From Salinibacter grassmerensis (GTDB lineage: Bacteria; Bacteroidota; Rhodothermia; Rhodothermales; Salinibacteraceae), in the NCBI RefSeq assembly GCF_947077765.1, contig NZ_CAMTTF010000001.1, forward strand, positions 62,001 to 126,000: a DNA stretch of 64,000 nucleotides. The letters run 5' to 3'. Both the position numbers and the translations under genes were made by a program. The notes under the pieces are model-generated. The model ran no database searches. It saw nothing but the letters and a program-made list of their open reading frames with translations, and was not told the DNA's origin. This document shows, in pieces, positions 1-64,000 of this stretch (position 1 is the first letter of the stretch; every line of letters starts with the position of its first letter).

Positions 1-1
1 T

Positions 2-430
2 CGTCGCCTCGCCGCCCGCCTCGCGCTCCTCCGGGCCTACGCGCGCCGCCGAGACACAGAAGGACTCTCCGACGCCCAGGCCCAGACAGCGATCGCCGAG
101 GCCTTCGACCAGCGCACCGCCGCAGTGGACGATTGGGTCTACGACGTATACGAGTCGGTCACGGCCCGCACGCTGCGGCGCTGGGCCCATCAGTTCCGGG
201 AGGACGGGCTGCAGGGCCTGATCGATGAGCACGGGCGCCGGAGCGGGCGCTCCTACGAGTCGTATTTCGGCGCGGGCTCGGAGCTGCGCAAGATTGCGCT
301 CCACTACCTGGCCGACCATCCGGACTGCACGAGCACGGAGCTCCTGGACGAGCTCGCCCAGCACGTCAACGACGAGGCACTGCCCACCCGCCGCACGGTG
401 CAGCGCTTCCTGCGGAAGATGGGCGGCTGA
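2..430 (+). pseudogene. Mu-type transposase N-terminal fragment, open at the window edge
   Basis: The reading frame is open from the first bases of the window and stops with TGA at 428-430. The translated piece (about 142 codons) has the layout of the N-terminal DNA-binding part of MuA-type transposases. It contains a helical stretch ending in DDWVYDVYESV, a helix-turn-helix (TARTLRRWAHQFREDGLQGL), and a second one ending in LPTRRTVQRFLRK. In the family this is followed by several hundred residues of DDE catalytic core. Here the frame ends four residues later, and no DDE-like continuation was found in any frame down to mnmG. It is therefore probably a decayed remnant of a Mu-like element. The true start lies upstream of the window. 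What is seen is the HTH pattern and the truncation; the family assignment is by pattern only. Confidence 0.6.
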
Positions 431-1071
431 GTGGGAGTGTCGTGTGCACGGGGCACGTGAGCGTTTGCGTGTATGGGACCTGGAGACTGCCCGGGGCGAT
501 TCCGTTGTCGCCTCGAGCCGGGCACAGGGCCCGTCCGGCAGTCAACGGCCTCCACACACTTGCCTGGGCTGATCTCCATGCGAGCGAAGCGCTGGGGGCG
601 ATGGCGACCGGGCAGTCACGGGGCTGCGCTGAGACCGAAAGGACCGACCTCTTCTGGGGTGCGAAGACCGAAGGTCAGGCCCCTGCGGCCTTCACGGAGT
701 ACGTCGAGTGTGGAGCGACAGCGTGGAAAACACCTCCTTCCGAGGCTCCGCCCGGTTTTGATCGGGGGGCTCAGGTGTGTGGCTGGGTCTGCGGGGCCGT
801 CATGTTCAACGGAGCAAGACGGAGCGCCAGCGTAGGGGGGCGAAATGAAAGCGCTCCGGACAAAACACGTGTCGCCTGCATCGTCGCTGGTTCGTCGCCT
901 GGAAAAACCACATGTCGTCCCGCTCTCGGGCCCCCAAACGCGGCTTTACAGGGACGAGAGGCGGTTTTCCGGGGGCGTCGGGCACACGGCAGGCCGTGTC
1001 CCGTTAGGGGCGCACGCCGGATTCACTCCGGTCCCTCCCGCAGGTTTTCGCGCACGAGTCCGCTTCGGATC
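431..1071. other. Intergenic stretch between transposase remnant and mnmG
   Basis: About 640 bases with no convincing gene. The mnmG frame stays open upstream to 442, but that extension is low-complexity and Arg/Gly-rich with no family resemblance, so it is treated as non-coding. No tRNA, terminator or parS-like site was seen here. It presumably holds the mnmG promoter and may include scar sequence from the Mu-like element. Confidence 0.5.
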
Positions 1072-3066
1072 ATGCATCAGGATTACTTCGAGCACGACGT
1101 CATTGTGGTGGGCGGTGGGCACAGTGGCAGTGAGGCCGCGGCCGCGGCGGCCAACATGGGTGCCGACACGTTGCTCATCACCATGAAGCTCGCAGACATC
1201 GGGCAGATGTCGTGCAACCCCGCCATTGGCGGCATCGGCAAGGGGCACATGGCCCGCGAAATCGACGCGCTTGGCGGCATCATGGGCAAGGCCACCGACC
1301 GGGCGGGCATTCAATTTCGGATGCTCAACAAGAGCAAGGGGCCGGCCGTGTGGGGGCCGCGGGCCCAGTGTGGTCGGCGCGCCTACGCCCGGGCCATCCG
1401 GCAGGAACTGGAGGCCATCGACAACCTGAAGATGCGGTCGGACATGGTGAAGGAGATTCTGACCGACGACGCGGGGGAGACGGTGACGGGCGTGCGCACG
1501 AACCTCGGCAAGGAGTTTCGCGCGCCGTGCGTCGTGCTCACTACGGGGACGTTCTCGAACGGCGTGATCCACGTCGGAGAGCAAAACTTTGGTGGGGGGC
1601 GCATTGGAGAAAGTGCCTCACACGGCATCACGGGCTGCCTCCACGACCTTGGCTTTGAGAGCGGGCGGCTGAAAACCGGCACGCCGCCGCGCGTAGACGG
1701 GCGCTCCATCGACTACAGCGTGATGGAGAAGCAGCCGGGCGACCCGGACGCGACCGCCTTTTCGTTCCTGACCGACGACCTGCCGTCGGTGGAGGATCAG
1801 CTCTCCTGCTGGCTCACCGACACCACGCCCGAGACGCACGAGGTGCTGCGCACCGGCTTCGACCGGAGCCCGATGTTCACCGGGGCGCTCGACGCGGACG
1901 GCCCGCGTTATTGCCCGTCCATCGAGGACAAGATCGACCGCTTCTCGGAGAAGGACCACCACCAGCTGTTCATCGAGCCGGAGGGACGCGACACCCACGA
2001 GGTGTACGTCAACGGCTTCTCGTCGAGCCTGCCGGAGGAGGTGCAGTTCGAGGCGCTGCGCACCATCCCGGGCATGGAGAAGGCCCACATGCACCGGCCC
2101 GGCTACGCCATCGAGTACGATTTCTTCCCGCCGTACCAGATCGAGTACAGCCTGGAGACGAAGTACGTGGACGGCCTCTTCTTCGCCGGGCAGATCAACG
2201 GCACCACCGGCTACGAGGAGGCGGCCGCCCAGGGCATCATGGCGGGCATCAACGCCGTGCAGAAGCTGCGGAGGGCCGACCCGATCGTGCTGAAGCGCTC
2301 GGAAGCCTACATCGGTGTGCTCATCGACGACCTCGTGGCGAAGGGCACCGACGAGCCGTACCGCATGTTTACGAGCCGCGCCGAGCACCGCATCCTGCTG
2401 CGCCAGGACAACGCCGACCTGCGCCTCACGGAGCTCGGCCACAAGCTCGGCCTCGCCTCGAAGGAGCGCCTCGACCGCACGCGGGAGAAGGAGCGGGCGA
2501 TCGATGTTACACGTGAAACATTGTCCGACACGACCGTCAGCCCCCAACAGGTGGACGACTACCTGGCGTCCGTCGGTACCTCCACGCTCAACCAGCCGCG
2601 GCCCGTGATCGAGCTCTGCAAGCGCCCGGAGGTGGACTCCGAGGCGCTCCTCCGCCACGCCGGCATCTACGACGAGGTGGTGACGGAGACACCGGGCATG
2701 CTCAGTGCACCGCGCCTCATCGAGATCGACCTCAAGTACGAGGGCTACATCGACCGCCAGCAGGACATGGTGGAGGAGATGGAGGAGAAGGAGCGATGGC
2801 CGATCCCCGACGACTTCGACTACCACGCGCTCGACAACATCTCCATCGAGGCCCGGCAGAAGCTAAGCAAGGTGGAGCCGGACAACCTGGGGCAGGCCTC
2901 GCGCGTCCCCGGCGTGCGGGCGTCCGACATTTCCGTCCTGATGGTGCTTCTCAAGAATGAGGGCGTGGAGCCGATGCCGAAGGACCGCGATCTAAACATC
3001 GACGCGATGGGGGGCGATGGGCAGTCGTTCGGTGTTTCACGTGAAACGGCGGTCGAAGTGGGGTAG
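1072..3066 (+). CDS. mnmG: tRNA uridine-5-carboxymethylaminomethyl modification enzyme MnmG (GidA)
   Basis: FAD-binding partner of MnmE; together they install the cmnm5 group on wobble uridine 34 of several tRNAs in the cytoplasm. The 664-residue protein opens with the Rossmann dinucleotide motif VIVVGGGHSGSEAA. It carries the family signatures around SCNPAIGGIGKGH, KGPAVWGPRAQ and LKTGTPPRVDG, and ends with the helical C-terminal domain (SKVEPDNLGQASRVPGV). Length is a little above the usual 620-630. The ATG at 1072 is chosen because the longer upstream extension has no family similarity and the Rossmann fold begins a few residues after it. rsmG follows on the same strand, the classical gidA-gidB pair near replication origins. 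Two parS-like palindromes lie inside the coding sequence, one at the very 3' end. Confidence 0.97.
   Translation: MHQDYFEHDVIVVGGGHSGSEAAAAAANMGADTLLITMKLADIGQMSCNPAIGGIGKGHMAREIDALGGIMGKATDRAGIQFRMLNKSKGPAVWGPRAQCGRRAYARAIRQELEAIDNLKMRSDMVKEILTDDAGETVTGVRTNLGKEFRAPCVVLTTGTFSNGVIHVGEQNFGGGRIGESASHGITGCLHDLGFESGRLKTGTPPRVDGRSIDYSVMEKQPGDPDATAFSFLTDDLPSVEDQLSCWLTDTTPETHEVLRTGFDRSPMFTGALDADGPRYCPSIEDKIDRFSEKDHHQLFIEPEGRDTHEVYVNGFSSSLPEEVQFEALRTIPGMEKAHMHRPGYAIEYDFFPPYQIEYSLETKYVDGLFFAGQINGTTGYEEAAAQGIMAGINAVQKLRRADPIVLKRSEAYIGVLIDDLVAKGTDEPYRMFTSRAEHRILLRQDNADLRLTELGHKLGLASKERLDRTREKERAIDVTRETLSDTTVSPQQVDDYLASVGTSTLNQPRPVIELCKRPEVDSEALLRHAGIYDEVVTETPGMLSAPRLIEIDLKYEGYIDRQQDMVEEMEEKERWPIPDDFDYHALDNISIEARQKLSKVEPDNLGQASRVPGVRASDISVLMVLLKNEGVEPMPKDRDLNIDAMGGDGQSFGVSRETAVEVG
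2505..2520. other. parS-like site 1 (inside mnmG)
   Basis: TGTTACACGTGAAACA, which matches the degenerate Bacillus-type parS consensus TGTTNCACGTGAAACA at every position. It is in frame within mnmG and is read as part of DVTRETLSD, a stretch that looks like a local insertion relative to typical MnmG. Confidence 0.8.
3033..3048. other. parS-like site 2 (3' end of mnmG)
   Basis: TGTTTCACGTGAAACG, 15 of 16 matches to the palindromic parS consensus. It lies in the last codons of mnmG and is read as GVSRETAV, just before the stop codon. Confidence 0.85.
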
Positions 3067-3135
3067 AGGAACGGAGTGCGCACTGCGTGACGCGCAGGCA
3101 AGACATCTCGGTCCGCATTGACTCACCGCTCCCGG

Positions 3136-3783
3136 ATGAGAGTACAGAACTGGGATCCGCTTGAGACCCTGTCCCCCGACCAGAAAGAACAGCTTGGGGC
3201 GTTTCGAGAGCAGCTTCTCCGCTTCAATCAGCGCGTCAACCTCATCTCGCCGGACACGGAGAACGCGTTTCGGACGCGGCACCTGCGGCATTGCCTGACG
3301 CTGACGGTCCGCGACTTTCCGGCGGGGAGCACCGTCGTCGACTGGGGCACGGGGGGCGGGCTGCCCGCGATCCCGCTCGCGATCTGCTATCCGGAGGTGA
3401 CGGTAATCGGCGTTGACTCTGTGGGCAAAAAGAGCCGGGCCGTGCGCACGATCGCCCGGCGGCTTGGGCTCGACAATTGTTTCACGTGGAACGGTCGGGC
3501 GGAAGAGTGGACCGGCGAGGCGCACTACTCGGTGTCCCGCGCCACCGCACCGTTGGCTGAACTCTGGACGTGGCACCGTCGTGTGGCCGCTGCGCTCGAC
3601 GCAACGAACGACGACGAGTGGCCGCCGGGACTGCTCGCGCTCAAGGGCGGCGACCTGACCGACGAGGTGTCGGCCCTCCATGCCGCGGATTCGGGCGCGG
3701 AGGTTGAACGCCACATGCTGACCGACCTGCTCGGGCGGAACGGGTTCTTCGGGGAGAAAGAGATTGTGGCGGTGCGCTCATAG
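3136..3783 (+). CDS. rsmG: 16S rRNA (guanine-527-N7)-methyltransferase RsmG (GidB)
   Basis: SAM-dependent methyltransferase acting on G527 of 16S rRNA in the 530 loop. About 215 residues, close to the usual 210-240. The N-terminal helix contains LLRFNQRVNLIS, the family's entry motif. The SAM site is VVDWGTGGGLPAIPLAI, followed by VIGVDSVGKKSRAV and the VSRATAPLAEL segment of the catalytic half. The ATG at 3136 is preferred; a TTG at 3118 would add six residues, and neither has an obvious Shine-Dalgarno sequence. It lies 69 bases after mnmG and is probably co-transcribed with it. In many bacteria parA and parB follow this pair, but here they do not. A degenerate parS-like palindrome lies inside the gene. 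Confidence 0.95.
   Translation: MRVQNWDPLETLSPDQKEQLGAFREQLLRFNQRVNLISPDTENAFRTRHLRHCLTLTVRDFPAGSTVVDWGTGGGLPAIPLAICYPEVTVIGVDSVGKKSRAVRTIARRLGLDNCFTWNGRAEEWTGEAHYSVSRATAPLAELWTWHRRVAAALDATNDDEWPPGLLALKGGDLTDEVSALHAADSGAEVERHMLTDLLGRNGFFGEKEIVAVRS
3478..3493. other. parS-like site 3, degenerate (inside rsmG)
   Basis: TGTTTCACGTGGAACG, 14 of 16 matches to the parS consensus with the CACGTG core intact. It lies in the rsmG coding sequence and is the weakest member of the cluster. Confidence 0.55.
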
Positions 3784-3788
3784 CGTCA

Positions 3789-3804
3789 TGTTTCACGTGA
3801 AACG
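3789..3804. other. parS-like site 4 (rsmG-hydrolase spacer)
   Basis: TGTTTCACGTGAAACG, 15 of 16 matches to parS, in the short spacer directly after the rsmG stop codon and therefore free of coding constraint. Confidence 0.85.
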
Positions 3805-3851
3805 TCGCGTGTGCCGCCGCCCGTCACCCTCCGCACAACCCGCTCACCTCC

Positions 3852-4712
3852 ATGCGCCGTGCGATGATCAACACCGCCCTTGGGCTTGCCGTCGGCTACG
3901 CCGCGATTGCCGGTCTCGCGTTTGCCTTTCAGGACCGACTCCTCTTCCAGCCGAGCGATCGCCTCCGCGCCACGCCGGAGGAGGCGGGCATGGACTATGA
4001 AACGGTCCGGCTCGACACCGACGACGGCGAGACGCTCCACGGCTGGTGGATTCCCGCACCCGATGTTTCACGTGAAACGAGCGCCGAGGCGTCCGCGCGG
4101 CGCACGCTGCTCTTCTTCCACGGCAACGCCGGAAACATTTCGGGGCGCCTGGAGAGCGTGGAGCAGTTCCGGCGGCTCGGGCTCAACGTCCTGATCGTGG
4201 ACTATCGCGGGTATGGGCGGAGCACAGGCGCGCCGTCCGAGAAGGGCCTCTACCGCGACGCAGAGGCCTGCTGGGGGCACCTGACGGAGACACGAGGCCT
4301 CGCGCCCCAGGAAATTGTTGTCTTCGGCCGCTCGATGGGCGGCGGGCCCGCGACCTGGATTGCGTCACGGAAACGGCCCGGCGCCGTGATTTTGGAGTCG
4401 ATATTCACGACCGTACCCGATGTCGGTGCTCACCACTATCCCTTTCTCCCGGTGAGCACCCTGGCCACGAATCAGTTCAACAACGCTGCCCGAGTGGGCA
4501 AGATCAACGCGCCGCTCCTCTCCATCCACAGCCGGGACGACCGAATCGTGCCGTTCGAACTGGGGCGTGACGTCTACGAAGCGGCCGCCGAACCGAAGCA
4601 ATTCCTCGAAATTGAGGGCGGGCACAACGACGGCTTTCTCGTGTCGGCGGACCAGTACCTCCGGACGATCGACGACTTTCTAGAGAGGCATTTGAGTTCG
4701 GGCACGGGGTAG
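3852..4712 (+). CDS. Membrane-anchored alpha/beta hydrolase (Bem46/YfhR-like)
   Basis: Serine hydrolase of the alpha/beta fold with an N-terminal membrane anchor (residues about 5-25). The substrate is unknown; relatives act as esterases or acyl hydrolases. The oxyanion region is LLFFHGNAGN (86-95). The nucleophile elbow is VFGRSMGGG with Ser161. The acid is in SRDDRIVPF (about Asp230) and the histidine in GGHNDGF (His258), so the triad is complete in 286 residues. A parS-like palindrome is embedded in frame near codons 71-76 (VSRET), in the loop between the first strands and the oxyanion strand. The gene follows rsmG by 68 bases on the same strand and converges on mfd. ATG at 3852 is used; a second ATG at 3864 is possible. 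Confidence 0.85.
   Translation: MRRAMINTALGLAVGYAAIAGLAFAFQDRLLFQPSDRLRATPEEAGMDYETVRLDTDDGETLHGWWIPAPDVSRETSAEASARRTLLFFHGNAGNISGRLESVEQFRRLGLNVLIVDYRGYGRSTGAPSEKGLYRDAEACWGHLTETRGLAPQEIVVFGRSMGGGPATWIASRKRPGAVILESIFTTVPDVGAHHYPFLPVSTLATNQFNNAARVGKINAPLLSIHSRDDRIVPFELGRDVYEAAAEPKQFLEIEGGHNDGFLVSADQYLRTIDDFLERHLSSGTG
4064..4079. other. parS-like site 5 (inside the hydrolase gene)
   Basis: TGTTTCACGTGAAACG, 15 of 16 matches to parS, in frame within the alpha/beta hydrolase and read as DVSRETSA, in a loop that should tolerate insertion. Confidence 0.85.
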
Positions 4713-4784
4713 CGGGCACTGAGGCACTTCCCTCGCTGCCGGGGCCCTCATGTTCACGCTCGCAACCTCTACGCCCCCACGTAC

Positions 4785-7700
4785 TTACGCCTCCACCGTC
4801 GCCACCGTGGTGGTCTCCTCCAGCAGTAGCGACTCGGTCACCTGAAGTGCCTCGTCCAGGGTGTCTACGTCCTGCACGATGGCGCGCATGAGACCCCCCT
4901 CCACGTCGTCCTTCATCACGTACTCGCGGTCGAGGAGCGTGAGCTTCTCGAGGAGCGGGTGGAAGACCTCGTCGTAGAAGTACGGGTCGGCGTCTTCGCT
5001 GGGAAGGTAGAGGAAGAGCCGCTCGTTCTTGTAGACCACCTTCGGCATGCGGAGCTGCTCGCCGAGAAGGCGGAGCCGGGCGCCCGTGAGGAGGTCCTGC
5101 ACCGGCTCCGGCGCCTCGCCGAAGCGGTCCTCCATCTCGTCGAGGAGATCGACCAGCGTCGTCTCGTCCGGCGCGTCGCTGATGCGGCGGTAGAGGTTGA
5201 GGCGCTCGGTGTTGTCCCGCAGGTACGACTCCGGGATGTAGGCGTCCTCCTCCACGTCGACGGAGGTTTCGGGCCCGGGCGGCACGGCCTCCCCGTCAAA
5301 CACGTCGTCGAACTCCTCCTCGCGGAGCTCCTTGACGGCCTGGTCGAGGATCTTGTGGTAGGTCTCGTAGCCGACGTCCTCGACGAAGCCGCTCTGCTCG
5401 GCGCCCAGCAGCGAGCCGGCACCGCGGATATCGAGGTCGCGCATGGCGATGTCGAACCCGCTGCCGAGGTCGGAGAACTGCTCCACCGCCTTCAGCCGCT
5501 CGCGGGCATCGTCGGTGAGGCCGTGCACGGAGGGCACCAGGAGGTGGCAGAACGCCTTCCGCTGCGACCGCCCCACGCGGCCCCGCAACTGGTGGAGCTC
5601 GGAGAGCCCAAAGTGATCGCCCGCGTGGTTAATGATCATCGTGTTCGCGTTCGAGATATCGAGCCCGTTCTCGATGATGGAAGTGGAGACGAGCACGTCG
5701 AGCTTCTCGTTGACGAAGTCGAGCATCACGTCCTCCAGTTCGTTCGCGCTCATCTGGCCGTGGCCCACGCCCACCCGCACGTTCGGCACCATGGCGCGCA
5801 CCATCTCGGCCACCTCGTGGATCGTCTTTACGCGGTTGTGGATGAAGAAGACCTGGCCCCCGCGGCTCGTCTCGTAGACGATCGCGTCGCGGATGACGTC
5901 CTCGTCGAAGGTGTGAATCTCGGTGTTGATCGGCTGGCGGTTGGGGGGCGGTGTCTCGATGAGCGACAGGTCCCGCGCCCCGAGGAGCGAAAACTGGAGC
6001 GTCCGGGGAATGGGGGTGGCGGTCAGCGTGAGCGTATCGATGTCCTCGCGCATCGTGCGGAGCTTCTCCTTCGTCTTCACGCCGAAGCGCTGCTCCTCGT
6101 CGACGATGAGGAGCCCGAGGTCGTCGAACGAAATGTCGTCGGACGTAATGCGGTGCGTGCCGACGAGGATGTCGACCTGCCCTTTTTCCAGCTTCTCCAG
6201 GACCTCGGCCTGGTCGGACCGCGAGCGGAAGCGGGAGAGCACCTCCACGTTCACGGGAAAGCGCTCCATGCGCTCGCTGAACGTGTCGTGGTGCTGCTGG
6301 GCGAGGATGGTGGTGGGCACGAGCATGGCCACCTGCTTGCCGTCCTGCACCGCCTTGAAGGCGGCGCGCACCGCGACCTCGGTCTTGCCAAAGCCCACGT
6401 CGCCGCAGACGAGCCGGTCCATCGGCACCGGCTCCTCCATGTCGCTCTTCACGGCCTTGGTGGCCTCGGCCTGGTCCGGCGTGGCCTCGAACTCGAAGCT
6501 CGCCTCCATCTCGCGCTGCCAGGTCGTATCGCTGGAGAAGGCGTAGCCGTCCGACGCCTTCCGCTTCGCGTAGAGTTTGATGAGGTCGCGCGCAACGTCC
6601 TTGACCTGGTCCTTCGTCCGCTGCTTTTTTCGCTCCCACTGCTCGGAGCCGAGCTTCGTGAGGGTGGGTTGGTGCCCCTCCTTGCCGGTGTACTTGTTGA
6701 GCTTGTGGAGGGCGTGGACGTTGACGTACAGCACGTCGTTGTCGGCAAAATTGAGGCGCACGGCCTCCTGCTGGTTGTCGCGGACGGTAATCTTCTTCAT
6801 GCCGTCGAACCGCCCAATGCCGTGGTCCACGTGCACCACGAAGTCGCCCCGCGTCAGATTCTTGATGTCGCGGATGTTCATCCCGTCCGCGTGGCCGTCC
6901 CGCTGCTGGGTGGAGGGACGGTGGTAGCGGTTAAAGATCTGGTGGTCGGTGAAGACGGCCAGACTCGCCCCGGGCCACTCGAAGCCCTCGTGCAGCGACT
7001 CCACGACGAGGCGTGCCCAGCCGTGGTCAATCTCCGACTCCAGCAGGTCGCGGAGGCGAGAGCTCTGGCCGTGGCTGTCGCAGAGTATAAACGTGTCGAG
7101 ATCGCGGTCGCCGTTTTCCTGGAGCCGCTTCCGCACGAGGTCCATGTCGCTGCTGAAGGACGGCTGCGGGTCGGCCTCCAGGTCGAGCGTGTCGGTGGGG
7201 GTGCCGTTGGTGGCGGACTGGGTGAACGTCCCAAACTGGAGACGCGGGTGCCGCGTGAGGGCGGCCGACATCTGATCCCCAGTGAGGAAGCGATCGTCCG
7301 GCGGCGTAAGGTCGTCGGGTGCCTCGTCCGCCTCGTCGTCCTCGGCCAGCTCCGCGCGGCGGTCCTCGTAGGCAGCCACGGCCTCCTCGTACTGCGCCTG
7401 CGCGCCTTCACGCACCTGGGCCTCGTCGAGGGTCGCGAGCACCGCGTCGCCGGGCAGGTACTTGAAGAGGGCGATGGACCCGCGGGCCGCCTCCTCGCGC
7501 TCCAGGTTGGGAACGAGGCGGGCGGTGGTGAGGCGGCTCACCGAGCGCTGCGTCTGCGGGTCGAACTCGCGTAGGCCGTCCACCTCGTCGCCGAAGAAGT
7601 CGATGCGGATGGGGTAGGTGCCGGCGTAGGGAAACACGTCGAGGATGCCGCCGCGCCGCGCGAACTCGCCGGGCTCCTCCACGAACTCAACCGGCGAGAA

Positions 7701-8294
7701 GTCCTGCTCCAGCAGCCGGTCGGCCAGTGCCTCTAGCGCGATTTCTTCGCCCGTCTCCACAGTTAGCGTTTCCCGCTGCACGGCCTGGGGCGGGGGCACG
7801 AGCTCGCCGACCGCCGGGACGCTCGTCACGAGGATGCCCTCAAAGCCCTCCGCCAGCCGCTGCAGGGCGTCGGCCCGCTCGATCAGCGGCGTCGAGTCCG
7901 CAATCTGGTCGGGGTCGTACGGCGTCTTCTGGGTAGCGGGAACGCGGAGAAGCGCCTCGTCCGGATTCCCGACGAGCTGCTCCAGGTCGCTCTGTAGGTA
8001 CGCCGCCGCGTCCTCGTCGGGCGTCAGCACGCAGAGGGGCGTGCCGGGCTCCCGGTGGAGGTGAGACAGCAGGAAGGCCGGAAGGGAGCCCGCCGCCCCG
8101 GTCACGTGGAGGGCGGGCGTGCGGTCCCCACGCTGGGCCTCGGCGGTCCAGGCGCGGAGGCGCGTGACGGCCGCGGTTTCTTCGATGCGGTTGGCGATGG
8201 CGGTGAGGGACACGGGCGGTCGTACAGGTTTCTGAACGTCGGTGCGAACGAGGCGGGGACGCTCCTCAACACGGAAAGCCCGACGCCGCGGCAT
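4785..8294 (-). CDS. mfd: Transcription-repair coupling factor Mfd
   Basis: DNA translocase that removes RNA polymerase stalled at lesions and recruits UvrA. At 1169 residues it is of normal length. In order: a UvrB-like N-terminal module including FARRGGILDVFPY; the RNA-polymerase-interacting domain starting GDFVVHVDHGIGRFDG; the RecG-like helicase core with Walker A VCGDVGFGKTEVA, DEEQRFG box and TATPIPRT; motif VI region QLRGRVGRSQRKAFCHLL; and the C-terminal TRCF domain. It is transcribed toward the hydrolase gene (convergent, 72-base gap) and away from a spacer that carries the perfect parS site. ATG at 8294 is used because no clearly better start lies near the UvrB-like domain. Confidence 0.97.
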   Translation of the reverse strand: MPRRRAFRVEERPRLVRTDVQKPVRPPVSLTAIANRIEETAAVTRLRAWTAEAQRGDRTPALHVTGAAGSLPAFLLSHLHREPGTPLCVLTPDEDAAAYLQSDLEQLVGNPDEALLRVPATQKTPYDPDQIADSTPLIERADALQRLAEGFEGILVTSVPAVGELVPPPQAVQRETLTVETGEEIALEALADRLLEQDFSPVEFVEEPGEFARRGGILDVFPYAGTYPIRIDFFGDEVDGLREFDPQTQRSVSRLTTARLVPNLEREEAARGSIALFKYLPGDAVLATLDEAQVREGAQAQYEEAVAAYEDRRAELAEDDEADEAPDDLTPPDDRFLTGDQMSAALTRHPRLQFGTFTQSATNGTPTDTLDLEADPQPSFSSDMDLVRKRLQENGDRDLDTFILCDSHGQSSRLRDLLESEIDHGWARLVVESLHEGFEWPGASLAVFTDHQIFNRYHRPSTQQRDGHADGMNIRDIKNLTRGDFVVHVDHGIGRFDGMKKITVRDNQQEAVRLNFADNDVLYVNVHALHKLNKYTGKEGHQPTLTKLGSEQWERKKQRTKDQVKDVARDLIKLYAKRKASDGYAFSSDTTWQREMEASFEFEATPDQAEATKAVKSDMEEPVPMDRLVCGDVGFGKTEVAVRAAFKAVQDGKQVAMLVPTTILAQQHHDTFSERMERFPVNVEVLSRFRSRSDQAEVLEKLEKGQVDILVGTHRITSDDISFDDLGLLIVDEEQRFGVKTKEKLRTMREDIDTLTLTATPIPRTLQFSLLGARDLSLIETPPPNRQPINTEIHTFDEDVIRDAIVYETSRGGQVFFIHNRVKTIHEVAEMVRAMVPNVRVGVGHGQMSANELEDVMLDFVNEKLDVLVSTSIIENGLDISNANTMIINHAGDHFGLSELHQLRGRVGRSQRKAFCHLLVPSVHGLTDDARERLKAVEQFSDLGSGFDIAMRDLDIRGAGSLLGAEQSGFVEDVGYETYHKILDQAVKELREEEFDDVFDGEAVPPGPETSVDVEEDAYIPESYLRDNTERLNLYRRISDAPDETTLVDLLDEMEDRFGEAPEPVQDLLTGARLRLLGEQLRMPKVVYKNERLFLYLPSEDADPYFYDEVFHPLLEKLTLLDREYVMKDDVEGGLMRAIVQDVDTLDEALQVTESLLLEETTTVATVEA

Positions 8295-8820
8295 TGGCGG
8301 CAGTCGGGGATGAGAGGGGTCTAGAAGCGGGTGGCAAGCGCTTTCACTTCGCCAAGGTCAACGGGGCATTCGAGCCGGGAGGTTCCCCCGTTGCTGCGGG
8401 GCGGAGCAGCAGGCATCGAGGAGTCGCAGATGTTTCACGACCAACGGGGGAAAGCCACAAGGGCGACGAGGACGGACGGCCGTGTTTCACGTGAAACACG
8501 GGGAGCACGTCCGGAGGTGTCGGCTGGCTGCACGATACCGGTGCGGACCCACCAGGTGCGAACGCGGAATCAAGACGGTCAGGGGCGGCGCCCGCACGCC
8601 GATTCTGGGACCCGACGACATGGGAGATATGGCGGCCGTCGGAGAGCAACGAGGGGCCGCGACGTTGCCCCCGACCCGAGGTAGGGCTCCCCGAAAACGG
8701 GAAAGAGCCTGTGGTTTAGGGACGCTGTCTCGCGGTGCTCGACGTGACCATCCCAAAGAAGCGGAGAGACATGTGGTGGCTTCGGCCCGCTTCTCCGGCA
8801 AAAGCGAATCTAGAAAGGCG
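8295..8820. other. Spacer between mfd and murQ carrying the perfect parS
   Basis: About 525 bases without a convincing gene; frames on both strands are Arg/Gly-rich shadows. It contains the only perfect parS palindrome (8483-8498) and a lone half site (TGTTTCACGA at 8431-8440). It should also hold the mfd promoter, since mfd starts at 8294 and reads away from it. Confidence 0.6.
8483..8498. other. parS site 6, perfect palindrome
   Basis: TGTTTCACGTGAAACA, identical to the consensus and fully palindromic over 16 bases. It is the strongest candidate in this window for a primary ParB-CTP loading site and lies in a gene-free spacer. Confidence 0.93.
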
Positions 8821-9747
8821 TTATCCGTCCTCCTCAATCGCCGGCCGCACGAAGCCATCGTTTGCGTCCAGCCGCCGCCGCGCCTCCGTTACGTCCACGT
8901 CCGCGAGGATCATGACGATGGCGGTCTTGACGTGCCCGTCGCAGGCGTCGAGAATAGCGTCGGCCTCCTCGTACTCGACGCCCGTCACCATCATCACCGT
9001 ACGGATGCCGCGCTCCACGAGCTTCTCGCTGGTGCGCCGCAGGTCCACCATCATGTTCTCGTAGACCTTGCCGAGGCGCACCATCGCCGCGGTGGTGATC
9101 ATATTGAGCACAAGCTTCTGCGCGGTGCCGCTCTTCATGCGGGTGGAGCCCATGATGACCTCCGGCCCCACCACGGGACAAATCGCCACGTCCGGGTCCA
9201 CGTCCAGTTCGTCGCGGGGAACGGTGGTCACGAAGAGGGTGGGGGCGCCGATAGCGTCCCGGGCGTGCTCCACGGCCCCCACCACGAACGGCGTGCGCCC
9301 GCTGGAGGCAATGCCACACACCACGTCGTCCGACGTGACGTCATGCTCCTCCAGTGCCTCAGCGCCCGCTTGGGGCACGTCCTCCGCTCCCTCCTGCGAC
9401 CGGAAAACTGCCTCGCGCCCGCCGGCGATGATGCCCTGCACCCGCTTCGGGTCGACGCCGAACGTGGGCGGACACTCCGAGGCGTCCACGACGCCGAGCC
9501 GCCCGCTCGTCCCGGCACCCACGTAAAAGAGGCGCCCGTCGGCCTCGAAGGCCTCGACGACGATCTCAACAGCCTCCGCGACGTACGGCAGCTCTCGGCG
9601 CACCGCGATGGGCACCTTGTGGTCCTCCGTATTGATGACGCGCAGGATTTCCGCCACCGACGCGGTGTCGATGTGGGTAGAGTGGGGGTTTTGCTGCTCG
9701 GTGGCGAGGTCCTCAAGCTCGTCAAACAGGGAGGAAGAGTTGGGCAT
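8821..9747 (-). CDS. murQ: N-acetylmuramic acid 6-phosphate etherase MurQ
   Basis: Cleaves the D-lactyl ether of MurNAc-6-phosphate to give GlcNAc-6-phosphate in cytoplasmic peptidoglycan recycling. The 308-residue protein has a SIS domain. It shows VGAGTSGRLGVVDASECPPT, which carries the expected catalytic Glu and substrate loop, then IASSGRTPFVVGA. Further on is GSTRMKSGTAQKLVLNM, and then the C-terminal helical UBA-like segment. Length is typical (about 300). No murK, anmK or phosphotransferase gene lies next to it, so it is isolated from other recycling functions here. It ends 70 bases after the next upstream gene on the same strand would terminate, so read-through from that gene's promoter is not excluded. 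Confidence 0.95.
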   Translation of the reverse strand: MPNSSSLFDELEDLATEQQNPHSTHIDTASVAEILRVINTEDHKVPIAVRRELPYVAEAVEIVVEAFEADGRLFYVGAGTSGRLGVVDASECPPTFGVDPKRVQGIIAGGREAVFRSQEGAEDVPQAGAEALEEHDVTSDDVVCGIASSGRTPFVVGAVEHARDAIGAPTLFVTTVPRDELDVDPDVAICPVVGPEVIMGSTRMKSGTAQKLVLNMITTAAMVRLGKVYENMMVDLRRTSEKLVERGIRTVMMVTGVEYEEADAILDACDGHVKTAIVMILADVDVTEARRRLDANDGFVRPAIEEDG

Positions 9748-9817
9748 GTCGGGAACGGGGGGCGATGCGGGCGTGCCGCGAGGGGAACGGGTTCAAATCG
9801 ACGAGACTTCGGGGTCG

Positions 9818-12616
9818 CTAGGAGGCTGTGAGGCCCGTTCGGGAGCGAGCGTAAACGATGGACCAGGCGAGAAGGGCTATGAGCAGGGCGAGGGCCACAG
9901 GCTTCCACGACCAGAGAAACGAGCTGCTGCCAGGGCCAAGCTGCAGGGAGCGAGGGGAGCCGTAGAGTACCGTGGGCGCCCAGAAGAACGGGCTCACGTT
10001 TCCGGTGTGGGTCTCCAGGTACGTGAGCTTGGCCCGTCGGAGCGCCCGATCTTTGGGCTGCCCCGCCCGAAGATTCTGGTAGAAGTGCTCCATGAGCGCA
10101 ACACTGGACTGGTCGGCCGTGGGCCACAGGTTGGAGACCGTCGACTGGGCCCCCATAACCCGAAAGGCGTACTGGAGGCCCGCCATGCCCTCGCCTCCCC
10201 GCAGCGTACCGCGGGCGGTACTGCACCCACTGAGGACGGCCAAGGGAAGAGCGCGATCGCGGGTCTGCAACTCGTGGAGAAACAAGAGCCCGTCCGAACT
10301 GGAGTCGGGGTGGAGGAGAAAGGCGTTTTGGAGCGAGGAGGAGGGGTTGACGAGGGCGTGCGAGGCCAGATGAAGCACGCTGGCCTGTCGGCTGGCGGTG
10401 GCGAAGGCTGTCTCTGTCGCGCGCTCGTCGAGAAACGTGTCGGCGTCGTCGAACAGACGGTCGAGGGTGTTGATCTCGGACTGCACGCCCGGCAGGGGCG
10501 GCAGAGAAAGGGACGAGGTCGCGGTCGTGCCGGCGCGGGAGGGGGGCAGGGACGACGAAGGGGGACGGAGGCCATCAAAAGAAGACACCCCGAAGGCCGC
10601 CAGGTCGGACGAGAATGATGCGGTACCCCCTCGCGTTTCCGAGGTGTCGGCCGCTAGGGAGGTCGACAAATCGAGCGCCGTCGGGCGTTCGTGAAGCACG
10701 AAGCGGGCCCGATCGTGGTCGTAGCGCCCCCCGGGGGCAGCCGTGGTCAACATCGAAAATGGCACGTGAAACATCGGCCCGTCGGGGATGACGGTCAGCG
10801 GCTGGCCGTCGGGAAGGTGCTCCGCCACGGGGGCGTAGAGGCGGTCGTGCAGCGCCCGAAGCGGACGGAGGTCGAAGTGCATCGCGCCGATTCCCTGGGA
10901 CGCCTGCTGGTCCGCGAACAGGGGGGAGATGGAGGAGACGTGGTGCCGCACCGAGTCCTGTGTGAGGCCCGGGAGGGCGACCGTCCGGAGCGTGTCGGCC
11001 GTCAGCACGAACGCCGCAGAGCGGGGAGGCCGGTCGTACACCGGCCAGGGGGCGTCGAGGAAGTAGGAGACCAGGGCCCGGTCCTGCTGGCCCAACGAGG
11101 CAGCGACCTGGTCGATTGACGGCCGATCGGCCGTGGTGAGAGCGGGGCCCAGAATCTTCTGGCGGGCCGTCATGAGGGTCGCTTCCCGAGTTCGAAGGTC
11201 TGTTTCTTTAGGGGGGGAAAGCGTGTCTTTTGCCAATTGAGTACGCACATCTGAGAGAGCGCGCCCGATGCTATCGAGCCGGGCGCGTGTCGATGTCGGC
11301 AGTTCGTTGGCCAGGCGGGCCTGGGTACGCAGGTCCTGGAGGTAGCGTGCACGGGTCCGATCGAGGGCAGCGAGGGCTGCTCGGGGGCGCTCTTGAGCCA
11401 GGAGGGCCCGAACGAGCCCCCGGTGCGTGTCGCGCCATTGAGTGAACGCCGTCGAGGACCACTGCGTGGCGGTAAGCGACTCACGGTACTGTTCGATTAC
11501 GGAGACCCCCTCCCGGTAGTATTTTTCGGCCATCGGCCAGTCGCTCTGCAGCTCGTGGAGACGTCCCAGTGCGCGCAGTGCACGACGCTGGTAGTCGAGG
11601 TCGCCGAGGTTCTCGGCGAGGGAAAGCGCCCGACGGAGTGTGGTCTCTGCTTGGGACCACCTTTCAGTTTGCATGTGAAGGACCCCCCGCTTGAGCAGAA
11701 CAAGCGCCTGCTGCTGGACATCGCCGTCCGTGCGAGTATGCTGCAATGCTTCGTCGTTCAGGCGGTAAGCCTCGTCAAACTTCCCCAAATACCCGAGACT
11801 TTCGGACAACGTTATTGAGGCGTGGGCGAATTGCTCTGTGCCAGGGCCGGCGGCCGCTCGGCTGCGGCGGGCAAGCATTTGGGCTCGTTCTATCGACGCC
11901 CGGTCGAACTTTGTGTTGAGTGTTTTTTCGAGAAGAAGGTCCGCTTGGCTGTGTAGGAGTTCGGCGCGTTCTTCGGAATCGGAAAGTGTGCGCTTCTGAT
12001 TCAGGCGTCGAGCCCGGCGAAAGTAGTAGCGGGCGGACTGGTAGTCCTGGGTGTGTTGGTAAAGAACCCCAACACTTCTCAGCAAGTCCATCCGTAGGCC
12101 CGTATCATCGTCCGGAGTGTTCTGAAGGGCTTTTAGGTACTGGTCAAGAGCGGATGAGAGGTTGCCGAGAAGGTGACGCAGGTAGCCCCGCTTCTGATAA
12201 ATCTTGGAGCGTTCCTCTGCTCGAAATGCCTCCAGTTCGTCACGGGGAGGTGAGGTTTTATTGAGGTGGGCAAGGGCGTCGTCGAGAACCTCGACAACCC
12301 GGGAAAACTGAGCGAGCGCGGCGCGGAGGTATCCTTCCCATTTGAAGGTGTAAAGGGTTGCCCGAAAGGTTGAGCGCGCGTCTTCGGGAAGACGCTGGAA
12401 GCACTGGCGCGCATCCTGAAGTTGAGAGATGTAGGTCTGAAGCGTGTCGGCTGAAATATCCTCGCGCCCCGCCCACACGTGCTGGGCGTCCGAGAATGAA
12501 CTGACGGGGAGCTCCGACTTTTTCGTGACGGGCAGAAGGTCTATGCAGTCGTCCCGGCTGGCAGTATCGGCCGGGGGAGAAAGTGTGATAAGAAGACCCA
12601 GTAGCAACGTCGTCAC
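9818..12616 (-). CDS. Exported TPR-CHAT domain protein with C-terminal membrane anchor
   Basis: 932 residues. An N-terminal hydrophobic signal (residues 1-19) is followed by a long all-helical region with tetratricopeptide repeats (roughly 80-400, for example around LLRSVGVLYQHTQDYQSARYY). The C-terminal CHAT domain is of the caspase-like clan. The predicted catalytic dyad is present: His753 in LHLASHALVN and Cys798 in LSGCSTARG. A hydrophobic helix at about 900-925 ends the protein with a basic tail. If the signal peptide is real, both the TPRs and the protease-like domain face the periplasm and are tethered to the inner membrane. The substrate is unknown; TPR-CHAT proteins elsewhere range from secreted cyanobacterial proteins to CRISPR-associated proteases. 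There is no neighbouring partner gene. The family call is secure, the function is not. Confidence 0.8.
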   Translation of the reverse strand: MTTLLLGLLITLSPPADTASRDDCIDLLPVTKKSELPVSSFSDAQHVWAGREDISADTLQTYISQLQDARQCFQRLPEDARSTFRATLYTFKWEGYLRAALAQFSRVVEVLDDALAHLNKTSPPRDELEAFRAEERSKIYQKRGYLRHLLGNLSSALDQYLKALQNTPDDDTGLRMDLLRSVGVLYQHTQDYQSARYYFRRARRLNQKRTLSDSEERAELLHSQADLLLEKTLNTKFDRASIERAQMLARRSRAAAGPGTEQFAHASITLSESLGYLGKFDEAYRLNDEALQHTRTDGDVQQQALVLLKRGVLHMQTERWSQAETTLRRALSLAENLGDLDYQRRALRALGRLHELQSDWPMAEKYYREGVSVIEQYRESLTATQWSSTAFTQWRDTHRGLVRALLAQERPRAALAALDRTRARYLQDLRTQARLANELPTSTRARLDSIGRALSDVRTQLAKDTLSPPKETDLRTREATLMTARQKILGPALTTADRPSIDQVAASLGQQDRALVSYFLDAPWPVYDRPPRSAAFVLTADTLRTVALPGLTQDSVRHHVSSISPLFADQQASQGIGAMHFDLRPLRALHDRLYAPVAEHLPDGQPLTVIPDGPMFHVPFSMLTTAAPGGRYDHDRARFVLHERPTALDLSTSLAADTSETRGGTASFSSDLAAFGVSSFDGLRPPSSSLPPSRAGTTATSSLSLPPLPGVQSEINTLDRLFDDADTFLDERATETAFATASRQASVLHLASHALVNPSSSLQNAFLLHPDSSSDGLLFLHELQTRDRALPLAVLSGCSTARGTLRGGEGMAGLQYAFRVMGAQSTVSNLWPTADQSSVALMEHFYQNLRAGQPKDRALRRAKLTYLETHTGNVSPFFWAPTVLYGSPRSLQLGPGSSSFLWSWKPVALALLIALLAWSIVYARSRTGLTAS

Positions 12617-13439
12617 GACCGACAGGGGAAACTTGGATTTTTAGACTTTTTGCTTTACGCTTTAGCCAAAGGAAGTAAACCCTCGACAGTCGCCTTCAGA
12701 CATTCGAACGTAGTTCGCTATGCTCTACCGCTCAGGTCGACATCTAGGCACGTTTCCAATGCAGCATGGCACGTCCACGTCTGGGGGAAGTACTCACCCA
12801 GAGGAGGGGGATGAGGAGGAAGAAGAAATTGAAACCAGTGGGGACGGAGATGAATAGCTCATTTCTCGCGTCTCATATGTGGGAGGCACCATGGACGGGA
12901 AGCGTCTCTTGGTCACTGGTTCCTCTCTGCGTTTTCCGTGGAGGCCGGTGTCTGTAAGCCGTCTGAGTTCTGGTGGAGCGGCGACGATCCCCTAATTAGA
13001 GGCACAGGAGGGAGGCAGTAAGGGACAGCGAAATTTTCAAATGGGTTTTCGGGTTCAACAGCCGGCTGGCCGTTCCGGGGGCGTCGTCTTGCCTTAGTGG
13101 AGGATCAGGGATGCGCGGAAAAGGGGAGAGGCCCTCGCGAATCTCGGTTCTTTGCAGGCCTCGTCTACCGCTTGATGCTCGCCGTGTCGCTCGTCTCTGG
13201 TGGCCGAACGGTCGCCGTAGACGACTCCCGTTCGTCGGGCTCACGTACCGAAGTCATGTCTTCCTTTCCAAAGTTTTCCTAACGTACAGGTTCGTGCCGG
13301 AAGTGTCGAACGCGCCGTGAAATTCAATCCGGGAGAGGGGGTCTGGTTATCTCGACCTCAGCGTTTCAGGTTGAGGGAAGGGCTGACCTGGACCGCCCAA
13401 AAACTTGTTCGAAAAACATATCGTTCGGCCGAGCACGGA
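12617..13439. other. Long spacer upstream of the TPR-CHAT gene
   Basis: About 820 bases with no supported gene; short frames of 60-80 codons on both strands show no family features. The first 50 bases next to the TPR-CHAT start are AT-rich (around 12640-12670) and could hold its promoter. No tRNA, repeat or terminator was recognised. Confidence 0.5.
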
Positions 13440-14024
13440 TCAGGACTGGTGCAGGGAGCGACCGTAGAGTGAGGCCGTGCACCGACACGCGCCCGAACAG
13501 ACCGGACAGGTAGGGCGCGTGCCGGTCCGAGTGTAGTACCGCTCGACGGTGGCCAGGCACGTGAACCCGTACTTTGTGAACAGCACCCGGCTGTCGACGG
13601 GGCCGGGCCGGTGCCAGGCGATGCCGAAGGCACGAGGGACGGCCCGCTCGGCGAGCACCTCGAGTCGGCGTTCATAAAAGGCCGACCCAATCCCCTGTCC
13701 TTCCCAGTCGGCCTGTACGCACGAAAGGTGGAAAATGCCGTTTCGGCCGGCGAGCGGTGGGGCCACGTCGAGTGTCTCCAGTCCAAGATACCGGCGCGTG
13801 TATCCACGACTGGCGACATCCAGAAGCGAAAAGCCCACGACCTCGGGGGCTGAGGCAGCGACCGCGACGAGCCCGACTGCCGAATGGGTTGTGGAGAGCG
13901 CAACCTCGATCCACTCCTGCTGGGTGGAGGGCTCACCCCCGAACCGCTGGGTCCAGAGGCGCTGTGCGGCGTCGGTGTCGGCGCTCCGAAGGGGACGAAC
14001 GAAGAACGTCTCTTCGGTGGGCAT
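13440..14024 (-). CDS. GNAT-family N-acetyltransferase with a C-terminal cysteine cluster
   Basis: 194 residues. The fold follows GCN5-type acetyltransferases. It shows a strand-helix start (FFVRPLRSADTDAAQRLW) and a core strand GLVAVAASAPEVVGFSLL. The acetyl-CoA loop region HLSCVQADWEGQGIGSAFYE corresponds to motif A (Q/R-x-x-G-x-G/A). The start at 14024 is chosen because an earlier start would run through the recF start region on the other strand and adds no recognisable sequence. The last 25 residues hold C173-x2-C176-x3-C180-x-C182, unusual for a GNAT and suggestive of a metal site. The acceptor substrate cannot be predicted. It diverges from recF with about 130 bases between starts. Confidence 0.75.
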   Translation of the reverse strand: MPTEETFFVRPLRSADTDAAQRLWTQRFGGEPSTQQEWIEVALSTTHSAVGLVAVAASAPEVVGFSLLDVASRGYTRRYLGLETLDVAPPLAGRNGIFHLSCVQADWEGQGIGSAFYERRLEVLAERAVPRAFGIAWHRPGPVDSRVLFTKYGFTCLATVERYYTRTGTRPTCPVCSGACRCTASLYGRSLHQS

Positions 14025-14151
14025 GTGGGCGTGAACACATGTGTGGACGATGGATGAACGAAGGCCCCCACCCGGTCGTAATGGATGAGTCCTCGGTCCC
14101 GACGACTGTCGGGACGCGCACCCCGACCCCCAGGTGGAAACCGCCTCGCTC

Positions 14152-15390
14152 ATGATCCTCCACACCCTTCGTCTCCGGTCGTTCCGGGCCCACGCGGAGA
14201 GCGAGTTCAATCTCGCCCCGTCGATCAATCTTCTCTACGGGCCCAACGGGGCGGGCAAGACGAACGTACTGGAGGCGGTCCACTACCTGTGCCTCACCAA
14301 GAGCTTTACGGCCTCGCGGGACCGGTACGCCGTCCGGAAGGACGCGCCGTATTTCGAGATCGAGGGGCGCATCGGGCAGGTCCGCGAGGAGCCGATGACC
14401 GTGCGGCTGGCGTACGTGCCGGGCGAGGGCAAGAGCATCTTCGTGAATGGTGCGGAGCTCGACCGCCTGGCGGACATCGTCGGCACGCTGCCCGTGGTCG
14501 TCTTCTCGCCGGAGGACTACGACCTGACGGCCGGCGGGCCCAGCGAGCGGCGCCGCTTCGTGAACAACATCCTCAGTCAGGCGCGGACCGTCTACATGGA
14601 GACCCTCATGAAATACCGCCGTGCGCGGCGCCAGCGCAACGAGGTGCTCCGCAGCTACAAGAAGCGCTCCGCCCCACCGCCCGACGAGCTCCTGGCCCCC
14701 TGGACGGAAAAGCTCGTCGTACTCGGCAGCCGCATTGTGCACCGGCGCCAGCAGTTCCTGCAGACGTTCGCGGACGACCTTGAGGAGGCGTACCGCCGCA
14801 TTGACGCGGTGGCCGAGCGGCCCACGATCGAGTACGACACGATTGCGGACCTGGCCCCCGACGCGACGCCCGACGCCATCGAAGACGCGTTCCGGGCGGC
14901 CCTCGACCGCAAACGGGGACAGGAGCGAGACCGTGGCACCACCCTCGTGGGGCCGCAGCGGGACGAGCTCGTCTTCCGCCTCGATGATCTGAAGGTGCGC
15001 CGGTACGGCTCGCAGGGCCAGCACCGCACCTTCGCCATGGCCCTCAAGCTGGCGCAGTACTTCTACCTGCAACAGCGAAACGACACTGAGCCGCTGCTCC
15101 TCCTCGATGACGCCTTCGGCAAGCTCGACGCGAAGCGCACCGGGGTCTTTCTCGATCTTCTTCGGTCGGACGCCGTGGGGCAGAGCCTCGTCACCGCCAC
15201 GCGCCGGGGGCCCTTCGAACCGGCCCTGAGCGCGGAGCCCGCGTCGCACCGCGCCCTGCAGGTGCACCCGGGCGACGGGACGGCGGAGGTGGAGCCGGAT
15301 CCGGAATACGCCCGTGGAGAGGCGACGGCCGCCAACGGCGTGGCGTCGGCACCCGCAGGAGCTGACGCAGCGTCAACGTCCCGCGACTGA
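14152..15390 (+). CDS. recF: DNA replication and repair protein RecF
   Basis: SMC-like ATPase that with RecO and RecR loads RecA onto gapped DNA. 412 residues. Walker A is YGPNGAGKTNVLEAV near the N-terminus. The GGPSERRRFVNN segment and the ABC signature SQGQHRTFAMALK follow, with Walker B LLLLDDAFGKLDA. The ATG at 14152 (MILHTLRLRSFR) matches the family start; a GTG at 14134 would add six residues. The last 60 residues after the ATPase core are Ala/Pro/Glu-rich and look like a lineage-specific tail. recF normally sits beside dnaA-dnaN; neither is in the window, but its closeness to mnmG-rsmG and the parS cluster fits an origin-proximal location. Confidence 0.96.
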   Translation: MILHTLRLRSFRAHAESEFNLAPSINLLYGPNGAGKTNVLEAVHYLCLTKSFTASRDRYAVRKDAPYFEIEGRIGQVREEPMTVRLAYVPGEGKSIFVNGAELDRLADIVGTLPVVVFSPEDYDLTAGGPSERRRFVNNILSQARTVYMETLMKYRRARRQRNEVLRSYKKRSAPPPDELLAPWTEKLVVLGSRIVHRRQQFLQTFADDLEEAYRRIDAVAERPTIEYDTIADLAPDATPDAIEDAFRAALDRKRGQERDRGTTLVGPQRDELVFRLDDLKVRRYGSQGQHRTFAMALKLAQYFYLQQRNDTEPLLLLDDAFGKLDAKRTGVFLDLLRSDAVGQSLVTATRRGPFEPALSAEPASHRALQVHPGDGTAEVEPDPEYARGEATAANGVASAPAGADAASTSRD

Positions 15391-15446
15391 CTCGAGAACG
15401 ACGCACAGATCTTTGCCGACACGTGTCTTTGCCAACAAGTGACAGC

Positions 15447-16991
15447 ATGTCTTCGATGAGTAGGTCCTCGACTACACGCCGCGTCTCTGCTCGATGCGCG
15501 AGACTCCGGGCCCTCGTGCCCGTTCTGCTGCTGGTCCTGGCGGTCGGGACCGGGTGCGTCTCCACGGGCACGAACCCCGTTTCCGGCAACACACGGGCCT
15601 ACGGCTATTCCTGGCAGGAGGAGATGAAGCTGGGCAAGAAGGCGGACAAGCAGATTCAAAGCCAGTACGGGGTCTACGACGACGAAGGGCTCCAGGAGTA
15701 CGTCGACGAGGTGGCGCGGGAGGTGTTGGCGGAGAGCCACATGCGGCGGCCCGACACGCCCGAGCGGTTTCGAAACGCGGAGTTTGAGTTCCGGGTGCTC
15801 GATAGCCCCATCATCAACGCGTTTGCGCTCCCCGGCGGCTACGTGTACGTGACGCGGGGCCTCATGGCCCACCTCAACAACGAGGCGCAGCTGGCCATGG
15901 TGCTCGGGCACGAGATCGGGCACGTCGCGGCCCGACACTCCTCGCAGCAGGCGGCCCGTAAGAAGTTCACGCAGGGGCTCCTCCTCGGCGGGGCCGTCGC
16001 CGGGCAGGTGGCGTTCGGGGGCAGTGTCGCGGAGAACGTCATGGGAGTCGGGGGGCAGGCCGCGCAGTTGTTGTCCCTCAGCTACAGCCGCGACAACGAG
16101 CGCGAGTCCGACCGGCTTGGGGTGGAGTACGCCGTTCGGGCGGGCTACGACGGGGCCGAGGGGGCGGCCTTCTTCGAGTCCCTCGACCGGGTGCGGGAGC
16201 AGGGGGGGCAGTCCATTCCGACGTGGCAGTCAACCCACCCGGACCCGGGGGCCCGAAAACAAACGATTCCGAAGCTGGCCCAGACGTGGCGGGAAAAGGT
16301 GGGAAGGCCGGCCGAGACGACCGACCAGGATGCGTACTACGGCGCGCTCGAGAGCACTGTCCTCGGCAAGAACCCGCGCCAGGGCTTCACGGAGGATGGG
16401 GTGTTCTACCAGCCCGAGCTGGCGTTTCGGTTTTCGATCCCCAACCGCTGGGACGTACAGAACCAGCCCCAGCAGGTGGCCCTGGTACAGCCCGACCAGT
16501 CGGCCTACATGCTCTTCACGTTTTCCGACGCCGAGACCCCCGATGCCGCGGCCCGCAAATTTGCCGGGCAGGACGGGCTCTCCGTCCTCGATCGTCAGAG
16601 CACCTCCGTGAACGGAAACGACGCCCGGCGCGTCTTGGCTGAGGGGAAGACGCAGCAGGGGCAGGCCGTTCGCCTGCTGACCTACTTCATTGCCTACGGC
16701 GACAACGTGTACCAATTTCAGGGGGCGACCGGTGCCGATCAGTACGACGCCTACCGGCCCGACTTTGAGCGGACGATGACGAGCTTCGCCCAACTCACCG
16801 ACTCGGAGAAGCTGAACCGGCAGCCCGCCCGCATCACGATCCGACCGGCGGACCGGGAGGAGGCGTTCCGCTCCTTCGTGGACACGGACGCGCTGCCGTC
16901 CGACATGACGGAGGAGGACCTCGCGATCATCAACCAACTGGACGTGGACCAGGTCGTCGCTCCGGACCGCCCCCTAAAGCTGCCAAACTGA
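15447..16991 (+). CDS. M48-family zinc metalloprotease lipoprotein
   Basis: About 514 residues. The signal sequence has a lipobox ending VGTGC, so the protein is probably lipid-anchored in the envelope. The peptidase domain has the zinc motif LGHEIGHVAARH and the downstream glutamate in SRDNERESDRLGVEYA, as in BepA/LoiP-type enzymes that degrade misassembled outer-membrane proteins. A second module of about 200 residues follows (from about FYQPELAFRFSIPNRWDV), resembling small envelope domains found after M48 cores. The C-terminal tail (INQLDVDQVVAPDRPLKLP) looks like the end of a LysM-like repeat. A GTG at 15423 is an alternative start; the ATG at 15447 still leaves a full signal peptide. 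It follows recF closely on the same strand. Confidence 0.88.
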   Translation: MSSMSRSSTTRRVSARCARLRALVPVLLLVLAVGTGCVSTGTNPVSGNTRAYGYSWQEEMKLGKKADKQIQSQYGVYDDEGLQEYVDEVAREVLAESHMRRPDTPERFRNAEFEFRVLDSPIINAFALPGGYVYVTRGLMAHLNNEAQLAMVLGHEIGHVAARHSSQQAARKKFTQGLLLGGAVAGQVAFGGSVAENVMGVGGQAAQLLSLSYSRDNERESDRLGVEYAVRAGYDGAEGAAFFESLDRVREQGGQSIPTWQSTHPDPGARKQTIPKLAQTWREKVGRPAETTDQDAYYGALESTVLGKNPRQGFTEDGVFYQPELAFRFSIPNRWDVQNQPQQVALVQPDQSAYMLFTFSDAETPDAAARKFAGQDGLSVLDRQSTSVNGNDARRVLAEGKTQQGQAVRLLTYFIAYGDNVYQFQGATGADQYDAYRPDFERTMTSFAQLTDSEKLNRQPARITIRPADREEAFRSFVDTDALPSDMTEEDLAIINQLDVDQVVAPDRPLKLPN

Positions 16992-17087
16992 CTGGTGGAG
17001 AGCTTTGGGGAACACAGAACGGATGCCACGCCGGCTCCTGGTCCGGAGCCCACCCGACTGTGGGATGTGCGCTGCGTGTGGACCCCA

Positions 17088-17534
17088 CTAGCGGCGGGCC
17101 CGATGGGGGTCCTCCTCCTCTTCCGTCGGGGGAATGACGCGCCCTTCGCCGCCGACGACCATCTGTCCCTCCCGGTAGATGTACGTGCGCAGCTTGACGT
17201 GCTTCTTGTCCTCAATCTTCTCCGAGACCTTCACCTGGACGCGGACCTCAGAGCCGACCGGGACGGGGCGGAGAAAGCGGCACGAAATGCCGACGGCGAT
17301 GCTGCCGTGCCCGGGAAAGTCGCGGCCCAGCACCTTCGAGATGAGGCCGAGCAGGAGCACGCCGTGGACGATGGGCTTGCCAAATCGGGAATGTTCTTCC
17401 GCGTACTCCGCGTCGACATGCACGGGGTTGTCGTCGCCCGTGATGTCGGCGAACTTCTTCACGTCCTCCGCCGTGACGACTCGCGTCCATTCGTGGGAGT
17501 CGCCAATGTCAATCGATTCGTAGGTGTTGGCCAT
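17088..17534 (-). CDS. MaoC-like hot-dog fold (R)-enoyl hydratase
   Basis: 148 residues, the normal length of single-domain MaoC/PhaJ proteins. The hydratase motif is clear: FADITGDDNPVHVD, with the Asp and His expected for water addition to enoyl-CoA. It is followed by FGKPIVHGVLLLGLIS and the strand region SCRFLRPVPVG. The likely role is (R)-specific hydration of enoyl-CoA in fatty acid or polyester metabolism, but substrate range cannot be read from sequence. No PHA or beta-oxidation gene is adjacent. It converges on the M48 peptidase gene and diverges from the MMPL exporter gene. Confidence 0.88.
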   Translation of the reverse strand: MANTYESIDIGDSHEWTRVVTAEDVKKFADITGDDNPVHVDAEYAEEHSRFGKPIVHGVLLLGLISKVLGRDFPGHGSIAVGISCRFLRPVPVGSEVRVQVKVSEKIEDKKHVKLRTYIYREGQMVVGGEGRVIPPTEEEEDPHRARR

Positions 17535-17783
17535 GAGCAGCGAGGGGGTAACGAAAGAGAAGGCAAGAGCATACGAGAAGTGGGAACCGCCAAGTTAGGA
17601 AGAAACGACGGGAAAACCTACCGCCCCTCAGGAAGAAGCGGATCAGAACCCCGTCGGCGTGTTTAGGAGCTGGGCGAAGAAAGCCGAGGAATCGGCGCGT
17701 TACTCCGGCGCGGAGGCGGGCGGCCCGTTGGCACGGGGCAAGAAAGTACATTTCTTTTTTCGGTCATTCAATGCACGAACGCA

Positions 17784-20327
17784 ATGGATCGTCTTTTTCG
17801 GGCCCTCCGGCCATTTATCCGACGTGTAACGCAGCGTGCCGGAGGGGTGCTCGTGCTTGCTGTCCTGGCGACGGTCCTGGGGGGCTACGGGGCATCTCAG
17901 CTTTCCATCGATACCAACATCGCCAACCTCGTCCCCGAAGACTACGAAAGCGTCCAGGCGCTCAACACCCTCCAGCGTACTGTCGGGGGGGAGCGCGACA
18001 TGGCGGTTGCCATCTCCAGTCCGTCGTTTGAGGCCAACAAGGCGTTTGCGGAAGATTTCATTCCGGAGGCCCTCTCTCTGAAGCAAAAGGCGGACACGAG
18101 CAAGACGTACCTGACGCGGGTCGAGTACAAGCGAGAGGTCGAGTTTTTGAAGGACAACGCGCTCTACTTCGCGTCCAACCAGGAGCTCCGCCAGGTCGAA
18201 GACTTTCTGCAGGACCAGATCGCGGAGGCCAAACGGGCCCGCCAGGACGCCAACCCGTTCTACTTCGAACTGGAGGAGGACGAGCCGGATACCACCGAGG
18301 CGTCCGGAGAGGGGCTGGAGGGGGTCTACGACCGCCTCATCGGCACCCGCTACCCGGTGTCCGACGACAGCACCACGATGGTGCTGCGGTTCTACCCGTC
18401 GGGATCAAACACGGACATCGGGTACATCGAGAACCTGTACGCCGATGCCCGATCCCTGGTGGACCGAATGGATCCCGAGTCGTACCACCCGGAGATGGAA
18501 ATCGTGCTCGCGGGGCGCCTGTACCGGCAGCTCGTAGAGGTGGACACCATCTGGAGTGACGTGACGGGCTCGTTTGGGGTGGGGGTGGGGACGGTGCTGC
18601 TCGTGGTCATTCTGTACTTCCTGTACAAGGCCTACCGGGTGCGGTCGGGGCCGGGCTTCGACGGCCGGGTGCTGCTGCGCGAGTTGGTGCGGGCACCGGT
18701 GATGGGCCTCGTGATCGGGGCGCCGCTGTTCATGAGCCTGGCCTGGACGGGCGGCGTGGCCGCTCTCTTGTTCGGGCGCCTCAACCTCATGACCTCGACC
18801 CTTGGGCTCGTGCTCTTCGGGCTGGGCATCGACTTTGGAATCCACTTCTACGCGCGGTACGCCGAGGAGCGGGCCGACGGGCACTCGGTCGTCGATGCGG
18901 CGGAGCGGACCTTCGTAAGCACCGGCCAGGCCATCGCCGTCGGGGCCTTTACGACGGCCGGGGCCCTCTACGTGCTCGTCGTGGCCGACTTCAAGGGCTT
19001 CAGCGAATTCGGGGCCGTCGCGGGGACGGGCGTGCTCTTCGCGCTCCTGGCCATGACGGTGGTGATGCCGGCCCTGCTGGCCCTGTTGGAGCGGGCCGGC
19101 CTGCTCGACCTGCAGAGGGGCGCTGGCGTAGAGGCGGAGCCCGAGGACGCACCGCGGCGGTATTCGGCGGCGCGGCCCGTCGTGGTGGGGGGGCTCGTGG
19201 CCGTCCTCGCGGCCCTGGCGCTTGCCCCGCGGGTGGACTTTCAATACGACTTCGGGGTGCTGGAGCCCGAATACACCGAGTACGAACAGCGTGACCAGTA
19301 CGTCGACCGCGTCAGCACGGGGGGCAGCGGCAACCGCCGCAACCCGGCCTACATCGTGGCGGACAGCCGGGAGGCCGTCCCCAAGATCGTGGAGGCCGTC
19401 CGCACGAAAATGCGGGCGGACACGACCTCGCCGACCATCCTGGCGGTGGAGAGCCTGCAGGAGCGGTTCCCGCTCCGCGACACGGCCCAGGCGTCCAAGC
19501 TGGCCCGCATCGCCCAAATCCGAGAGACCGCCACGGAAAACCGATACCTCCGGGACGAGTCGACCGACGCCCTCAACCGGCTGCGCCGCGCCGCCCAACC
19601 CCGCGAGCCCATTCCGCTCGACCAGGTGCCCCGGTCGCTCCGGAAGCAGTTTACGACGAAGGATGGGGAGCTCGGGCGGTTCGTCATGATCTATCCGTCC
19701 GTGGGCCTGTCCGACGGCCGGAAGTCCATCGCCTTCGCGAAGGACGTGGGCACCATCACAACCGAGGGCGGCGAGACCTACCACGCGGGCTCGACGTCGC
19801 TCGTGGCCGCGGACATGCTGATGCTGTTGCAGCGGGAGGCGCCCTGGATGATTGGGGGCACGTTCGTGATCGTCGCCCTGCTCATGCTGCTCAATTTCCG
19901 GTCGCTCCGGTGGGCCGGGCTGGCGCTCGTGCCGCTCGTGGTGGGCCTGCTGTGGATGCTGCTGGTGATGGAGGTCTTCGGGCTGAAGGTCAATTTCTAC
20001 AACATGGTCGTCTTCCCCGCCATCCTGGGGATCGGCAACGACGCGGGCGTGCACATGGTGCACCGGTACCGGGAGGAGGGCCCTGGCTCCCTCTGGACGG
20101 TGCTGCGGTCGACGGGCGAGCACGTTACGATGGGCACCCTCACGACGATGGTCGGGTTTGGGGGCTTGCTCCTGAGCTTCCACCCCGGCCTCAACTCGAT
20201 GGGGACCCTCGCCGTGCTGGGACTAGGGACAACCCTGCTGGCGGCGGTCGCCTTTCTGCCGGCGCTGCTGCAGTGGCTGGAAGACCGGGAGGCCGCCCCC
20301 GACCATCGGGACGACGTCGTGGCGTAA
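17784..20327 (+). CDS. MMPL/RND-family exporter (HpnN-like)
   Basis: 847-residue inner-membrane transporter with the duplicated RND plan of a single TM helix, a large periplasmic loop and a bundle of TM helices, twice. The first TM (about 20-40) is followed by DTNIANLVPEDYESVQ, typical of MMPL proteins. The first bundle (about 255-430) includes TLGLVLFGLGIDFGIHFYARY, with the acidic residue expected in proton-coupled transport. The second bundle near the end has FPAILGIGNDAGVHMVHRYR and a glycine-rich last helix. Relatives move lipids, hopanoids or siderophores. No membrane fusion or outer-membrane partner is adjacent, so a lipid-type cargo is more likely than drug efflux, but this is inference. 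Confidence 0.88.
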   Translation: MDRLFRALRPFIRRVTQRAGGVLVLAVLATVLGGYGASQLSIDTNIANLVPEDYESVQALNTLQRTVGGERDMAVAISSPSFEANKAFAEDFIPEALSLKQKADTSKTYLTRVEYKREVEFLKDNALYFASNQELRQVEDFLQDQIAEAKRARQDANPFYFELEEDEPDTTEASGEGLEGVYDRLIGTRYPVSDDSTTMVLRFYPSGSNTDIGYIENLYADARSLVDRMDPESYHPEMEIVLAGRLYRQLVEVDTIWSDVTGSFGVGVGTVLLVVILYFLYKAYRVRSGPGFDGRVLLRELVRAPVMGLVIGAPLFMSLAWTGGVAALLFGRLNLMTSTLGLVLFGLGIDFGIHFYARYAEERADGHSVVDAAERTFVSTGQAIAVGAFTTAGALYVLVVADFKGFSEFGAVAGTGVLFALLAMTVVMPALLALLERAGLLDLQRGAGVEAEPEDAPRRYSAARPVVVGGLVAVLAALALAPRVDFQYDFGVLEPEYTEYEQRDQYVDRVSTGGSGNRRNPAYIVADSREAVPKIVEAVRTKMRADTTSPTILAVESLQERFPLRDTAQASKLARIAQIRETATENRYLRDESTDALNRLRRAAQPREPIPLDQVPRSLRKQFTTKDGELGRFVMIYPSVGLSDGRKSIAFAKDVGTITTEGGETYHAGSTSLVAADMLMLLQREAPWMIGGTFVIVALLMLLNFRSLRWAGLALVPLVVGLLWMLLVMEVFGLKVNFYNMVVFPAILGIGNDAGVHMVHRYREEGPGSLWTVLRSTGEHVTMGTLTTMVGFGGLLLSFHPGLNSMGTLAVLGLGTTLLAAVAFLPALLQWLEDREAAPDHRDDVVA

Positions 20328-20913
20328 ATACCAAGAAGGTAGGGCGGGCTCGACTGTGCGTAGTTTCCTGTGGTGCCCACGACGGCTCTTCATCTCCAAC
20401 GCGCATTCATCGCGGGGCGCGGGGACGTGGTCGCGTCCCAGGCGCGAGTACATGCGAGAGTGGGCACAACGGCGTTCGGCAAAATCGCGTTCGAGCGTAT
20501 TGAGGAGACTCGTGATGCTCCCGCCGTATCGTTGGCACGTGGTGGGTGCAGGCCTGGCCGCTTCTAAATAGTGCGACTGTCAGTGCCTGATTGAAGGAGG
20601 TGCGTAGCGAAAGAGGGGAAGGGGCGTGATGGAGCCGTCTCGTCGGCTGCGTGGCTTCATGGCCTGTTGGACCGCCGGGGGAGAGCAGTGATGATGCTGG
20701 AAGAAATGGGTGGCCCAGTGCACATATGCCTTTTTCTTATGGTCGCTATAATGACGAGACCGGTACGTCTGCCGTACGGGGTTGAGTAGCTCGGGCGATC
20801 GCGGGCATGGCGACAGGCAGTAGGCTTCGACGTAACGCACAGCTTGAAAATACGATCGCTAGCATTGACTATATCGGACAGTGTGAAGTATTCCTTAACC
20901 CAATTCAGCTGTC
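20328..20913. other. Gene-free spacer at the left end of the accessory patch
   Basis: About 585 bases with no gene that can be supported. Base composition falls toward the right end (AT-rich from about 20840), marking entry into a less GC-rich patch that continues to about 24 kb. No repeat or RNA gene was recognised. Confidence 0.5.
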
Positions 20914-21129
20914 ATGGCCACGACAGGCGAAGACGACCGAACCGACAGCTGCGAGCTCAGCAAGCGGGATTGTAGCCTCCTGATCACTTCGTTTGTAATA
21001 GCGGTCGTACTTGGCCTTTCGGGACTGCGAGATGCAACGGATGGCTCTCCTATCCTCGTCATGGAAGTAGGACTCCCGCTGCTCATTGCCGGTGGCATTG
21101 GGTATGTGCTACTGCGAGGTAGGAGCTGA
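20914..21129 (+). CDS. Small two-helix membrane protein A
   Basis: 71 residues: a charged N-terminus with two cysteines (about 20 residues), a hydrophobic helix (LLITSFVIAVVLGLSGL), a short polar turn, and a second helix (VMEVGLPLLIAGGIGYVLL) ending in a basic tail. It belongs to no family I recognise. The same plan and spacing is seen in the frameshifted copy at 21664-21889 (leading Ser-Leu-Leu, Val-Glu-Val/Met-Glu-Val before the second helix), which supports both as real genes and as paralogues. No Shine-Dalgarno is obvious. Confidence 0.55.
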   Translation: MATTGEDDRTDSCELSKRDCSLLITSFVIAVVLGLSGLRDATDGSPILVMEVGLPLLIAGGIGYVLLRGRS

Positions 21130-21313
21130 CTTGTCAGCCACAGGCAAAACCGTGTGGCATAACCGCCATTGCACTTGATTGTGGGCTGCTGCCGCTTTTT
21201 GTCCGACAATGTCTCCGCCGCCTCAGTCGCGCCTTCCTGGGCCCTATGTGCAGGTGGTTCTTCTATCGTGACGATCCAAGTCACACTATAATTTTCTCCA
21301 CGCGCAACCAGAA

Positions 21314-21496
21314 ATGAGCACTCTTCTGCCACTGTTCTCTTTACTCGTCGGCGCCGTCGCCTTTGTCTCTGCCATCCTTGTGCGTCAGAGACAAGAGTCT
21401 AATTCGCGTTTGTTTGTCGTGCTCATGGTCGCTGGTATTGTCTGCGTGGCTGTCTCGATGGTTTTGAGCGGATTCGTCGTAGGAAGATCGATGTGA
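21314..21496 (+). CDS. Small two-helix membrane protein B
   Basis: 60 residues composed of two hydrophobic helices (LLPLFSLLVGAVAFVSAIL and FVVLMVAGIVCVAVSMVLSG) with a short charged linker (RQRQESNSR). The pattern is what a genuine small membrane protein looks like, and it sits in a row with two other small two-helix proteins. It is not clearly homologous to its neighbours. Function unknown. Confidence 0.45.
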   Translation: MSTLLPLFSLLVGAVAFVSAILVRQRQESNSRLFVVLMVAGIVCVAVSMVLSGFVVGRSM

Positions 21497-21663
21497 ACGA
21501 CGGACTTGCCACGGGCGCCGTAACACACGCTGCTGACAACGGGCGGATGCTAAGTGCAAACGAGCGATGCTTTGGCAGTACCCTTCGTAACCCGGTGAGC
21601 CTGTTGCGGCAGAGCTCCACCATCTATGCCTCACTACGTTGCTGCTCATAACTCAAGTTGAAT

Positions 21664-21889
21664 ATGACTACGCCAGACCCCCCCCAGTGACGAGGAAGCA
21701 CCCGCTACGCTCAGCACACTAGCCAGATCCCTTCTGTTCATCTCCATATTCCTCGCGGGCATTCTGTTTGGATACGGGTTCATGGAGATGGAAGACAGCA
21801 ATTGGATTCAGATTGGTGTGGAGGTGGCCGTACCCGCCCTGCTCTTACTCAGTGTCAGCTATGTTTTTATAGAAAGCAGCGAATCGTAG
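21664..21889 (+). pseudogene. Small two-helix membrane protein A, paralogous copy broken at a poly-C run
   Basis: The frame starting at ATG 21664 (MTTPDPP) hits TGA at 688-690 of the 21-kb coordinate, directly after a run of eight C at 21678-21685. Reading seven C instead restores an open frame to TAG at 21887-21889. That gives about 74 residues with helices ARSLLFISIFLAGILFGYG and VEVAVPALLLLSVSYVFI, the same plan as the protein at 20914. It is either a true frameshift, a slippage-controlled gene, or a homopolymer sequencing error. The last bases lie in a perfect 23-base tandem duplication. Confidence 0.5.
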
Positions 21890-21913
21890 CTATAGAAAGC
21901 AGCGAATCGTAGC
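21868..21913. repeat. Perfect 23-base tandem duplication
   Basis: Two identical 23-base units, 21868-21890 and 21891-21913. The first contains the stop codon of the broken small membrane gene, so the second is downstream debris. The identity implies a recent event. Confidence 0.9.
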
Positions 21914-22441
21914 TGACCAGCCCAAAAATAACTCGGCGGTACTGTCAAACGCTGTCTAAACAGAGAGATAGTTGTCCCGTCGGCCGCTGGATGTGTTCAT
22001 CCCCATCCTGAACAGAATCCTTTCGGCAGCGGAACCCCCGACTCGGACCCCATCGAGCCAGACGTTGTCCAGTAGATTCCTCCGCCTCCGTTCTCGTGAC
22101 TAGGATGACTTCCATGGGTTCTCCTGCACGGCATAACACTTCGCTCCACCCGATGAAAGTAGATGCCGTTCTGCCGATCTCTGACGCAGAGTCCCGCCTG
22201 TACTCCCTGCACTCGTGATGCCACCACTTTTCGCAGGTGAGCTTTCCGTTCTGCCACGCCTCCTTGTACGAATACATCGAGTTGCGGCTTGCGTCCTCAC
22301 GGGTCCTTCGGGGCATGCTTCTGCAACCACCTTGTGCGGAGCCAACCGCTTCCTATCGTCCGTTGCGAATCGCGCTGTGTCCCGCTACCTTGCCTGATTG
22401 ACACAATGCCCAACGATTTCTTCATAGTGTCCCTCTCGTAG
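21914..22441. other. Spacer before the DUF3667 gene
   Basis: About 530 bases, less GC-rich than most of the window. Minus-strand frames of 80-120 codons overlap here but none matches a family I can name. A decayed insertion sequence is possible but no terminal inverted repeats or DDE motif were found. Confidence 0.4.
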
Positions 22442-23452
22442 ATGTCCGCTTCTACAAGTAGCCAGGATGCAAGTAGCGAGGGCGGGTCCACCGATCAGAA
22501 ACACTCATCTGAGGTGGAGTCCCCTGACGATCGGGCCGCCGAGACGGCCACCGATTCCGTCGAGTGCCCAAGCTGTGGGCGAACCTTCTCGGGAACCTAC
22601 TGCCCGGACTGCGGGGAAGAGGTGGGCGGTTCGCTAACGGTAGGAGACGTGGCCGGCGATGCCTTCCGAGAGATGTCCGAGATTGGAGGCGGGCTTCCGG
22701 CCACACTGGTCGGGTTGACCATTCGTCCCGGGGAGGTGCTTGAAGAGTACCTCTCCGGAGCGCGCAGGCAATACATGAGCCCCGGACGCTACCTTGTGGT
22801 GGCGGTCATCCTGTTTTTAGGCGTGACGCAAGGGCTTACCTGGCTCGGCCTTCAAGAGCCCCTGGTAGATTCAGCGATGATTTCGGAGGAATCCACCAGG
22901 TTCATGGGTGAGGTCAACCAACTAACGCAATCTCAGTGGTACACTCTCGTGACGGTCTTTGTCCAAGCAGGAATACTGGGCCTTCTCTTTTGGCGCATCT
23001 TCGGGGAAGAGCTACGCCGAGGAGCCGAGGCATTGGCAGTCGGTGTTTTTTTGATCGCACACGCCTCGATGTTGTCTGCCGGTTCTAAGCTACTGCTCGT
23101 TCCCTCGGTCTCTCTCTGGAAAGGGGCGGCCGTCGATCCGTCGATCTCATTGAGCGTAGGTACTTTCATCTCGTTTGTCTATCCTGGCGTCGCAGCCTAC
23201 CGCGGGTTTGGGACAAGTTGGAGCAGTTTATTCAAAGGTTTGCTGGGATCGATGTGGGCGTATATCGAAATAGCTGGGATTGGGGGTATTGGAGCGTTTT
23301 GGTATGTCTTCTTCACCTCGCCCAATTTGCGTAAAACCCTTGAGAGCGGAAATGAAGTCGCGGCTTTCACAGTCGTCGGGGGGCTTACCGTAGTGTGCCT
23401 ACTCCCTCTGCTTCTCCACGCTGGGATGGAAGCGTACTACCGTCTGCGCTAG
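22442..23452 (+). CDS. DUF3667-type zinc-ribbon membrane protein
   Basis: 336 residues. An acidic, Ser-rich start (1-40) leads to a zinc ribbon CPSCGRTFSGTYCPDCG, a hallmark of DUF3667 proteins of Bacteroidota. The family's conserved step follows (RPGEVLEEYLSGARRQYMSPGRYLVVAVIL): an amphipathic segment entering the first TM helix. Four or more further TM helices make up the rest. The function of the family is not known; the arrangement suggests a cytoplasmic metal site on a membrane body. It sits alone in the less GC-rich patch. ATG at 22442 is used because the ribbon and acidic leader are both intact from there. Confidence 0.75.
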   Translation: MSASTSSQDASSEGGSTDQKHSSEVESPDDRAAETATDSVECPSCGRTFSGTYCPDCGEEVGGSLTVGDVAGDAFREMSEIGGGLPATLVGLTIRPGEVLEEYLSGARRQYMSPGRYLVVAVILFLGVTQGLTWLGLQEPLVDSAMISEESTRFMGEVNQLTQSQWYTLVTVFVQAGILGLLFWRIFGEELRRGAEALAVGVFLIAHASMLSAGSKLLLVPSVSLWKGAAVDPSISLSVGTFISFVYPGVAAYRGFGTSWSSLFKGLLGSMWAYIEIAGIGGIGAFWYVFFTSPNLRKTLESGNEVAAFTVVGGLTVVCLLPLLLHAGMEAYYRLR

Positions 23453-24032
23453 TTTGCACCGTCTGAAAGCGTCACTCTCGGTGACGCCCCACTTGCGAAG
23501 GGGATGCGTGGATCAACTTGGGTGATCTATAGAAAGCGACTATGGGACTGTGCTCGGTAGGGAGTGGGCTCTGCGGCCGCCGCGATAGGAGAGACCAGTT
23601 GATCGTACGCTGACCTTGAGGAGCATTGCCACCCGGTACAGCCGATGCTGGACAACGGCTGTTCTCGATCGATGGTATCTCAGTCAAGACTTGTGTGTTG
23701 AGGAGATCAAAGTTCCGAGGCCGGTTCGTTATTTGGGGACACCGGCCATCAGCTTTAGGGCGTCCCCGAGACACTTCGTTCCCGATCTTGCTCACCAGCA
23801 GAGGGCGCAGTGGGACAGGGCGGGGGCGTCCGTGGCGACGCAGTCGTTGAGTCCGTATTGGGGAGGAGCACTTCGGTGTGCCACCCACGCTTTGTAAGCC
23901 CCGACTGGGCTCAACTGTAGTGCCCGCGTCCAGCTCCCCGTGAGACTCGCGCCGCAGACCCCTCGTGCGAGGACGTGAGCACAGACCTGCGCCCAAAGCA
24001 ACGACGCGGGCCGGGGCGCACGCCACGAGCAG
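23453..24032. other. Unassigned spacer between DUF3667 and glgP
   Basis: About 580 bases. A 184-codon frame fills the minus strand (23472-24026) and 90-codon frames lie opposite, but none shows a domain, a membrane segment or a motif I recognise, and codon use is Arg/Pro-rich. I treat it as non-coding or as a decayed element. An 11-base string at 23526-23537 (CTATAGAAAGC) recurs from the tandem repeat at 21.9 kb, probably by chance. Confidence 0.4.
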
Positions 24033-26093
24033 CTAGCCGTCGTGCCGGTACATTTCCTCTACGTAGTCAAGGACCATCCGCTTGGCACTGAAGGGCGCCG
24101 GGACGCCGGTTATGGCCTCGCGCATCATGTCGATCCAGTCGGTGGGCAGGCCGTCGTCGTCGCGGGTGTAGAAGGTGGGAAGCACGCCCTCTTCGAGCTG
24201 CCGATACAGCGAGGCGGCGTCCTGCTCGTCCTGCACCTCGGGGTCGGCCTCGCCGTAGTCGCCGGTCGGCTCCGGCCCGATGGCCCAGCCGTTGTTGCCG
24301 TTGTAGCCCTCGGGCCACCAGCCGTCGAGCACGCTCAGGTTGAGCCCGCCGTGCGCGGCCACCTTCTGGCCGCTCGTGCCGGAGGCCTCCAGCGGGCGGC
24401 GCGGGTTGTTGAGCCACACGTCGCAGCCAGACGTGAGCATGCGGCCCATCTCCATGTCGTAGTTCTCCAAGAAGATGACCTTCCCGTCGAAGCCTTCTTC
24501 CTGACTGAGGTCGTAGATGCGCCGAATGAAGTCCTTGCCGGCGTCGTCGTCGGGGTGGGCCTTGCCCGCGTACAGAATTTGCAGTGGGCGGTCCGAGTCG
24601 GAGAAGAGGGCCCGGGCGCGCTCGCGGTCCCGGAAAATGAGCGGGGCGCGCTTGTAGGTGGCGAAGCGGCGCGCGAAGCCGATGGTGAGGGCCTCGGGGT
24701 CGAGGTCGGGGTGCATCGGGAGGCTCTGCTCCTGCACCTTTTCCTCAACGTAGCGGAGCAGGCGCTCGCGGAGCGAGCACCGGAGGCCCCAGAGCGTCTC
24801 GTCACTCAGGTCCGCGAGGTCGGTCCAGTCGTCCGGGTCCTGCGCCTCCGTGAGGTCGACGTGGATGTGGTCGGCGAAGAAGTCGCGGGCCGGCCCGGCC
24901 GTCCACGTGGGCAGGTGGACGCCGTTCGTGATGGCGTCGATGGGGACCTCGTCGAGCGGGCGGTCTGGGTAGAGGTCCTCCCACTGCTGACGCGCGACGT
25001 GGCCGTTGAGCTCCGAGACGCCGTTCGCCGCCCGGGACAGCTTGAGGCCGAGAACGGTCATCGTGAAGGTCTCCTCGTGGTCGTCCGTGTGGACGCGGCC
25101 GTAGCTGAGCAGGTCGTGGTTGCTGAGGTGAATTTCGTCCCGGAATCCGGCCATCGCCTCCGAGAAGAGGTCGGGGTCGAAGTGGTCGTGCCCGGCCATC
25201 ACCGGCGTGTGGGTGGTGAAGACGCTGCGGTCGCGGACCCACGTTTCGGCGTCGGCAACGTCGTCGCCCGCCGCGAGCCGCTCGCGCAGTAGCTCCAGCA
25301 TGAGGAACGCGCAGTGGCCCTCGTTGGCGTGATACACGTCGGGCGTCACGTCCAGGGCCCGCAGCATCCGAAGCCCCCCGACGCCGAGGACGAGCTCCTG
25401 GTGGATGCGCTCGCGGTCGCCCCCCTGGTACAGCCGACGCGTGAGGGGCCGATACTCGTCCGGGTTGGCGTCGAAGTCCGTGTCGAGCAGGTACAGGTCG
25501 GTGTGGCCGAGCGCCACCTTCCAGGTCCGCACCGCAATTTCGTGGGTGCCGATGGGCACCGTGACGGTCAACGGATCGCCGCCGCCTTCCGAGACGAGCG
25601 AGACGGGATGCTTGGCTGGGTCGAGCACCGGGTACGTTGCCTCCTGCCAGCCGTCGGCGTCGAACGACTGTCGGAAGTATCCCTCCCGCAGAAAGAGGCC
25701 GATGCCCGTGAAGGGGAGGCCCAGGTCGGAGGCGGCTTTCGAATGGTCGCCGGCCAGCACGCCGAGGCCACCCGAGTAGAGTGGAATGCTCTCGTGGAGG
25801 CCGTACTCCATGCAGAAGTACGCCGTCTCGGGGGCGTCCTCCACCTGCGGCGTCCGCTCCATGTAGTCCCGGTAGCGCTGGTAGACCGCGTCCACGTCGT
25901 CCTGGAAGGACGGGTCGTTCAGCACCTCGTCCTTGGCCGTTGCGAGGGCGGACCGAGGGTTGTCGTCCGACGCCCGGTACACTTCAGGGTTGAGACGCCG
26001 GAAGAGGGACCGCGCCTTAGGGGTCCAGGTCCACCACAGGTTGATGGCAATGGATTCGAGCTTGTCGCGCGACGTCATGTGGTCGGAAGACAT
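24033..26093 (-). CDS. glgP: Alpha-glucan (glycogen/maltodextrin) phosphorylase
   Basis: GT35 enzyme releasing glucose-1-phosphate from alpha-1,4-glucans with a pyridoxal phosphate cofactor. 686 residues is the short, archaeal/Thermotoga-type form lacking the N-terminal regulatory region of the animal enzymes. Visible motifs include YFCMEYGLHESIPLYSGGLGVLAGD, the substrate loop TNGVHLPTW, GFARRFATYKRAPLIF and the PLP-lysine region EASGTSGQKVAAHGGLN. The protein is acidic, as expected for a salt-in halophile. It diverges from a hybrid two-component regulator across about 500 bases, which makes that regulator a candidate controller of glycogen turnover; this is inference only. Confidence 0.94.
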   Translation of the reverse strand: MSSDHMTSRDKLESIAINLWWTWTPKARSLFRRLNPEVYRASDDNPRSALATAKDEVLNDPSFQDDVDAVYQRYRDYMERTPQVEDAPETAYFCMEYGLHESIPLYSGGLGVLAGDHSKAASDLGLPFTGIGLFLREGYFRQSFDADGWQEATYPVLDPAKHPVSLVSEGGGDPLTVTVPIGTHEIAVRTWKVALGHTDLYLLDTDFDANPDEYRPLTRRLYQGGDRERIHQELVLGVGGLRMLRALDVTPDVYHANEGHCAFLMLELLRERLAAGDDVADAETWVRDRSVFTTHTPVMAGHDHFDPDLFSEAMAGFRDEIHLSNHDLLSYGRVHTDDHEETFTMTVLGLKLSRAANGVSELNGHVARQQWEDLYPDRPLDEVPIDAITNGVHLPTWTAGPARDFFADHIHVDLTEAQDPDDWTDLADLSDETLWGLRCSLRERLLRYVEEKVQEQSLPMHPDLDPEALTIGFARRFATYKRAPLIFRDRERARALFSDSDRPLQILYAGKAHPDDDAGKDFIRRIYDLSQEEGFDGKVIFLENYDMEMGRMLTSGCDVWLNNPRRPLEASGTSGQKVAAHGGLNLSVLDGWWPEGYNGNNGWAIGPEPTGDYGEADPEVQDEQDAASLYRQLEEGVLPTFYTRDDDGLPTDWIDMMREAITGVPAPFSAKRMVLDYVEEMYRHDG

Positions 26094-26600
26094 AGGAGGA
26101 AGGACGATGAGCAGACGCGGCGTACTGCGGATGCGCGGGGGACCTTAGAACATCCCATGTACAAGGGTCGCAGTGCAAGACGGATTTGCCAAGTGCCTAG
26201 CGTGAAAATCCAATGACCCCCCGATGCGGAAGGGTCGGTATCGGTACGAGGATCCCGTCATCAAACAAGAATTCTGTCCACCGTGAACCAGGAAAGGCGG
26301 GCAAATGTCCGCGGTGCCCCAGTGAAAAACATGCGCTGGGGTAAGAGGAAATGAACGAGGCAAAAAGTTTCGTTTTTACACAGCTCCTGATCCGCATACC
26401 ATTCCTGTTTAGAGCGCCCCGAGGGATGTGTGGGGCGAAAAGGGCGTTGAGGGCGCTGTCCGATTCGGACCGGGGGCGCGTTGGCATACGTTTTTCTCTT
26501 CGTTGATATATGCCGCATCGGTCCGTTCGTCTGCCGGCAATCAGACTCACATCCGCGCGCCGGCGCACCGCTTTCCCGCGTCCAAACTTTACGTGCTGTC
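26094..26600. other. Divergent promoter region of glgP and the hybrid regulator
   Basis: About 500 bases between divergent starts with an AT-richer core (26260-26520). It contains no supported gene. The frame of the hybrid regulator stays open upstream to 26481 but the extension lacks family features. It must carry promoters for both genes. Confidence 0.5.
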
Positions 26601-28640
26601 ATGACTGCTCCCCCCGAGGCTGATTCCGATGGCCTCGCCGTTCGAGCATGGTCTGGACTGTGGGGGACGGCCGTGGGTGCTGCGCTCCTCGGGCTCGGGC
26701 TTCTCGTGACCGGACGCCTAGTGGGATTGGCCGCATCCTGGTGGGGGGGTGTGCTACTCGCCGGGAGCGGGATCGGGGCGATGGCGCTCCTGCACGGGCG
26801 CCGCCTGCGCCGGATGCGTCGGCGAGCGGAAGCCCGCATCGACGCGGCCCGCGAAGAACGAGACGCGGCCGAGGAGGCGCTCGACACGGCCACCAACCGG
26901 GTTGAGACGCTCGACGAGATGCGCACGGCCAAGTCGCAGTTCCTCGAAGAGATCAGCCACGCATTTCGGCGCCCACTGACCCTCACCCTCGGTCCCATCG
27001 ACACCCTCCTGGATGGGCGCTACGGGGCCCTTGGCGACGAGGTGCGGACGCAGCTCCGCCTCGCGGAGCGGAGCGGAACGCGCCTCCTGTGGCTCGTGAA
27101 CCAGCTGCTGGACCTGGCAGAGTTGGAAACGGGCCGTATGTCCCTCACGCCCACCGACGGTGACCTGCCGTCGTTCGTGGTCCGGGGCGTTCGGTCCTTC
27201 GAGGCCCTTGCCGAGCGTCGAAATGTGCGTCTCCACTTCGAGTCGACCCTCGACGATCCCGTTGCCTGGTTCGACGAAGAAAAGATGGAGACGATGCTTG
27301 CCAACCTGCTCTCCAGCGCCCTCCGCGCCGCGGCGGAAGACGGCACGATCCAGGTGACCGTCCGCTCCTGCTCCCCCCCGGCGGGCGTCGAAGAAGAGAC
27401 GGATGGCCTTGAACTCGTCGCCGAGCACACGGGGGAGCAGGGGCATCCACCCGCGGACGACGATCTGTGGAGGACGCGCGACGATCAATCTCTCCAGGCG
27501 CCAGATCGCATCGGCACGCGGCTCGGGCTGCACCTCGTGGACGGGTTGGCCACCCTGCACGGCGGCACCTTGCAGATCGACCACGCGGCCGACGGCACGG
27601 TGCGATACGCCGTCCGGCTGCCCCGGCGTCCCCCGGGCCACGATCTTCCCGTGTCGGGCGCGTCGGGCGCGCACCCGGGGGCATCCTCGGCCGACACGAG
27701 AGAGGCGTCTCCGGAGAACGACTTTGGCCAGGACCCCCTGGTGCTCTCCCGCGAGGCCCTGTCCAGCCGGACGGACACGTCGGCCCCGGCCCCGAACACA
27801 CCCGCCGAGTCGCCGGATGAGGACCGGACGACCGTGCTGGTGATCGACGACAACTCGGTCGTCTGCACTCTCGTCCGGACCCACCTGGAGCCAGAGTACC
27901 GGGTGGAGGAGGCCCACGACGGGGCGGAGGGGTACACCCTCGCCCGGACGCTGCTGCCAGACCTGGTGATTAGTGACGTGATGATGCCGGAGGTGGATGG
28001 GTTCGAACTGTGCCGGAAGATCAAAGAGGATCCCGACATCGACCACGTGCCGGTGGTCTTTCTCACCGCACGGGCTGACCTGGAGGACAAGGTCGAGGGC
28101 CTCGACGTGGGCGCCGATGCCTATCTCACCAAGCCCTTCGAGCCGGAGGCACTGATTGCACACATCGAGAACCTCATTGCCACACGACGAACGCTCCGGG
28201 AGTCGTTCGGCGAAAGGGGGGGCGCGGCGGCAGAATCCCAAAATGCCGCGGATGAGAGAAGCGACGGGGCCGAGAAGGCGAACGAGGAGCTCCCCCCGAC
28301 CGCCGAGGCTGCCCCGCTGCCGGACCGAATTGAGGAAGCGATCGCGGAGCACCTCACCGACCCCGACTTCGGGGTGTCGGAGCTGGCGGCGGCGACGGCC
28401 CTGAGCGCCTCTCAGTTGCGGCGCCGGATGAAGGAGGCCTACGACCGCACGCCGGTGCAGCTCATTCGCCGTCGTCGGCTGGAGGCCGGGGCGCAGCTGC
28501 TCCAAGAGCGGGAGGACGTGACGATCGGAGAGGTGGCCTACGCGGTCGGCTTCAACAGCCAGTCGTATTTCTCCCGCTCGTTCCGGGACGAGTTCGGCGT
28601 GCCACCGTCGCAGCACCGGGGGGAAGGCGCGGCTGTGTAA
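26601..28640 (+). CDS. Hybrid sensor kinase-receiver-AraC transcriptional regulator
   Basis: 679 residues. Two TM helices (about 20-64) with almost no periplasmic loop lead to a coiled coil (70-105) and a dimerisation domain with the H-box EEISHAFRRPLTL (His120). The ATPase domain is degenerate: the N-box reads ANLLSSALR, with Ser239 where the Mg-binding Asn is expected, and the DxGxG box is replaced by AEHTGEQGHP, although GTRLGLHLV survives. A receiver follows with all key residues (VLVIDDNS, ISDVMMPEVDG, LTAR, YLTKPF), and then an AraC/XylS helix-turn-helix (ATALSASQLRRRMKEAY to GFNSQSYFSRSFRDEFG). This is a one-piece membrane-to-DNA regulator resembling Bacteroides hybrid systems without their sensor. 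It converges on the lipoprotein gene with 8 bases between. Confidence 0.87.
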   Translation: MTAPPEADSDGLAVRAWSGLWGTAVGAALLGLGLLVTGRLVGLAASWWGGVLLAGSGIGAMALLHGRRLRRMRRRAEARIDAAREERDAAEEALDTATNRVETLDEMRTAKSQFLEEISHAFRRPLTLTLGPIDTLLDGRYGALGDEVRTQLRLAERSGTRLLWLVNQLLDLAELETGRMSLTPTDGDLPSFVVRGVRSFEALAERRNVRLHFESTLDDPVAWFDEEKMETMLANLLSSALRAAAEDGTIQVTVRSCSPPAGVEEETDGLELVAEHTGEQGHPPADDDLWRTRDDQSLQAPDRIGTRLGLHLVDGLATLHGGTLQIDHAADGTVRYAVRLPRRPPGHDLPVSGASGAHPGASSADTREASPENDFGQDPLVLSREALSSRTDTSAPAPNTPAESPDEDRTTVLVIDDNSVVCTLVRTHLEPEYRVEEAHDGAEGYTLARTLLPDLVISDVMMPEVDGFELCRKIKEDPDIDHVPVVFLTARADLEDKVEGLDVGADAYLTKPFEPEALIAHIENLIATRRTLRESFGERGGAAAESQNAADERSDGAEKANEELPPTAEAAPLPDRIEEAIAEHLTDPDFGVSELAAATALSASQLRRRMKEAYDRTPVQLIRRRRLEAGAQLLQEREDVTIGEVAYAVGFNSQSYFSRSFRDEFGVPPSQHRGEGAAV

Positions 28641-28648
28641 CGCCCCCC

Positions 28649-29593
28649 TTACCCCTCACCCGGCAACGACACGAACCGTGCGTTTTCGGGTGGCTCCAGT
28701 TCCGACTCGTCGAACGAGCGGCGGTATGAGATGCTGTCGGCGACGGCCTCACTCTGGAGCGTATCGCCGGGCCCGTCGGCCTCCGAGTACGAGTAGCCCT
28801 CGAACCGGGTCGGCACCGTCAGGCCATCGACGGTCACGTAATCCTGGTAGTCAAAAAACGTCTGGGGCAGGTCCTCGTCGGGGCCCACGTCGCGCCCGTA
28901 GCTCACCGTGTACCGGATGGCGTCGACTTGCCCGGTCGACTTGTCGAGGTAGAGCGTATACGTATCGTCGGGCGAGTCGCCCACGGTCTCCCCGAACGTG
29001 ACCCGCACCATGTCGTGGGGCGTGCCGTCGATCGAATCGTCCGGGAGGGCCTCGTACTGGGCGCCGGGGTCGGCCAGGACGAACGGGATCTGCTGGAAAT
29101 AAAAGCCCGTCAGCGCCCAGAAGCGCGGGTTGAGCCGCTTGAGGGAGTCCGGTGCGATCCACGCCCGCTCTCCGTCCCACGCAAACCGGGCGTCCACCGG
29201 CCGGGCAGCATCGTATGAGCCGATGGTTTGGAGGTCGTGGTGGGCGTGGCGCGTGCGGTTGTCGACGACGAGAAACGACTCGAAGCGGAGGTCGGCCCCT
29301 TTGTTGGCGTAGGCCCAGGTGTAGGAACTGGTCGGGGCCCGGTACCACGCCGCGAGTCCGCCGTGCGCCTCGATGGCCTCCAGGAGACGCTGCCCGCCCT
29401 CGTTCTGGGTGAGCCGGCTTCGGGCATCCGCAACACGACGCTCGACCTCGTCTTCGGGCACAACGTTCGCCGCCGAGGACGACGACGAGTCTCCAGCGCC
29501 GCAGCCCATCGTCCCGAGCGCGACGGCGAGAAGGAGCGTGAGCCCGGCAACCGAGCGGCGGGGCAGGGTGGGACGAGGAGGCACAGGGGGCAT
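28649..29593 (-). CDS. Lipoprotein of the DUF6503/LolA-like type
   Basis: 314 residues with a basic N-terminus, a hydrophobic stretch and a lipobox LGTMGC, so exported and lipidated. The body after a Ser-rich linker is beta-rich. It includes LLEAIEAHGGLAAWYRA, a start typical of Bacteroidota proteins annotated as DUF6503 and related to outer-membrane lipoprotein carriers, and DSIDGTPHDMVRVTFG and TYTLYLDKSTGQVDAIRYTV. The precise role is unknown; a lipid- or lipoprotein-binding envelope function is likely. It is the last gene of the minus-strand pentose phosphate operon, 37 bases after the flavoprotein gene, but has no obvious functional link to it. Confidence 0.72.
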   Translation of the reverse strand: MPPVPPRPTLPRRSVAGLTLLLAVALGTMGCGAGDSSSSSAANVVPEDEVERRVADARSRLTQNEGGQRLLEAIEAHGGLAAWYRAPTSSYTWAYANKGADLRFESFLVVDNRTRHAHHDLQTIGSYDAARPVDARFAWDGERAWIAPDSLKRLNPRFWALTGFYFQQIPFVLADPGAQYEALPDDSIDGTPHDMVRVTFGETVGDSPDDTYTLYLDKSTGQVDAIRYTVSYGRDVGPDEDLPQTFFDYQDYVTVDGLTVPTRFEGYSYSEADGPGDTLQSEAVADSISYRRSFDESELEPPENARFVSLPGEG

Positions 29594-29630
29594 GAGGATA
29601 CGGGGAGGGTGAATGATAATAGTAGCTGGG

Positions 29631-31055
29631 TCAGTCTTCGCCCCCCGACGGTTCCTCGGCCGGGCCCAGGTCGAGGCCCGCGAACAGGTTGTTGAGCGAC
29701 TCGGCCAGCGTGGGGTGGGCGAAGGGCGCGGCCTGGAGGCGATCGACGGGAAGGTTGCCCATCATCGCCGTCTGCAGGATCGACATCACCTCCCCACCCT
29801 CGATGCCCAACACGGCGGCGCCGAGGAGCCGGTTGGTCGTCGAGTCGATGACCGCCTTCATGAGGCCGCGCGTCTCGTCGACCTCCAGGGCCCGGGCCAC
29901 GTGGGTCATCGGCATCTGCGCCACCGTCACGTCGAGGCCGCGGTCCTGGGCCTGCGCCTCGGTGAGGCCCACGCGGCCCAGCTGCGGGTCGGTGAAGAGG
30001 GTGTAGGCGACGAGGCGATCCTCGGTAGTATGGTCCCCGCCGTGGAGCCAGTTGTCCTGGAGCACGCGGTAGTCGTCGTAGGAGACGTGCGTGAAGGCCG
30101 GGCCGCCCGTTACGTCCCCAATTGCGTAGATGCCGTCGGTGGTGGTGGCGAGCCGGTCGTCCACCTGCACGTGGCCCCGCTCGGTGGTCTCCACGCCCGC
30201 CGCACGCACGTTCAGCGTGTCGGTATTCGGGCGCCGGCCCGCGGCCACGAGCAGTTCGTCCCCGGCCACCCGGTCCGGCGCGTCGGGGCCGTCCAGGTGG
30301 GCCGTGATCGTGCCGTCCGTCGACCCGACGGCCGTCAGGCTCGTCTCGTTCAAGACGCGGATTCCGTCTTCGCGCAGGATGTCCTGGAGCGCCTCCGCCA
30401 CGTCTGCGTCCTCGCGGCCGAGGACGTGCTCGCCCCGGTCGATAATCGTCACCTCCGCCCCGAATCGCCGAAACATCTGCCCGAACTCGAGGCCGATGTA
30501 GCCGCCGCCGAGGATGAGCAGGTGGTCCGGCACCGAGCCCAGCTCCATGATGGAGGTGGACGTGAGAGGATCAACATCGTCGAGCCCGTCGATGGGCGGG
30601 ATGACCGGACGGGCGCCGGTGTTGATCACGATCCGGTCTGCCGTCAGGGTGCTCGTCTCGCCGTCGCCCAGATCCACCTCCACGGTCGTCGCGTCGACGA
30701 ACCGGCCGTCGCCCTCAATGAGATCCAGGTTTTCCTTTTCCTCGATGCTGCTGCGGCTTCCGGACCGAAACATGTCTACGATGTCGCGCTTGCGCTGGCG
30801 GACCGTCTCCAGGTCAACGCTCACCTCACCGGTTTCAACCCCGTAGTCCCCCGCGCGGCGGGCGAGGTGGGCCACCCGGGCGCTGGCAACCATGGTCTTG
30901 GTGGGGGTGCACCCCTCGTTGACGCACGTCCCGCCCACGTGGGCACGCTCCAGGAGGGCAACGTCGTGCCCCGCCTCGGCGACCGTGCCGGCGAGCGGAC
31001 CGCCGCCCTGGCCGGCGCCGATAACGATGAGATCGTAGGGGGTCGGGCTTGGCAT
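29631..31055 (-). CDS. MerA-like FAD-dependent disulfide oxidoreductase
   Basis: 474 residues of the pyridine nucleotide-disulfide oxidoreductase family. FAD site IVIGAGQGGGPLA; redox disulfide GGTCVNEGCTPTKTMVASAR, the arrangement of mercuric reductases and their relatives; NAD(P) site LILGGGYIGLEFG; second FAD contact YAIGDVTGGPAF; and dimerisation domain ending FAHPTLAESLNNLF. It lacks both the N-terminal NmerA domain and the C-terminal vicinal cysteines needed for Hg(II) delivery, and there is no merR or merT nearby, so mercury reduction is unlikely. A lipoamide, mycothiol-like or other disulfide substrate is possible. Start at 31055 (MPSPTPYDLIVIG) is chosen close to the FAD motif; an upstream start would add 15 residues. 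It lies 60 bases after zwf. Confidence 0.85.
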   Translation of the reverse strand: MPSPTPYDLIVIGAGQGGGPLAGTVAEAGHDVALLERAHVGGTCVNEGCTPTKTMVASARVAHLARRAGDYGVETGEVSVDLETVRQRKRDIVDMFRSGSRSSIEEKENLDLIEGDGRFVDATTVEVDLGDGETSTLTADRIVINTGARPVIPPIDGLDDVDPLTSTSIMELGSVPDHLLILGGGYIGLEFGQMFRRFGAEVTIIDRGEHVLGREDADVAEALQDILREDGIRVLNETSLTAVGSTDGTITAHLDGPDAPDRVAGDELLVAAGRRPNTDTLNVRAAGVETTERGHVQVDDRLATTTDGIYAIGDVTGGPAFTHVSYDDYRVLQDNWLHGGDHTTEDRLVAYTLFTDPQLGRVGLTEAQAQDRGLDVTVAQMPMTHVARALEVDETRGLMKAVIDSTTNRLLGAAVLGIEGGEVMSILQTAMMGNLPVDRLQAAPFAHPTLAESLNNLFAGLDLGPAEEPSGGED

Positions 31056-31115
31056 TCTGGAAGGGGGCGTTTGGAAAGAGGACTTGGCGAAAGAGGCCAA
31101 AGAGTGGGGCGGTCG

Positions 31116-32627
31116 CTACGAGGAGGCCGCCTCTGCGCGTCGGGCACGGGCGCGGCCACTCGAAGTCCAAGTCGGGAGCAGGCGATCCACCGCGTCGGGG
31201 CCCCACGTGCCCGCCTCGTACGGATGGACGGAGAGGTCCGTCTCCAAGAGGGGCGTGTAAAGCTGCCACGAGGCCTCCACCTCGTCGGCCCGGACGAAAA
31301 GGGTGGCGTCTCCCACGATGATGTCGCGCAGGAGCGTTTCGTAGGCGTCGGGGACGGGGCCGAAGGCGTCCTGGTAGGAGAAGCTAAGCTGCTGCGTCTC
31401 CAGGGTCATCGAGCCGTCGTCGCTGTTGCCAGGGGCCTTCACCTCGAAGCGTAAATCAAACCCCTCGTCCGGCTGCAGCGTGATAAGTAGCTCGTTCGGG
31501 GAGGCCTCACAGTTCGCGTTCTGCGGAATGCAGGGCCCGCCGTCCGCCTGAAAGAGAGACACCGGCGCGCTTTGAAAGCGCACGGCGATCTGGGTGAGCT
31601 TTTGCGGAAGCCGCTTGCCTGTGCGCAGGAAAAACGGAACGCCCTGCCATCGCCAGTTGGCGACGCCCAGGCGCAGGGCGGCGAAGGTCTCGGTGCCGGA
31701 GTCCGCCGGCACGTCCGACTCATCCCGGTAGCCGGGCACTGGCTCGCCGTCGGCGGTGCCGGCCTGGTACTGGCCGAGGACGACGTCGGACTCGGGGTCG
31801 GGCTGCTGCACCGCATTCAGGACCTTCACCTTTTCGTCGCGGATGGCGCCGGCGTCCATGCTGGCAGGCGGCTCCATGGCCACCAGTGACAGGAGTTGGG
31901 TGAGGTGGTTCTGCACCATGTCGCGCACGTGGCCGGACTGGTCGTAGTAGCCGGCCCGTCCTCCCACGCCGAGCGGCTCGGCAACCGTGATCTCCACCCG
32001 ATCGATGTGCTCCCGGTTCCACATCGACTCGAAGAGGGCATTCCCGAAGCGGAAGGCCATTAGGTTCTGCACGGTCTCCTTACCCAGGTAGTGATCGATG
32101 CGGTACACCTGGTTCTCGTCGAAGTGGTGGTGGATCCGGTCGTTGAGGCGTTGCGCCGAGTCGAGGTCGTACCCGAACGGCTTCTCCACCACCACCCGCG
32201 TCCAGCCCGAATTCGTGTTGAGCCCCACCTCTCCGAGTCCCTCAATGGCCTGGGTGTAGATGCTGGGCGGGAGGGAAAAGTAAAAGGCGCGGTTGCCGGG
32301 CAGGTCGCGGTGCCGTTCCAGCCGCTCCACGCGCTCCCGCAGGCCCTCGTAGTCATTGCCCTCGGGCCCGAGGGACTGGTAGTACAGGTTCCGGGTGCAC
32401 CAGGCGTCCACCTCCTCCTCCGGATGGCCGTTCTCGCGGAGGGCCGCCCGGGCCGCCTCCCGAAACCGCTCGTCGGACCAGTCCGACCGGGCCGCGCCCA
32501 GCACGACGCACCGCCGGGCCATGTCCTCGTCCTGCATCAAATGATAGAGGGCCGGGATCAGCTTCCGCTTCGTGAGGTCGCCGGTGGCCCCGAAGATGAC
32601 GAACAGGTGGGGGTCAATCTGAGACAT
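31116..32627 (-). CDS. zwf: Glucose-6-phosphate 1-dehydrogenase
   Basis: First step of the oxidative pentose phosphate pathway: glucose-6-phosphate to 6-phosphogluconolactone with NADP or NAD reduction. 503 residues, normal for the family. Coenzyme motif VIFGATGDLTKRKLIPALYHL, active-site signature RIDHYLGKETVQN with catalytic His, EKPFGYDL and the substrate-binding FFLRTGKRLPQK. Start at 32627 (MSQIDPHLFVIFGATG) is preferred since the longer frame would overlap the end of gnd. It lies 75 bases after gnd in the operon tal-pgi, gnd, zwf. The C-terminus is lengthened by an Arg/Ala-rich tail. Confidence 0.96.
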   Translation of the reverse strand: MSQIDPHLFVIFGATGDLTKRKLIPALYHLMQDEDMARRCVVLGAARSDWSDERFREAARAALRENGHPEEEVDAWCTRNLYYQSLGPEGNDYEGLRERVERLERHRDLPGNRAFYFSLPPSIYTQAIEGLGEVGLNTNSGWTRVVVEKPFGYDLDSAQRLNDRIHHHFDENQVYRIDHYLGKETVQNLMAFRFGNALFESMWNREHIDRVEITVAEPLGVGGRAGYYDQSGHVRDMVQNHLTQLLSLVAMEPPASMDAGAIRDEKVKVLNAVQQPDPESDVVLGQYQAGTADGEPVPGYRDESDVPADSGTETFAALRLGVANWRWQGVPFFLRTGKRLPQKLTQIAVRFQSAPVSLFQADGGPCIPQNANCEASPNELLITLQPDEGFDLRFEVKAPGNSDDGSMTLETQQLSFSYQDAFGPVPDAYETLLRDIIVGDATLFVRADEVEASWQLYTPLLETDLSVHPYEAGTWGPDAVDRLLPTWTSSGRARARRAEAASS

Positions 32628-32701
32628 ATCCGGAGTGCGAGTGTCGAGGTGCGAACGGGAGTGGGGGAACGGGGGACATCTCCGTTCGGCGTTCGGGGGC
32701 G

Positions 32702-33613
32702 TCACTCGTCGCTAGACTTGACGTCGTGCCCCCCAAACTGATTGCGCATGGCGGCCAGCAGCTTGTGGGTGTAGGAGTCCTCCGTCCGCGAGTCGAGCCG
32801 CGAGATGAGGGCATCGGTGATGACGGGGGCCGGCACGTCGAGGTCGATGGCCTCCTTCACCGTCCAGCGGCCCTCGCCGGAGTCGTCGACCCAGGGTTCG
32901 ATGCCCGACAGGTCCTGGCCCTCCTCAAGCGCACGGGCCGTCAGGTCGAGCAGCCAGGAGCGCACCACGCTCCCGAACCGCCACGTCTCGGCCACCTGCT
33001 GGAGATCAAGGTCGAACGTCTCTTTCGACTTCATGATGTCGAACCCCTCGGCGTAGGCCTGCATGACGCCGTACTCGATGCCGTTGTGCACCATCTTGAC
33101 GAAGTGGCCCGAGCCGACATCGCCCATGTGGCCCCAGCCTTTGTCGGGGCCGGGGGCGAGGGTGGTGAGGGCGGGCCGGAGCTGGTCGATGGCCGCGTCG
33201 GGGCCGCCCACCATCATGCTGTAGCCCTCCTCCAGGCCCCACACGCCGCCGGACGTGCCCACGTCGACGTAGTGGATGCCGTGCTCCTCTGTGCGCCCAG
33301 CGCGGCGGAGCGTGTCCTTGTAGTTCGAATTGCCGCCGTCCACGACGACGTCGCCCTCACCGAGGAGCGGGAGCAGGTCGTCGAGGGTGGCGTCCACGGC
33401 GTCGCCCGCCGGCACCATCAGCCAGCAGACGCGTGGGGGCTCCAACTGGTCGACGAGGGCATCGAGGGCCGTGGCCCCCGTTGCGCCGTCGTCCTCGAGC
33501 TCTTGCACGGCGCTCTCGTCGAGGTCGAAGCCGATGACCTCGTGGCCGTCGCGCATCAGGCGCCGGCCCATGTTTGCGCCCATCTTGCCGAGTCCGATCA
33601 TTCCAAGTGTCAT
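32702..33613 (-). CDS. gnd: 6-phosphogluconate dehydrogenase, short form (GndA/YqeC type)
   Basis: Oxidative decarboxylation of 6-phosphogluconate to ribulose-5-phosphate. The 303 residues match the short form, as opposed to about 470 for the E. coli type. Coenzyme motif LGMIGLGKMGANMGRRL is followed at the end of the second strand by VIGFDLD. The Asp there favours NAD over NADP. Substrate residues lie in VVDGGNSNYKD and DVGTSGGVWGLEEGYSMMVGG, and the catalytic Lys/His/Asn in HFVKMVHNGIEYG. It lies between the tal-pgi fusion gene and zwf on the same strand and is almost certainly co-transcribed with them. Confidence 0.94.
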   Translation of the reverse strand: MTLGMIGLGKMGANMGRRLMRDGHEVIGFDLDESAVQELEDDGATGATALDALVDQLEPPRVCWLMVPAGDAVDATLDDLLPLLGEGDVVVDGGNSNYKDTLRRAGRTEEHGIHYVDVGTSGGVWGLEEGYSMMVGGPDAAIDQLRPALTTLAPGPDKGWGHMGDVGSGHFVKMVHNGIEYGVMQAYAEGFDIMKSKETFDLDLQQVAETWRFGSVVRSWLLDLTARALEEGQDLSGIEPWVDDSGEGRWTVKEAIDLDVPAPVITDALISRLDSRTEDSYTHKLLAAMRNQFGGHDVKSSDE

Positions 33614-33817
33614 AGCGAAGAGAAGCGGTGGGTTTGGGAAAACGTTGTGTGCCGTGGAAGGACGCGGTCGTGCCCGTTCGGGCCTGCTCGGAACGTGCGC
33701 CGCCGGACACAGACCCCGAGAGCGGCACGATTTCGCCCGGCGGGGCGGGGAGAGGGACGGAACGGATCGTCGGTGGAGCGGCAGTCGGGCATGCGTCTTT
33801 TCATCACATGGCCCGCC

Positions 33818-36586
33818 TCATTCGCCCTGTGCCTCAACCGCGTCCACGAGGCGGCCGAGGTCCGAGGCGTCGACGTGGACGCGCAAGACCGTGCGATCCG
33901 TCTCTCGGAGGGCCTGGTGGTCGCCCGTGGCCTGGGCCGCGATGAGCTCTTCGAAGGTGTAGTCCGTCTCCGGCACGGGCACCTCCGCGTCCGGCGTGTC
34001 CACGAGCTGCAGAAAGAGCCCGTTTGGCGGGCCGCCCTTGTGCAGCTGGCCGGTGGAGTGGAGAAACCGCGGGCCGTAGCCGAGTGTGGTGGCATGGCCG
34101 GTCGCATCGCGCAGGGCCGTGACGAGGTCGGTCAGGGCCGCCGTTGTGTCATCGGACGGGGCGTGGTAGGCCTGTACGCCGAGGTAGCTCGTCTCGTCGG
34201 CCGCGTCGAGCCAGGCGGCGAGCTCCTGCTCCAGGACGTCGCGATCGTCGACCGTGATGGTGCGTGTCTCGCCGCCGGCGCCGTCCTCGGACTGCATCGC
34301 CTCACGGGCGAGGCGCTTGGCGGCCTCCACGTTCGGCTGGTTGAAGGGATGGATGCCGAGCACCGCCCCGGCCGTGGCGACGCCCATCTCCCAGCGGTAC
34401 ATCTCGCGGGCGAGGTCGTACCGGTCGTCAAGCCGGACGCTGATGACGGGATGGCCGGCCTCGTCGAGCGCGCTGAGGGTCTCGATCGTGTCCCGGTCCT
34501 GCTCCCCGTGGAGGTAGAAGTAGACGAAGACGCGGTCGTCCCCGTACGTGTCCAGGTCGGCCAGCGGCTCGTCGGCGACGGGGACGATGCCGGTGTCGTC
34601 TTTGCCGGTGCTCTCGGCGATAAGCTGCTCCTGCCACGCGGGGAAGCTGTCCAGCGTCGGGGAGGTGACAAAGGTGACCTTGTCGCGGCCAGCCGCGGCC
34701 AGCTCGCCGAGGGCAGCGCCCAGCTCCAGCCCCGAGTTGTTGGGCGCCTCCACGCAGAAGTCGGAGCCGGCCTCCGCGGCCCAGGCTCGGTCGAGGAGTT
34801 GCGTGATGTCGACGCCCATCAGGGCCGCCGGCACGAGGCCGAAGGGGGTGAGGGCCGAGTAGCGGCCGCCCACGTCGGTGGGGGCCCGAAAGACGGCCCG
34901 GAAGTCGCGCTCCTCGCCCATCTCCTCCAGGTTCGAACCCGGATCGGTGGTCGCGACGAAGTGATCGCCGGGCGTGTCGGTGAGGCCCGACACCCGGTCC
35001 CAGAAGTAGCGGAAGAAGGAGAGCGTCTCGGTGGTGGTGCCCGACTTGCTGGCGACGACGAAAAGGGTGCGGTCGAGCGAGAGGTCGTCGGCCAGGGCCG
35101 TCACGGCGTCCGGGTGCGTGCTGTCGAGCACGGTGACGTCCGGGTAGCCATCCGCCGGCTCGAATACCTTGCTGAAGACATCCGGGGCGAGGCTGGAGCC
35201 GCCCATGCCGAGCACCACGACGTCGTCAACGTCCTCCGTCACCGAGTCCGCAAAGGCCGTGATCTCCTCGGCCTGCTCCTGCATCGACTCCGGCAGGTCG
35301 AGCCAGCCGAGGCGGTTGGTGATTTCGGGCGTGTCCTTGTCGGCCCAGAGCGTCGGGTCGCGGCGCCACATACGGCACGCGAAGTCGTCCTCGCGCCAGG
35401 CGTCCAGGCGCTCCGCCACGGCCGTCTCGTGCTCGTGTAGGTGGAGGGAGATCGGGTCGGGCAGGTGGGCGGTAATCTCGTCGCGCTTCTCCTCGAGCAC
35501 CTCCATCAGGTCGTCGAACGGGTTGGCGAACTTCTCCACGCCGCGGGCCTGGAGCGTCTCGGTCACGTCGTCGAGGTCGATGCCCGCGTCCTCAAGCTGC
35601 CGCAGGACGGCCTCGGCCCGGTCGAGGTCGTCGGTGACCGTCTGGCCGTGGACGGTGCCGTGGTCGCGGAACGCGTCGAGCGTATCGGGCGGGATGGTGT
35701 TGACCGTCTGCTCTCCAATGAGCGACTCGACGTAGAGCACGTCCGAGCGGGTCGGGTCCTTCGTGCTGGTCGACGCCCAGAGCGGCCGCTGCACGAAGGC
35801 GCCCTGCTCGCGGAGGTCCGCAAAGTCGTCGCCGTGGAAGATCTCCTCGAAGCGACGATAGGCCAGCTTGGCGTTGGCGATGGCCACGTCGCTGCCGTCG
35901 AAGTCGACCTCGTCGGTCAGCCCACGCTCGTCGAGGCGGGCGTCGACCTCGCGCGCCACGCGGCTCACGAAGAAGGACGCCACCGAGACGATGCCGCTCG
36001 GGTCGTCGGCCTTGCGGAGCCCCCGCAGGTAGGCCTGGGCCACCTTCTCGTAGTGGTCGAGCGAGAACATGAGAGTGACGTTGACATTGATCCCCTCGCT
36101 CAGCAGTTGCTCGATGGCGGGAATGCCCTCTTCGGTGGCGGGCACCTTAATCATGAGGTTGGGCCGGCTCACGGCGCCCCAGAGGCGGCGGGCCTCCTCA
36201 ATGGTCCCTTCGGTATCGTGGGCGAGGTGTGGCGAGACCTCCAAGCTCACGACGCCGTCGTACCCGGTCTCCTCGTAGACGGGCCGGAGGATGTCGGCGG
36301 CGCGGCGGATGTCCTCCACCGCCAGCCGCTCGTAGATGGTGGCCGCGTCCATCGAAGGGTCCTCTGTCAGGAAGGCGGTGATGGCGTCGTCGTACTCGCG
36401 GCTCCCGCCGATGGCTTTCTCGAAAATGGCCGGATTGGAGGTAAGCCCGCGGAGGGCATCCTCCTCGACGAGCCGCTCAAGCTGCCCGCTTTCCATGAGG
36501 CTGCGACGGATGTAGTCGAGCCAGAGCGACTGGCCCTCGTCGCGGATGGCAAGGGTCGGTTTTTCGGCGGTTTCGGCGGTCGACAT
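33818..36586 (-). CDS. Bifunctional transaldolase / glucose-6-phosphate isomerase
   Basis: 922 residues made of two enzymes in one chain. Residues about 1-375 are a transaldolase: GLTSNPAIFEKAI, the Schiff-base lysine in RPNLMIKVPATEEG, and NVNVTLMFSLDHYEKVAQAY. Residues about 380-922 are phosphoglucose isomerase: VVLGMGGSSLAPDVF, VASKSGTTTETLSFFRYFW, and a C-terminal half with the helical region around NQPNVEAAKRLA and a terminal segment STGQLHKGGPPNGLFLQ. Tal-Pgi fusions are known in several bacterial groups, and both active sites appear intact. As first gene of an operon with gnd and zwf it links glycolytic hexose-phosphate interconversion directly to both branches of the pentose phosphate pathway. 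It is transcribed from the spacer at 36.6-37.1 kb. Confidence 0.95.
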   Translation of the reverse strand: MSTAETAEKPTLAIRDEGQSLWLDYIRRSLMESGQLERLVEEDALRGLTSNPAIFEKAIGGSREYDDAITAFLTEDPSMDAATIYERLAVEDIRRAADILRPVYEETGYDGVVSLEVSPHLAHDTEGTIEEARRLWGAVSRPNLMIKVPATEEGIPAIEQLLSEGINVNVTLMFSLDHYEKVAQAYLRGLRKADDPSGIVSVASFFVSRVAREVDARLDERGLTDEVDFDGSDVAIANAKLAYRRFEEIFHGDDFADLREQGAFVQRPLWASTSTKDPTRSDVLYVESLIGEQTVNTIPPDTLDAFRDHGTVHGQTVTDDLDRAEAVLRQLEDAGIDLDDVTETLQARGVEKFANPFDDLMEVLEEKRDEITAHLPDPISLHLHEHETAVAERLDAWREDDFACRMWRRDPTLWADKDTPEITNRLGWLDLPESMQEQAEEITAFADSVTEDVDDVVVLGMGGSSLAPDVFSKVFEPADGYPDVTVLDSTHPDAVTALADDLSLDRTLFVVASKSGTTTETLSFFRYFWDRVSGLTDTPGDHFVATTDPGSNLEEMGEERDFRAVFRAPTDVGGRYSALTPFGLVPAALMGVDITQLLDRAWAAEAGSDFCVEAPNNSGLELGAALGELAAAGRDKVTFVTSPTLDSFPAWQEQLIAESTGKDDTGIVPVADEPLADLDTYGDDRVFVYFYLHGEQDRDTIETLSALDEAGHPVISVRLDDRYDLAREMYRWEMGVATAGAVLGIHPFNQPNVEAAKRLAREAMQSEDGAGGETRTITVDDRDVLEQELAAWLDAADETSYLGVQAYHAPSDDTTAALTDLVTALRDATGHATTLGYGPRFLHSTGQLHKGGPPNGLFLQLVDTPDAEVPVPETDYTFEELIAAQATGDHQALRETDRTVLRVHVDASDLGRLVDAVEAQGE

Positions 36587-37102
36587 GGTCCGAAATTGTC
36601 TTGTTCGTGCGGGAACGGGAGGGCGAAACGTGCGGATGTGTTCGGAAGAGAGGGCTTCTCACGCCGGATGCGCGCCGCCGATGGGCCCGGAACCTGCCAT
36701 CGGCTCTCCTGCCCCGAGCTGGGCACTACGACGTACCGGCTGACGGAAACAACGACCGCATCACGGGCGAGAAACTCCTCCGAATGGAGTTCGAGCAGAA
36801 TCTAAAAAACGTTACGTCCGAGGCGCGGACGGGGTCCTCCGCTCCGTCCCCTCGCGTCAATGTCTGGTCGGCGACGGTCGTCGCATCTAGTCGCTTCAAG
36901 AGCAAGACTTTTGTCTCGGGACGAGGGACAACGTTACATCGCCTCCCGCACTGTATAGATGCCTCCCGGCTCGCCGAGACAATCCACCCTTCGACTGCTT
37001 GGATTTACATGTCGTCCGTGCTCGCTGAAGCAACGGAACCGGTGCGGTGGAGATCGTTGTGATCGTGAAACAACTTGCACGTACGATGAACTTGCACGCA
37101 CG
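36587..37102. other. Divergent promoter region of the pentose phosphate operon
   Basis: About 515 bases between divergent genes with no supported coding sequence. It must hold the tal-pgi operon promoter on one side and that of the small membrane protein on the other. The right end carries a 17-base tandem duplication. Confidence 0.5.
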
Positions 37103-37105
37103 ATG
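37072..37105. repeat. 17-base tandem duplication spanning a start codon
   Basis: Units 37072-37088 and 37089-37105 are AACTTGCACGTACGATG and AACTTGCACGCACGATG, differing at one base. Each ends in ATG, so the start codon of the downstream gene exists in two copies, 17 bases apart and therefore in different frames. Only the second opens the long frame. Confidence 0.9.
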
Positions 37106-37744
37106 AGCCAGCTTGAGTACCTCATCGCCTTCGTCTCCATCATCGTCGGGCTCGGGCTCACAGATCTTGCCCGGAGCCTCCGCGAACTGGTGCGTCCGGG
37201 CCGCCCGGTGCTACCCCTTGCGTGGGCGGCCATCGTGTTTCTGCTCGTCCTACAGGTGTGGTGGCAGGCGTTTCGGTTTCTTCGGGACGAGGTCCTTGCC
37301 CACGTTGCCGCTTTCGCCCCCGTGCTTCTGGGGTTTCTCCTTCTTTACCTGCTCTGCGCCTTCGCCCTGCCCGATCCGGAGCGGGCAACGTGGCGGGTGG
37401 TGACGAGCCCCGAGGAGGAGAGTGAGGCCGGCGGGGGAGACGGAGACGTACTAGACCTGAAGGCGTTCTATTTTTCGGGAGCCCACCGCCGGTGGTTCTT
37501 CGGAACGTTCATCGGACTGCTGGGGGCCAGTCAGCTGTTCAACGTGGCGAAATGGGGGACGCAGAGGGAGGTGGCAATCACGACCGCGCGCCTTGTGCAG
37601 AATGCTGGGGTCAACGTTGGGATTATCGCGGTCCTGACCGGCCTGATTGTGACCGACCGACGATGGGTGCATGGAGCCACCACGCTCTTGGTGACGGGAG
37701 TTTTGGTATACACGCTCCTCGTCGGCATCCCGGCGATTGGGTGA
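37103..37744 (+). CDS. Integral membrane protein of unknown function
   Basis: 213 residues with about six predicted TM helices: LEYLIAFVSIIVGLGLTDLA, then PLAWAAIVFLLVLQVWW, then LLGFLLLYLLCAFALP. A soluble acidic loop (about 110-140, EEESEAGGGDGDV) follows, and then three more helices. The opening SQLEYLIAFVSIIVGLGLTDL is a pattern shared by small uncharacterised membrane proteins in several bacterial phyla. No catalytic motif is visible. The start at 37103 is the second copy of a duplicated start region and is the only one in frame with the first helix. Confidence 0.65.
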   Translation: MSQLEYLIAFVSIIVGLGLTDLARSLRELVRPGRPVLPLAWAAIVFLLVLQVWWQAFRFLRDEVLAHVAAFAPVLLGFLLLYLLCAFALPDPERATWRVVTSPEEESEAGGGDGDVLDLKAFYFSGAHRRWFFGTFIGLLGASQLFNVAKWGTQREVAITTARLVQNAGVNVGIIAVLTGLIVTDRRWVHGATTLLVTGVLVYTLLVGIPAIG

Positions 37745-37878
37745 TGGTCCTGCACCTGGCCACCCGCCCTTCATCCAGACACAGCGAGAGCGATTCCCCA
37801 AAGGCCCTGTGAGAGCCCATAGGAAACCACGTGAAGTTCGGCGCATGGAGGAACGCCACCCCGATAAATAGATTTTCG

Positions 37879-37894
37879 GAATGAACGTTCATTC
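37879..37894. promoter_or_regulatory. Probable TetR-family operator upstream of the barrel gene
   Basis: GAATGAACGTTCATTC, a perfect 16-base palindrome of the type bound by many TetR/AcrR dimers. A near copy, GGAATGAATGTTCATTCC, lies over the start of the tetR gene 1.1 kb downstream. That suggests one repressor for both promoters. Confidence 0.7.
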
Positions 37895-37958
37895 AGAAGT
37901 ACCGAGCAGGACGGAAGTGTTCAACATGAAGGTGTCGCCCTTTCCAGGGCCGGCGTCT

Positions 37959-37980
37959 GCCCCGTGGCGCTAGACGGGGC
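37959..37980 (+). other. Short GC hairpin in the leader of the barrel gene
   Basis: Perfect inverted arms GCCCCGT and ACGGGGC around an 8-base loop, with no T-run after it. It could be a leader structure rather than a terminator. Weak evidence only. Confidence 0.35.
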
Positions 37981-38127
37981 CACCAACCGACTGTTCTCAC
38001 GCCGGCGCTTAACACCGGTGCACAAACAAAGAAAACACAGGTAGCGCTGCGACCGACGGCACCACCCTATCCGTCGCAGCACCCCTGTGTCACACGATCT
38101 ACAGCACAACCATCATCTGTGTAGACC

Positions 38128-38760
38128 ATGCAAACCGTAACATCGAAACTCACAGCCTCGATCGCAACCCTCGCCCTTCTGCTGGGCCTTGCCCTGCCGA
38201 TGACCAGCCAGGCCCAGTCGCCCGTTGATATCGGGGTCCGGGGCGGCGTCACGCAGGCAACCTTCTACGGCGATGACGTAAGCTCCAATGACTTCCGGCC
38301 GGGCTTCACGGGCGGCGTCTTCGTGAACTACCAGGTCAACGAGGCCTTCGCCGTGCAGCCGGAGGTGCTTTACTCCCGGCGCGGGGCGAAGAACCACTTC
38401 AACAAGGCCGGCTCGGAGGACATCCGCGTCAGCCAGGACGTGATCGAGATACCGGTGCTGCTGAAGCTCAGCGCCCCGACGGCGCCGGTCACCCCGCGCA
38501 TATATGCAGGCCCGGCCCTCGGCTTCATCACCAACAGTGAGGTTGACGGCGCCGATGCTGACGACAGCTTTACTGACGTGGACTTCAGCGGCGTCGTGGG
38601 CGGAGAGATCGCCTACGCGCTGAACAAGGGCCCGCTCAGCGAGATTGCGGTCGACGGGCGGTACAACCTGGGGCTCGCCAACCTGGGAGACGCCGATAAC
38701 TTCGAGGACGTCTCGACGAGCGCGTTCACCGGCACGCTGAGCCTCCGCTTCAACCTCTAA
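38128..38760 (+). CDS. Outer-membrane beta-barrel protein (PorT/OmpA-barrel like)
   Basis: 210 residues. A classical signal peptide ends near TSQAQS. The mature part starts VDIGVRGGVTQATFYGDD and continues with alternating strands such as FTGGVFVNYQVNEAFAVQPEVLYSRRGA and VIEIPVLLKLS. It ends with an aromatic-last strand, GTLSLRFNL. This is the standard plan of small Bacteroidota outer-membrane barrels (PF13568-like). It contains highly acidic loops (DGADADDSFTDVD), in keeping with a halophile. The gene is followed by a clear intrinsic terminator and preceded by a palindrome shared with the tetR start, so repression by the TetR protein is plausible. Confidence 0.85.
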   Translation: MQTVTSKLTASIATLALLLGLALPMTSQAQSPVDIGVRGGVTQATFYGDDVSSNDFRPGFTGGVFVNYQVNEAFAVQPEVLYSRRGAKNHFNKAGSEDIRVSQDVIEIPVLLKLSAPTAPVTPRIYAGPALGFITNSEVDGADADDSFTDVDFSGVVGGEIAYALNKGPLSEIAVDGRYNLGLANLGDADNFEDVSTSAFTGTLSLRFNL

Positions 38761-38785
38761 ATATCGCATCCTGAGTAGACACCGA

Positions 38786-38820
38786 AGGGCCGTCCCTTTG
38801 AGGGGGCGGCCCTTTTTATT
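38786..38820 (+). terminator. Rho-independent terminator after the barrel gene
   Basis: Arms AGGGCCGTCCC and GGGGGCGGCCCT fold around a short TTTGA loop and are followed directly by a T-rich tract (TTTTTATTTT), 26 bases after the stop codon. Confidence 0.88.
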
Positions 38821-38965
38821 TTGTGCACAGAGTGTACGCTGGACAAAGAGTTCCGGGCGCGCATCGGGCCCAAGGGGCCGCATGCCACGCTGCACGCCGA
38901 TGAGAGATGGAGGTGAGGTAAAGGAGGGGCGAGCCCTATATGAATCGGATCAGATATCGAAACGC

Positions 38966-39619
38966 ATGAATGTGGTCCATGTTACCGGAATGAATGTTCA
39001 TTCCAATCCATCGATCGAGCCAATCGAAGACACACAGGGCAAACGCGGCGACATTCTCAAGGCGGGCCTTTGCCTGTTCGACGAGCAGGGGTTCCACGGG
39101 ACGTCCATGTCGGAAATTGCCGAGGCGGCGGGGGTCGGGGCCGGAACCATCTACCGGTACTTCGACGGCAAAGACGACCTCGTCGACCAGTTGTACGCGG
39201 AGGCACGCGCCGCGGCCCACCAGTCGATCATGGATATGGGCTTCGATGAGGACGCCTCGGTGCGAGATCGCCTCCGGATGACTTGGCGGGCTGTCATTCG
39301 AAACTACATGGACTGCCCCCGCCTCTACCGGTTCATCCTGCAGTACGAATCGTCGGCGTACCTCCGGCGGGCCGAGCGCGCTCAGCCCGAGGATCTGAAG
39401 TCCCCGTTCCAGGCAATCCATCGGGACGGGGTGGAGCAAGGGCTCTTTCCCGATTTGCCCCAGTCGGTGTACGGGTCGTTCTTCATCGGGACGGTTACCC
39501 ACCTGGTGCAGGAGCATCTCAACGATGGTCCGGAACTGGATGAGGAGCTGATCGACCAGTCCTTCGAGATGCTCTGGGCCGCCTACACAAAGGCGTCGGT
39601 GGATCCCGAAATCGATTAG
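38966..39619 (+). CDS. TetR-family transcriptional repressor of the efflux operon
   Basis: 217 residues. The N-terminal TetR DNA-binding domain starts at about residue 25 (KRGDILKAGLCLFDEQGFHGT) with HTH AEAAGVGAGTIYRYFDGKDDLV, which is typical. The ligand domain is all-helical and diverse; its effector cannot be predicted. It sits 129 bases before the TolC-like gene of a tripartite RND pump on the same strand, the usual arrangement of a local efflux repressor. ATG 38966 is used; ATG 38990 is also possible. An operator-like palindrome overlaps the 38990 codon, so autoregulation is likely by binding across its own start region. Confidence 0.88.
   Translation: MNVVHVTGMNVHSNPSIEPIEDTQGKRGDILKAGLCLFDEQGFHGTSMSEIAEAAGVGAGTIYRYFDGKDDLVDQLYAEARAAAHQSIMDMGFDEDASVRDRLRMTWRAVIRNYMDCPRLYRFILQYESSAYLRRAERAQPEDLKSPFQAIHRDGVEQGLFPDLPQSVYGSFFIGTVTHLVQEHLNDGPELDEELIDQSFEMLWAAYTKASVDPEID
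38987..39004. promoter_or_regulatory. Probable TetR operator at the tetR start
   Basis: GGAATGAATGTTCATTCC, an inverted repeat with 8-base arms and a 2-base centre, matching the palindrome at 37879-37894 in both half sites. It covers the ATG at 38990. Confidence 0.68.
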
Positions 39620-39748
39620 GCGGTCCCCCCTCGCGTGTGAGCACGCTCCGAAATGTGGTGTGGTATTTGGCGTAATATGTGCCTGCTTTGGCATGGCATC
39701 CCAAATCGGATGCCGACTTCCGTCATCGCTAATGTCTCTTGTTTCTAC

Positions 39749-42226
39749 ATGGATTCCTCGACTTTCGCGGCCCGCTTGCGCATCAACCGTTGGTTTGCTG
39801 GCGCGGCCCATCTGTCCTGGACTGGGGGGCTCGCAGTGGTCCTTTTGGGGAGCATCCTCGGAATGCTGTCTCGCCCGCTCCAGCACGCGGCGGCACAGCC
39901 TGCCCCCGGCGGGGAGGTAGACGTTGGGATCGTGCTCAGCGACTCGTCCCAGGCGCACCGCCGGGCCGCGGATGCCGTTCGGCGGGAACTGCGGTCGCTC
40001 ATGCGCCCGGAGCGCCGAGTGCAGTTTCCGGAGACGTACCGACGAGTCTTGGGCACGAGGGACGACGCGGACCTCAAGCGCCTGATGGGCGGTGAGGCAG
40101 GCCCCTCGGTCGTCGTCGCCGTGGGGCTATCGGCCTCGCATCGGCTCGCTACAAGTGCCGAGCGGGACGTGCCGGTGGTGGCCGCCCACGCCCTAGACCC
40201 GGACCTTCAGGGATTCCCGAAGTCGGAGGACGCCAGCGGCGCGAAGAATCTAGCGTATGTGGCCGAGCCGGGGCTTTTGCGCGAGAACATGGACCTGCTC
40301 CGGTCGCTGACGTCGACCTCGGCCCCCGCGCTCCTAGTGCCGGCCCGCATGCTGGAGGGGACGCCTGCGCTCGCCGACCGGATGCGCCGCCGGCTCCGCC
40401 AGCGAGACTCGTCGGACACCGACTGGCGGGTGGTGCCGGTGCAGGCTACGGCCGAGGCCACACTGGAGGCCCTGCCCGCCGGCACGGACGCGGCCTACCT
40501 GGCGACGCCACTGCCGCTTTCCCCGGTGGAACGGGACCGTTTAATCTCGGGCCTGCGTGCGCGTCAGATTCTGGCGGCCGTCCACCGAGGGCGTGAACTC
40601 GTAGATCGGGGGGCGCTGGCGACGGCGTCCGCACCCTCCGTCGATCCCATTCCCCGACGTGTGGCCCTCCACGCCGCGGATCTCCTCCGGGGCGCCGCCG
40701 CCGAGTCGCTCGCGGTGGAGCTTCCGTCGCCGCGAACGCCCTACGTCAACGAGGCAACGGCCCGCCGACTCGGCCTCTCCGTGCCCGATGCCCTGCGTCT
40801 GCGGGTGACCCTGGCCGACACGCCCGCCCCGGCACCCACGGACTCGATCACCTACGGACAGGCGGTGCGCCGGGGCGTCGGTGCCAACTACGGGTTGAAC
40901 GCTCGGCGGTCGGGGCTGGAGGCTGCGCGCGAGGACGTGCGGATCGAGCGGGGCGACCTGCTTCCGCAGGTGCAGGTTGAGGCGCGAGCGCGCCAGGTGG
41001 ATTCCGACCAGGCCGCCGCCAGCTTCGGGGCCCAGCCCGAGCGGGCCCTGAGTGGGTCGGTATCGTTCTCGCAGACCTTGTTTTCCCCTCGAGAGCTGGG
41101 CGACCTGGAGATCGCGAAGCGCCAGCGGGCGGCCGACGCGTCCGAGGTAGAAGGCTCCAAGCAAGACATTGCACTCCAGGTGTCGGGGGCTTACGTCTCG
41201 GTCCTGCAGGCACGGGCCCTGGCCCAGGTCCGTCGACGCGACCTCGTCCTCAGCCGCGAAAACCTGTCGCTTGCCCGGGCACGCCAGGAATCCGGGCAGG
41301 TAGGCCGGCAGCAGGTGCTGCGCTTCAAAACGCAGGTGGCCCAGGCGCGGCGCACGGTCCTCGACGCCGAGTCGCGGGTCGAGGTGGCCCGCGCCCGCCT
41401 CGCGCAGGTGCTGGCCCGGTCGCCCGACGAGCTCGTGGGGGTGGCCGGGCTGTCGCCCTCCGACTCCATCCTGACGCTTCCAGAGCCGGTCTTCGCGGAG
41501 TACGGCCACACCTCGGCCTCCCGCCAGCGCCTCACCGACTTTCTGCTGGAGGAGGGGCTGTCGAACGCGCCTGAACTGCAGGCGCTCGACGAACAGATTG
41601 CGGCGGCCCAGCGGGGGGTAGAGGTGGGGCAGCAGTCGTACTGGGCGCCCACCGTGGCCCTGGAGGGGCAGCTCAACAGCCGCGTGCTGGAGGGCGGCGC
41701 GGGCACCGAGTCGCTGTCCCTGCCGGGCGGGCCGACGGGCGGGGCCGCTCTTCCGCAGGCGCCGAATACCACCTGGAACGTGGGCCTCTCTCTCAGCCTG
41801 CCGCTCTTCACAGGCCTCAAGCGCGACGGCCAGATTGAGCGGGCGCGTGCCCAGCTCAGCCAGCTCAAGGCCCAGCGCCGCGAGGTGCGCTCCGGCCTTG
41901 AGGAACGCATCCGGTCGCGCACCGAGCAGGCTACGTCCGGCTACCTCAGCCTCCGGGAGGCGGAGGCGGGCCGGCGCACGGCCCAGGAGACGATCGACCT
42001 CGTTCAGGACTCCTACACCGCCGGGGCGGCGGACGTACTCGACCTTCTCGACGCCCAGGAGGCGGTCCTCAATGCTCGCCTGGCCGAGGTGGACGCCCGC
42101 TACTCCTTCCTGCGTCGCCTCCTGCAAACCGAGCGGGCCATCTCGCGCACCGGGCCGCTACAGACTGCCGACGAGCGGGCGGCCGTCCGCGAGCGCCTCC
42201 GTGCCTTCATGGACGAAGGGCGGTAG
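39749..42226 (+). CDS. Substrate-binding-like domain fused to a TolC-family outer-membrane channel
   Basis: 825 residues. After a signal peptide (cleavage near HAAAQP), residues about 35-340 resemble ABC-type substrate-binding proteins of the PF04392 kind. They contain VDVGIVLSDSSQAHRRAADAV and SVVVAVGLSASHRLA, the domain-swap strand VPVVAAHALDPD, and the tail ARRLGLSVPDALRLRVTL that ends that family. Residues about 380-820 are a TolC/OEP protein with two homologous repeats of long helices and strands, including AGAADVLDLLDAQEAVLNARL. The gene leads an operon with a membrane fusion protein and an RND pump, so it is the outer-membrane exit. The N-terminal domain would sit on the periplasmic side. 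ATG 39749 gives the best signal peptide; an upstream start would add 32 residues. Confidence 0.85.
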   Translation: MDSSTFAARLRINRWFAGAAHLSWTGGLAVVLLGSILGMLSRPLQHAAAQPAPGGEVDVGIVLSDSSQAHRRAADAVRRELRSLMRPERRVQFPETYRRVLGTRDDADLKRLMGGEAGPSVVVAVGLSASHRLATSAERDVPVVAAHALDPDLQGFPKSEDASGAKNLAYVAEPGLLRENMDLLRSLTSTSAPALLVPARMLEGTPALADRMRRRLRQRDSSDTDWRVVPVQATAEATLEALPAGTDAAYLATPLPLSPVERDRLISGLRARQILAAVHRGRELVDRGALATASAPSVDPIPRRVALHAADLLRGAAAESLAVELPSPRTPYVNEATARRLGLSVPDALRLRVTLADTPAPAPTDSITYGQAVRRGVGANYGLNARRSGLEAAREDVRIERGDLLPQVQVEARARQVDSDQAAASFGAQPERALSGSVSFSQTLFSPRELGDLEIAKRQRAADASEVEGSKQDIALQVSGAYVSVLQARALAQVRRRDLVLSRENLSLARARQESGQVGRQQVLRFKTQVAQARRTVLDAESRVEVARARLAQVLARSPDELVGVAGLSPSDSILTLPEPVFAEYGHTSASRQRLTDFLLEEGLSNAPELQALDEQIAAAQRGVEVGQQSYWAPTVALEGQLNSRVLEGGAGTESLSLPGGPTGGAALPQAPNTTWNVGLSLSLPLFTGLKRDGQIERARAQLSQLKAQRREVRSGLEERIRSRTEQATSGYLSLREAEAGRRTAQETIDLVQDSYTAGAADVLDLLDAQEAVLNARLAEVDARYSFLRRLLQTERAISRTGPLQTADERAAVRERLRAFMDEGR

Positions 42227-42275
42227 AGCACCCGCCCGCTTCCACTGTTTTCTTCACCGACGCCACTCTCCGTCG

Positions 42276-43376
42276 ATGCCTATGTCTCGTTTTTCGTTTC
42301 CGCGTGCCGCTCTCCCATCGGGGATTGGGCTCGCAATGCTGATTGGCGCGGCCGTGCTCCTGAGCGCCTGTGGTGCCGAGAGCGCGTCTGCTCCAGCCCT
42401 AGAGCCGCCGGTGCGCCCGATCAAGATGCACACCGTGCAGGGGGAGGGCTCCACGCCGGTCCGGGAGTACCCGGGCACCGTCTCGGCCGCCGAGACGGCC
42501 ACCCTCTCGTTTGAGGTGCCCGGCACGGTCGTTGACCTGCCCGTGCAGGCAGGCGAGCGTGTCGAGGCCGGACAGCTCATCGCTCGCCTCGACGGCACCG
42601 ACGCGCAGTCGCGCCTGAGCTCCGCCCGGGCGACCCGGAACGCGGCCCGATCGGCGTACGAGCGGGCCAAGTCGCTGTACGCGCAGGGTATCGTGTCGCA
42701 GCAGCAGCTGGAAGCACGGCAACGAGAGCACGAGGTGGCCCAGTCGCAGCTCGAGCAGGCCCAGACCCAGGTGGGGGATACGCGCATCACGGCCCCCTTC
42801 GACGGGCGCGTGGCTGAAAAGAAGGTGGAGATCAATGAGAACGTAGGGCCGCAGCAGGGCGTCGCGACCGTGCAGGACCTCTCCCGGATGGAGGTAGTGA
42901 TCGACGTGCCGGAGCAGAGCCGGATGCGCCGTGCCCTGGAGTCGGAGTCGCTCGCCGTCACGTTCTCGATGCGCCCGGACCGCCGCTTCCCCGCCACGCT
43001 CAAGGAGATTACGACGACGGCGAATCCGCGCACCCGCACCTACGAGGCGACGCTCACGGTGCGGCCGCCCGAGGACGCCGGCATCCTGCCGGGCATGACT
43101 GCCCGTGCCATCGTGGGGGGCGGACCGGCCTCAGGGACCGACGCGTCGGGCACGATTGCGATTCCGACCAGCGCTGTCTTTTCGAGGTCGGGCGAGACGG
43201 CCTCCGTCTGGGCGGTGAGCGACTCGTCGATGACCGTAACCCGTCAATCCGTCTCGCTGGGAACGATGCGCGACAGCACGGTGGTCGTCACGTCGGGCCT
43301 CCAGGCCGGCGACCGCATCGCCGCGACCGGGGTGCATCAGCTCAGCGACGGCCAATCCGTTCGCCCACTGGAGTAA
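42276..43376 (+). CDS. RND efflux periplasmic adaptor (membrane fusion lipoprotein)
   Basis: 366 residues. Signal with lipobox LLSAC, then the HlyD/AcrA order: beta-barrel start (REYPGTVSAAETATLSFEV), lipoyl half EVPGTVVDLPVQAGERVEAGQLIARLD, an alpha-helical hairpin (ARATRNAARSAYERA to EVAQSQLEQAQTQV), the second lipoyl half ITAPFDGRVAEKKVEINENV, and the membrane-proximal domain. It couples the RND pump to the TolC-like channel. It starts 49 bases after the channel gene and ends 58 bases before the pump gene, consistent with a single transcript under the TetR repressor. Confidence 0.93.
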   Translation: MPMSRFSFPRAALPSGIGLAMLIGAAVLLSACGAESASAPALEPPVRPIKMHTVQGEGSTPVREYPGTVSAAETATLSFEVPGTVVDLPVQAGERVEAGQLIARLDGTDAQSRLSSARATRNAARSAYERAKSLYAQGIVSQQQLEARQREHEVAQSQLEQAQTQVGDTRITAPFDGRVAEKKVEINENVGPQQGVATVQDLSRMEVVIDVPEQSRMRRALESESLAVTFSMRPDRRFPATLKEITTTANPRTRTYEATLTVRPPEDAGILPGMTARAIVGGGPASGTDASGTIAIPTSAVFSRSGETASVWAVSDSSMTVTRQSVSLGTMRDSTVVVTSGLQAGDRIAATGVHQLSDGQSVRPLE

Positions 43377-43434
43377 CCCCCAGAACGCCCCACGGCCGAC
43401 AGCTCTCTTTCCACGTGTTTCGCTGTGAGTAACC

Positions 43435-46400
43435 ATGGACATCGCCAAGGCAGCCATTGAGAACCGGACGCTGACGTACGTCACCACGTTGCTCGTGGTG
43501 GTGGGGGGCGTCATCGCGTTCCTGAACCTGGGGCGCCTGGAGGACCCGGAGTTTACTATCAAGCGCGCGCTGGTGGTGACCCAGTACCCGGGGGCGACCG
43601 CCCACGAGGTGGAGGAGGAGGTGTCCGACCCCATCGAGGAGGCCGTTCAGGAAATGGGGAAGGTGAAGGAGATCAAGTCCCGCTCCAGCCGGGGACGCTC
43701 GACGCTGGAGGTCGAGATGAAGAGCGACGTCATCGGGGACGCGGTCACGCAAGCCTTCGACGACCTGCGCGACAAGGTCAACGATGCCCAGGGACGCCTT
43801 CCGCCCGGGGCCGGCCCGTCCGCCGTGGAGGACGACTTCGGGGACGTGTACGGCATCTTCATGGCCATTACCGGGGAGGGCTATAGCAAGGAGGCGCTGA
43901 AGAACCACGCGGAGGACCTCAAGCGAGAACTGGTGCAGGTCCAGGACGTCGCGAAGGTCCGACTTTTTGCGGACCGGCAGGAGACCATCTACGTCGAGCC
44001 GAACCGCAACCGGTTGTCGAACCTGGGAATCAGCGTCGACCGGATCGCCGGGAAGCTGCGCACGCAGAACATTGTCGTCGACGCCGGCCGGGTGCGGGTG
44101 GGGGACAGCCACATCTCCGTGCGTCCGTCGGGGGCGACGGCGTCCCTGGACGACCTGCGGTCGATCTTGATCGCGAGCCAGGGGGGACGTCAAATCTTTC
44201 TGGAGGACATCGCCACGGTGCGCCGCGGCTACGCAGACCCGCCCCGTGCAATCATGCGGTACGACGGCCAGCCGGCGATCGGCCTCGGCGTGTCGACCGT
44301 CGACGGGGGCAACGTCGTCACGATGGGGCGGGCCGTGCAGGATCGTCTCGATGAGCTGAAGGCCGACCGTCCCCTGGGCATCGAGTACAACTACATCAAC
44401 TTCCAGGCCGAGGACGTGAGCGAGGCGGTCAGCGGCTTCGTCTGGAACCTGGTCACCGCCATCGCGATCGTGATCGTCGTGCTGCTGCTGGCGATGGGGT
44501 GGCGCAGTGGGCTCCTCATGGGATTTCTGCTGGCCGTCACCGTCCTCGGCACGTTCATCCTGATGTACGCGACGGACGTGGTGCTGCAGCGGATCTCGCT
44601 GGGCGCGCTGATTATCGCGCTCGGCATGCTCGTCGACAACGCCGTGGTCATTGTGGACGGCATCCTTACGCGCCTCAAAGAGGGGCGGGAGCGGGTGGAG
44701 GCCGCGTCGGAGATTGTGGAGCAGACGAAGTGGCCGCTCTTCGGGGCCACGGCCGTGGCCATCCTGGGCTTCGCGGCCATCGGGACCTCCTCCGACAGCA
44801 GCGGGGAGTTTTTGGGATCGCTGTTCCTCGTCATTCTCTACTCGCTGTCCCTGAGTTGGCTGCTCTCCGTCACGCTCGCGCCGCTTCTGGGGGTCGACTT
44901 TCTCAAAAAGCCCGACCCGGACGAGGAGGTTGAGAGTGCCCACGACGGGCCGGTCTACACCGCCTACCGACGCCTGCTCCAGGGCGCGATCAACTACCGG
45001 TGGGTGACGGTGGCGGTCATCACGGGGCTCATGGGGCTGTCGCTGTGGGGCGCCGGGGCCGTCAAGCAGAGCTTCTTTCCCGACTCCACGCGCCCGCAGT
45101 TCCTCGTGGACGTGTGGATGCCGCAGGGCACGCACATCCGGGACACCGAGGCCGCCGTCAAGGAGGCGGAGCAGTACGTGCAGGACCTCGATGCCGTCAC
45201 CCACGTCAGCTCGGTGGTGGGGCAGGGGGCGCTCCGGTTCGTGCTTCCGTACAGCCCGGAACGGCAAAATTCGTCCTACGGACAGCTCATCGTGGACGTT
45301 GACGACTGGCGAAAGATTTCCAGCCTCAAGGACTCGGTGGATGCCCGTCTCTCCACGATGCTCCCGCGGGCGAACGTGTACGCCTTTCCGTTTGTCTTCG
45401 GGCCTGGGGGCGGCACCGGGCGCATCCAGGCGCGCATCAGCGGCCCCAACCCCGACTCGCTACGGGCCATCGCCCAGCGCGTGGAGGGGATCTTGCAGGC
45501 GGACGACAACACCAAGGCCGTCCGCAACAACTGGCGCAACCGGGTGGAGGTGACCCGGCCCCAGGTCGCCGAGGACGCGGCGAGTGCCCTCGGGGTGACG
45601 CGCCCCGACGTGGCGCGTGCCATCCAGCGCACCTTTGAGGGCACCCGCATGGGGGTGTACCGTGAAGAAAGTGACCTGCTGCCCATCATGATGCGGGCCC
45701 CGTCCGAGGAGCGGGCGCGTGCCAGTAATATGAAGAACACGCAGGTATGGAGTCCCGTGGCGAGTGAGTACGTCCCGATCCGGCAGGTCGTCTCTGGGTT
45801 CGGGACCGGATTTGAAGACGGGATCGTGTGGCGGTACAAGCGGTCCCCGACCGTGAGCGTGTACGCCGACCCCATCTCGGGAACGGCGACCTCGGTCTTC
45901 CAGCGGGTGCGGCCGGTAGTGGAAGAGCTCTCCCTGCCCCGGGGGTACGAGATCAGCTGGGGCGGGCAGTACGAGAACTCGAACGAGGCCAATGCCTCGC
46001 TCCTCTCGGCCGTCCCGATCTTCTTCGTACTGATGGTGCTGATTACGGTGGCGCTCTTCAACGCACTCCGCCAGCCGCTCATCATCTGGCTCACCGTGCC
46101 CCTGGCCCTGATCGGCGTGGTGGCGGGCCTGCTGGCCACGGGGGCGGCCTTCGGGTTCACGGCGCTGCTGGGCTTCCTCAGCCTGTCGGGCCTGCTCATC
46201 AAGAATGCCGTCGTCGTGATCGACGAGATTGAGATCTGGAAGCAGGACGAATCGCTCTACCAGGCCATTGTGGGCGCGAGCGTCGTCCGGCTGCGTCCGG
46301 TCATGATGGCATCCATTACGACGGCCCTGGGCATGATTCCGCTCTTCACCGACGCATTCTTCGTGGCCATGGCCGTGACCATCACGTCCGGGCTTCTCTT

Positions 46401-46485
46401 CGCCACGGTGCTCACGATGATCGTGGTGCCCGTTCTGTACGCCATTCTCTTCGGCGTCGAGCGCCTCCCGTACTCGGAACGCTAA
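43435..46485 (+). CDS. RND-family efflux pump inner-membrane permease
   Basis: 1016 residues with the AcrB plan: TM1 (about 13-30), a first large periplasmic domain, TM2-6 (about 330-535), TM7, a second periplasmic domain, and TM8-12 to the end. LGRLEDPEFTIKRALVVTQYPGA is the start typical of AcrB/VexF-like permeases. The TM4 proton relay is in LIIALGMLVDNAVVIVDGIL. Pump substrates cannot be inferred; multidrug or bile/lipid-like compounds are usual. It is the last gene of the tetR-linked efflux operon; a histidine kinase gene begins 160 bases later on the same strand. Confidence 0.94.
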   Translation: MDIAKAAIENRTLTYVTTLLVVVGGVIAFLNLGRLEDPEFTIKRALVVTQYPGATAHEVEEEVSDPIEEAVQEMGKVKEIKSRSSRGRSTLEVEMKSDVIGDAVTQAFDDLRDKVNDAQGRLPPGAGPSAVEDDFGDVYGIFMAITGEGYSKEALKNHAEDLKRELVQVQDVAKVRLFADRQETIYVEPNRNRLSNLGISVDRIAGKLRTQNIVVDAGRVRVGDSHISVRPSGATASLDDLRSILIASQGGRQIFLEDIATVRRGYADPPRAIMRYDGQPAIGLGVSTVDGGNVVTMGRAVQDRLDELKADRPLGIEYNYINFQAEDVSEAVSGFVWNLVTAIAIVIVVLLLAMGWRSGLLMGFLLAVTVLGTFILMYATDVVLQRISLGALIIALGMLVDNAVVIVDGILTRLKEGRERVEAASEIVEQTKWPLFGATAVAILGFAAIGTSSDSSGEFLGSLFLVILYSLSLSWLLSVTLAPLLGVDFLKKPDPDEEVESAHDGPVYTAYRRLLQGAINYRWVTVAVITGLMGLSLWGAGAVKQSFFPDSTRPQFLVDVWMPQGTHIRDTEAAVKEAEQYVQDLDAVTHVSSVVGQGALRFVLPYSPERQNSSYGQLIVDVDDWRKISSLKDSVDARLSTMLPRANVYAFPFVFGPGGGTGRIQARISGPNPDSLRAIAQRVEGILQADDNTKAVRNNWRNRVEVTRPQVAEDAASALGVTRPDVARAIQRTFEGTRMGVYREESDLLPIMMRAPSEERARASNMKNTQVWSPVASEYVPIRQVVSGFGTGFEDGIVWRYKRSPTVSVYADPISGTATSVFQRVRPVVEELSLPRGYEISWGGQYENSNEANASLLSAVPIFFVLMVLITVALFNALRQPLIIWLTVPLALIGVVAGLLATGAAFGFTALLGFLSLSGLLIKNAVVVIDEIEIWKQDESLYQAIVGASVVRLRPVMMASITTALGMIPLFTDAFFVAMAVTITSGLLFATVLTMIVVPVLYAILFGVERLPYSER

Positions 46486-46646
46486 CCGATGACATACGAA
46501 GAATCAGAAACTTGTGGGGCCGCCCAGGCGGAGATCCCTGTTAGGCCACCGCAGGCCGGGCCGTCTCCAGGGACCAGCGTCACAAATGGAGCGTTTCTTG
46601 TGCGGCTTCTCCACAAAGTCCACCCGCATTCCGCCGCTCCATTCCT

Positions 46647-48788
46647 GTGACGCACCGCTCGGTCTTTTGGGGACTGCTCGCCATCGGCCTGATGCCGTGT
46701 TGGGGGAACGTTGCATGGGCAGGGGCTTCGCCGACAGACAGCCTCCAATTCCGGACGCCCGCCCCCATCGCTCAGGTCCGGCAAGACGTCGACGGCGACA
46801 GCGTCCCAGACCGCGTGGGCGACACGGTTTCGGTCGCGGGACGTGTCAGTGCCGCGCCCGGCGCGCTGCCCCTTCCGAACGATGGCGTCGGGGCCCTTCA
46901 AGACACGACGGCGGGGATCCATGTGCGCCTGCAGGACGCCCCGTCTCTCAGCCGTGGAGACAGTGCGCGGGTGTGGGGGGTGCTGCGGCACAGGGCAGGG
47001 CTCACGCAGATTGAAGGGATGGGCTACCAGCGCGTGGGGGCCTCCCGGCGGGCGCCCGATCCGGTTCCCCTTTCGGTGCCGTCGGCCGCATCGGACCGTC
47101 ACGAGGGGCAATTCGCACGCGTGAATGGAACGATCACGGCACGGAGTTCGAACCGGGGGGGCGAATACTTCGTGCTCCGCGAGGAGGCGTCCTCCGACGC
47201 TCAGCTTACCGTGTTCGTGTCGAACCAGCACACAGACCGCATCCGTCTGGGGCGGTTCGGTGAGGGCGACCGGGTGGAGGTAACGGGCATCATCAGTCAG
47301 TACGACCTTTCCTATCAGATCTTGCCCCGAGAGGAAGGCGACCTGGCCCACATCGGGCAGGCGTGGAGCTACCTACGGTGGACCCTTCTGGGAGTCGGGG
47401 GGCTTGGCGTGGTCTCCATTGCGGTGATCCTGTTCCTGCGGTCCGCCGTGCGGCGCCGAACGCAGGAACTCACCCGGCGAGAGACGGAGCTGAAGGATCG
47501 GCAGATGAAGGTTGAGGCCCTCTACTCGGCGACCGATCGTCTGCTCCGGGCCACCAGTCGTGTGGAGGTTGCAGAGGCCCTCATCGAACTCGTCCGCGAG
47601 GTGTTGGGCTATCGGGGCGTATCGGTGCGCTTCGTCGAGGACGGGGTCCTGAAGGTGTTCGACGTGGCGGAGACGACCCTCACATTTATGCCGGAGCGCC
47701 CGGACTTTGACGTCGACGGGGCCAGTGCCGTCGCGGAGGTGTACCGGAGCGGGCAGACGCTCGCGGTCGACGACGTAGAGACGGTGGAGGTCAACGACCC
47801 CGCCGAATACGGCGACCTGCGGTCGGTCGTGGTGGTTCCGGTCGGTGAGCACGGCACCTTCGCGGTGGCGTCGCCGGAGCCCGGCGCGATCAATGGATTC
47901 GACACGCATCTGATTGAGGTGCTCGGCAGCTACGCCACGGCGACGCTCGACCGACTCGACCGGGAGAAGGCGCTGCGGGCGGCAAAGGAAGAGGCGGAGC
48001 GGGTTCGCGAAGAGGCGGAGGTGGCACGGGATCAGGCCGAGGAGGCCGCCCGGCTGAAATCGGCCTTTCTGGCCAACATGAGTCACGAGATTCGCACGCC
48101 CCTCACCTCGATCATCGGGTTTGCCGAGGCCCTCGGCGACGAGGTCGGCGATGAGGAGGGGAATGCCGGCCGGTTTGCCGAGCTTATCGGGCAGAGCGGG
48201 CATCGACTGCTTGATACCCTCGACGGTGTGCTGAACCTCTCAAAACTGGAGGCGGGGCAGATGGAACTCAAGACGGAGCCGGTCGATCTGGTCACGGAGG
48301 CGCGCCAGACCATCGAGGAGCTGCGGCCCCAGGCGACGGAAAAAGGGCTGGGGCTGACGGTCGAGACGGACCGCCCGGAGGTCTGGGCGCGGGCCGACGC
48401 GGGCAGCGTGCAAATCGTGCTGCAGAACCTGGTCTCCAACGCCATCAAGTACACTGAAGAGGGAGGAGTCCACGTCCGGGTGTACCGGAAAAATGACTGG
48501 GCGGTGTTGGAGGTCGAGGATACCGGAATTGGGATGGACCCGACGCTCGCCAAAGATCTGTTCAAGCCGTTTCGGCAGGCGTCGGAGGGCATCGGTCGGG
48601 CCTACGAGGGCAGCGGCGTGGGATTGGCGGTGACCCAGAAGGCAACGGAGGAGATGGGGGGACAGGTAGACGTCGAGACGGAGGAAGGGACCGGCAGCCG
48701 CTTTACCGTGAAGCTCCCTCAGGGCGAGTCGCCGGGGGCCGAAGCGGTCGAGGGCGGAAAGGCGGCGGGGTCGATGAGTGAGACGTAG
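46647..48788 (+). CDS. Sensor histidine kinase with periplasmic OB-like domain and GAF domain
   Basis: 713 residues from a GTG start. Signal-like helix (1-25), a periplasmic region of about 210 residues that reads as two OB-fold-like modules (VGDTVSVAGRVS, AGIHVRL; GQFARVNGTITARS, GDRVEVTGIISQY), one TM helix (LLGVGGLGVVSIAVILFLR), a coiled coil, a GAF domain of the type common in haloarchaeal kinases (VYRSGQTLAVDDVETV, SVVVVPVGEHGTFAVAS), then HisKA with ANMSHEIRTPLTSIIGF and an intact HATPase domain (LVSNAIKYT, EVEDTGIGMD, GSGVGLAVT). All catalytic residues are present. No receiver gene is adjacent. Its GAF-HisKA-HATPase half is clearly paralogous to that of the kinase at 60.9 kb. Confidence 0.88.
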   Translation: MTHRSVFWGLLAIGLMPCWGNVAWAGASPTDSLQFRTPAPIAQVRQDVDGDSVPDRVGDTVSVAGRVSAAPGALPLPNDGVGALQDTTAGIHVRLQDAPSLSRGDSARVWGVLRHRAGLTQIEGMGYQRVGASRRAPDPVPLSVPSAASDRHEGQFARVNGTITARSSNRGGEYFVLREEASSDAQLTVFVSNQHTDRIRLGRFGEGDRVEVTGIISQYDLSYQILPREEGDLAHIGQAWSYLRWTLLGVGGLGVVSIAVILFLRSAVRRRTQELTRRETELKDRQMKVEALYSATDRLLRATSRVEVAEALIELVREVLGYRGVSVRFVEDGVLKVFDVAETTLTFMPERPDFDVDGASAVAEVYRSGQTLAVDDVETVEVNDPAEYGDLRSVVVVPVGEHGTFAVASPEPGAINGFDTHLIEVLGSYATATLDRLDREKALRAAKEEAERVREEAEVARDQAEEAARLKSAFLANMSHEIRTPLTSIIGFAEALGDEVGDEEGNAGRFAELIGQSGHRLLDTLDGVLNLSKLEAGQMELKTEPVDLVTEARQTIEELRPQATEKGLGLTVETDRPEVWARADAGSVQIVLQNLVSNAIKYTEEGGVHVRVYRKNDWAVLEVEDTGIGMDPTLAKDLFKPFRQASEGIGRAYEGSGVGLAVTQKATEEMGGQVDVETEEGTGSRFTVKLPQGESPGAEAVEGGKAAGSMSET

Positions 48789-48901
48789 GTGCATCAACAT
48801 CAAGACAGGGACGCGCCTCTAGCCGGTCCTGACCCGTGGCGAAATGGGATGTTCGGCGAAACCCTCCCGGAGGTGCGTCCGGGCCGCACGGATGGCCGCG
48901 C

Positions 48902-50857
48902 CTACCCGTGGTCCACCTCAGTCCCCGTAACCTCGAAGCGCGCCCCGCCGTCGCGTCCCTCCGTCAGTTCAAGAGACCATCCGTGAGCGTCCACGATAGT
49001 CTTCACGATGCTCAGGCCGAGTCCCGTGCCTTCCTCGTCCGACGAGTATCCGGCCTTGAGCACATCCTCCTCCTGATCAGAGGGGATCCCCGGGCCGTCG
49101 TCTTCCACGAAAAAGCCGTCGTCGAGCGCACCCACTCGGAGGGTCACGTCGTCGCCTCCGTGCTCGATGGCGTTGCGGAACAGGTTTTCCAGAAGCCGCT
49201 GGAGGCGGCTCTCGTCGGCGTACACGCAGGGAGGGTCCTCCACCACGAGCTGGGCCTCCGGCACGTCAACACGCTCCCAGCACGACGCAATTAGGGAAGC
49301 GAGGTCACAGTCGCCCAGGTCCGCGTCGCTGAGCTTTTGTCCTCCCCAGGTAATCGCCAGCAGGTCTTCGATGATTTCGTCCATCCGGCCTAGAGCACGG
49401 CCAATGGCCGGCAGGTGGCTCAGGTCCTCCGTGTCTGCAGCGAGCTCGAGGCGGCCCTTTGCCACGTTGAGCGGGTTTCGGAGGTCGTGGGCCACGAGGC
49501 CCGCGAAGTTGTCGAGCCGTTCGTTTTGGCGCTCGAGCTGCTCCGTAGCGCGGCGCTGCTCAAGTTCGTAGCTGGCCCAGCGGGTCATCAATTCCATAAA
49601 GGTCCGCTCCCGCTCCGTGAACGCGGTGTCGCGGGCGTCGGAGGCCGCGAAGCACAGCGTGCCGTAGAGGCCCCCATCGACCAGAATTTGTGAGCCGATA
49701 TAAGCGCCCAGCTCGAATTCCTCATAGGCCGGGTCGTCCGTCCAGCCCGTGGGGGCGACGTCCTGGATGGCCAGCAGGGCATCCCTCTCCGCCGTCTCTC
49801 GGCAGTACGATTTGGAGAGGGGACACGACTCGCCTGGCTGGAGTAGCGGGTGGTCGCCTGTCGCCTCGAGAATGTGCTGTGTGCCGTCCGAGATGCGGGT
49901 CAAAAACCCGTACGGGAGGTCCAAGTAATCGCACCCGAGCTCGATGAGGCAGCCCACCTTATCCTCAAAGGAGGCGTTCTGATCGGCGGTAATGCGGTAC
50001 ATCGACCGCAGGGCCTCCTGCTCGGCGCGCAGCGTCTGCTCCCGTTCCTTCTGTTCGGTAATGTCGGTGTAGATCGCGTATCCTTCCGGTGTCTCGCTAT
50101 CGGAAAAGAGCACCGAATTGAGCCGGAAGTGCCGGCGCCCCTCATCCGTCTCGCGGATTACTTCGGCCTGTACGCTGCCCTCTTCTATGGCCTGCTGGGT
50201 CAGCGTCTCGGCCTGAGGAAGTCGTTCGTCGGGGGCAAGAAGCGCGTCGAGGTCGCGGCCCACAACTTCGCTCCGTGACAGGCCAAAGGTCTCTTCAAAC
50301 GCCACGTTGGCCCCACGCGCGATCGCGGCCCCGCTCCGCACCTCGTAGTGCACCACCGGGCTCGGCAGGCCCGTGTACAGCGCCGCCAACCGGTCGCGTT
50401 CGAGCCGGAGCGTTTCGTCCTGGGCCGCGGACAGAGGCGCCATCCGCGCGATGCCCACGACACAATTCGGCGGCCCCACGTCGCCGGACAGCGGCCGCGC
50501 GGTGAACGTACAGGGGCGGGCCGGTCCTTCGCGAGGAATCAGCGCAACCTCGGCCGTTGCGGTATCGCGTTCCGCCCGCACGGCGTCGAGGGTCTGCTCG
50601 ACAGACGCGGCGTCGCCCTTTCCGAACAGATCAGATAGGCTCTTTCCGCGGAGGGCAGCGGCCGAGTGCCCGATGGCTCGCTGAAGAGGGTCGTTGCCCC
50701 ACGCAAGCGTGTTCTGAGGGCCAAACACAAAGACGGGATCGGGCATGGCCGCGAGTACGGCGTCCGCGAAGTCGGATTGTTCGGGCAGAGGCGAGGTGGC
50801 CTCCGCATCTGTATGGTCTTCGGGCAGGGAGCTTCCCTGCGTCTCGCTTGTGGGCAT
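48902..50857 (-). CDS. Soluble PAS-PAS-GAF sensor histidine kinase of haloarchaeal type
   Basis: 651 residues with no TM helix. An acidic leader is followed by PAS-1 (FADAVLAAMPDPVFVFGP), PAS-2 (LAALYTGLPSPVVHYEVR, ending YAIYTDITEQKERE), a GAF domain (GESCPLSKSYCRETAE, DGGLYGTLCFAA), HisKA with NFAGLVAHDLRNPLNVAKG, and HATPase (LENLFRNAIEHGG, VEDDGPGIPSD, GTGLGLSIVKTIVDAHGW). The catalytic half reads closer to haloarchaeal kinases than to bacterial ones: the HDLRNPL H-box, FRNAIEHGG, the AGYSSDEEGTG loop and a GARFEVTGTE end. Phosphorylation is likely functional. No receiver lies nearby. It converges on the kinase at 46.6 kb and shares no obvious operon. Confidence 0.88.
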   Translation of the reverse strand: MPTSETQGSSLPEDHTDAEATSPLPEQSDFADAVLAAMPDPVFVFGPQNTLAWGNDPLQRAIGHSAAALRGKSLSDLFGKGDAASVEQTLDAVRAERDTATAEVALIPREGPARPCTFTARPLSGDVGPPNCVVGIARMAPLSAAQDETLRLERDRLAALYTGLPSPVVHYEVRSGAAIARGANVAFEETFGLSRSEVVGRDLDALLAPDERLPQAETLTQQAIEEGSVQAEVIRETDEGRRHFRLNSVLFSDSETPEGYAIYTDITEQKEREQTLRAEQEALRSMYRITADQNASFEDKVGCLIELGCDYLDLPYGFLTRISDGTQHILEATGDHPLLQPGESCPLSKSYCRETAERDALLAIQDVAPTGWTDDPAYEEFELGAYIGSQILVDGGLYGTLCFAASDARDTAFTERERTFMELMTRWASYELEQRRATEQLERQNERLDNFAGLVAHDLRNPLNVAKGRLELAADTEDLSHLPAIGRALGRMDEIIEDLLAITWGGQKLSDADLGDCDLASLIASCWERVDVPEAQLVVEDPPCVYADESRLQRLLENLFRNAIEHGGDDVTLRVGALDDGFFVEDDGPGIPSDQEEDVLKAGYSSDEEGTGLGLSIVKTIVDAHGWSLELTEGRDGGARFEVTGTEVDHG

Positions 50858-51082
50858 CGGGTGGGGCTACAGCGAAGGAGGAACGTGTAGCGCTTCCTGC
50901 CAAGTGGCTGCCAGGCATTCCGCTTCCGTTGTGCGCCAGTATACCTACGATTCAGCCAGGGCAACGATTCAGCCGTCGCGGAGGCTCTGTGTAGAGCACA
51001 GACAAGAGCAAGATTAATGCCAGCGACGGTGCGTGTCACCGGGGGCATGTCGAAGGGGCGAGCCGCAGGCGGAGGAGTAGCG

Positions 51083-53386
51083 CTACGCCGCGGCGCCGTT
51101 CTCGTGCTCTTGGATGCGGGTGAGCGACGCCTCCAGCGCGTCGCGGTGGATCACCTCGCCAGTGTTGGGCTTCACCTGTCCAAATTCCAGCACGCCGGTC
51201 GGGCACGTCTCCACGCACGCCGAGCACCGGACGCACTCCGGGTCGTCCATGTGCTCCCCCTTCTGCGCGTAACTCATCACGTCGATGCCCTGGTGACAGA
51301 CGCTCGTGCACTGGTTGCACGAGATGCACTTCTTCTTGTCGGCCAGGATGCGGAAGCGGCTAAACCGGTGGTAGATGTGCATGATCGCCGCCAAGGGACA
51401 GAAAAAGCGGCACCAGAAGCGTCCGCTGAGCCAGAAGTACACCCCGAAGCCCACCATGCCGGCCAGAAGAATGTCCACCACCCAGCTGTAGCCCAGGCCC
51501 AGGCTCCCGCCGTGTAGGCCGGCCCGGTAGGCCTCCGCGGCCCAGCTGCCTGGCCAGATCCACCCGCCGATCCGCAGAAACAGCAGCGCAAACGCCACGC
51601 CCATGATCACCTGTCCCGCCAGGTTGAGCTTGTTCCAGCCGGGGCCGTGCGGCATCTTCTCGCGGTGCTGGTCGCCGAGGGTCTCAGCCAGGGCGCCGCA
51701 GGTGCAAATCCAGCCGCAGTAGGCGCCCTTGCCCCAGAAGTAGATCATCCCGGGGATGAGCACGAAGGTCTGCACGAAGCAGATGCCAAGCCACCACCAG
51801 AGCGGGTCGGCGGTGAACACGTTCCAGATGAAGAGGGGCCACGCCAGGATAAACCCGTAGGCCCGCCAGTACTGGCGCCCGTGGACCGCGTACTCGCTGG
51901 TGGGGAAGAGGGCGTCGAGGACGCCGGTGGGCAACAGGCCATTCGCCCCGAGGTAGGGGAGGACGAACTCCGGAAGGATGAACAGCGGCAGGACCTGAAT
52001 GCCCATCAAGGTGAGCGTCTGTACCTTGATGTAGGGCGTTTTGCGCCGCCGGATGCGTTTGACCCCGAAGACGACCACGAGCGCCGAATAGGCGAACGTG
52101 TAGTAGAAGCCCGGCTTCTGCATCGAGGTTAGCAGAATGTCGAGCGCGCCCGTTCCGCTCGTGTCAGGGGCCCACCCGAACGGGAAGAACCCGGTGGCCT
52201 GCGCCCACTGGCCCACCCAGCCGCCGTCCTTCCAGCTGTAGACGGCCACCATGAAGAAAAAGAAGGCCGCGAACGCCGTGATGCGGTCCCAGCGCAGGTC
52301 TTTCAGCCAGGCAAGGCCGGACATGGCGTCCTGGAGGGAGTCGGGCACCTCTCCCCAGTCGTTGCGGAGTTCGATGCCGGAGCGGCGGAAGAAGTCGAGC
52401 GGCGCTTCCCGCCCGATCGTGGCGAAGACGTGATCCGCGTCGACGGTCTCCGTGTCGTTGGTTTCATCGGAGAGCACGACCTCGCCCTCGCGGATCTCTT
52501 CCACGTCGGTCGGCATCTTGAGGGTGAGGCTGCCCTCGCCTTCGTGGTACGTGGCCAGCTCGTAGAGGCGCTCCACGTTCTCCTCCTTCGGCCGCACGAA
52601 CTCGTCGCGCCGGTACGAGAGGGTGACGTCGGCCCCTTCCTCTGTCAGCGCAGCGGCGGCCTCCGCCGCCGAATCGCCCCCGCCGATCACCAGGGCCCGG
52701 TCGCCGCGGCACCGCGTGGGGTCGTGGAGGCGGTGCTGCACGTGGTCCTTGTCCTCGCCGGGCACGCCGAGGCGTCGGAAGTTGCCGCTCCGCCCGATGG
52801 CCACGATCACGCGCTGGCCCCGAATGCGATCTCCGTCGGTCGTGATCACCTCGTGGCCCTGGGCCGTCTGATCGACCCGGTGGGCCGTTGCGTGGCGCAC
52901 CGGAAGGTCTTGGGTCTGCGTCTCCAGCTCCTCCACGAGCGCCTCCTTGACCTCCGCGGAAATCTCGAGGTCGCTCTCCGGCGTCATCGATTCCGGGTAG
53001 GTGTAAATCGGCTTCTCCGCCTGAAAGTCCTTGATCGTCGCAAACCGGCGCTGCGACTCCAGCACGCAGAAGGAGAGACCGCTCTTCTGGGCTTCCCGGG
53101 CGGCGGCCATGCCGCTGGCCCCCGCGCCGATGATCACCACGTCGTACGGCCCGTCCTCGCCGGTCGGCTCCACAGGGTCGATGCCCCGCGTGAGAAGGTC
53201 CCGAACGGCCCGGGCTCCGCCCTCGACCGAGAACTTGAGGAGGGGCACCCCGGCCAGGTCCCCCACCACGTAGACCCCGTCGACGTTGGTGCGGAAGTGG
53301 TCGTCGACCTTGGGCAGCTTTTCGGGCGTCCCGGCGGGCCACTGCAGGTGGAGCCAGTTGGCGTAGCGGGCGAGCGCGTCGAGCAT
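51083..53386 (-). CDS. FAD-NAD(P) oxidoreductase fused to a NosR/NapH-like polyferredoxin membrane module
   Basis: 767 residues. The N-terminus (about 1-70) resembles the last segment of a thioredoxin-reductase fold (TNVDGVYVVGDLAGVPLLKF). A complete flavoprotein domain follows: FAD motif VVIIGAGASGMAAAREA, NAD(P) motif ALVIGGGDSAAEAAAAL and FATIGREAPLDFF (about 80-345). Then come at least six TM helices with CGWICTCGALAETLG and CRFFCPLAA motifs of NosR/NapH/CcoG-type proteins. The end has two 4Fe-4S clusters: CISCNQCTSVCHQG and CVRCSACVETCPTG. The cofactors would allow electrons to pass from NAD(P)H through flavin to membrane iron-sulfur centres. The acceptor is unknown. ATG 53386 is preferred; one lies 24 bases upstream. 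No nos, nap or cco genes are adjacent. Confidence 0.83.
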   Translation of the reverse strand: MLDALARYANWLHLQWPAGTPEKLPKVDDHFRTNVDGVYVVGDLAGVPLLKFSVEGGARAVRDLLTRGIDPVEPTGEDGPYDVVIIGAGASGMAAAREAQKSGLSFCVLESQRRFATIKDFQAEKPIYTYPESMTPESDLEISAEVKEALVEELETQTQDLPVRHATAHRVDQTAQGHEVITTDGDRIRGQRVIVAIGRSGNFRRLGVPGEDKDHVQHRLHDPTRCRGDRALVIGGGDSAAEAAAALTEEGADVTLSYRRDEFVRPKEENVERLYELATYHEGEGSLTLKMPTDVEEIREGEVVLSDETNDTETVDADHVFATIGREAPLDFFRRSGIELRNDWGEVPDSLQDAMSGLAWLKDLRWDRITAFAAFFFFMVAVYSWKDGGWVGQWAQATGFFPFGWAPDTSGTGALDILLTSMQKPGFYYTFAYSALVVVFGVKRIRRRKTPYIKVQTLTLMGIQVLPLFILPEFVLPYLGANGLLPTGVLDALFPTSEYAVHGRQYWRAYGFILAWPLFIWNVFTADPLWWWLGICFVQTFVLIPGMIYFWGKGAYCGWICTCGALAETLGDQHREKMPHGPGWNKLNLAGQVIMGVAFALLFLRIGGWIWPGSWAAEAYRAGLHGGSLGLGYSWVVDILLAGMVGFGVYFWLSGRFWCRFFCPLAAIMHIYHRFSRFRILADKKKCISCNQCTSVCHQGIDVMSYAQKGEHMDDPECVRCSACVETCPTGVLEFGQVKPNTGEVIHRDALEASLTRIQEHENGAAA

Positions 53387-53410
53387 GGGACGTACAGAAC
53401 GGTGGGGCAA

Positions 53411-53916
53411 AGACCAGGGCAGGAGAAGCGTCCATGGGCGCCAGGCAAATGGTCGGCGCCTACCGGTCAGCGTTACGGGAAAGATTCAACGTGTAGACAC
53501 ACGGACAAGTCTGGGCGAAGTGCCTTTGGGCACGTCTGCGCGAAACGTCCTCGAGATCCACACAGGCAGGGGGGCGCAACACCCACGCGCTGGTTTCACC
53601 GACGGGCGCGATGTTCTGGGCCGGGCACCAGCGTGCAGAGAAACAATGCATCGACAATGCTGAGGCGCCCTAATTCAACGCTTCGGACGTTCCGTGTTGC
53701 CTGGTTGCTCGTCGCACGGCTCCTTTAACTGATGTTGGGGGTCGGTGAGACCTGCTGGGGGCAGGGGCGCTTGTAGGTGTAAAATGTGCAAGCGTAAAAT
53801 GACTGCGCACGGGGTTCGTCTATGGGCGATCGGAGGCCGGAGCGGGGAGGAAGATGATGAGGACTGCGGGGCGCGTCTCTGCTCTCGGCCGGAAGACACG
53901 CGTGACGCGGCCAGCG
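53411..53916. other. Spacer upstream of the FAD/Fe-S oxidoreductase
   Basis: About 505 bases between the start of the oxidoreductase gene and the end of the next kinase. Short frames occur on both strands but none is supported. No terminator or repeat was recognised. Confidence 0.5.
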
Positions 53917-55449
53917 CTACGGGACAAGTCGCCGTCGGCTCACGTGAGCGCCGACCGCGAGCATGCTCCCCCATAGGAGGTGCGCCAGCAGGCTGTTCGG
54001 GCTGAGGTTTGGGATCGGGGTCGAAATTCCGACGAGATTAAGCCAAATCGGCATGACGAACCCGCTCGCTCCGAGCCATAACACTGCGCCCCACGCGGTC
54101 CCTACACCGACCATTCCCACCCAGTCTGTCCGCCACCAGCGAGGAAGGAGAGTGAGGAGGCCGGCGTAGATGAGGGCAAAGACGAGACTGTGAAACTCGT
54201 GGGTCAGGACGCCGACGAGAAGGTTCTGCGTGCCGTAGAGCGCACCAATGACCGGCACGACCCCGGTGGTGAAGTGCATGTACGCCCCCATGGCCCCACC
54301 CGCGACCAGCCCCGACAGGGCGGTGGCCCCGAGCTGGGCCGGTGTAACGCCTACAAGGGAGGAATCTGCCGGGACGCTGGACTCGTCTTCGGGGGATTCG
54401 GGGACGCGTTCGAGGGCGACCGACACGGTGGTGCCCTCGTCGGTCACCTCTGTGTGAAGGGATCCCTGGAATGCGTATACGAACAGCCGCACGAGATACA
54501 GCCCGAGCCCCGCCGTAGGATCCCCGTCTTTGGAAATGGTCGTGCCGTGCTCCAGGGCTTCCCGGTTCTTGTCTGGAAGGCCGGGCCCCTCGTCGGACAC
54601 GGAGATCGTCACGGTGTCGGGGGTCGTGTCGAGAGAAACGGCCACGCGGGGAGCGTCCAGGTTGGCGTGCTCGGCCCCGTTCTTGAGCAACTGACCCACC
54701 ACGTCTGCCAGCCGGTGGTTCGCGTACGCCGATACGTCGGATGGGAGCGACTGGGCCACAAACGTCGCGTCGGGGTGTCTCTCTCGTGCCCGCTGGAGTG
54801 CCGTCTCAACAGCCTCGGGGACGTTCACCGGCTGCGGCTCGGCCTCGGCGCCCGGCTCGGTGAGGTCGTGCACGCTTCCCATGACGGCCTCGATGGATTC
54901 GGCCTTCTCCAGAATGGCGTCCACCGACTCCAGTCCCGAGTCTGCATCGTCCCGCAGAAGCGGGGCGCTCCCTTTGATCACCGTAACGGCATTCATCACC
55001 CTGTCGTGCAACAGGCGATTGAGAATGACGAGCCGATTCTGGCGGTTCAAGAGCTTGCGCTGGGCGGCTTGGTTCTGGGCAGCGTACAGGCCGGTGAGAG
55101 CCCCGCCCACACTGCCCCCGATCAACACGTTCGAGAAGATGCCGACCGTCCGGACATCTTCGGCGAAGGAGGACGCCCCTCCGTAGACGGTCGCCACGAT
55201 GAGCAGGCCAATCACGCCGGCCCCGAGCACTGTCCACCGCGCAATGGTGCGCACGTACCACGTCTCGAATGAGCCGATGGCGAGGGCCACGCCGCACACC
55301 GACAATGACAGGCCGAGGACGAGGGGGACGATGCCCCCGACCACAAACGCCGTCGGTGCCTCCGCGTGGGCGAACGTGATGGTGTAGCGGGTCAGGAAAA
55401 ATCCCAAAAGCGCGATGACTAGCCCACTAGGGGTGAATGTCCGGCGCAT
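53917..55449 (-). CDS. Membrane sensor histidine kinase of haloarchaeal type with a C-terminal membrane domain
   Basis: About 510 residues. Four N-terminal TM helices (about 10-130) are followed by a degenerate-looking HisKA (LVILNRLLHDRVMNAVTVIKG) and a HATPase domain (QLLKNGAEHANL, SVSDEGPGLPD, PTAGLGLYLVRLFVYAFQG). The sequence goes on for 150 residues after the ATPase with four more TM helices, including VVPVIGALYGTQNLLVGVLTH and VMPIWLNLVGISTPIPNLS. Helix-HK-helix proteins of this sort are typical of haloarchaea, and both the LHDRVMN H-box and the C-terminal segment fit that group. The start at 55449 (ATG) is preferred over an upstream TTG. No receiver is adjacent. Confidence 0.8.
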   Translation of the reverse strand: MRRTFTPSGLVIALLGFFLTRYTITFAHAEAPTAFVVGGIVPLVLGLSLSVCGVALAIGSFETWYVRTIARWTVLGAGVIGLLIVATVYGGASSFAEDVRTVGIFSNVLIGGSVGGALTGLYAAQNQAAQRKLLNRQNRLVILNRLLHDRVMNAVTVIKGSAPLLRDDADSGLESVDAILEKAESIEAVMGSVHDLTEPGAEAEPQPVNVPEAVETALQRARERHPDATFVAQSLPSDVSAYANHRLADVVGQLLKNGAEHANLDAPRVAVSLDTTPDTVTISVSDEGPGLPDKNREALEHGTTISKDGDPTAGLGLYLVRLFVYAFQGSLHTEVTDEGTTVSVALERVPESPEDESSVPADSSLVGVTPAQLGATALSGLVAGGAMGAYMHFTTGVVPVIGALYGTQNLLVGVLTHEFHSLVFALIYAGLLTLLPRWWRTDWVGMVGVGTAWGAVLWLGASGFVMPIWLNLVGISTPIPNLSPNSLLAHLLWGSMLAVGAHVSRRRLVP

Positions 55450-55990
55450 GCTCTCGTGTGTGGCAAAAGACAACAGAATCAGCGACGCGGAACGTACTTA
55501 GACGACGTGGGCGGGGGACGCAACCGCTTCGTGTTACGTCTGGCTGCGCCCCGATGCGTGCGAATCGGGAAGAAGAGCCGCACACCGGGGAGATCCGGGA
55601 TGGGGAGACCCGGAGCTGGCGGCCACGCGGTCCTGAGACCAGTGCATGGCTACGGCGGCCGTGACCTCACGCCAGTATTTTGAGTGCTCTCCGAAACGGA
55701 TGCGGGGCATTTCGCCTTCTCACCTGTCTTTGGTCATCGGCGGTTGAGGGGCGTTCCTTCAACACGGTCTCGAGGGCGACGGGAACCCCGACGAGGGACG
55801 TCCAGGGGAGAGGCACGCGGGCGGCTGAGCGACGAACACTCTTGGAGACGAACACTCTTGGAGTAGTGATCAGAGGAACGAGAACACTCGGCGTCCGCCC
55901 GGCGCGTAACGCTGTCCCGAAAAAGCGCCCCAAGCACAGCCGCGGATGGTCACTGATCTGCTGTTTTCCTCGATGCCCGATTCTCCTGCC
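55450..55990. other. Spacer between the haloarchaeal-type kinase and the DUF3179 gene
   Basis: About 540 bases between divergent genes, with no supported coding sequence. It holds a perfect 16-base tandem duplication at 55831-55862 and presumably promoters for both neighbours. Confidence 0.5.
55831..55862. repeat. Perfect 16-base tandem duplication
   Basis: GACGAACACTCTTGGA occurs twice in direct succession (55831-55846, 55847-55862), about 130 bases upstream of the DUF3179 gene. Confidence 0.9.
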
Positions 55991-57142
55991 ATGCAGCACC
56001 GACTGTTTTTCGTGCTGGGTCTAGCGGGCCTCTGGGCCTGTTCCGTCGTGCTCGGGGCGCAAGCGCAGTCGTCCCTGCCCGCAGGGGCGCCGGCTGCCCT
56101 TCAGCAGTTCGACACGGATTATTCGGCGCACAACATCGATCTCTCGACGCTGCGGTCGGGTGGGCCGCCGAAGGATGGTATTCCCTCGGTGGACGCCCCC
56201 GTATTCGTTTCGGTGGGGGCGGCCCAGGATTGGATCGCCCCGGAGGAGCCGGTGATTGCCTTCGAATACAACGGCGCGGCCCGGGCCTATCCGCTTCAGA
56301 TTCTCACCCACCACGAGATTGTCAACGATCGAGTGGGGGGCACGCCGGTGGCGGTCACCTTCTGCCCGCTCTGCTACAGCGCCCTCGTGTTCGTTCGTAC
56401 GCTCGATGGGACGCCCGTCGAGTTCGGCGTCTCCGGCATGCTCCGCAACTCAGACCTGGTCATGTACGACCGGAAGACCGAGACGCTGTGGCAGCAGCTC
56501 ACCGGTAAAGCGATCGTCGGGGACCGTGCCGGGGACACGCTGGAGCAGTTGCCCTCTCAGATCGTCTCCTTTCGCCAGTTTGCGGACAGCTATCCCGACG
56601 GCGCGGTTCTCTCCCGCGATACAGGGCATGACCGGCCCTACGGCCGCAATCCGTACGCGGGCTACGACGACATCGACAGCAGGCCTTTCGCCTACGATGG
56701 GCCGGTCGACGACCGTCTCCCACCGATGGAGAAGGTCGTGGCGGTCAGTGTGGGGACCACCCACAAGGCGTACCCGCACTCTACGACAGAGGAGGAGCGG
56801 GTCGTCCACGATACGGTCGGGGGCCGGCCTCTGGTGGTCCTCCACGCGCCCGGTGCGGTGTCGGCCCTCGACGCGCCCGAGATCGAGGACTCGAAGGAAA
56901 CCGGGTCCACGGGCGTGTTCGTCCCGCGGGTGGACGGGCGCTCCCTGCAGTTCTCCTACGTTGGGAAGGGGCGCTTCCAGGACGCGGAGACGAAAAGCAC
57001 CTGGACGGTGACGGGGGAGGCCATCGAAGGGCCGCTGGAGGGCACACAGCTCGATCGCGTGCGGCACGGCGACTACTTTGCGTTCGCCTGGCTCGCCTTC
57101 CGCCCCGACGCCACGGTGTTCGAGGCCGAGGTGGGTTCGTAG
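55991..57142 (+). CDS. Exported DUF3179 domain protein
   Basis: 383 residues with a signal peptide (MQHRLFFVLGLAGLW to AQAQ). The body matches DUF3179: FEYNGAARAYPLQILTHHEIVND, the CPLC site FCPLCYSALVF, RNSDLVMYDRKTETLW, and YSYV/GRF strands near the end. The conserved Cys pair in FCPLC and nearby His residues could bind a metal. The function of the family is unknown; these proteins are often found in marine and halophilic bacteria and archaea. Alternative upstream ATGs at 55946 and 55973 would lengthen the leader. It precedes ppc by 195 bases without an evident link. Confidence 0.82.
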   Translation: MQHRLFFVLGLAGLWACSVVLGAQAQSSLPAGAPAALQQFDTDYSAHNIDLSTLRSGGPPKDGIPSVDAPVFVSVGAAQDWIAPEEPVIAFEYNGAARAYPLQILTHHEIVNDRVGGTPVAVTFCPLCYSALVFVRTLDGTPVEFGVSGMLRNSDLVMYDRKTETLWQQLTGKAIVGDRAGDTLEQLPSQIVSFRQFADSYPDGAVLSRDTGHDRPYGRNPYAGYDDIDSRPFAYDGPVDDRLPPMEKVVAVSVGTTHKAYPHSTTEEERVVHDTVGGRPLVVLHAPGAVSALDAPEIEDSKETGSTGVFVPRVDGRSLQFSYVGKGRFQDAETKSTWTVTGEAIEGPLEGTQLDRVRHGDYFAFAWLAFRPDATVFEAEVGS

Positions 57143-57337
57143 GTTCTCACGTCTCATCCTGCTCTGCCACCGAGGCCCCGTTCATACCACATGCTCCGGA
57201 CTTCTGCGCCTACACGCGAGGTGGTGTTATGATTGGCTGAAGAGTCCGCCGGAAAGGCCCCTTCGCTTGGTCCCGGTGCGATCGCACTGTACGTTGACAC
57301 TGGCATCACAAATCCTTGACATTGACGCTCCGTTACT

Positions 57338-60211
57338 ATGCCTCGCTGGGACGACCTCGACCTCGAAACGGAGGGCACCGGCATCTCTGAGCCCCTGAGC
57401 CGCCAGGTAAACCTGGTGGGGAGCATGCTCGGGCACATCGCGGAAGAGCAGAGCGGGACGGCCCTCTTCGAGCACGTCGAGGGGCTGCGGGCCCTCTGCA
57501 AGGCGGCGGAGCAGGAGAACGCCCCGAAAAAGCGGGAGGAGGCCGCGGAGCAGATCGCAACGCTCGACCAGGATACGCTGGAGCGTCTGTTGCATGTGTA
57601 CACGACCTTCTTCCACCTCGTCAATCAGGCGGAGCAGCAGGAAATCATCCGCGTCAACCGCGAGCGCGCCCGCCAGTCCGGCCCGTCGGACTGGCCGCTG
57701 GGGCCGGGGGACGGCACCGGGGCCGATGAGGCGGAGCCGCGCCCGCAGTCGATCGACGCGGCGGTGGCGGACCTGAAGGCGGAGGGCTACACGGTCGACG
57801 AGGTCGTGGCCTTCTTCCGGCAGCTGGACATCCAGCCCACCCTCACGGCCCACCCCACGGAGGCGCGGCGACGCTCGGTGCTGCGCAAGGAGCAGCACAT
57901 CGCCGATCTGCTCTCGACCCTTCGCCGTCCCGACGCCACGCCAGACGAGCGCGCCGAGACGCTGGACCGCCTCTACGGTCAGGTGGCCTTTCTCCTGGGT
58001 ACCGACGAGGTGCGGGCCGAGCGGCCCACGGTGCGAGAGGAGGTGGAGCAGGGGCACTACTTCCTGCACGGCTCCATCTGGGACACCATCCCCACCCTCC
58101 ACCGCGACGTGCAGCAGGCCCTGCGCCGCCACTACGACGCCACCGCCGAGCTGCCGGCCTTCCTGCAGTACCGGTCCTGGATCGGCAGCGACCGCGACGG
58201 CAACCCCAACGTGACGGCCGACGTCACGCGCTGGACCGTTGCCCGCCAGCGCCGCACCACGCTCGAGCACTACCTGGAGGAGATCGACGAGCTGCGCGAC
58301 GACCTGAGCATCTCTACCCGCCAGCTTACCGTCTCGGACGCGCTGCGGGACTCGCTGGATGCGGACGCGGCGGCGGTCGACCTGCCCGACGACGTGCGGC
58401 GCCAGTACCAGCGCGAGCCGTACCGCCTCAAGCTATGCTACGTCGAGGAACGGCTCCGTGGCCTGCTCGACCGGATCGACGCGACCGACGTGGAGGCGAT
58501 GGCGGGGGCCTACACCGCCGACGACCTGCTCGCCGACCTTGACCTCATTGCCGAGAGCCTCCACGGCCACGGCTTCGAGGACGCGGCGCAGAGCGGACAG
58601 CTCCACCGTCTCCGCTCGCTGGTTAAGACGTTCGGATTTCACCTCGCCGCCCTCGACGTGCGCCAGCACAGCGGGGTCCACGAGGACACGGTGGCCGCAC
58701 TGCTCGACGCTGGAGGGGTGACGGCCGGTTACGAATACCTCTCGGAGGAGGAAAAGCTGGAGGTGCTGTCCCGGGAGCTCCAGAACCCGCGTCCGCTCGT
58801 GAACCGCCACGCGGATCTGCCCCCGGACGCGGCGGAGTTAATGGAGGTGTTCGAGGTCATCCGGGCGATGCACGCGGTCGACCCCGACATCGTCGGCAGC
58901 TACGTGGTGAGCATGACCCACACCGTGAGCGACCTGCTGGAGCCGATGCTGCTGGCGAAAGAGGCGGGCCTCGGCGCGGTGGTCGACGGCAGCTACCGGT
59001 GCCCGCTCGACATGGTGCCGCTTTTCGAGACGATTGAAGACCTCGACGCCGCCGACGACCGGATGGAGACGCTCTTTACGCACCCGGTCTACGCCGCGCA
59101 GCTGGAGGGGCGTGACGGCTTCCAGGAGATCATGCTGGGCTACTCCGACAGCAACAAGGACGGCGGCTACTGGATGGCCAACTGGGCCCTCCACAAGGCC
59201 ATCCATGCGCTCGGCGTGGTGTGCGACGAGCACGACGTGGACCTGCGTCTCTTCCACGGGCGCGGCGGCACCGTGGGGCGCGGCGGCGGCCACACCTCGC
59301 AGGCCATCCAGGCGCTCCCGCCCGTCGTGCACAACGGCCGCATCCGAATGACCGAGCAGGGCGAGATCATCTCGTTCCGGTACGCGCTGCCCGACATTGC
59401 GCGGCGCCACGTGGAGCAGATCGTGAACGCGACCCTTACGGCCACGGCCCGCGCCCAGAACACCCCGCCCGCCGAGAACCCCCTGCTGGCCGACAAGGTG
59501 TCGATGGAGTCCGATGTGGTTGCCCTCATGGACCGCCTCGCCGAGGAGAGCATGTCGGCCTACCGCGAATTCATCGACGACCCCGAGGGGTGGCAGTGGT
59601 ACACCGCGGCCACGCCCATCGAACACATCAGCCGCCTCCCCATCGCCTCGCGGCCCGTCTCCCGGGCCTCGGAGGGGGAGGAGGTCGAGTTCGAGAACCT
59701 GCGTGCCATTCCGTGGGTGTTTGCGTGGACGCAGACACGCTACATCGCGCCGGGCTGGTACGGCACCGGCCAGGGCCTCGCCACACTCATGGAGGAACGT
59801 CCGGGCGCCCGCGACACGCTCCAAGAGCTGTATCAGAGCTGGCCCTTCTTCCGGACCGTCCTCGACAGTGCCCAGCGGGAAATGGCCCGCACGCGCCTTC
59901 CCATTGCCGAGCGGTACGACGCGCTCGCCGACGTGGAGACCTCCTTTCACGATCCCATCGTGGAGGACTACGAGCGGGCCGAGGACGCCATCCTCCAAAT
60001 CACGGATCAGGAAGCGCTCTTCGACAGCAACCCGGTTCTCAAAAAGTCGATCGAGCTCCGAAACCCGTACACCGACGTGCTCAACCTGCTGCAGATCGAG
60101 CTTCTGAAGCGGTACCGGGCCAGCACGGACGACGCCGAGCAGGAGGCCCTCCGTGAAGACATTTTCCTGAGCATCAACGGCGTCGCCGCGGCCATGCAGA
60201 GCACCGGGTAG
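57338..60211 (+). CDS. ppc: Phosphoenolpyruvate carboxylase
   Basis: Anaplerotic fixation of bicarbonate onto PEP to give oxaloacetate. 957 residues, within the bacterial range (about 880-970). Visible signatures: the His loop LTAHPTEARRRSVL, SWIGSDRDGNPNV, MLGYSDSNKDGGYW, the glycine loop LFHGRGGTVGRGGGH, and EQGEIISFRYALPDIA. The C-terminus NGVAAAMQSTG matches the family end (NG-x-A-x-x-M-x-x-TG), where the last residues bind allosteric effectors. The long N-terminal helical section is normal. It is followed on the same strand by the small degenerate AAA-like gene, 164 bases later. Confidence 0.97.
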   Translation: MPRWDDLDLETEGTGISEPLSRQVNLVGSMLGHIAEEQSGTALFEHVEGLRALCKAAEQENAPKKREEAAEQIATLDQDTLERLLHVYTTFFHLVNQAEQQEIIRVNRERARQSGPSDWPLGPGDGTGADEAEPRPQSIDAAVADLKAEGYTVDEVVAFFRQLDIQPTLTAHPTEARRRSVLRKEQHIADLLSTLRRPDATPDERAETLDRLYGQVAFLLGTDEVRAERPTVREEVEQGHYFLHGSIWDTIPTLHRDVQQALRRHYDATAELPAFLQYRSWIGSDRDGNPNVTADVTRWTVARQRRTTLEHYLEEIDELRDDLSISTRQLTVSDALRDSLDADAAAVDLPDDVRRQYQREPYRLKLCYVEERLRGLLDRIDATDVEAMAGAYTADDLLADLDLIAESLHGHGFEDAAQSGQLHRLRSLVKTFGFHLAALDVRQHSGVHEDTVAALLDAGGVTAGYEYLSEEEKLEVLSRELQNPRPLVNRHADLPPDAAELMEVFEVIRAMHAVDPDIVGSYVVSMTHTVSDLLEPMLLAKEAGLGAVVDGSYRCPLDMVPLFETIEDLDAADDRMETLFTHPVYAAQLEGRDGFQEIMLGYSDSNKDGGYWMANWALHKAIHALGVVCDEHDVDLRLFHGRGGTVGRGGGHTSQAIQALPPVVHNGRIRMTEQGEIISFRYALPDIARRHVEQIVNATLTATARAQNTPPAENPLLADKVSMESDVVALMDRLAEESMSAYREFIDDPEGWQWYTAATPIEHISRLPIASRPVSRASEGEEVEFENLRAIPWVFAWTQTRYIAPGWYGTGQGLATLMEERPGARDTLQELYQSWPFFRTVLDSAQREMARTRLPIAERYDALADVETSFHDPIVEDYERAEDAILQITDQEALFDSNPVLKKSIELRNPYTDVLNLLQIELLKRYRASTDDAEQEALREDIFLSINGVAAAMQSTG

Positions 60212-60375
60212 TCTGGGTGTGGGAGGGTGAGAACGAACGCGTGGGAGTGGAGCGCGACCTATTCTCTCCGTTCCTTCCTCTCTTCTCCGGCGCCGTACGC
60301 TTCGAGCGAGGAACAAGTGCGCGTTTCGCGATCTAAAAACGGCCCGACTTTGCGCCCACCGTCCGGTGCCCCATC

Positions 60376-60882
60376 ATGGCCGACCCCGACCCGACGCCCG
60401 ACGCCAATACTGCTTCGCCCGTCCAGTACGGCACGGACGCGTTCGACCAGGCCCTCCGGGCCCTTCTCGGCGGCGAAGAGGAACCGCCCACGGCTCGCGT
60501 TCTCTTCCACGGCGGCCGGCGGGAGACGCGCCAACAGGCCCTGGCAACCCTCACCCGCCACACCACCGCCAACCTGCATCAGTTTCGGGTGCCGTCCCTG
60601 CTAAATGAGCAGCGCATGCAGACCCAGAGCGCCCTGCGCAAGGCCTTCGACCACGCGGCCGAAGAGTCGGCACTGCTTTACTTCGACGCCGCGGACGCCC
60701 TCTTCACGCACTCGCACGTCGATACGCCCGACGACGACGAAGACAGGGCCGTGCCCTCCACCGTCGAATATTTCTTTGATCGCGTGGTGGCGCACGGAAG
60801 CGCGGTCGTGATTGGCCTCCAGAAGCAGAGCCACGCGGACTGGGCGGGCGAGCACGTCCACCTCGTCGTCCGCTTCGAGTGA
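60376..60882 (+). CDS. Small AAA+-like protein without Walker A and catalytic Glu (pseudo-ATPase)
   Basis: 168 residues. The line RVLFHGGRRETRQQALATLTRH aligns by position and flanking sequence with the P-loop of a group of small AAA proteins, which read LLFYGPPGTGKT; here the GKT is gone (residues 41-52). Later LLYFDAADALFTHSHVD (100-116) matches the Walker B LLFDEADALFGKRSEV with Glu changed to Ala. The region between has the helix normally linking them (ALRKAFDHAAEESALL). The end, AVVIGLQKQSHADWAGEHVHLVVRFE, corresponds to sensor-1 with the Asn and arginine finger missing. It cannot be expected to bind or hydrolyse ATP in the normal way. Acidic tract DTPDDDEDRA is halophile-like. It lies 164 bases after ppc and converges on the kinase at 60.9 kb. 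Confidence 0.7.
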   Translation: MADPDPTPDANTASPVQYGTDAFDQALRALLGGEEEPPTARVLFHGGRRETRQQALATLTRHTTANLHQFRVPSLLNEQRMQTQSALRKAFDHAAEESALLYFDAADALFTHSHVDTPDDDEDRAVPSTVEYFFDRVVAHGSAVVIGLQKQSHADWAGEHVHLVVRFE

Positions 60883-60901
60883 GGGCAAGGGCACACCCGG
60901 C

Positions 60902-63900
60902 CTACGTACCGGGGGCTTCCTGCTCCGGTCGGGGCAGGCGCACGACGAAGCGACTCCCCACCCCTTTCTCGGTGTCGACGTCGATTGTGCCCTCCATCTG
61001 ATCGACGGCCTGTTTGGTGACGGCCAGCCCCAGGCCCGTTCCTTCATACTCGCGGCCCTTGCCCTCGGAGGCCTGATTGAAGGCTTCGAAGAGAGTCGAA
61101 ACCGCCGCCGGGTCCATCCCTTGTCCGGTGTCCTCCACCTCCAAGACCGCCTGGTCCTTGGCCCTGTGGGCCCGGATCCAGACCTGTCCTCCTTCTCCGG
61201 TGTATTTGACCGCGTTCGACACCAAGTTGCGCAGCACGATGCGCAGCGCGCCCTCGTCGGCCCGCGCCCACAGGGGACCCGAGGGCATGTCCATCCGAAG
61301 ATTGATGCCGGCCTCCGCAGCCTGTTGTTCGAAGAGAGCGCCTACGTCTTCGGCCTGCTCGGCCACGTTGAGCGGGGAAAGGACGAGCTCCATCTCCTCG
61401 GCCTCCAGCTTCGACAGGTTCAACACCGCGTCGAGCGTTTCGAGCAGGCGCCGTCCTCCCTGCTCGATGAGGCCCGCAAATCGGGACACGGTGGTGTCCG
61501 CTCCGTTCACTTCGTCCCCGATGGCCTCCGCAAATCCGATGATCGACGTCAGGGGAGTGCGGATCTCATGGCTCATGTTGGCCAGAAAGGCCGACTTCAT
61601 TTCGTTGACCTGCTCGGCCTTCTCCTTCGCCTCAACGAGCTTCTGCTCGCGGCCCAGCCGGTCGAGCACCACGGCGGCGTAGGTCGACAGTATCTCGACG
61701 AGGCGCAGGTTGAACGCGCCGAACTCCTCGTGTGACACCTGTCCCATCAACACGATCCCGTGCTCCCCCATGGGGGCACAGGCCATCGAGCGCAGGTCGC
61801 CATACGACACGTCGTTGTCGAGGGCCTCTACATTCTGCACCACCACTGTCTCTCCGGACCGGTACGCCCGAGCGCTGATGCTGTCCCCATCGACCGGGAG
61901 CGACTGAATCGTTGGCATCTGGTGGGTCGGAGCGACCGCGACCTCGACGGGGACGAGCTGCCTGTCCCGCACGAAGGCGACGCCCGAAATGGGGTAGTCG
62001 AACACCTCCTGCAACACCTCTTGGATGCGGGTCGCGACCGCGTCGGGGGTTTCGGCGCTCCAGAGGTGGCGTGTGGCCGCGTACAGCGATTCCAGTTTCT
62101 GCTGCCGGTCCCGGAGCGTCCGGGACTGCTGCTTCTGCTCGGAGATATCGGTGACGGCCCCGTCGTAGTACACCACCTCGCCGTCTTCATCGCGCACCGT
62201 GGTGGTGCTGACGAGACCGGTAAGCGTCGACCCGTCTTTGCGTCGGAATTCGATCTCAATCGCGTCGACGTGACCCTGCTCTTTCGTGATGCGCCGGCTT
62301 TCCTCTCGGGTCTCCGGACGTGCGTACAACTGCGTCGGGTCAATCTCGAGGACCTCGTCGGCGCTCTCGTACCCGAAGATATCGGCGAAGGCCCGATTAG
62401 CATAAACGAGCCCTTGGTCGGGGGTGGACCGGTAGATGCCGTCCGAGACATTCTCGGTAATCGAGCGGAGTCGTTCCTCCCGCTCGCGGAGGGCCTGCTC
62501 CATTTCTTTTTGTTCGGTCACGTCCCGGAAGATCGTCTGCCCGGCCCTCTCTCCGTTGAATTCGATGGGCACCGTGTAGCTCTCGATGACGCGGCGCTCT
62601 CCATTCACGCCGGTAATCTCCAACTCTTGTGGAGCGGTCGACGTGCGCTCCCGATAGACCTTTCGAAGTCGGTTCTCGAAGAACTCCTGCTGAGACGCCA
62701 GGACGACAAAATCCCAGAGGGAGTGGCCGATCACGTCCTCCGGATCGTCTGCGCCCAGTATCTCGGCCCCGGCCGGGTTGATGTAGCGAATGTCGCCGTC
62801 GACGGAGATGTGAAGGCCGTCCTGGAGCTTCTCGACGAGGCGCCGCCACCGCTCCCGGCTTTGCCGAAGCTGCCTCTCCTGCCGCTTCCGCTCGGTGATC
62901 TCGGTCACGGCTCCGTCGTAGTACTGCACGTCCCCGTCGGAGCCCCGAACGGTCGTGGCGCTCAGCAGGCCCGTGAAGGTCGTCCCGTCCGTGCGCCGAA
63001 ATTCCACTTCGACCCCGTTGATGCCGTCGTTCCGATTGGACTGCCGAAGGACCTGTTCCCGTTGGTCGGGGTCGGCGTAGAACCGGGCCGGGTCGGCTTC
63101 CAGAAGCGCATCAACGCTCCGGTAGCCGAGCATGTCGGCGAGGGACTGATTGGCGTAAACGAGGCCCTCGTCGGGTGTCGACCGGTAGATGCCTCCCGAA
63201 ATGTTTTCGGTGATGGACTCGAGCAGGGCGTCGCGTGCCTGAAGGGCCTCCTCGGTCTTGCGCTTTTCCTTCCGGAGTCGGCGTTCCTGCTGCTTCCGGT
63301 CGGTGATGTCGCGGCCCTCAGGAATCAGCATCGTAACCGATCCGTCCGCGGTGGTGACCGGACGGATTGAGAAATCGACCACCCGGGTCCCGTCGGCCCC
63401 TTGTACCTCCGTCTCGTACCGCACAAATTCGCCCTCGGCCGCCCGTTCGACGGCCCCTCGGACCCTCTGCCGCGCCTCCGGAGTCGTCTGCCACCAGTGC
63501 GTGTCCCAGAGTGGTTTTCCGACGACCTCCTCGCGCTCCAGCCCGCCAAACTCGAGGGCTGCGTCGTTGGCCTCCACGAGGGTCCCGTCCGGCTTCAGCA
63601 GGCCCGTGAACTGGTAGGTGTGGTTGAAGATGGCGTCGTACCGCTGCCGGGCCCGGTCCCACGCGTCGGCCCAACGGTGTAGCTCCAGCTCATTGACGAC
63701 CATCTCGGCGAGGCCTTCGAGCCGGTCGACATCGGCGGGGTCGGGGGAGTTGGGCTCGGTGTCCAGCACGCACAGCGTCCCGATCCGGTGGTCCTGCGGG
63801 CCCACCAGCGGGGTGCCGGCGTAGAAGCGAATCTCGGAATCTCCTGCGACCCACGGGTGGTCGGCAAGCCGGGGGTCGTCCGCAGCGTCCGCGATGACCG

Positions 63901-64000
63901 TCGCCCCCGGGGATCGAAGCGTTCGTGTACAAAGACGAGTCTTCACCCCGTCGTCCTCATTCTGGAGGCCTGCTTCACGGAGCCCATCGGCGGCCACCAC
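60902..64000 (-). CDS. Multi-PAS/GAF sensor histidine kinase, start beyond the window edge
   Basis: At least 1032 residues; the frame is still open at the last base, so the N-terminus is missing. Order seen: a GAF domain (YAGTPLVGPQDHRIGTLCVLD), four PAS domains, a second GAF of haloarchaeal kind (AYRSGETVVVQNVEAL, CAPMGEHGIVLMG), HisKA (ANMSHEIRTPLTSIIGF) and HATPase (LVSNAVKYTGEGG, EVEDTGQGMDPA, GTGLGLAVT). The second and fourth PAS domains are near duplicates (both contain GIYRSTPD-x-GLVYAN and YYDGAVT-x-I). No TM helix was seen, so it is probably soluble. All catalytic residues are intact. No receiver gene is visible. Confidence 0.9.
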   Translation of the reverse strand: MVAADGLREAGLQNEDDGVKTRLCTRTLRSPGATVIADAADDPRLADHPWVAGDSEIRFYAGTPLVGPQDHRIGTLCVLDTEPNSPDPADVDRLEGLAEMVVNELELHRWADAWDRARQRYDAIFNHTYQFTGLLKPDGTLVEANDAALEFGGLEREEVVGKPLWDTHWWQTTPEARQRVRGAVERAAEGEFVRYETEVQGADGTRVVDFSIRPVTTADGSVTMLIPEGRDITDRKQQERRLRKEKRKTEEALQARDALLESITENISGGIYRSTPDEGLVYANQSLADMLGYRSVDALLEADPARFYADPDQREQVLRQSNRNDGINGVEVEFRRTDGTTFTGLLSATTVRGSDGDVQYYDGAVTEITERKRQERQLRQSRERWRRLVEKLQDGLHISVDGDIRYINPAGAEILGADDPEDVIGHSLWDFVVLASQQEFFENRLRKVYRERTSTAPQELEITGVNGERRVIESYTVPIEFNGERAGQTIFRDVTEQKEMEQALREREERLRSITENVSDGIYRSTPDQGLVYANRAFADIFGYESADEVLEIDPTQLYARPETREESRRITKEQGHVDAIEIEFRRKDGSTLTGLVSTTTVRDEDGEVVYYDGAVTDISEQKQQSRTLRDRQQKLESLYAATRHLWSAETPDAVATRIQEVLQEVFDYPISGVAFVRDRQLVPVEVAVAPTHQMPTIQSLPVDGDSISARAYRSGETVVVQNVEALDNDVSYGDLRSMACAPMGEHGIVLMGQVSHEEFGAFNLRLVEILSTYAAVVLDRLGREQKLVEAKEKAEQVNEMKSAFLANMSHEIRTPLTSIIGFAEAIGDEVNGADTTVSRFAGLIEQGGRRLLETLDAVLNLSKLEAEEMELVLSPLNVAEQAEDVGALFEQQAAEAGINLRMDMPSGPLWARADEGALRIVLRNLVSNAVKYTGEGGQVWIRAHRAKDQAVLEVEDTGQGMDPAAVSTLFEAFNQASEGKGREYEGTGLGLAVTKQAVDQMEGTIDVDTEKGVGSRFVVRLPRPEQEAPGT

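Follow-up and report, generated by a model that had tools for sequence, protein, structure and literature searches.

A soluble sensor histidine kinase of haloarchaeal type in Salinibacter grassmerensis, and a near-identical transmitter half in its paralogue

How does a bacterium come to carry a sensor histidine kinase whose catalytic half resembles those of haloarchaea, and with what might such a protein communicate in a bacterial cell? We consider this question for one gene, here called K1, in a stretch of 64,000 nucleotides of Salinibacter grassmerensis DNA (the window), which belongs to a genome of 3.78 Mb in 19 contigs. The reading that we favor, with a probability of roughly 0.8, is that K1 encodes a soluble sensor histidine kinase with a haloarchaeal GAF-transmitter part, which an ancestor of the genus took up and which was then duplicated and diversified. 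The gene and its domains are as follows.

48902..50857, minus strand: K1, the kinase reported here, PAS-PAS-GAF-HisKA-HATPase, 651 aa, ATG start
50444..50752, minus strand: first PAS domain of K1, residues 36-138 (PF08448)
50054..50326, minus strand: second PAS domain of K1, approximately residues 178-268 (PF00989 at 178-255, PF13426 at 183-268)
49568..49933, minus strand: GAF domain of K1, residues 309-430, with conserved C352 and C402 (PF01590)
49343..49510, minus strand: HisKA domain of K1, residues 450-505, with the predicted phospho-acceptor His457 within HDLRNPL (PF00512 and an invariant column)
48926..49216, minus strand: HATPase_c domain of K1, residues 548-644, with N, G1 and G2 motifs (PF02518 and invariant columns)

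An earlier reading of the sequence alone had proposed a PAS-PAS-GAF kinase at 48902-50857, and the open reading frame, its strand, its length and the Pfam domains all agree with this. The two transmitter domains score well above their cut-offs (PF00512 41.1 bits against 26.9, PF02518 69.1 bits against 26.4), and residues H457, N562, D586, G588, G590, G612 and G614 are invariant across 42 aligned relatives. Judged by these domains and residues, K1 is a HisKA/HATPase sensor histidine kinase with intact catalytic motifs. The AlphaFold2 model has a mean pLDDT of 89.2, a pTM of 0.59 and the expected order of domains. Among solved structures, the transmitter is closest to ordinary histidine kinases: ZraS (9jfj) shares the HisKA-HATPase fold (E 1.3e-15 by sequence), and 4u7o and 4kp4 have a like fold at TM by target of 0.70-0.71 and a low identity of 22-26%. 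Among the best 50 structural matches listed, no full-length match had a TM above 0.28 by query. The protein is acidic, as the earlier reading had also noted, with a pI of 4.34 and 121 D+E residues against 55 K+R.

All four segments that had been quoted as haloarchaeal in character (HDLRNPL, FRNAIEHGG, AGYSSDEEGTG and GARFEVTG) are present in the translation of K1, and the claim that they are more haloarchaeal than bacterial is borne out by motif counts. These counts describe best hits to an HMM and not a random sample. HDLRNPL occurs in 103 of 109 distinct haloarchaeal transmitters. Among 94 transmitters of bacteria or other archaea it occurs once, these 94 consisting of Rhodothermia from outside the genus (1/34), other kinases of the genome or genus (0/20), other Halobacteriota (0/30) and bacterial plasmid kinases (0/10). 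The corresponding values for GARFE are 85/109 in haloarchaea and 0/34, 0/20, 1/30 and 0/10 in the other four groups. Among the relatives of K1 in the genus, HDLRNPL is found in 22 and GARFE in 17 of 23 rows, in which one gene was entered twice (L013 and L121). Overall, RNAxEHGG, GYSxxxxGTG, AHGW, HDLRNPL and GARFE are frequent in the haloarchaeal rows and nearly missing from the 94 others, by which a chance resemblance of motifs is ruled out. The two GAF cysteines, C352 and C402, behave similarly in distinct rows of at least 120 bits, where both occur in 58 of 59 rows from haloarchaea and 19 of 19 from the genus; among Rhodothermia rows from outside the genus the fraction is 1/5. In rows below 120 bits, C402 is often lost, remaining in only 4 of 9 from haloarchaea and 5 of 7 from the genus. 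To assign the pair a thiol or metal function would be guesswork.

Among the 41 bacterial relatives searched, the class of K1-type kinases is limited to the genus, with matches to K1 at E<=1e-40 in 10 of its 13 genomes and in 0 of the 28 relatives outside it. A scan of 345 genomes of the phylum, in which 3 candidates were scored per genome, gave 10 genomes matching at 1e-25. Six of these belong to the genus; the four from outside it match at 26-31% identity within the PAS-GAF part. When 294 genomes from the phylum of a haloarchaeal genome were scanned with 4 candidates scored per genome, 68 matched at 1e-20. The best of these 294 was G554 (C3:596083-597261; same phylum as the Haloarchaeobius genome G366), with 53% over residues 258-648 of K1; the match spans the GAF-HK part only, and the PAS half of K1 lies outside the alignment. 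A full search of four halophilic archaeal genomes at 1e-20 gave 25, 30, 23 and 6 matching stretches, some of which are pieces of one gene. A scan with one genome per species, using patterns built from an alignment that already contained haloarchaea, gave at least 80 loci, of which at least 78 were archaeal and at least 2 were from bacterial MAGs (apparently the genus genomes G004 and G002). HMM scores follow the same division (haloarchaea 160-341 bits, genus relatives 234-358, all other groups 30-124).

Among the best 60 rows of a plasmid tblastn search with K1, 56 were haloarchaeal and four were from Leptolyngbya at 23.7%. No mobile-element or phage carrier was found: megablast matched the K1 gene to no plasmid, and in tblastn no phage record reached 80% coverage of the query. 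One close relative at 43% (L041) comes from a MAG titled Thermoplasmatales archaeon SW_10_69_26; this may be either a transfer to another archaeal phylum or a matter of binning or naming.

In order to place K1 among kinases, we built a tree of the transmitter, the HisKA-HATPase half to which the sequence-only reading had pointed as the check on its proposal, from 229 rows thinned to 92 by identity and a length of at least 185 aa. K1, 20 further rows of the genus and 46 haloarchaeal rows form one clade of 67 rows (support 100/99, branch 0.95). Outside it lie five other kinases of the same genome, eight of Rhodothermia, four plasmid kinases and eight of other Halobacteriota. A position of K1 deep among bacterial kinases, without archaeal neighbors, was looked for in this tree and not found, and an ordinary bacterial kinase is thereby ruled out. 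By its transmitter sequence, K1 thus belongs firmly with the haloarchaeal transmitters and apart from the bacterial ones. This affinity is not unique to K1, since several such kinases are present in the same genome. The rows of the genus form three clades, A including K1 (14 rows, 99/95), B (4 rows, 100/100) and C (3 rows, 98/87), and B and C adjoin different haloarchaeal rows with moderate support. The bootstrap of this tree had not settled, and resolution at the base of the 67-row clade is poor. Forcing the 21 genus rows into one clade cost 32.7 log units (AU p 0.186), and forcing the 46 haloarchaeal rows together without the genus cost 42.9 log units (AU p 0.11).

A second tree, of the GAF-HK part, places clade A (100/99) inside the haloarchaea via nodes of 93/96 and 89/84, with a rooting that depends on a single very long outgroup row. 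For this tree 21 of 74 rows were dropped after inspection of an earlier tree of the 74, five of them (L091, L093, L099, L164 and L138) for long branches or doubtful value as outgroup and the others mostly as near copies. In the 74-row tree, L121, labelled as another kinase of the genus, nearly duplicates L013. For the second tree, a topology with the haloarchaea as a single clade that excludes the genus gave an AU p of 0.157. As the AU tests leave both a haloarchaeal and a genus clade unrejected, a haloarchaeal donor and three separate acquisitions are not statistically forced.

These results bear differently on the possible origins of K1. An ordinary bacterial kinase might have acquired a haloarchaeal look by acidity and a common habitat, and K1 is indeed strongly acidic (pI 4.34). 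However, five further kinases encoded by this acidic genome group with bacteria, so that shared acidity alone does not explain the placement of K1; other kinases of this genome score 30-110 bits against 160-341 for haloarchaea, and the shared motifs sit in the catalytic core and the GAF domain. We regard such convergence as very hard to credit. The direction of transfer is a finer matter. The sequence-only reading had spoken of a transfer to an archaeon, of which the haloarchaeal affinity and the exchange between domains are supported and that direction is not, the distribution favoring haloarchaea as donor and the bacterium as recipient. If the class had been born in the Salinibacter line, passed to haloarchaea and expanded there, one could more readily understand why haloarchaea as a single clade without the genus is unrejected in both trees (AU p 0.11 and 0.157) and why the 67-row clade is so poorly resolved at its base. 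Against this, the class is found in one genus among the 41 bacterial relatives yet is numerous in halophilic archaeal genomes, and the best trees nest the genus among haloarchaea, which makes the reverse course improbable. We therefore prefer acquisition by the genus, with both the direction and the number of transfers being what we infer from the distribution and the best trees. According to this preferred reading, a Salinibacter ancestor would have acquired the K1 gene from a haloarchaeon in the same brine, and the gene would then have been duplicated and diversified within the genus.

The comparison of K1 with one of its paralogues is informative about its later history.

48932..49588, minus strand: putative gene-conversion tract, residues 424-642 of K1, near-identical to the paralogue G000:C2:700614-702563 (L002)

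The two genes agree at 78% overall. Identical codons amount to 193 of 219 in residues 424-642 compared to 202 of 431 outside (z 10.2, with 4.75 as the highest of 300 shuffles), and the control comparison of K1 to its G003 orthologue has no such contrast (151/219 and 280/431). At fourfold sites, K1 and its paralogue are identical in 105 of 120 cases inside the tract, and in 39/57, 39/59 and 43/55 in three parts of the sensor, the last of which overlaps the tract by 13 residues. In the nucleotide comparison of K1 relatives, the G004 row starts at its match and not at the start codon. The confinement of near-identity to the transmitter half suggests a recent gene conversion; on these codon counts, the transmitter half of the pair was probably converted while the sensors diverged. 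Alternatively, the gene may have been duplicated recently and one copy then given another sensor half, without any conversion of the transmitter. Either event would yield a near-identical transmitter with divergent sensors, and fourfold sites leave the donor direction of the pair undecided, but the sensor halves are homologous over their whole length (69-89% nucleotide identity) and the tract stops inside the gene at approximately residue 642. We thus consider replacement a possible but weaker account. Conversion would keep two sensors feeding one partner, and two paralogues that differ in their sensors but share a homogenised transmitter offer a natural experiment on the maintenance of partner choice after duplication.

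What that partner might be can be approached from the surroundings of the gene. No stand-alone response regulator was among the matches listed for nine neighboring genes (39653 to the end of the window), and K1 therefore looks like an orphan kinase. Most likely, judging from its domains, K1 would work as an orphan cytoplasmic histidine kinase. A cytoplasmic signal would reach one of the PAS domains or the GAF domain, a coiled linker would then alter the HisKA dimer, the HATPase domain would phosphorylate His457, and the phosphate would move from there to an unlinked response regulator; ligand and partner are thus what we infer for K1. HalX (PF08663), a response-regulator class common in haloarchaea, was found in none of the 41 genomes, including that of K1; this absence counts against the preferred reading and rules HalX out as the class of partner. 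HTH_10 (Bat-type) was barely above its cut-off in 5 of 13 genus genomes and found in 0 of 28 others. With HalX absent and HTH_10 weak, a bacterial regulator would be the likeliest partner.

Gene exchange between Salinibacter ruber and haloarchaea was reportedly described by Mongodin et al. in 2005. Rhodopsins, a hypersalinity island and transporters are given as exchanged or as candidates (PMC5624296, PMC12613981); the relevant passages of these two papers name no histidine kinase, and both texts have 0 occurrences of the word "kinase". Cytoplasmic kinases with several PAS and/or GAF domains, like K1, are numerous in archaea (Galperin et al. 2018, PMC5847659); that survey covers archaea, and its main text does not mention Salinibacter. 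A haloarchaeal protein with a similar GAF-HisKA-HATPase core is encoded by the plasmid gene EFA46_RS11365 of Halarchaeum sp. CBA1220 (WP_123077530.1; 39.7% over residues 20-648). PAS, GAF, HisKA and HATPase domains were found in both proteins; an N-terminal receiver domain is present only in the Halarchaeum protein, and K1 is in a bacterial genome. Our literature search, judged from its listings, gave no paper describing this kinase transfer, and in titles and the starts of abstracts nothing on point for gene conversion in histidine kinases. That Salinibacter and haloarchaea exchange genes is thus already known, and K1 is a new, dissected case with an unusual pair of paralogues. Since a transferred sensor kinase needs a partner to phosphorylate in its new host, the K1 family makes the wiring-in of a foreign kinase testable.

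K1 has neighbors of different descent.

51083..53410, minus strand: FAD/NAD oxidoreductase fused to a NapH-like 4Fe-4S membrane part; a bacterial context marker conserved in the family and outside the transfer
53917..55473, minus strand: K2, a second haloarchaeal-type kinase, 518 aa, with hydrophobic N- and C-terminal parts (HATPase_c and a weak HisKA-like match)
55946..57142, plus strand: DUF3179 gene, divergent neighbor of K2 (PF11376)

The oxidoreductase gene is 225 bases from K1 and has K2 on its other side. The protein has a match in Pseudoalteromonas (44.8% over 98%) and is found at 1e-60 in 12 of 13 genus genomes and 6 of 18 others, the thirteenth genus genome (G004) having a fragment at a contig end only. 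A bacterial gene that the family retains thus separates K1 from K2, and the locus is not a single archaeal island. K1 adjoins the oxidoreductase gene in G003 and G010 and lies approximately 7.5 kb away in G006 and G004. Neither K1 nor K2 was found at 1e-12 in 11 other oxidoreductase regions (7 of the genus, 4 of the family; two on short contigs). In G005 (L295), only 1.6 kb separates the oxidoreductase gene from the PEP carboxylase gene, and K2 and DUF3179 are absent. Other open reading frames stand at the K2 and K1 sites there, 7991-8659 (minus) and 12375-15398 (plus); on visual inspection they resemble a small sigma factor and a sigma-54-type regulator. The pattern around the oxidoreductase gene is compatible with two histories: K1, and K2 together with DUF3179, may have been inserted in one branch of the genus, or they may have been lost elsewhere.

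In a comparison of K2 to plasmids, 4 of 111 records covered 80% of it, all four haloarchaeal, and one pair of K2 and a haloarchaeal relative has 34% over 502 positions. Among relatives, K2 at 61% or more is limited to the genus; in G010 the matches to K2 are split over two separate open frames. DUF3179 is directly adjacent in one of four haloarchaeal K2 neighborhoods, another has two DUF3179 genes 7-9 kb away, and in the stretch shown for the remaining two there is none. The DUF3179 gene at 55946-57142 is closest to Deinococcus (46.7%), which leaves a joint transfer with K2 only as a possibility. A wider network transfer may be imagined, in which at least two haloarchaeal kinase classes (K1 and K2) entered, the K1 type perhaps three times and with several copies per genome, and were rewired to bacterial regulators, with conversion keeping transmitters alike for one partner; we hold this for speculative and rather doubtful.

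Two further observations were made. At the DUF3179 site, G003 and G006 have two tandem DUF3179-like matches (L191 and L193). A 104-aa open frame at G000:C1:917631-917921 on the minus strand (L198) matches the HATPase part of K1 only, at 53%, and is possibly a remnant of another K1-type copy.
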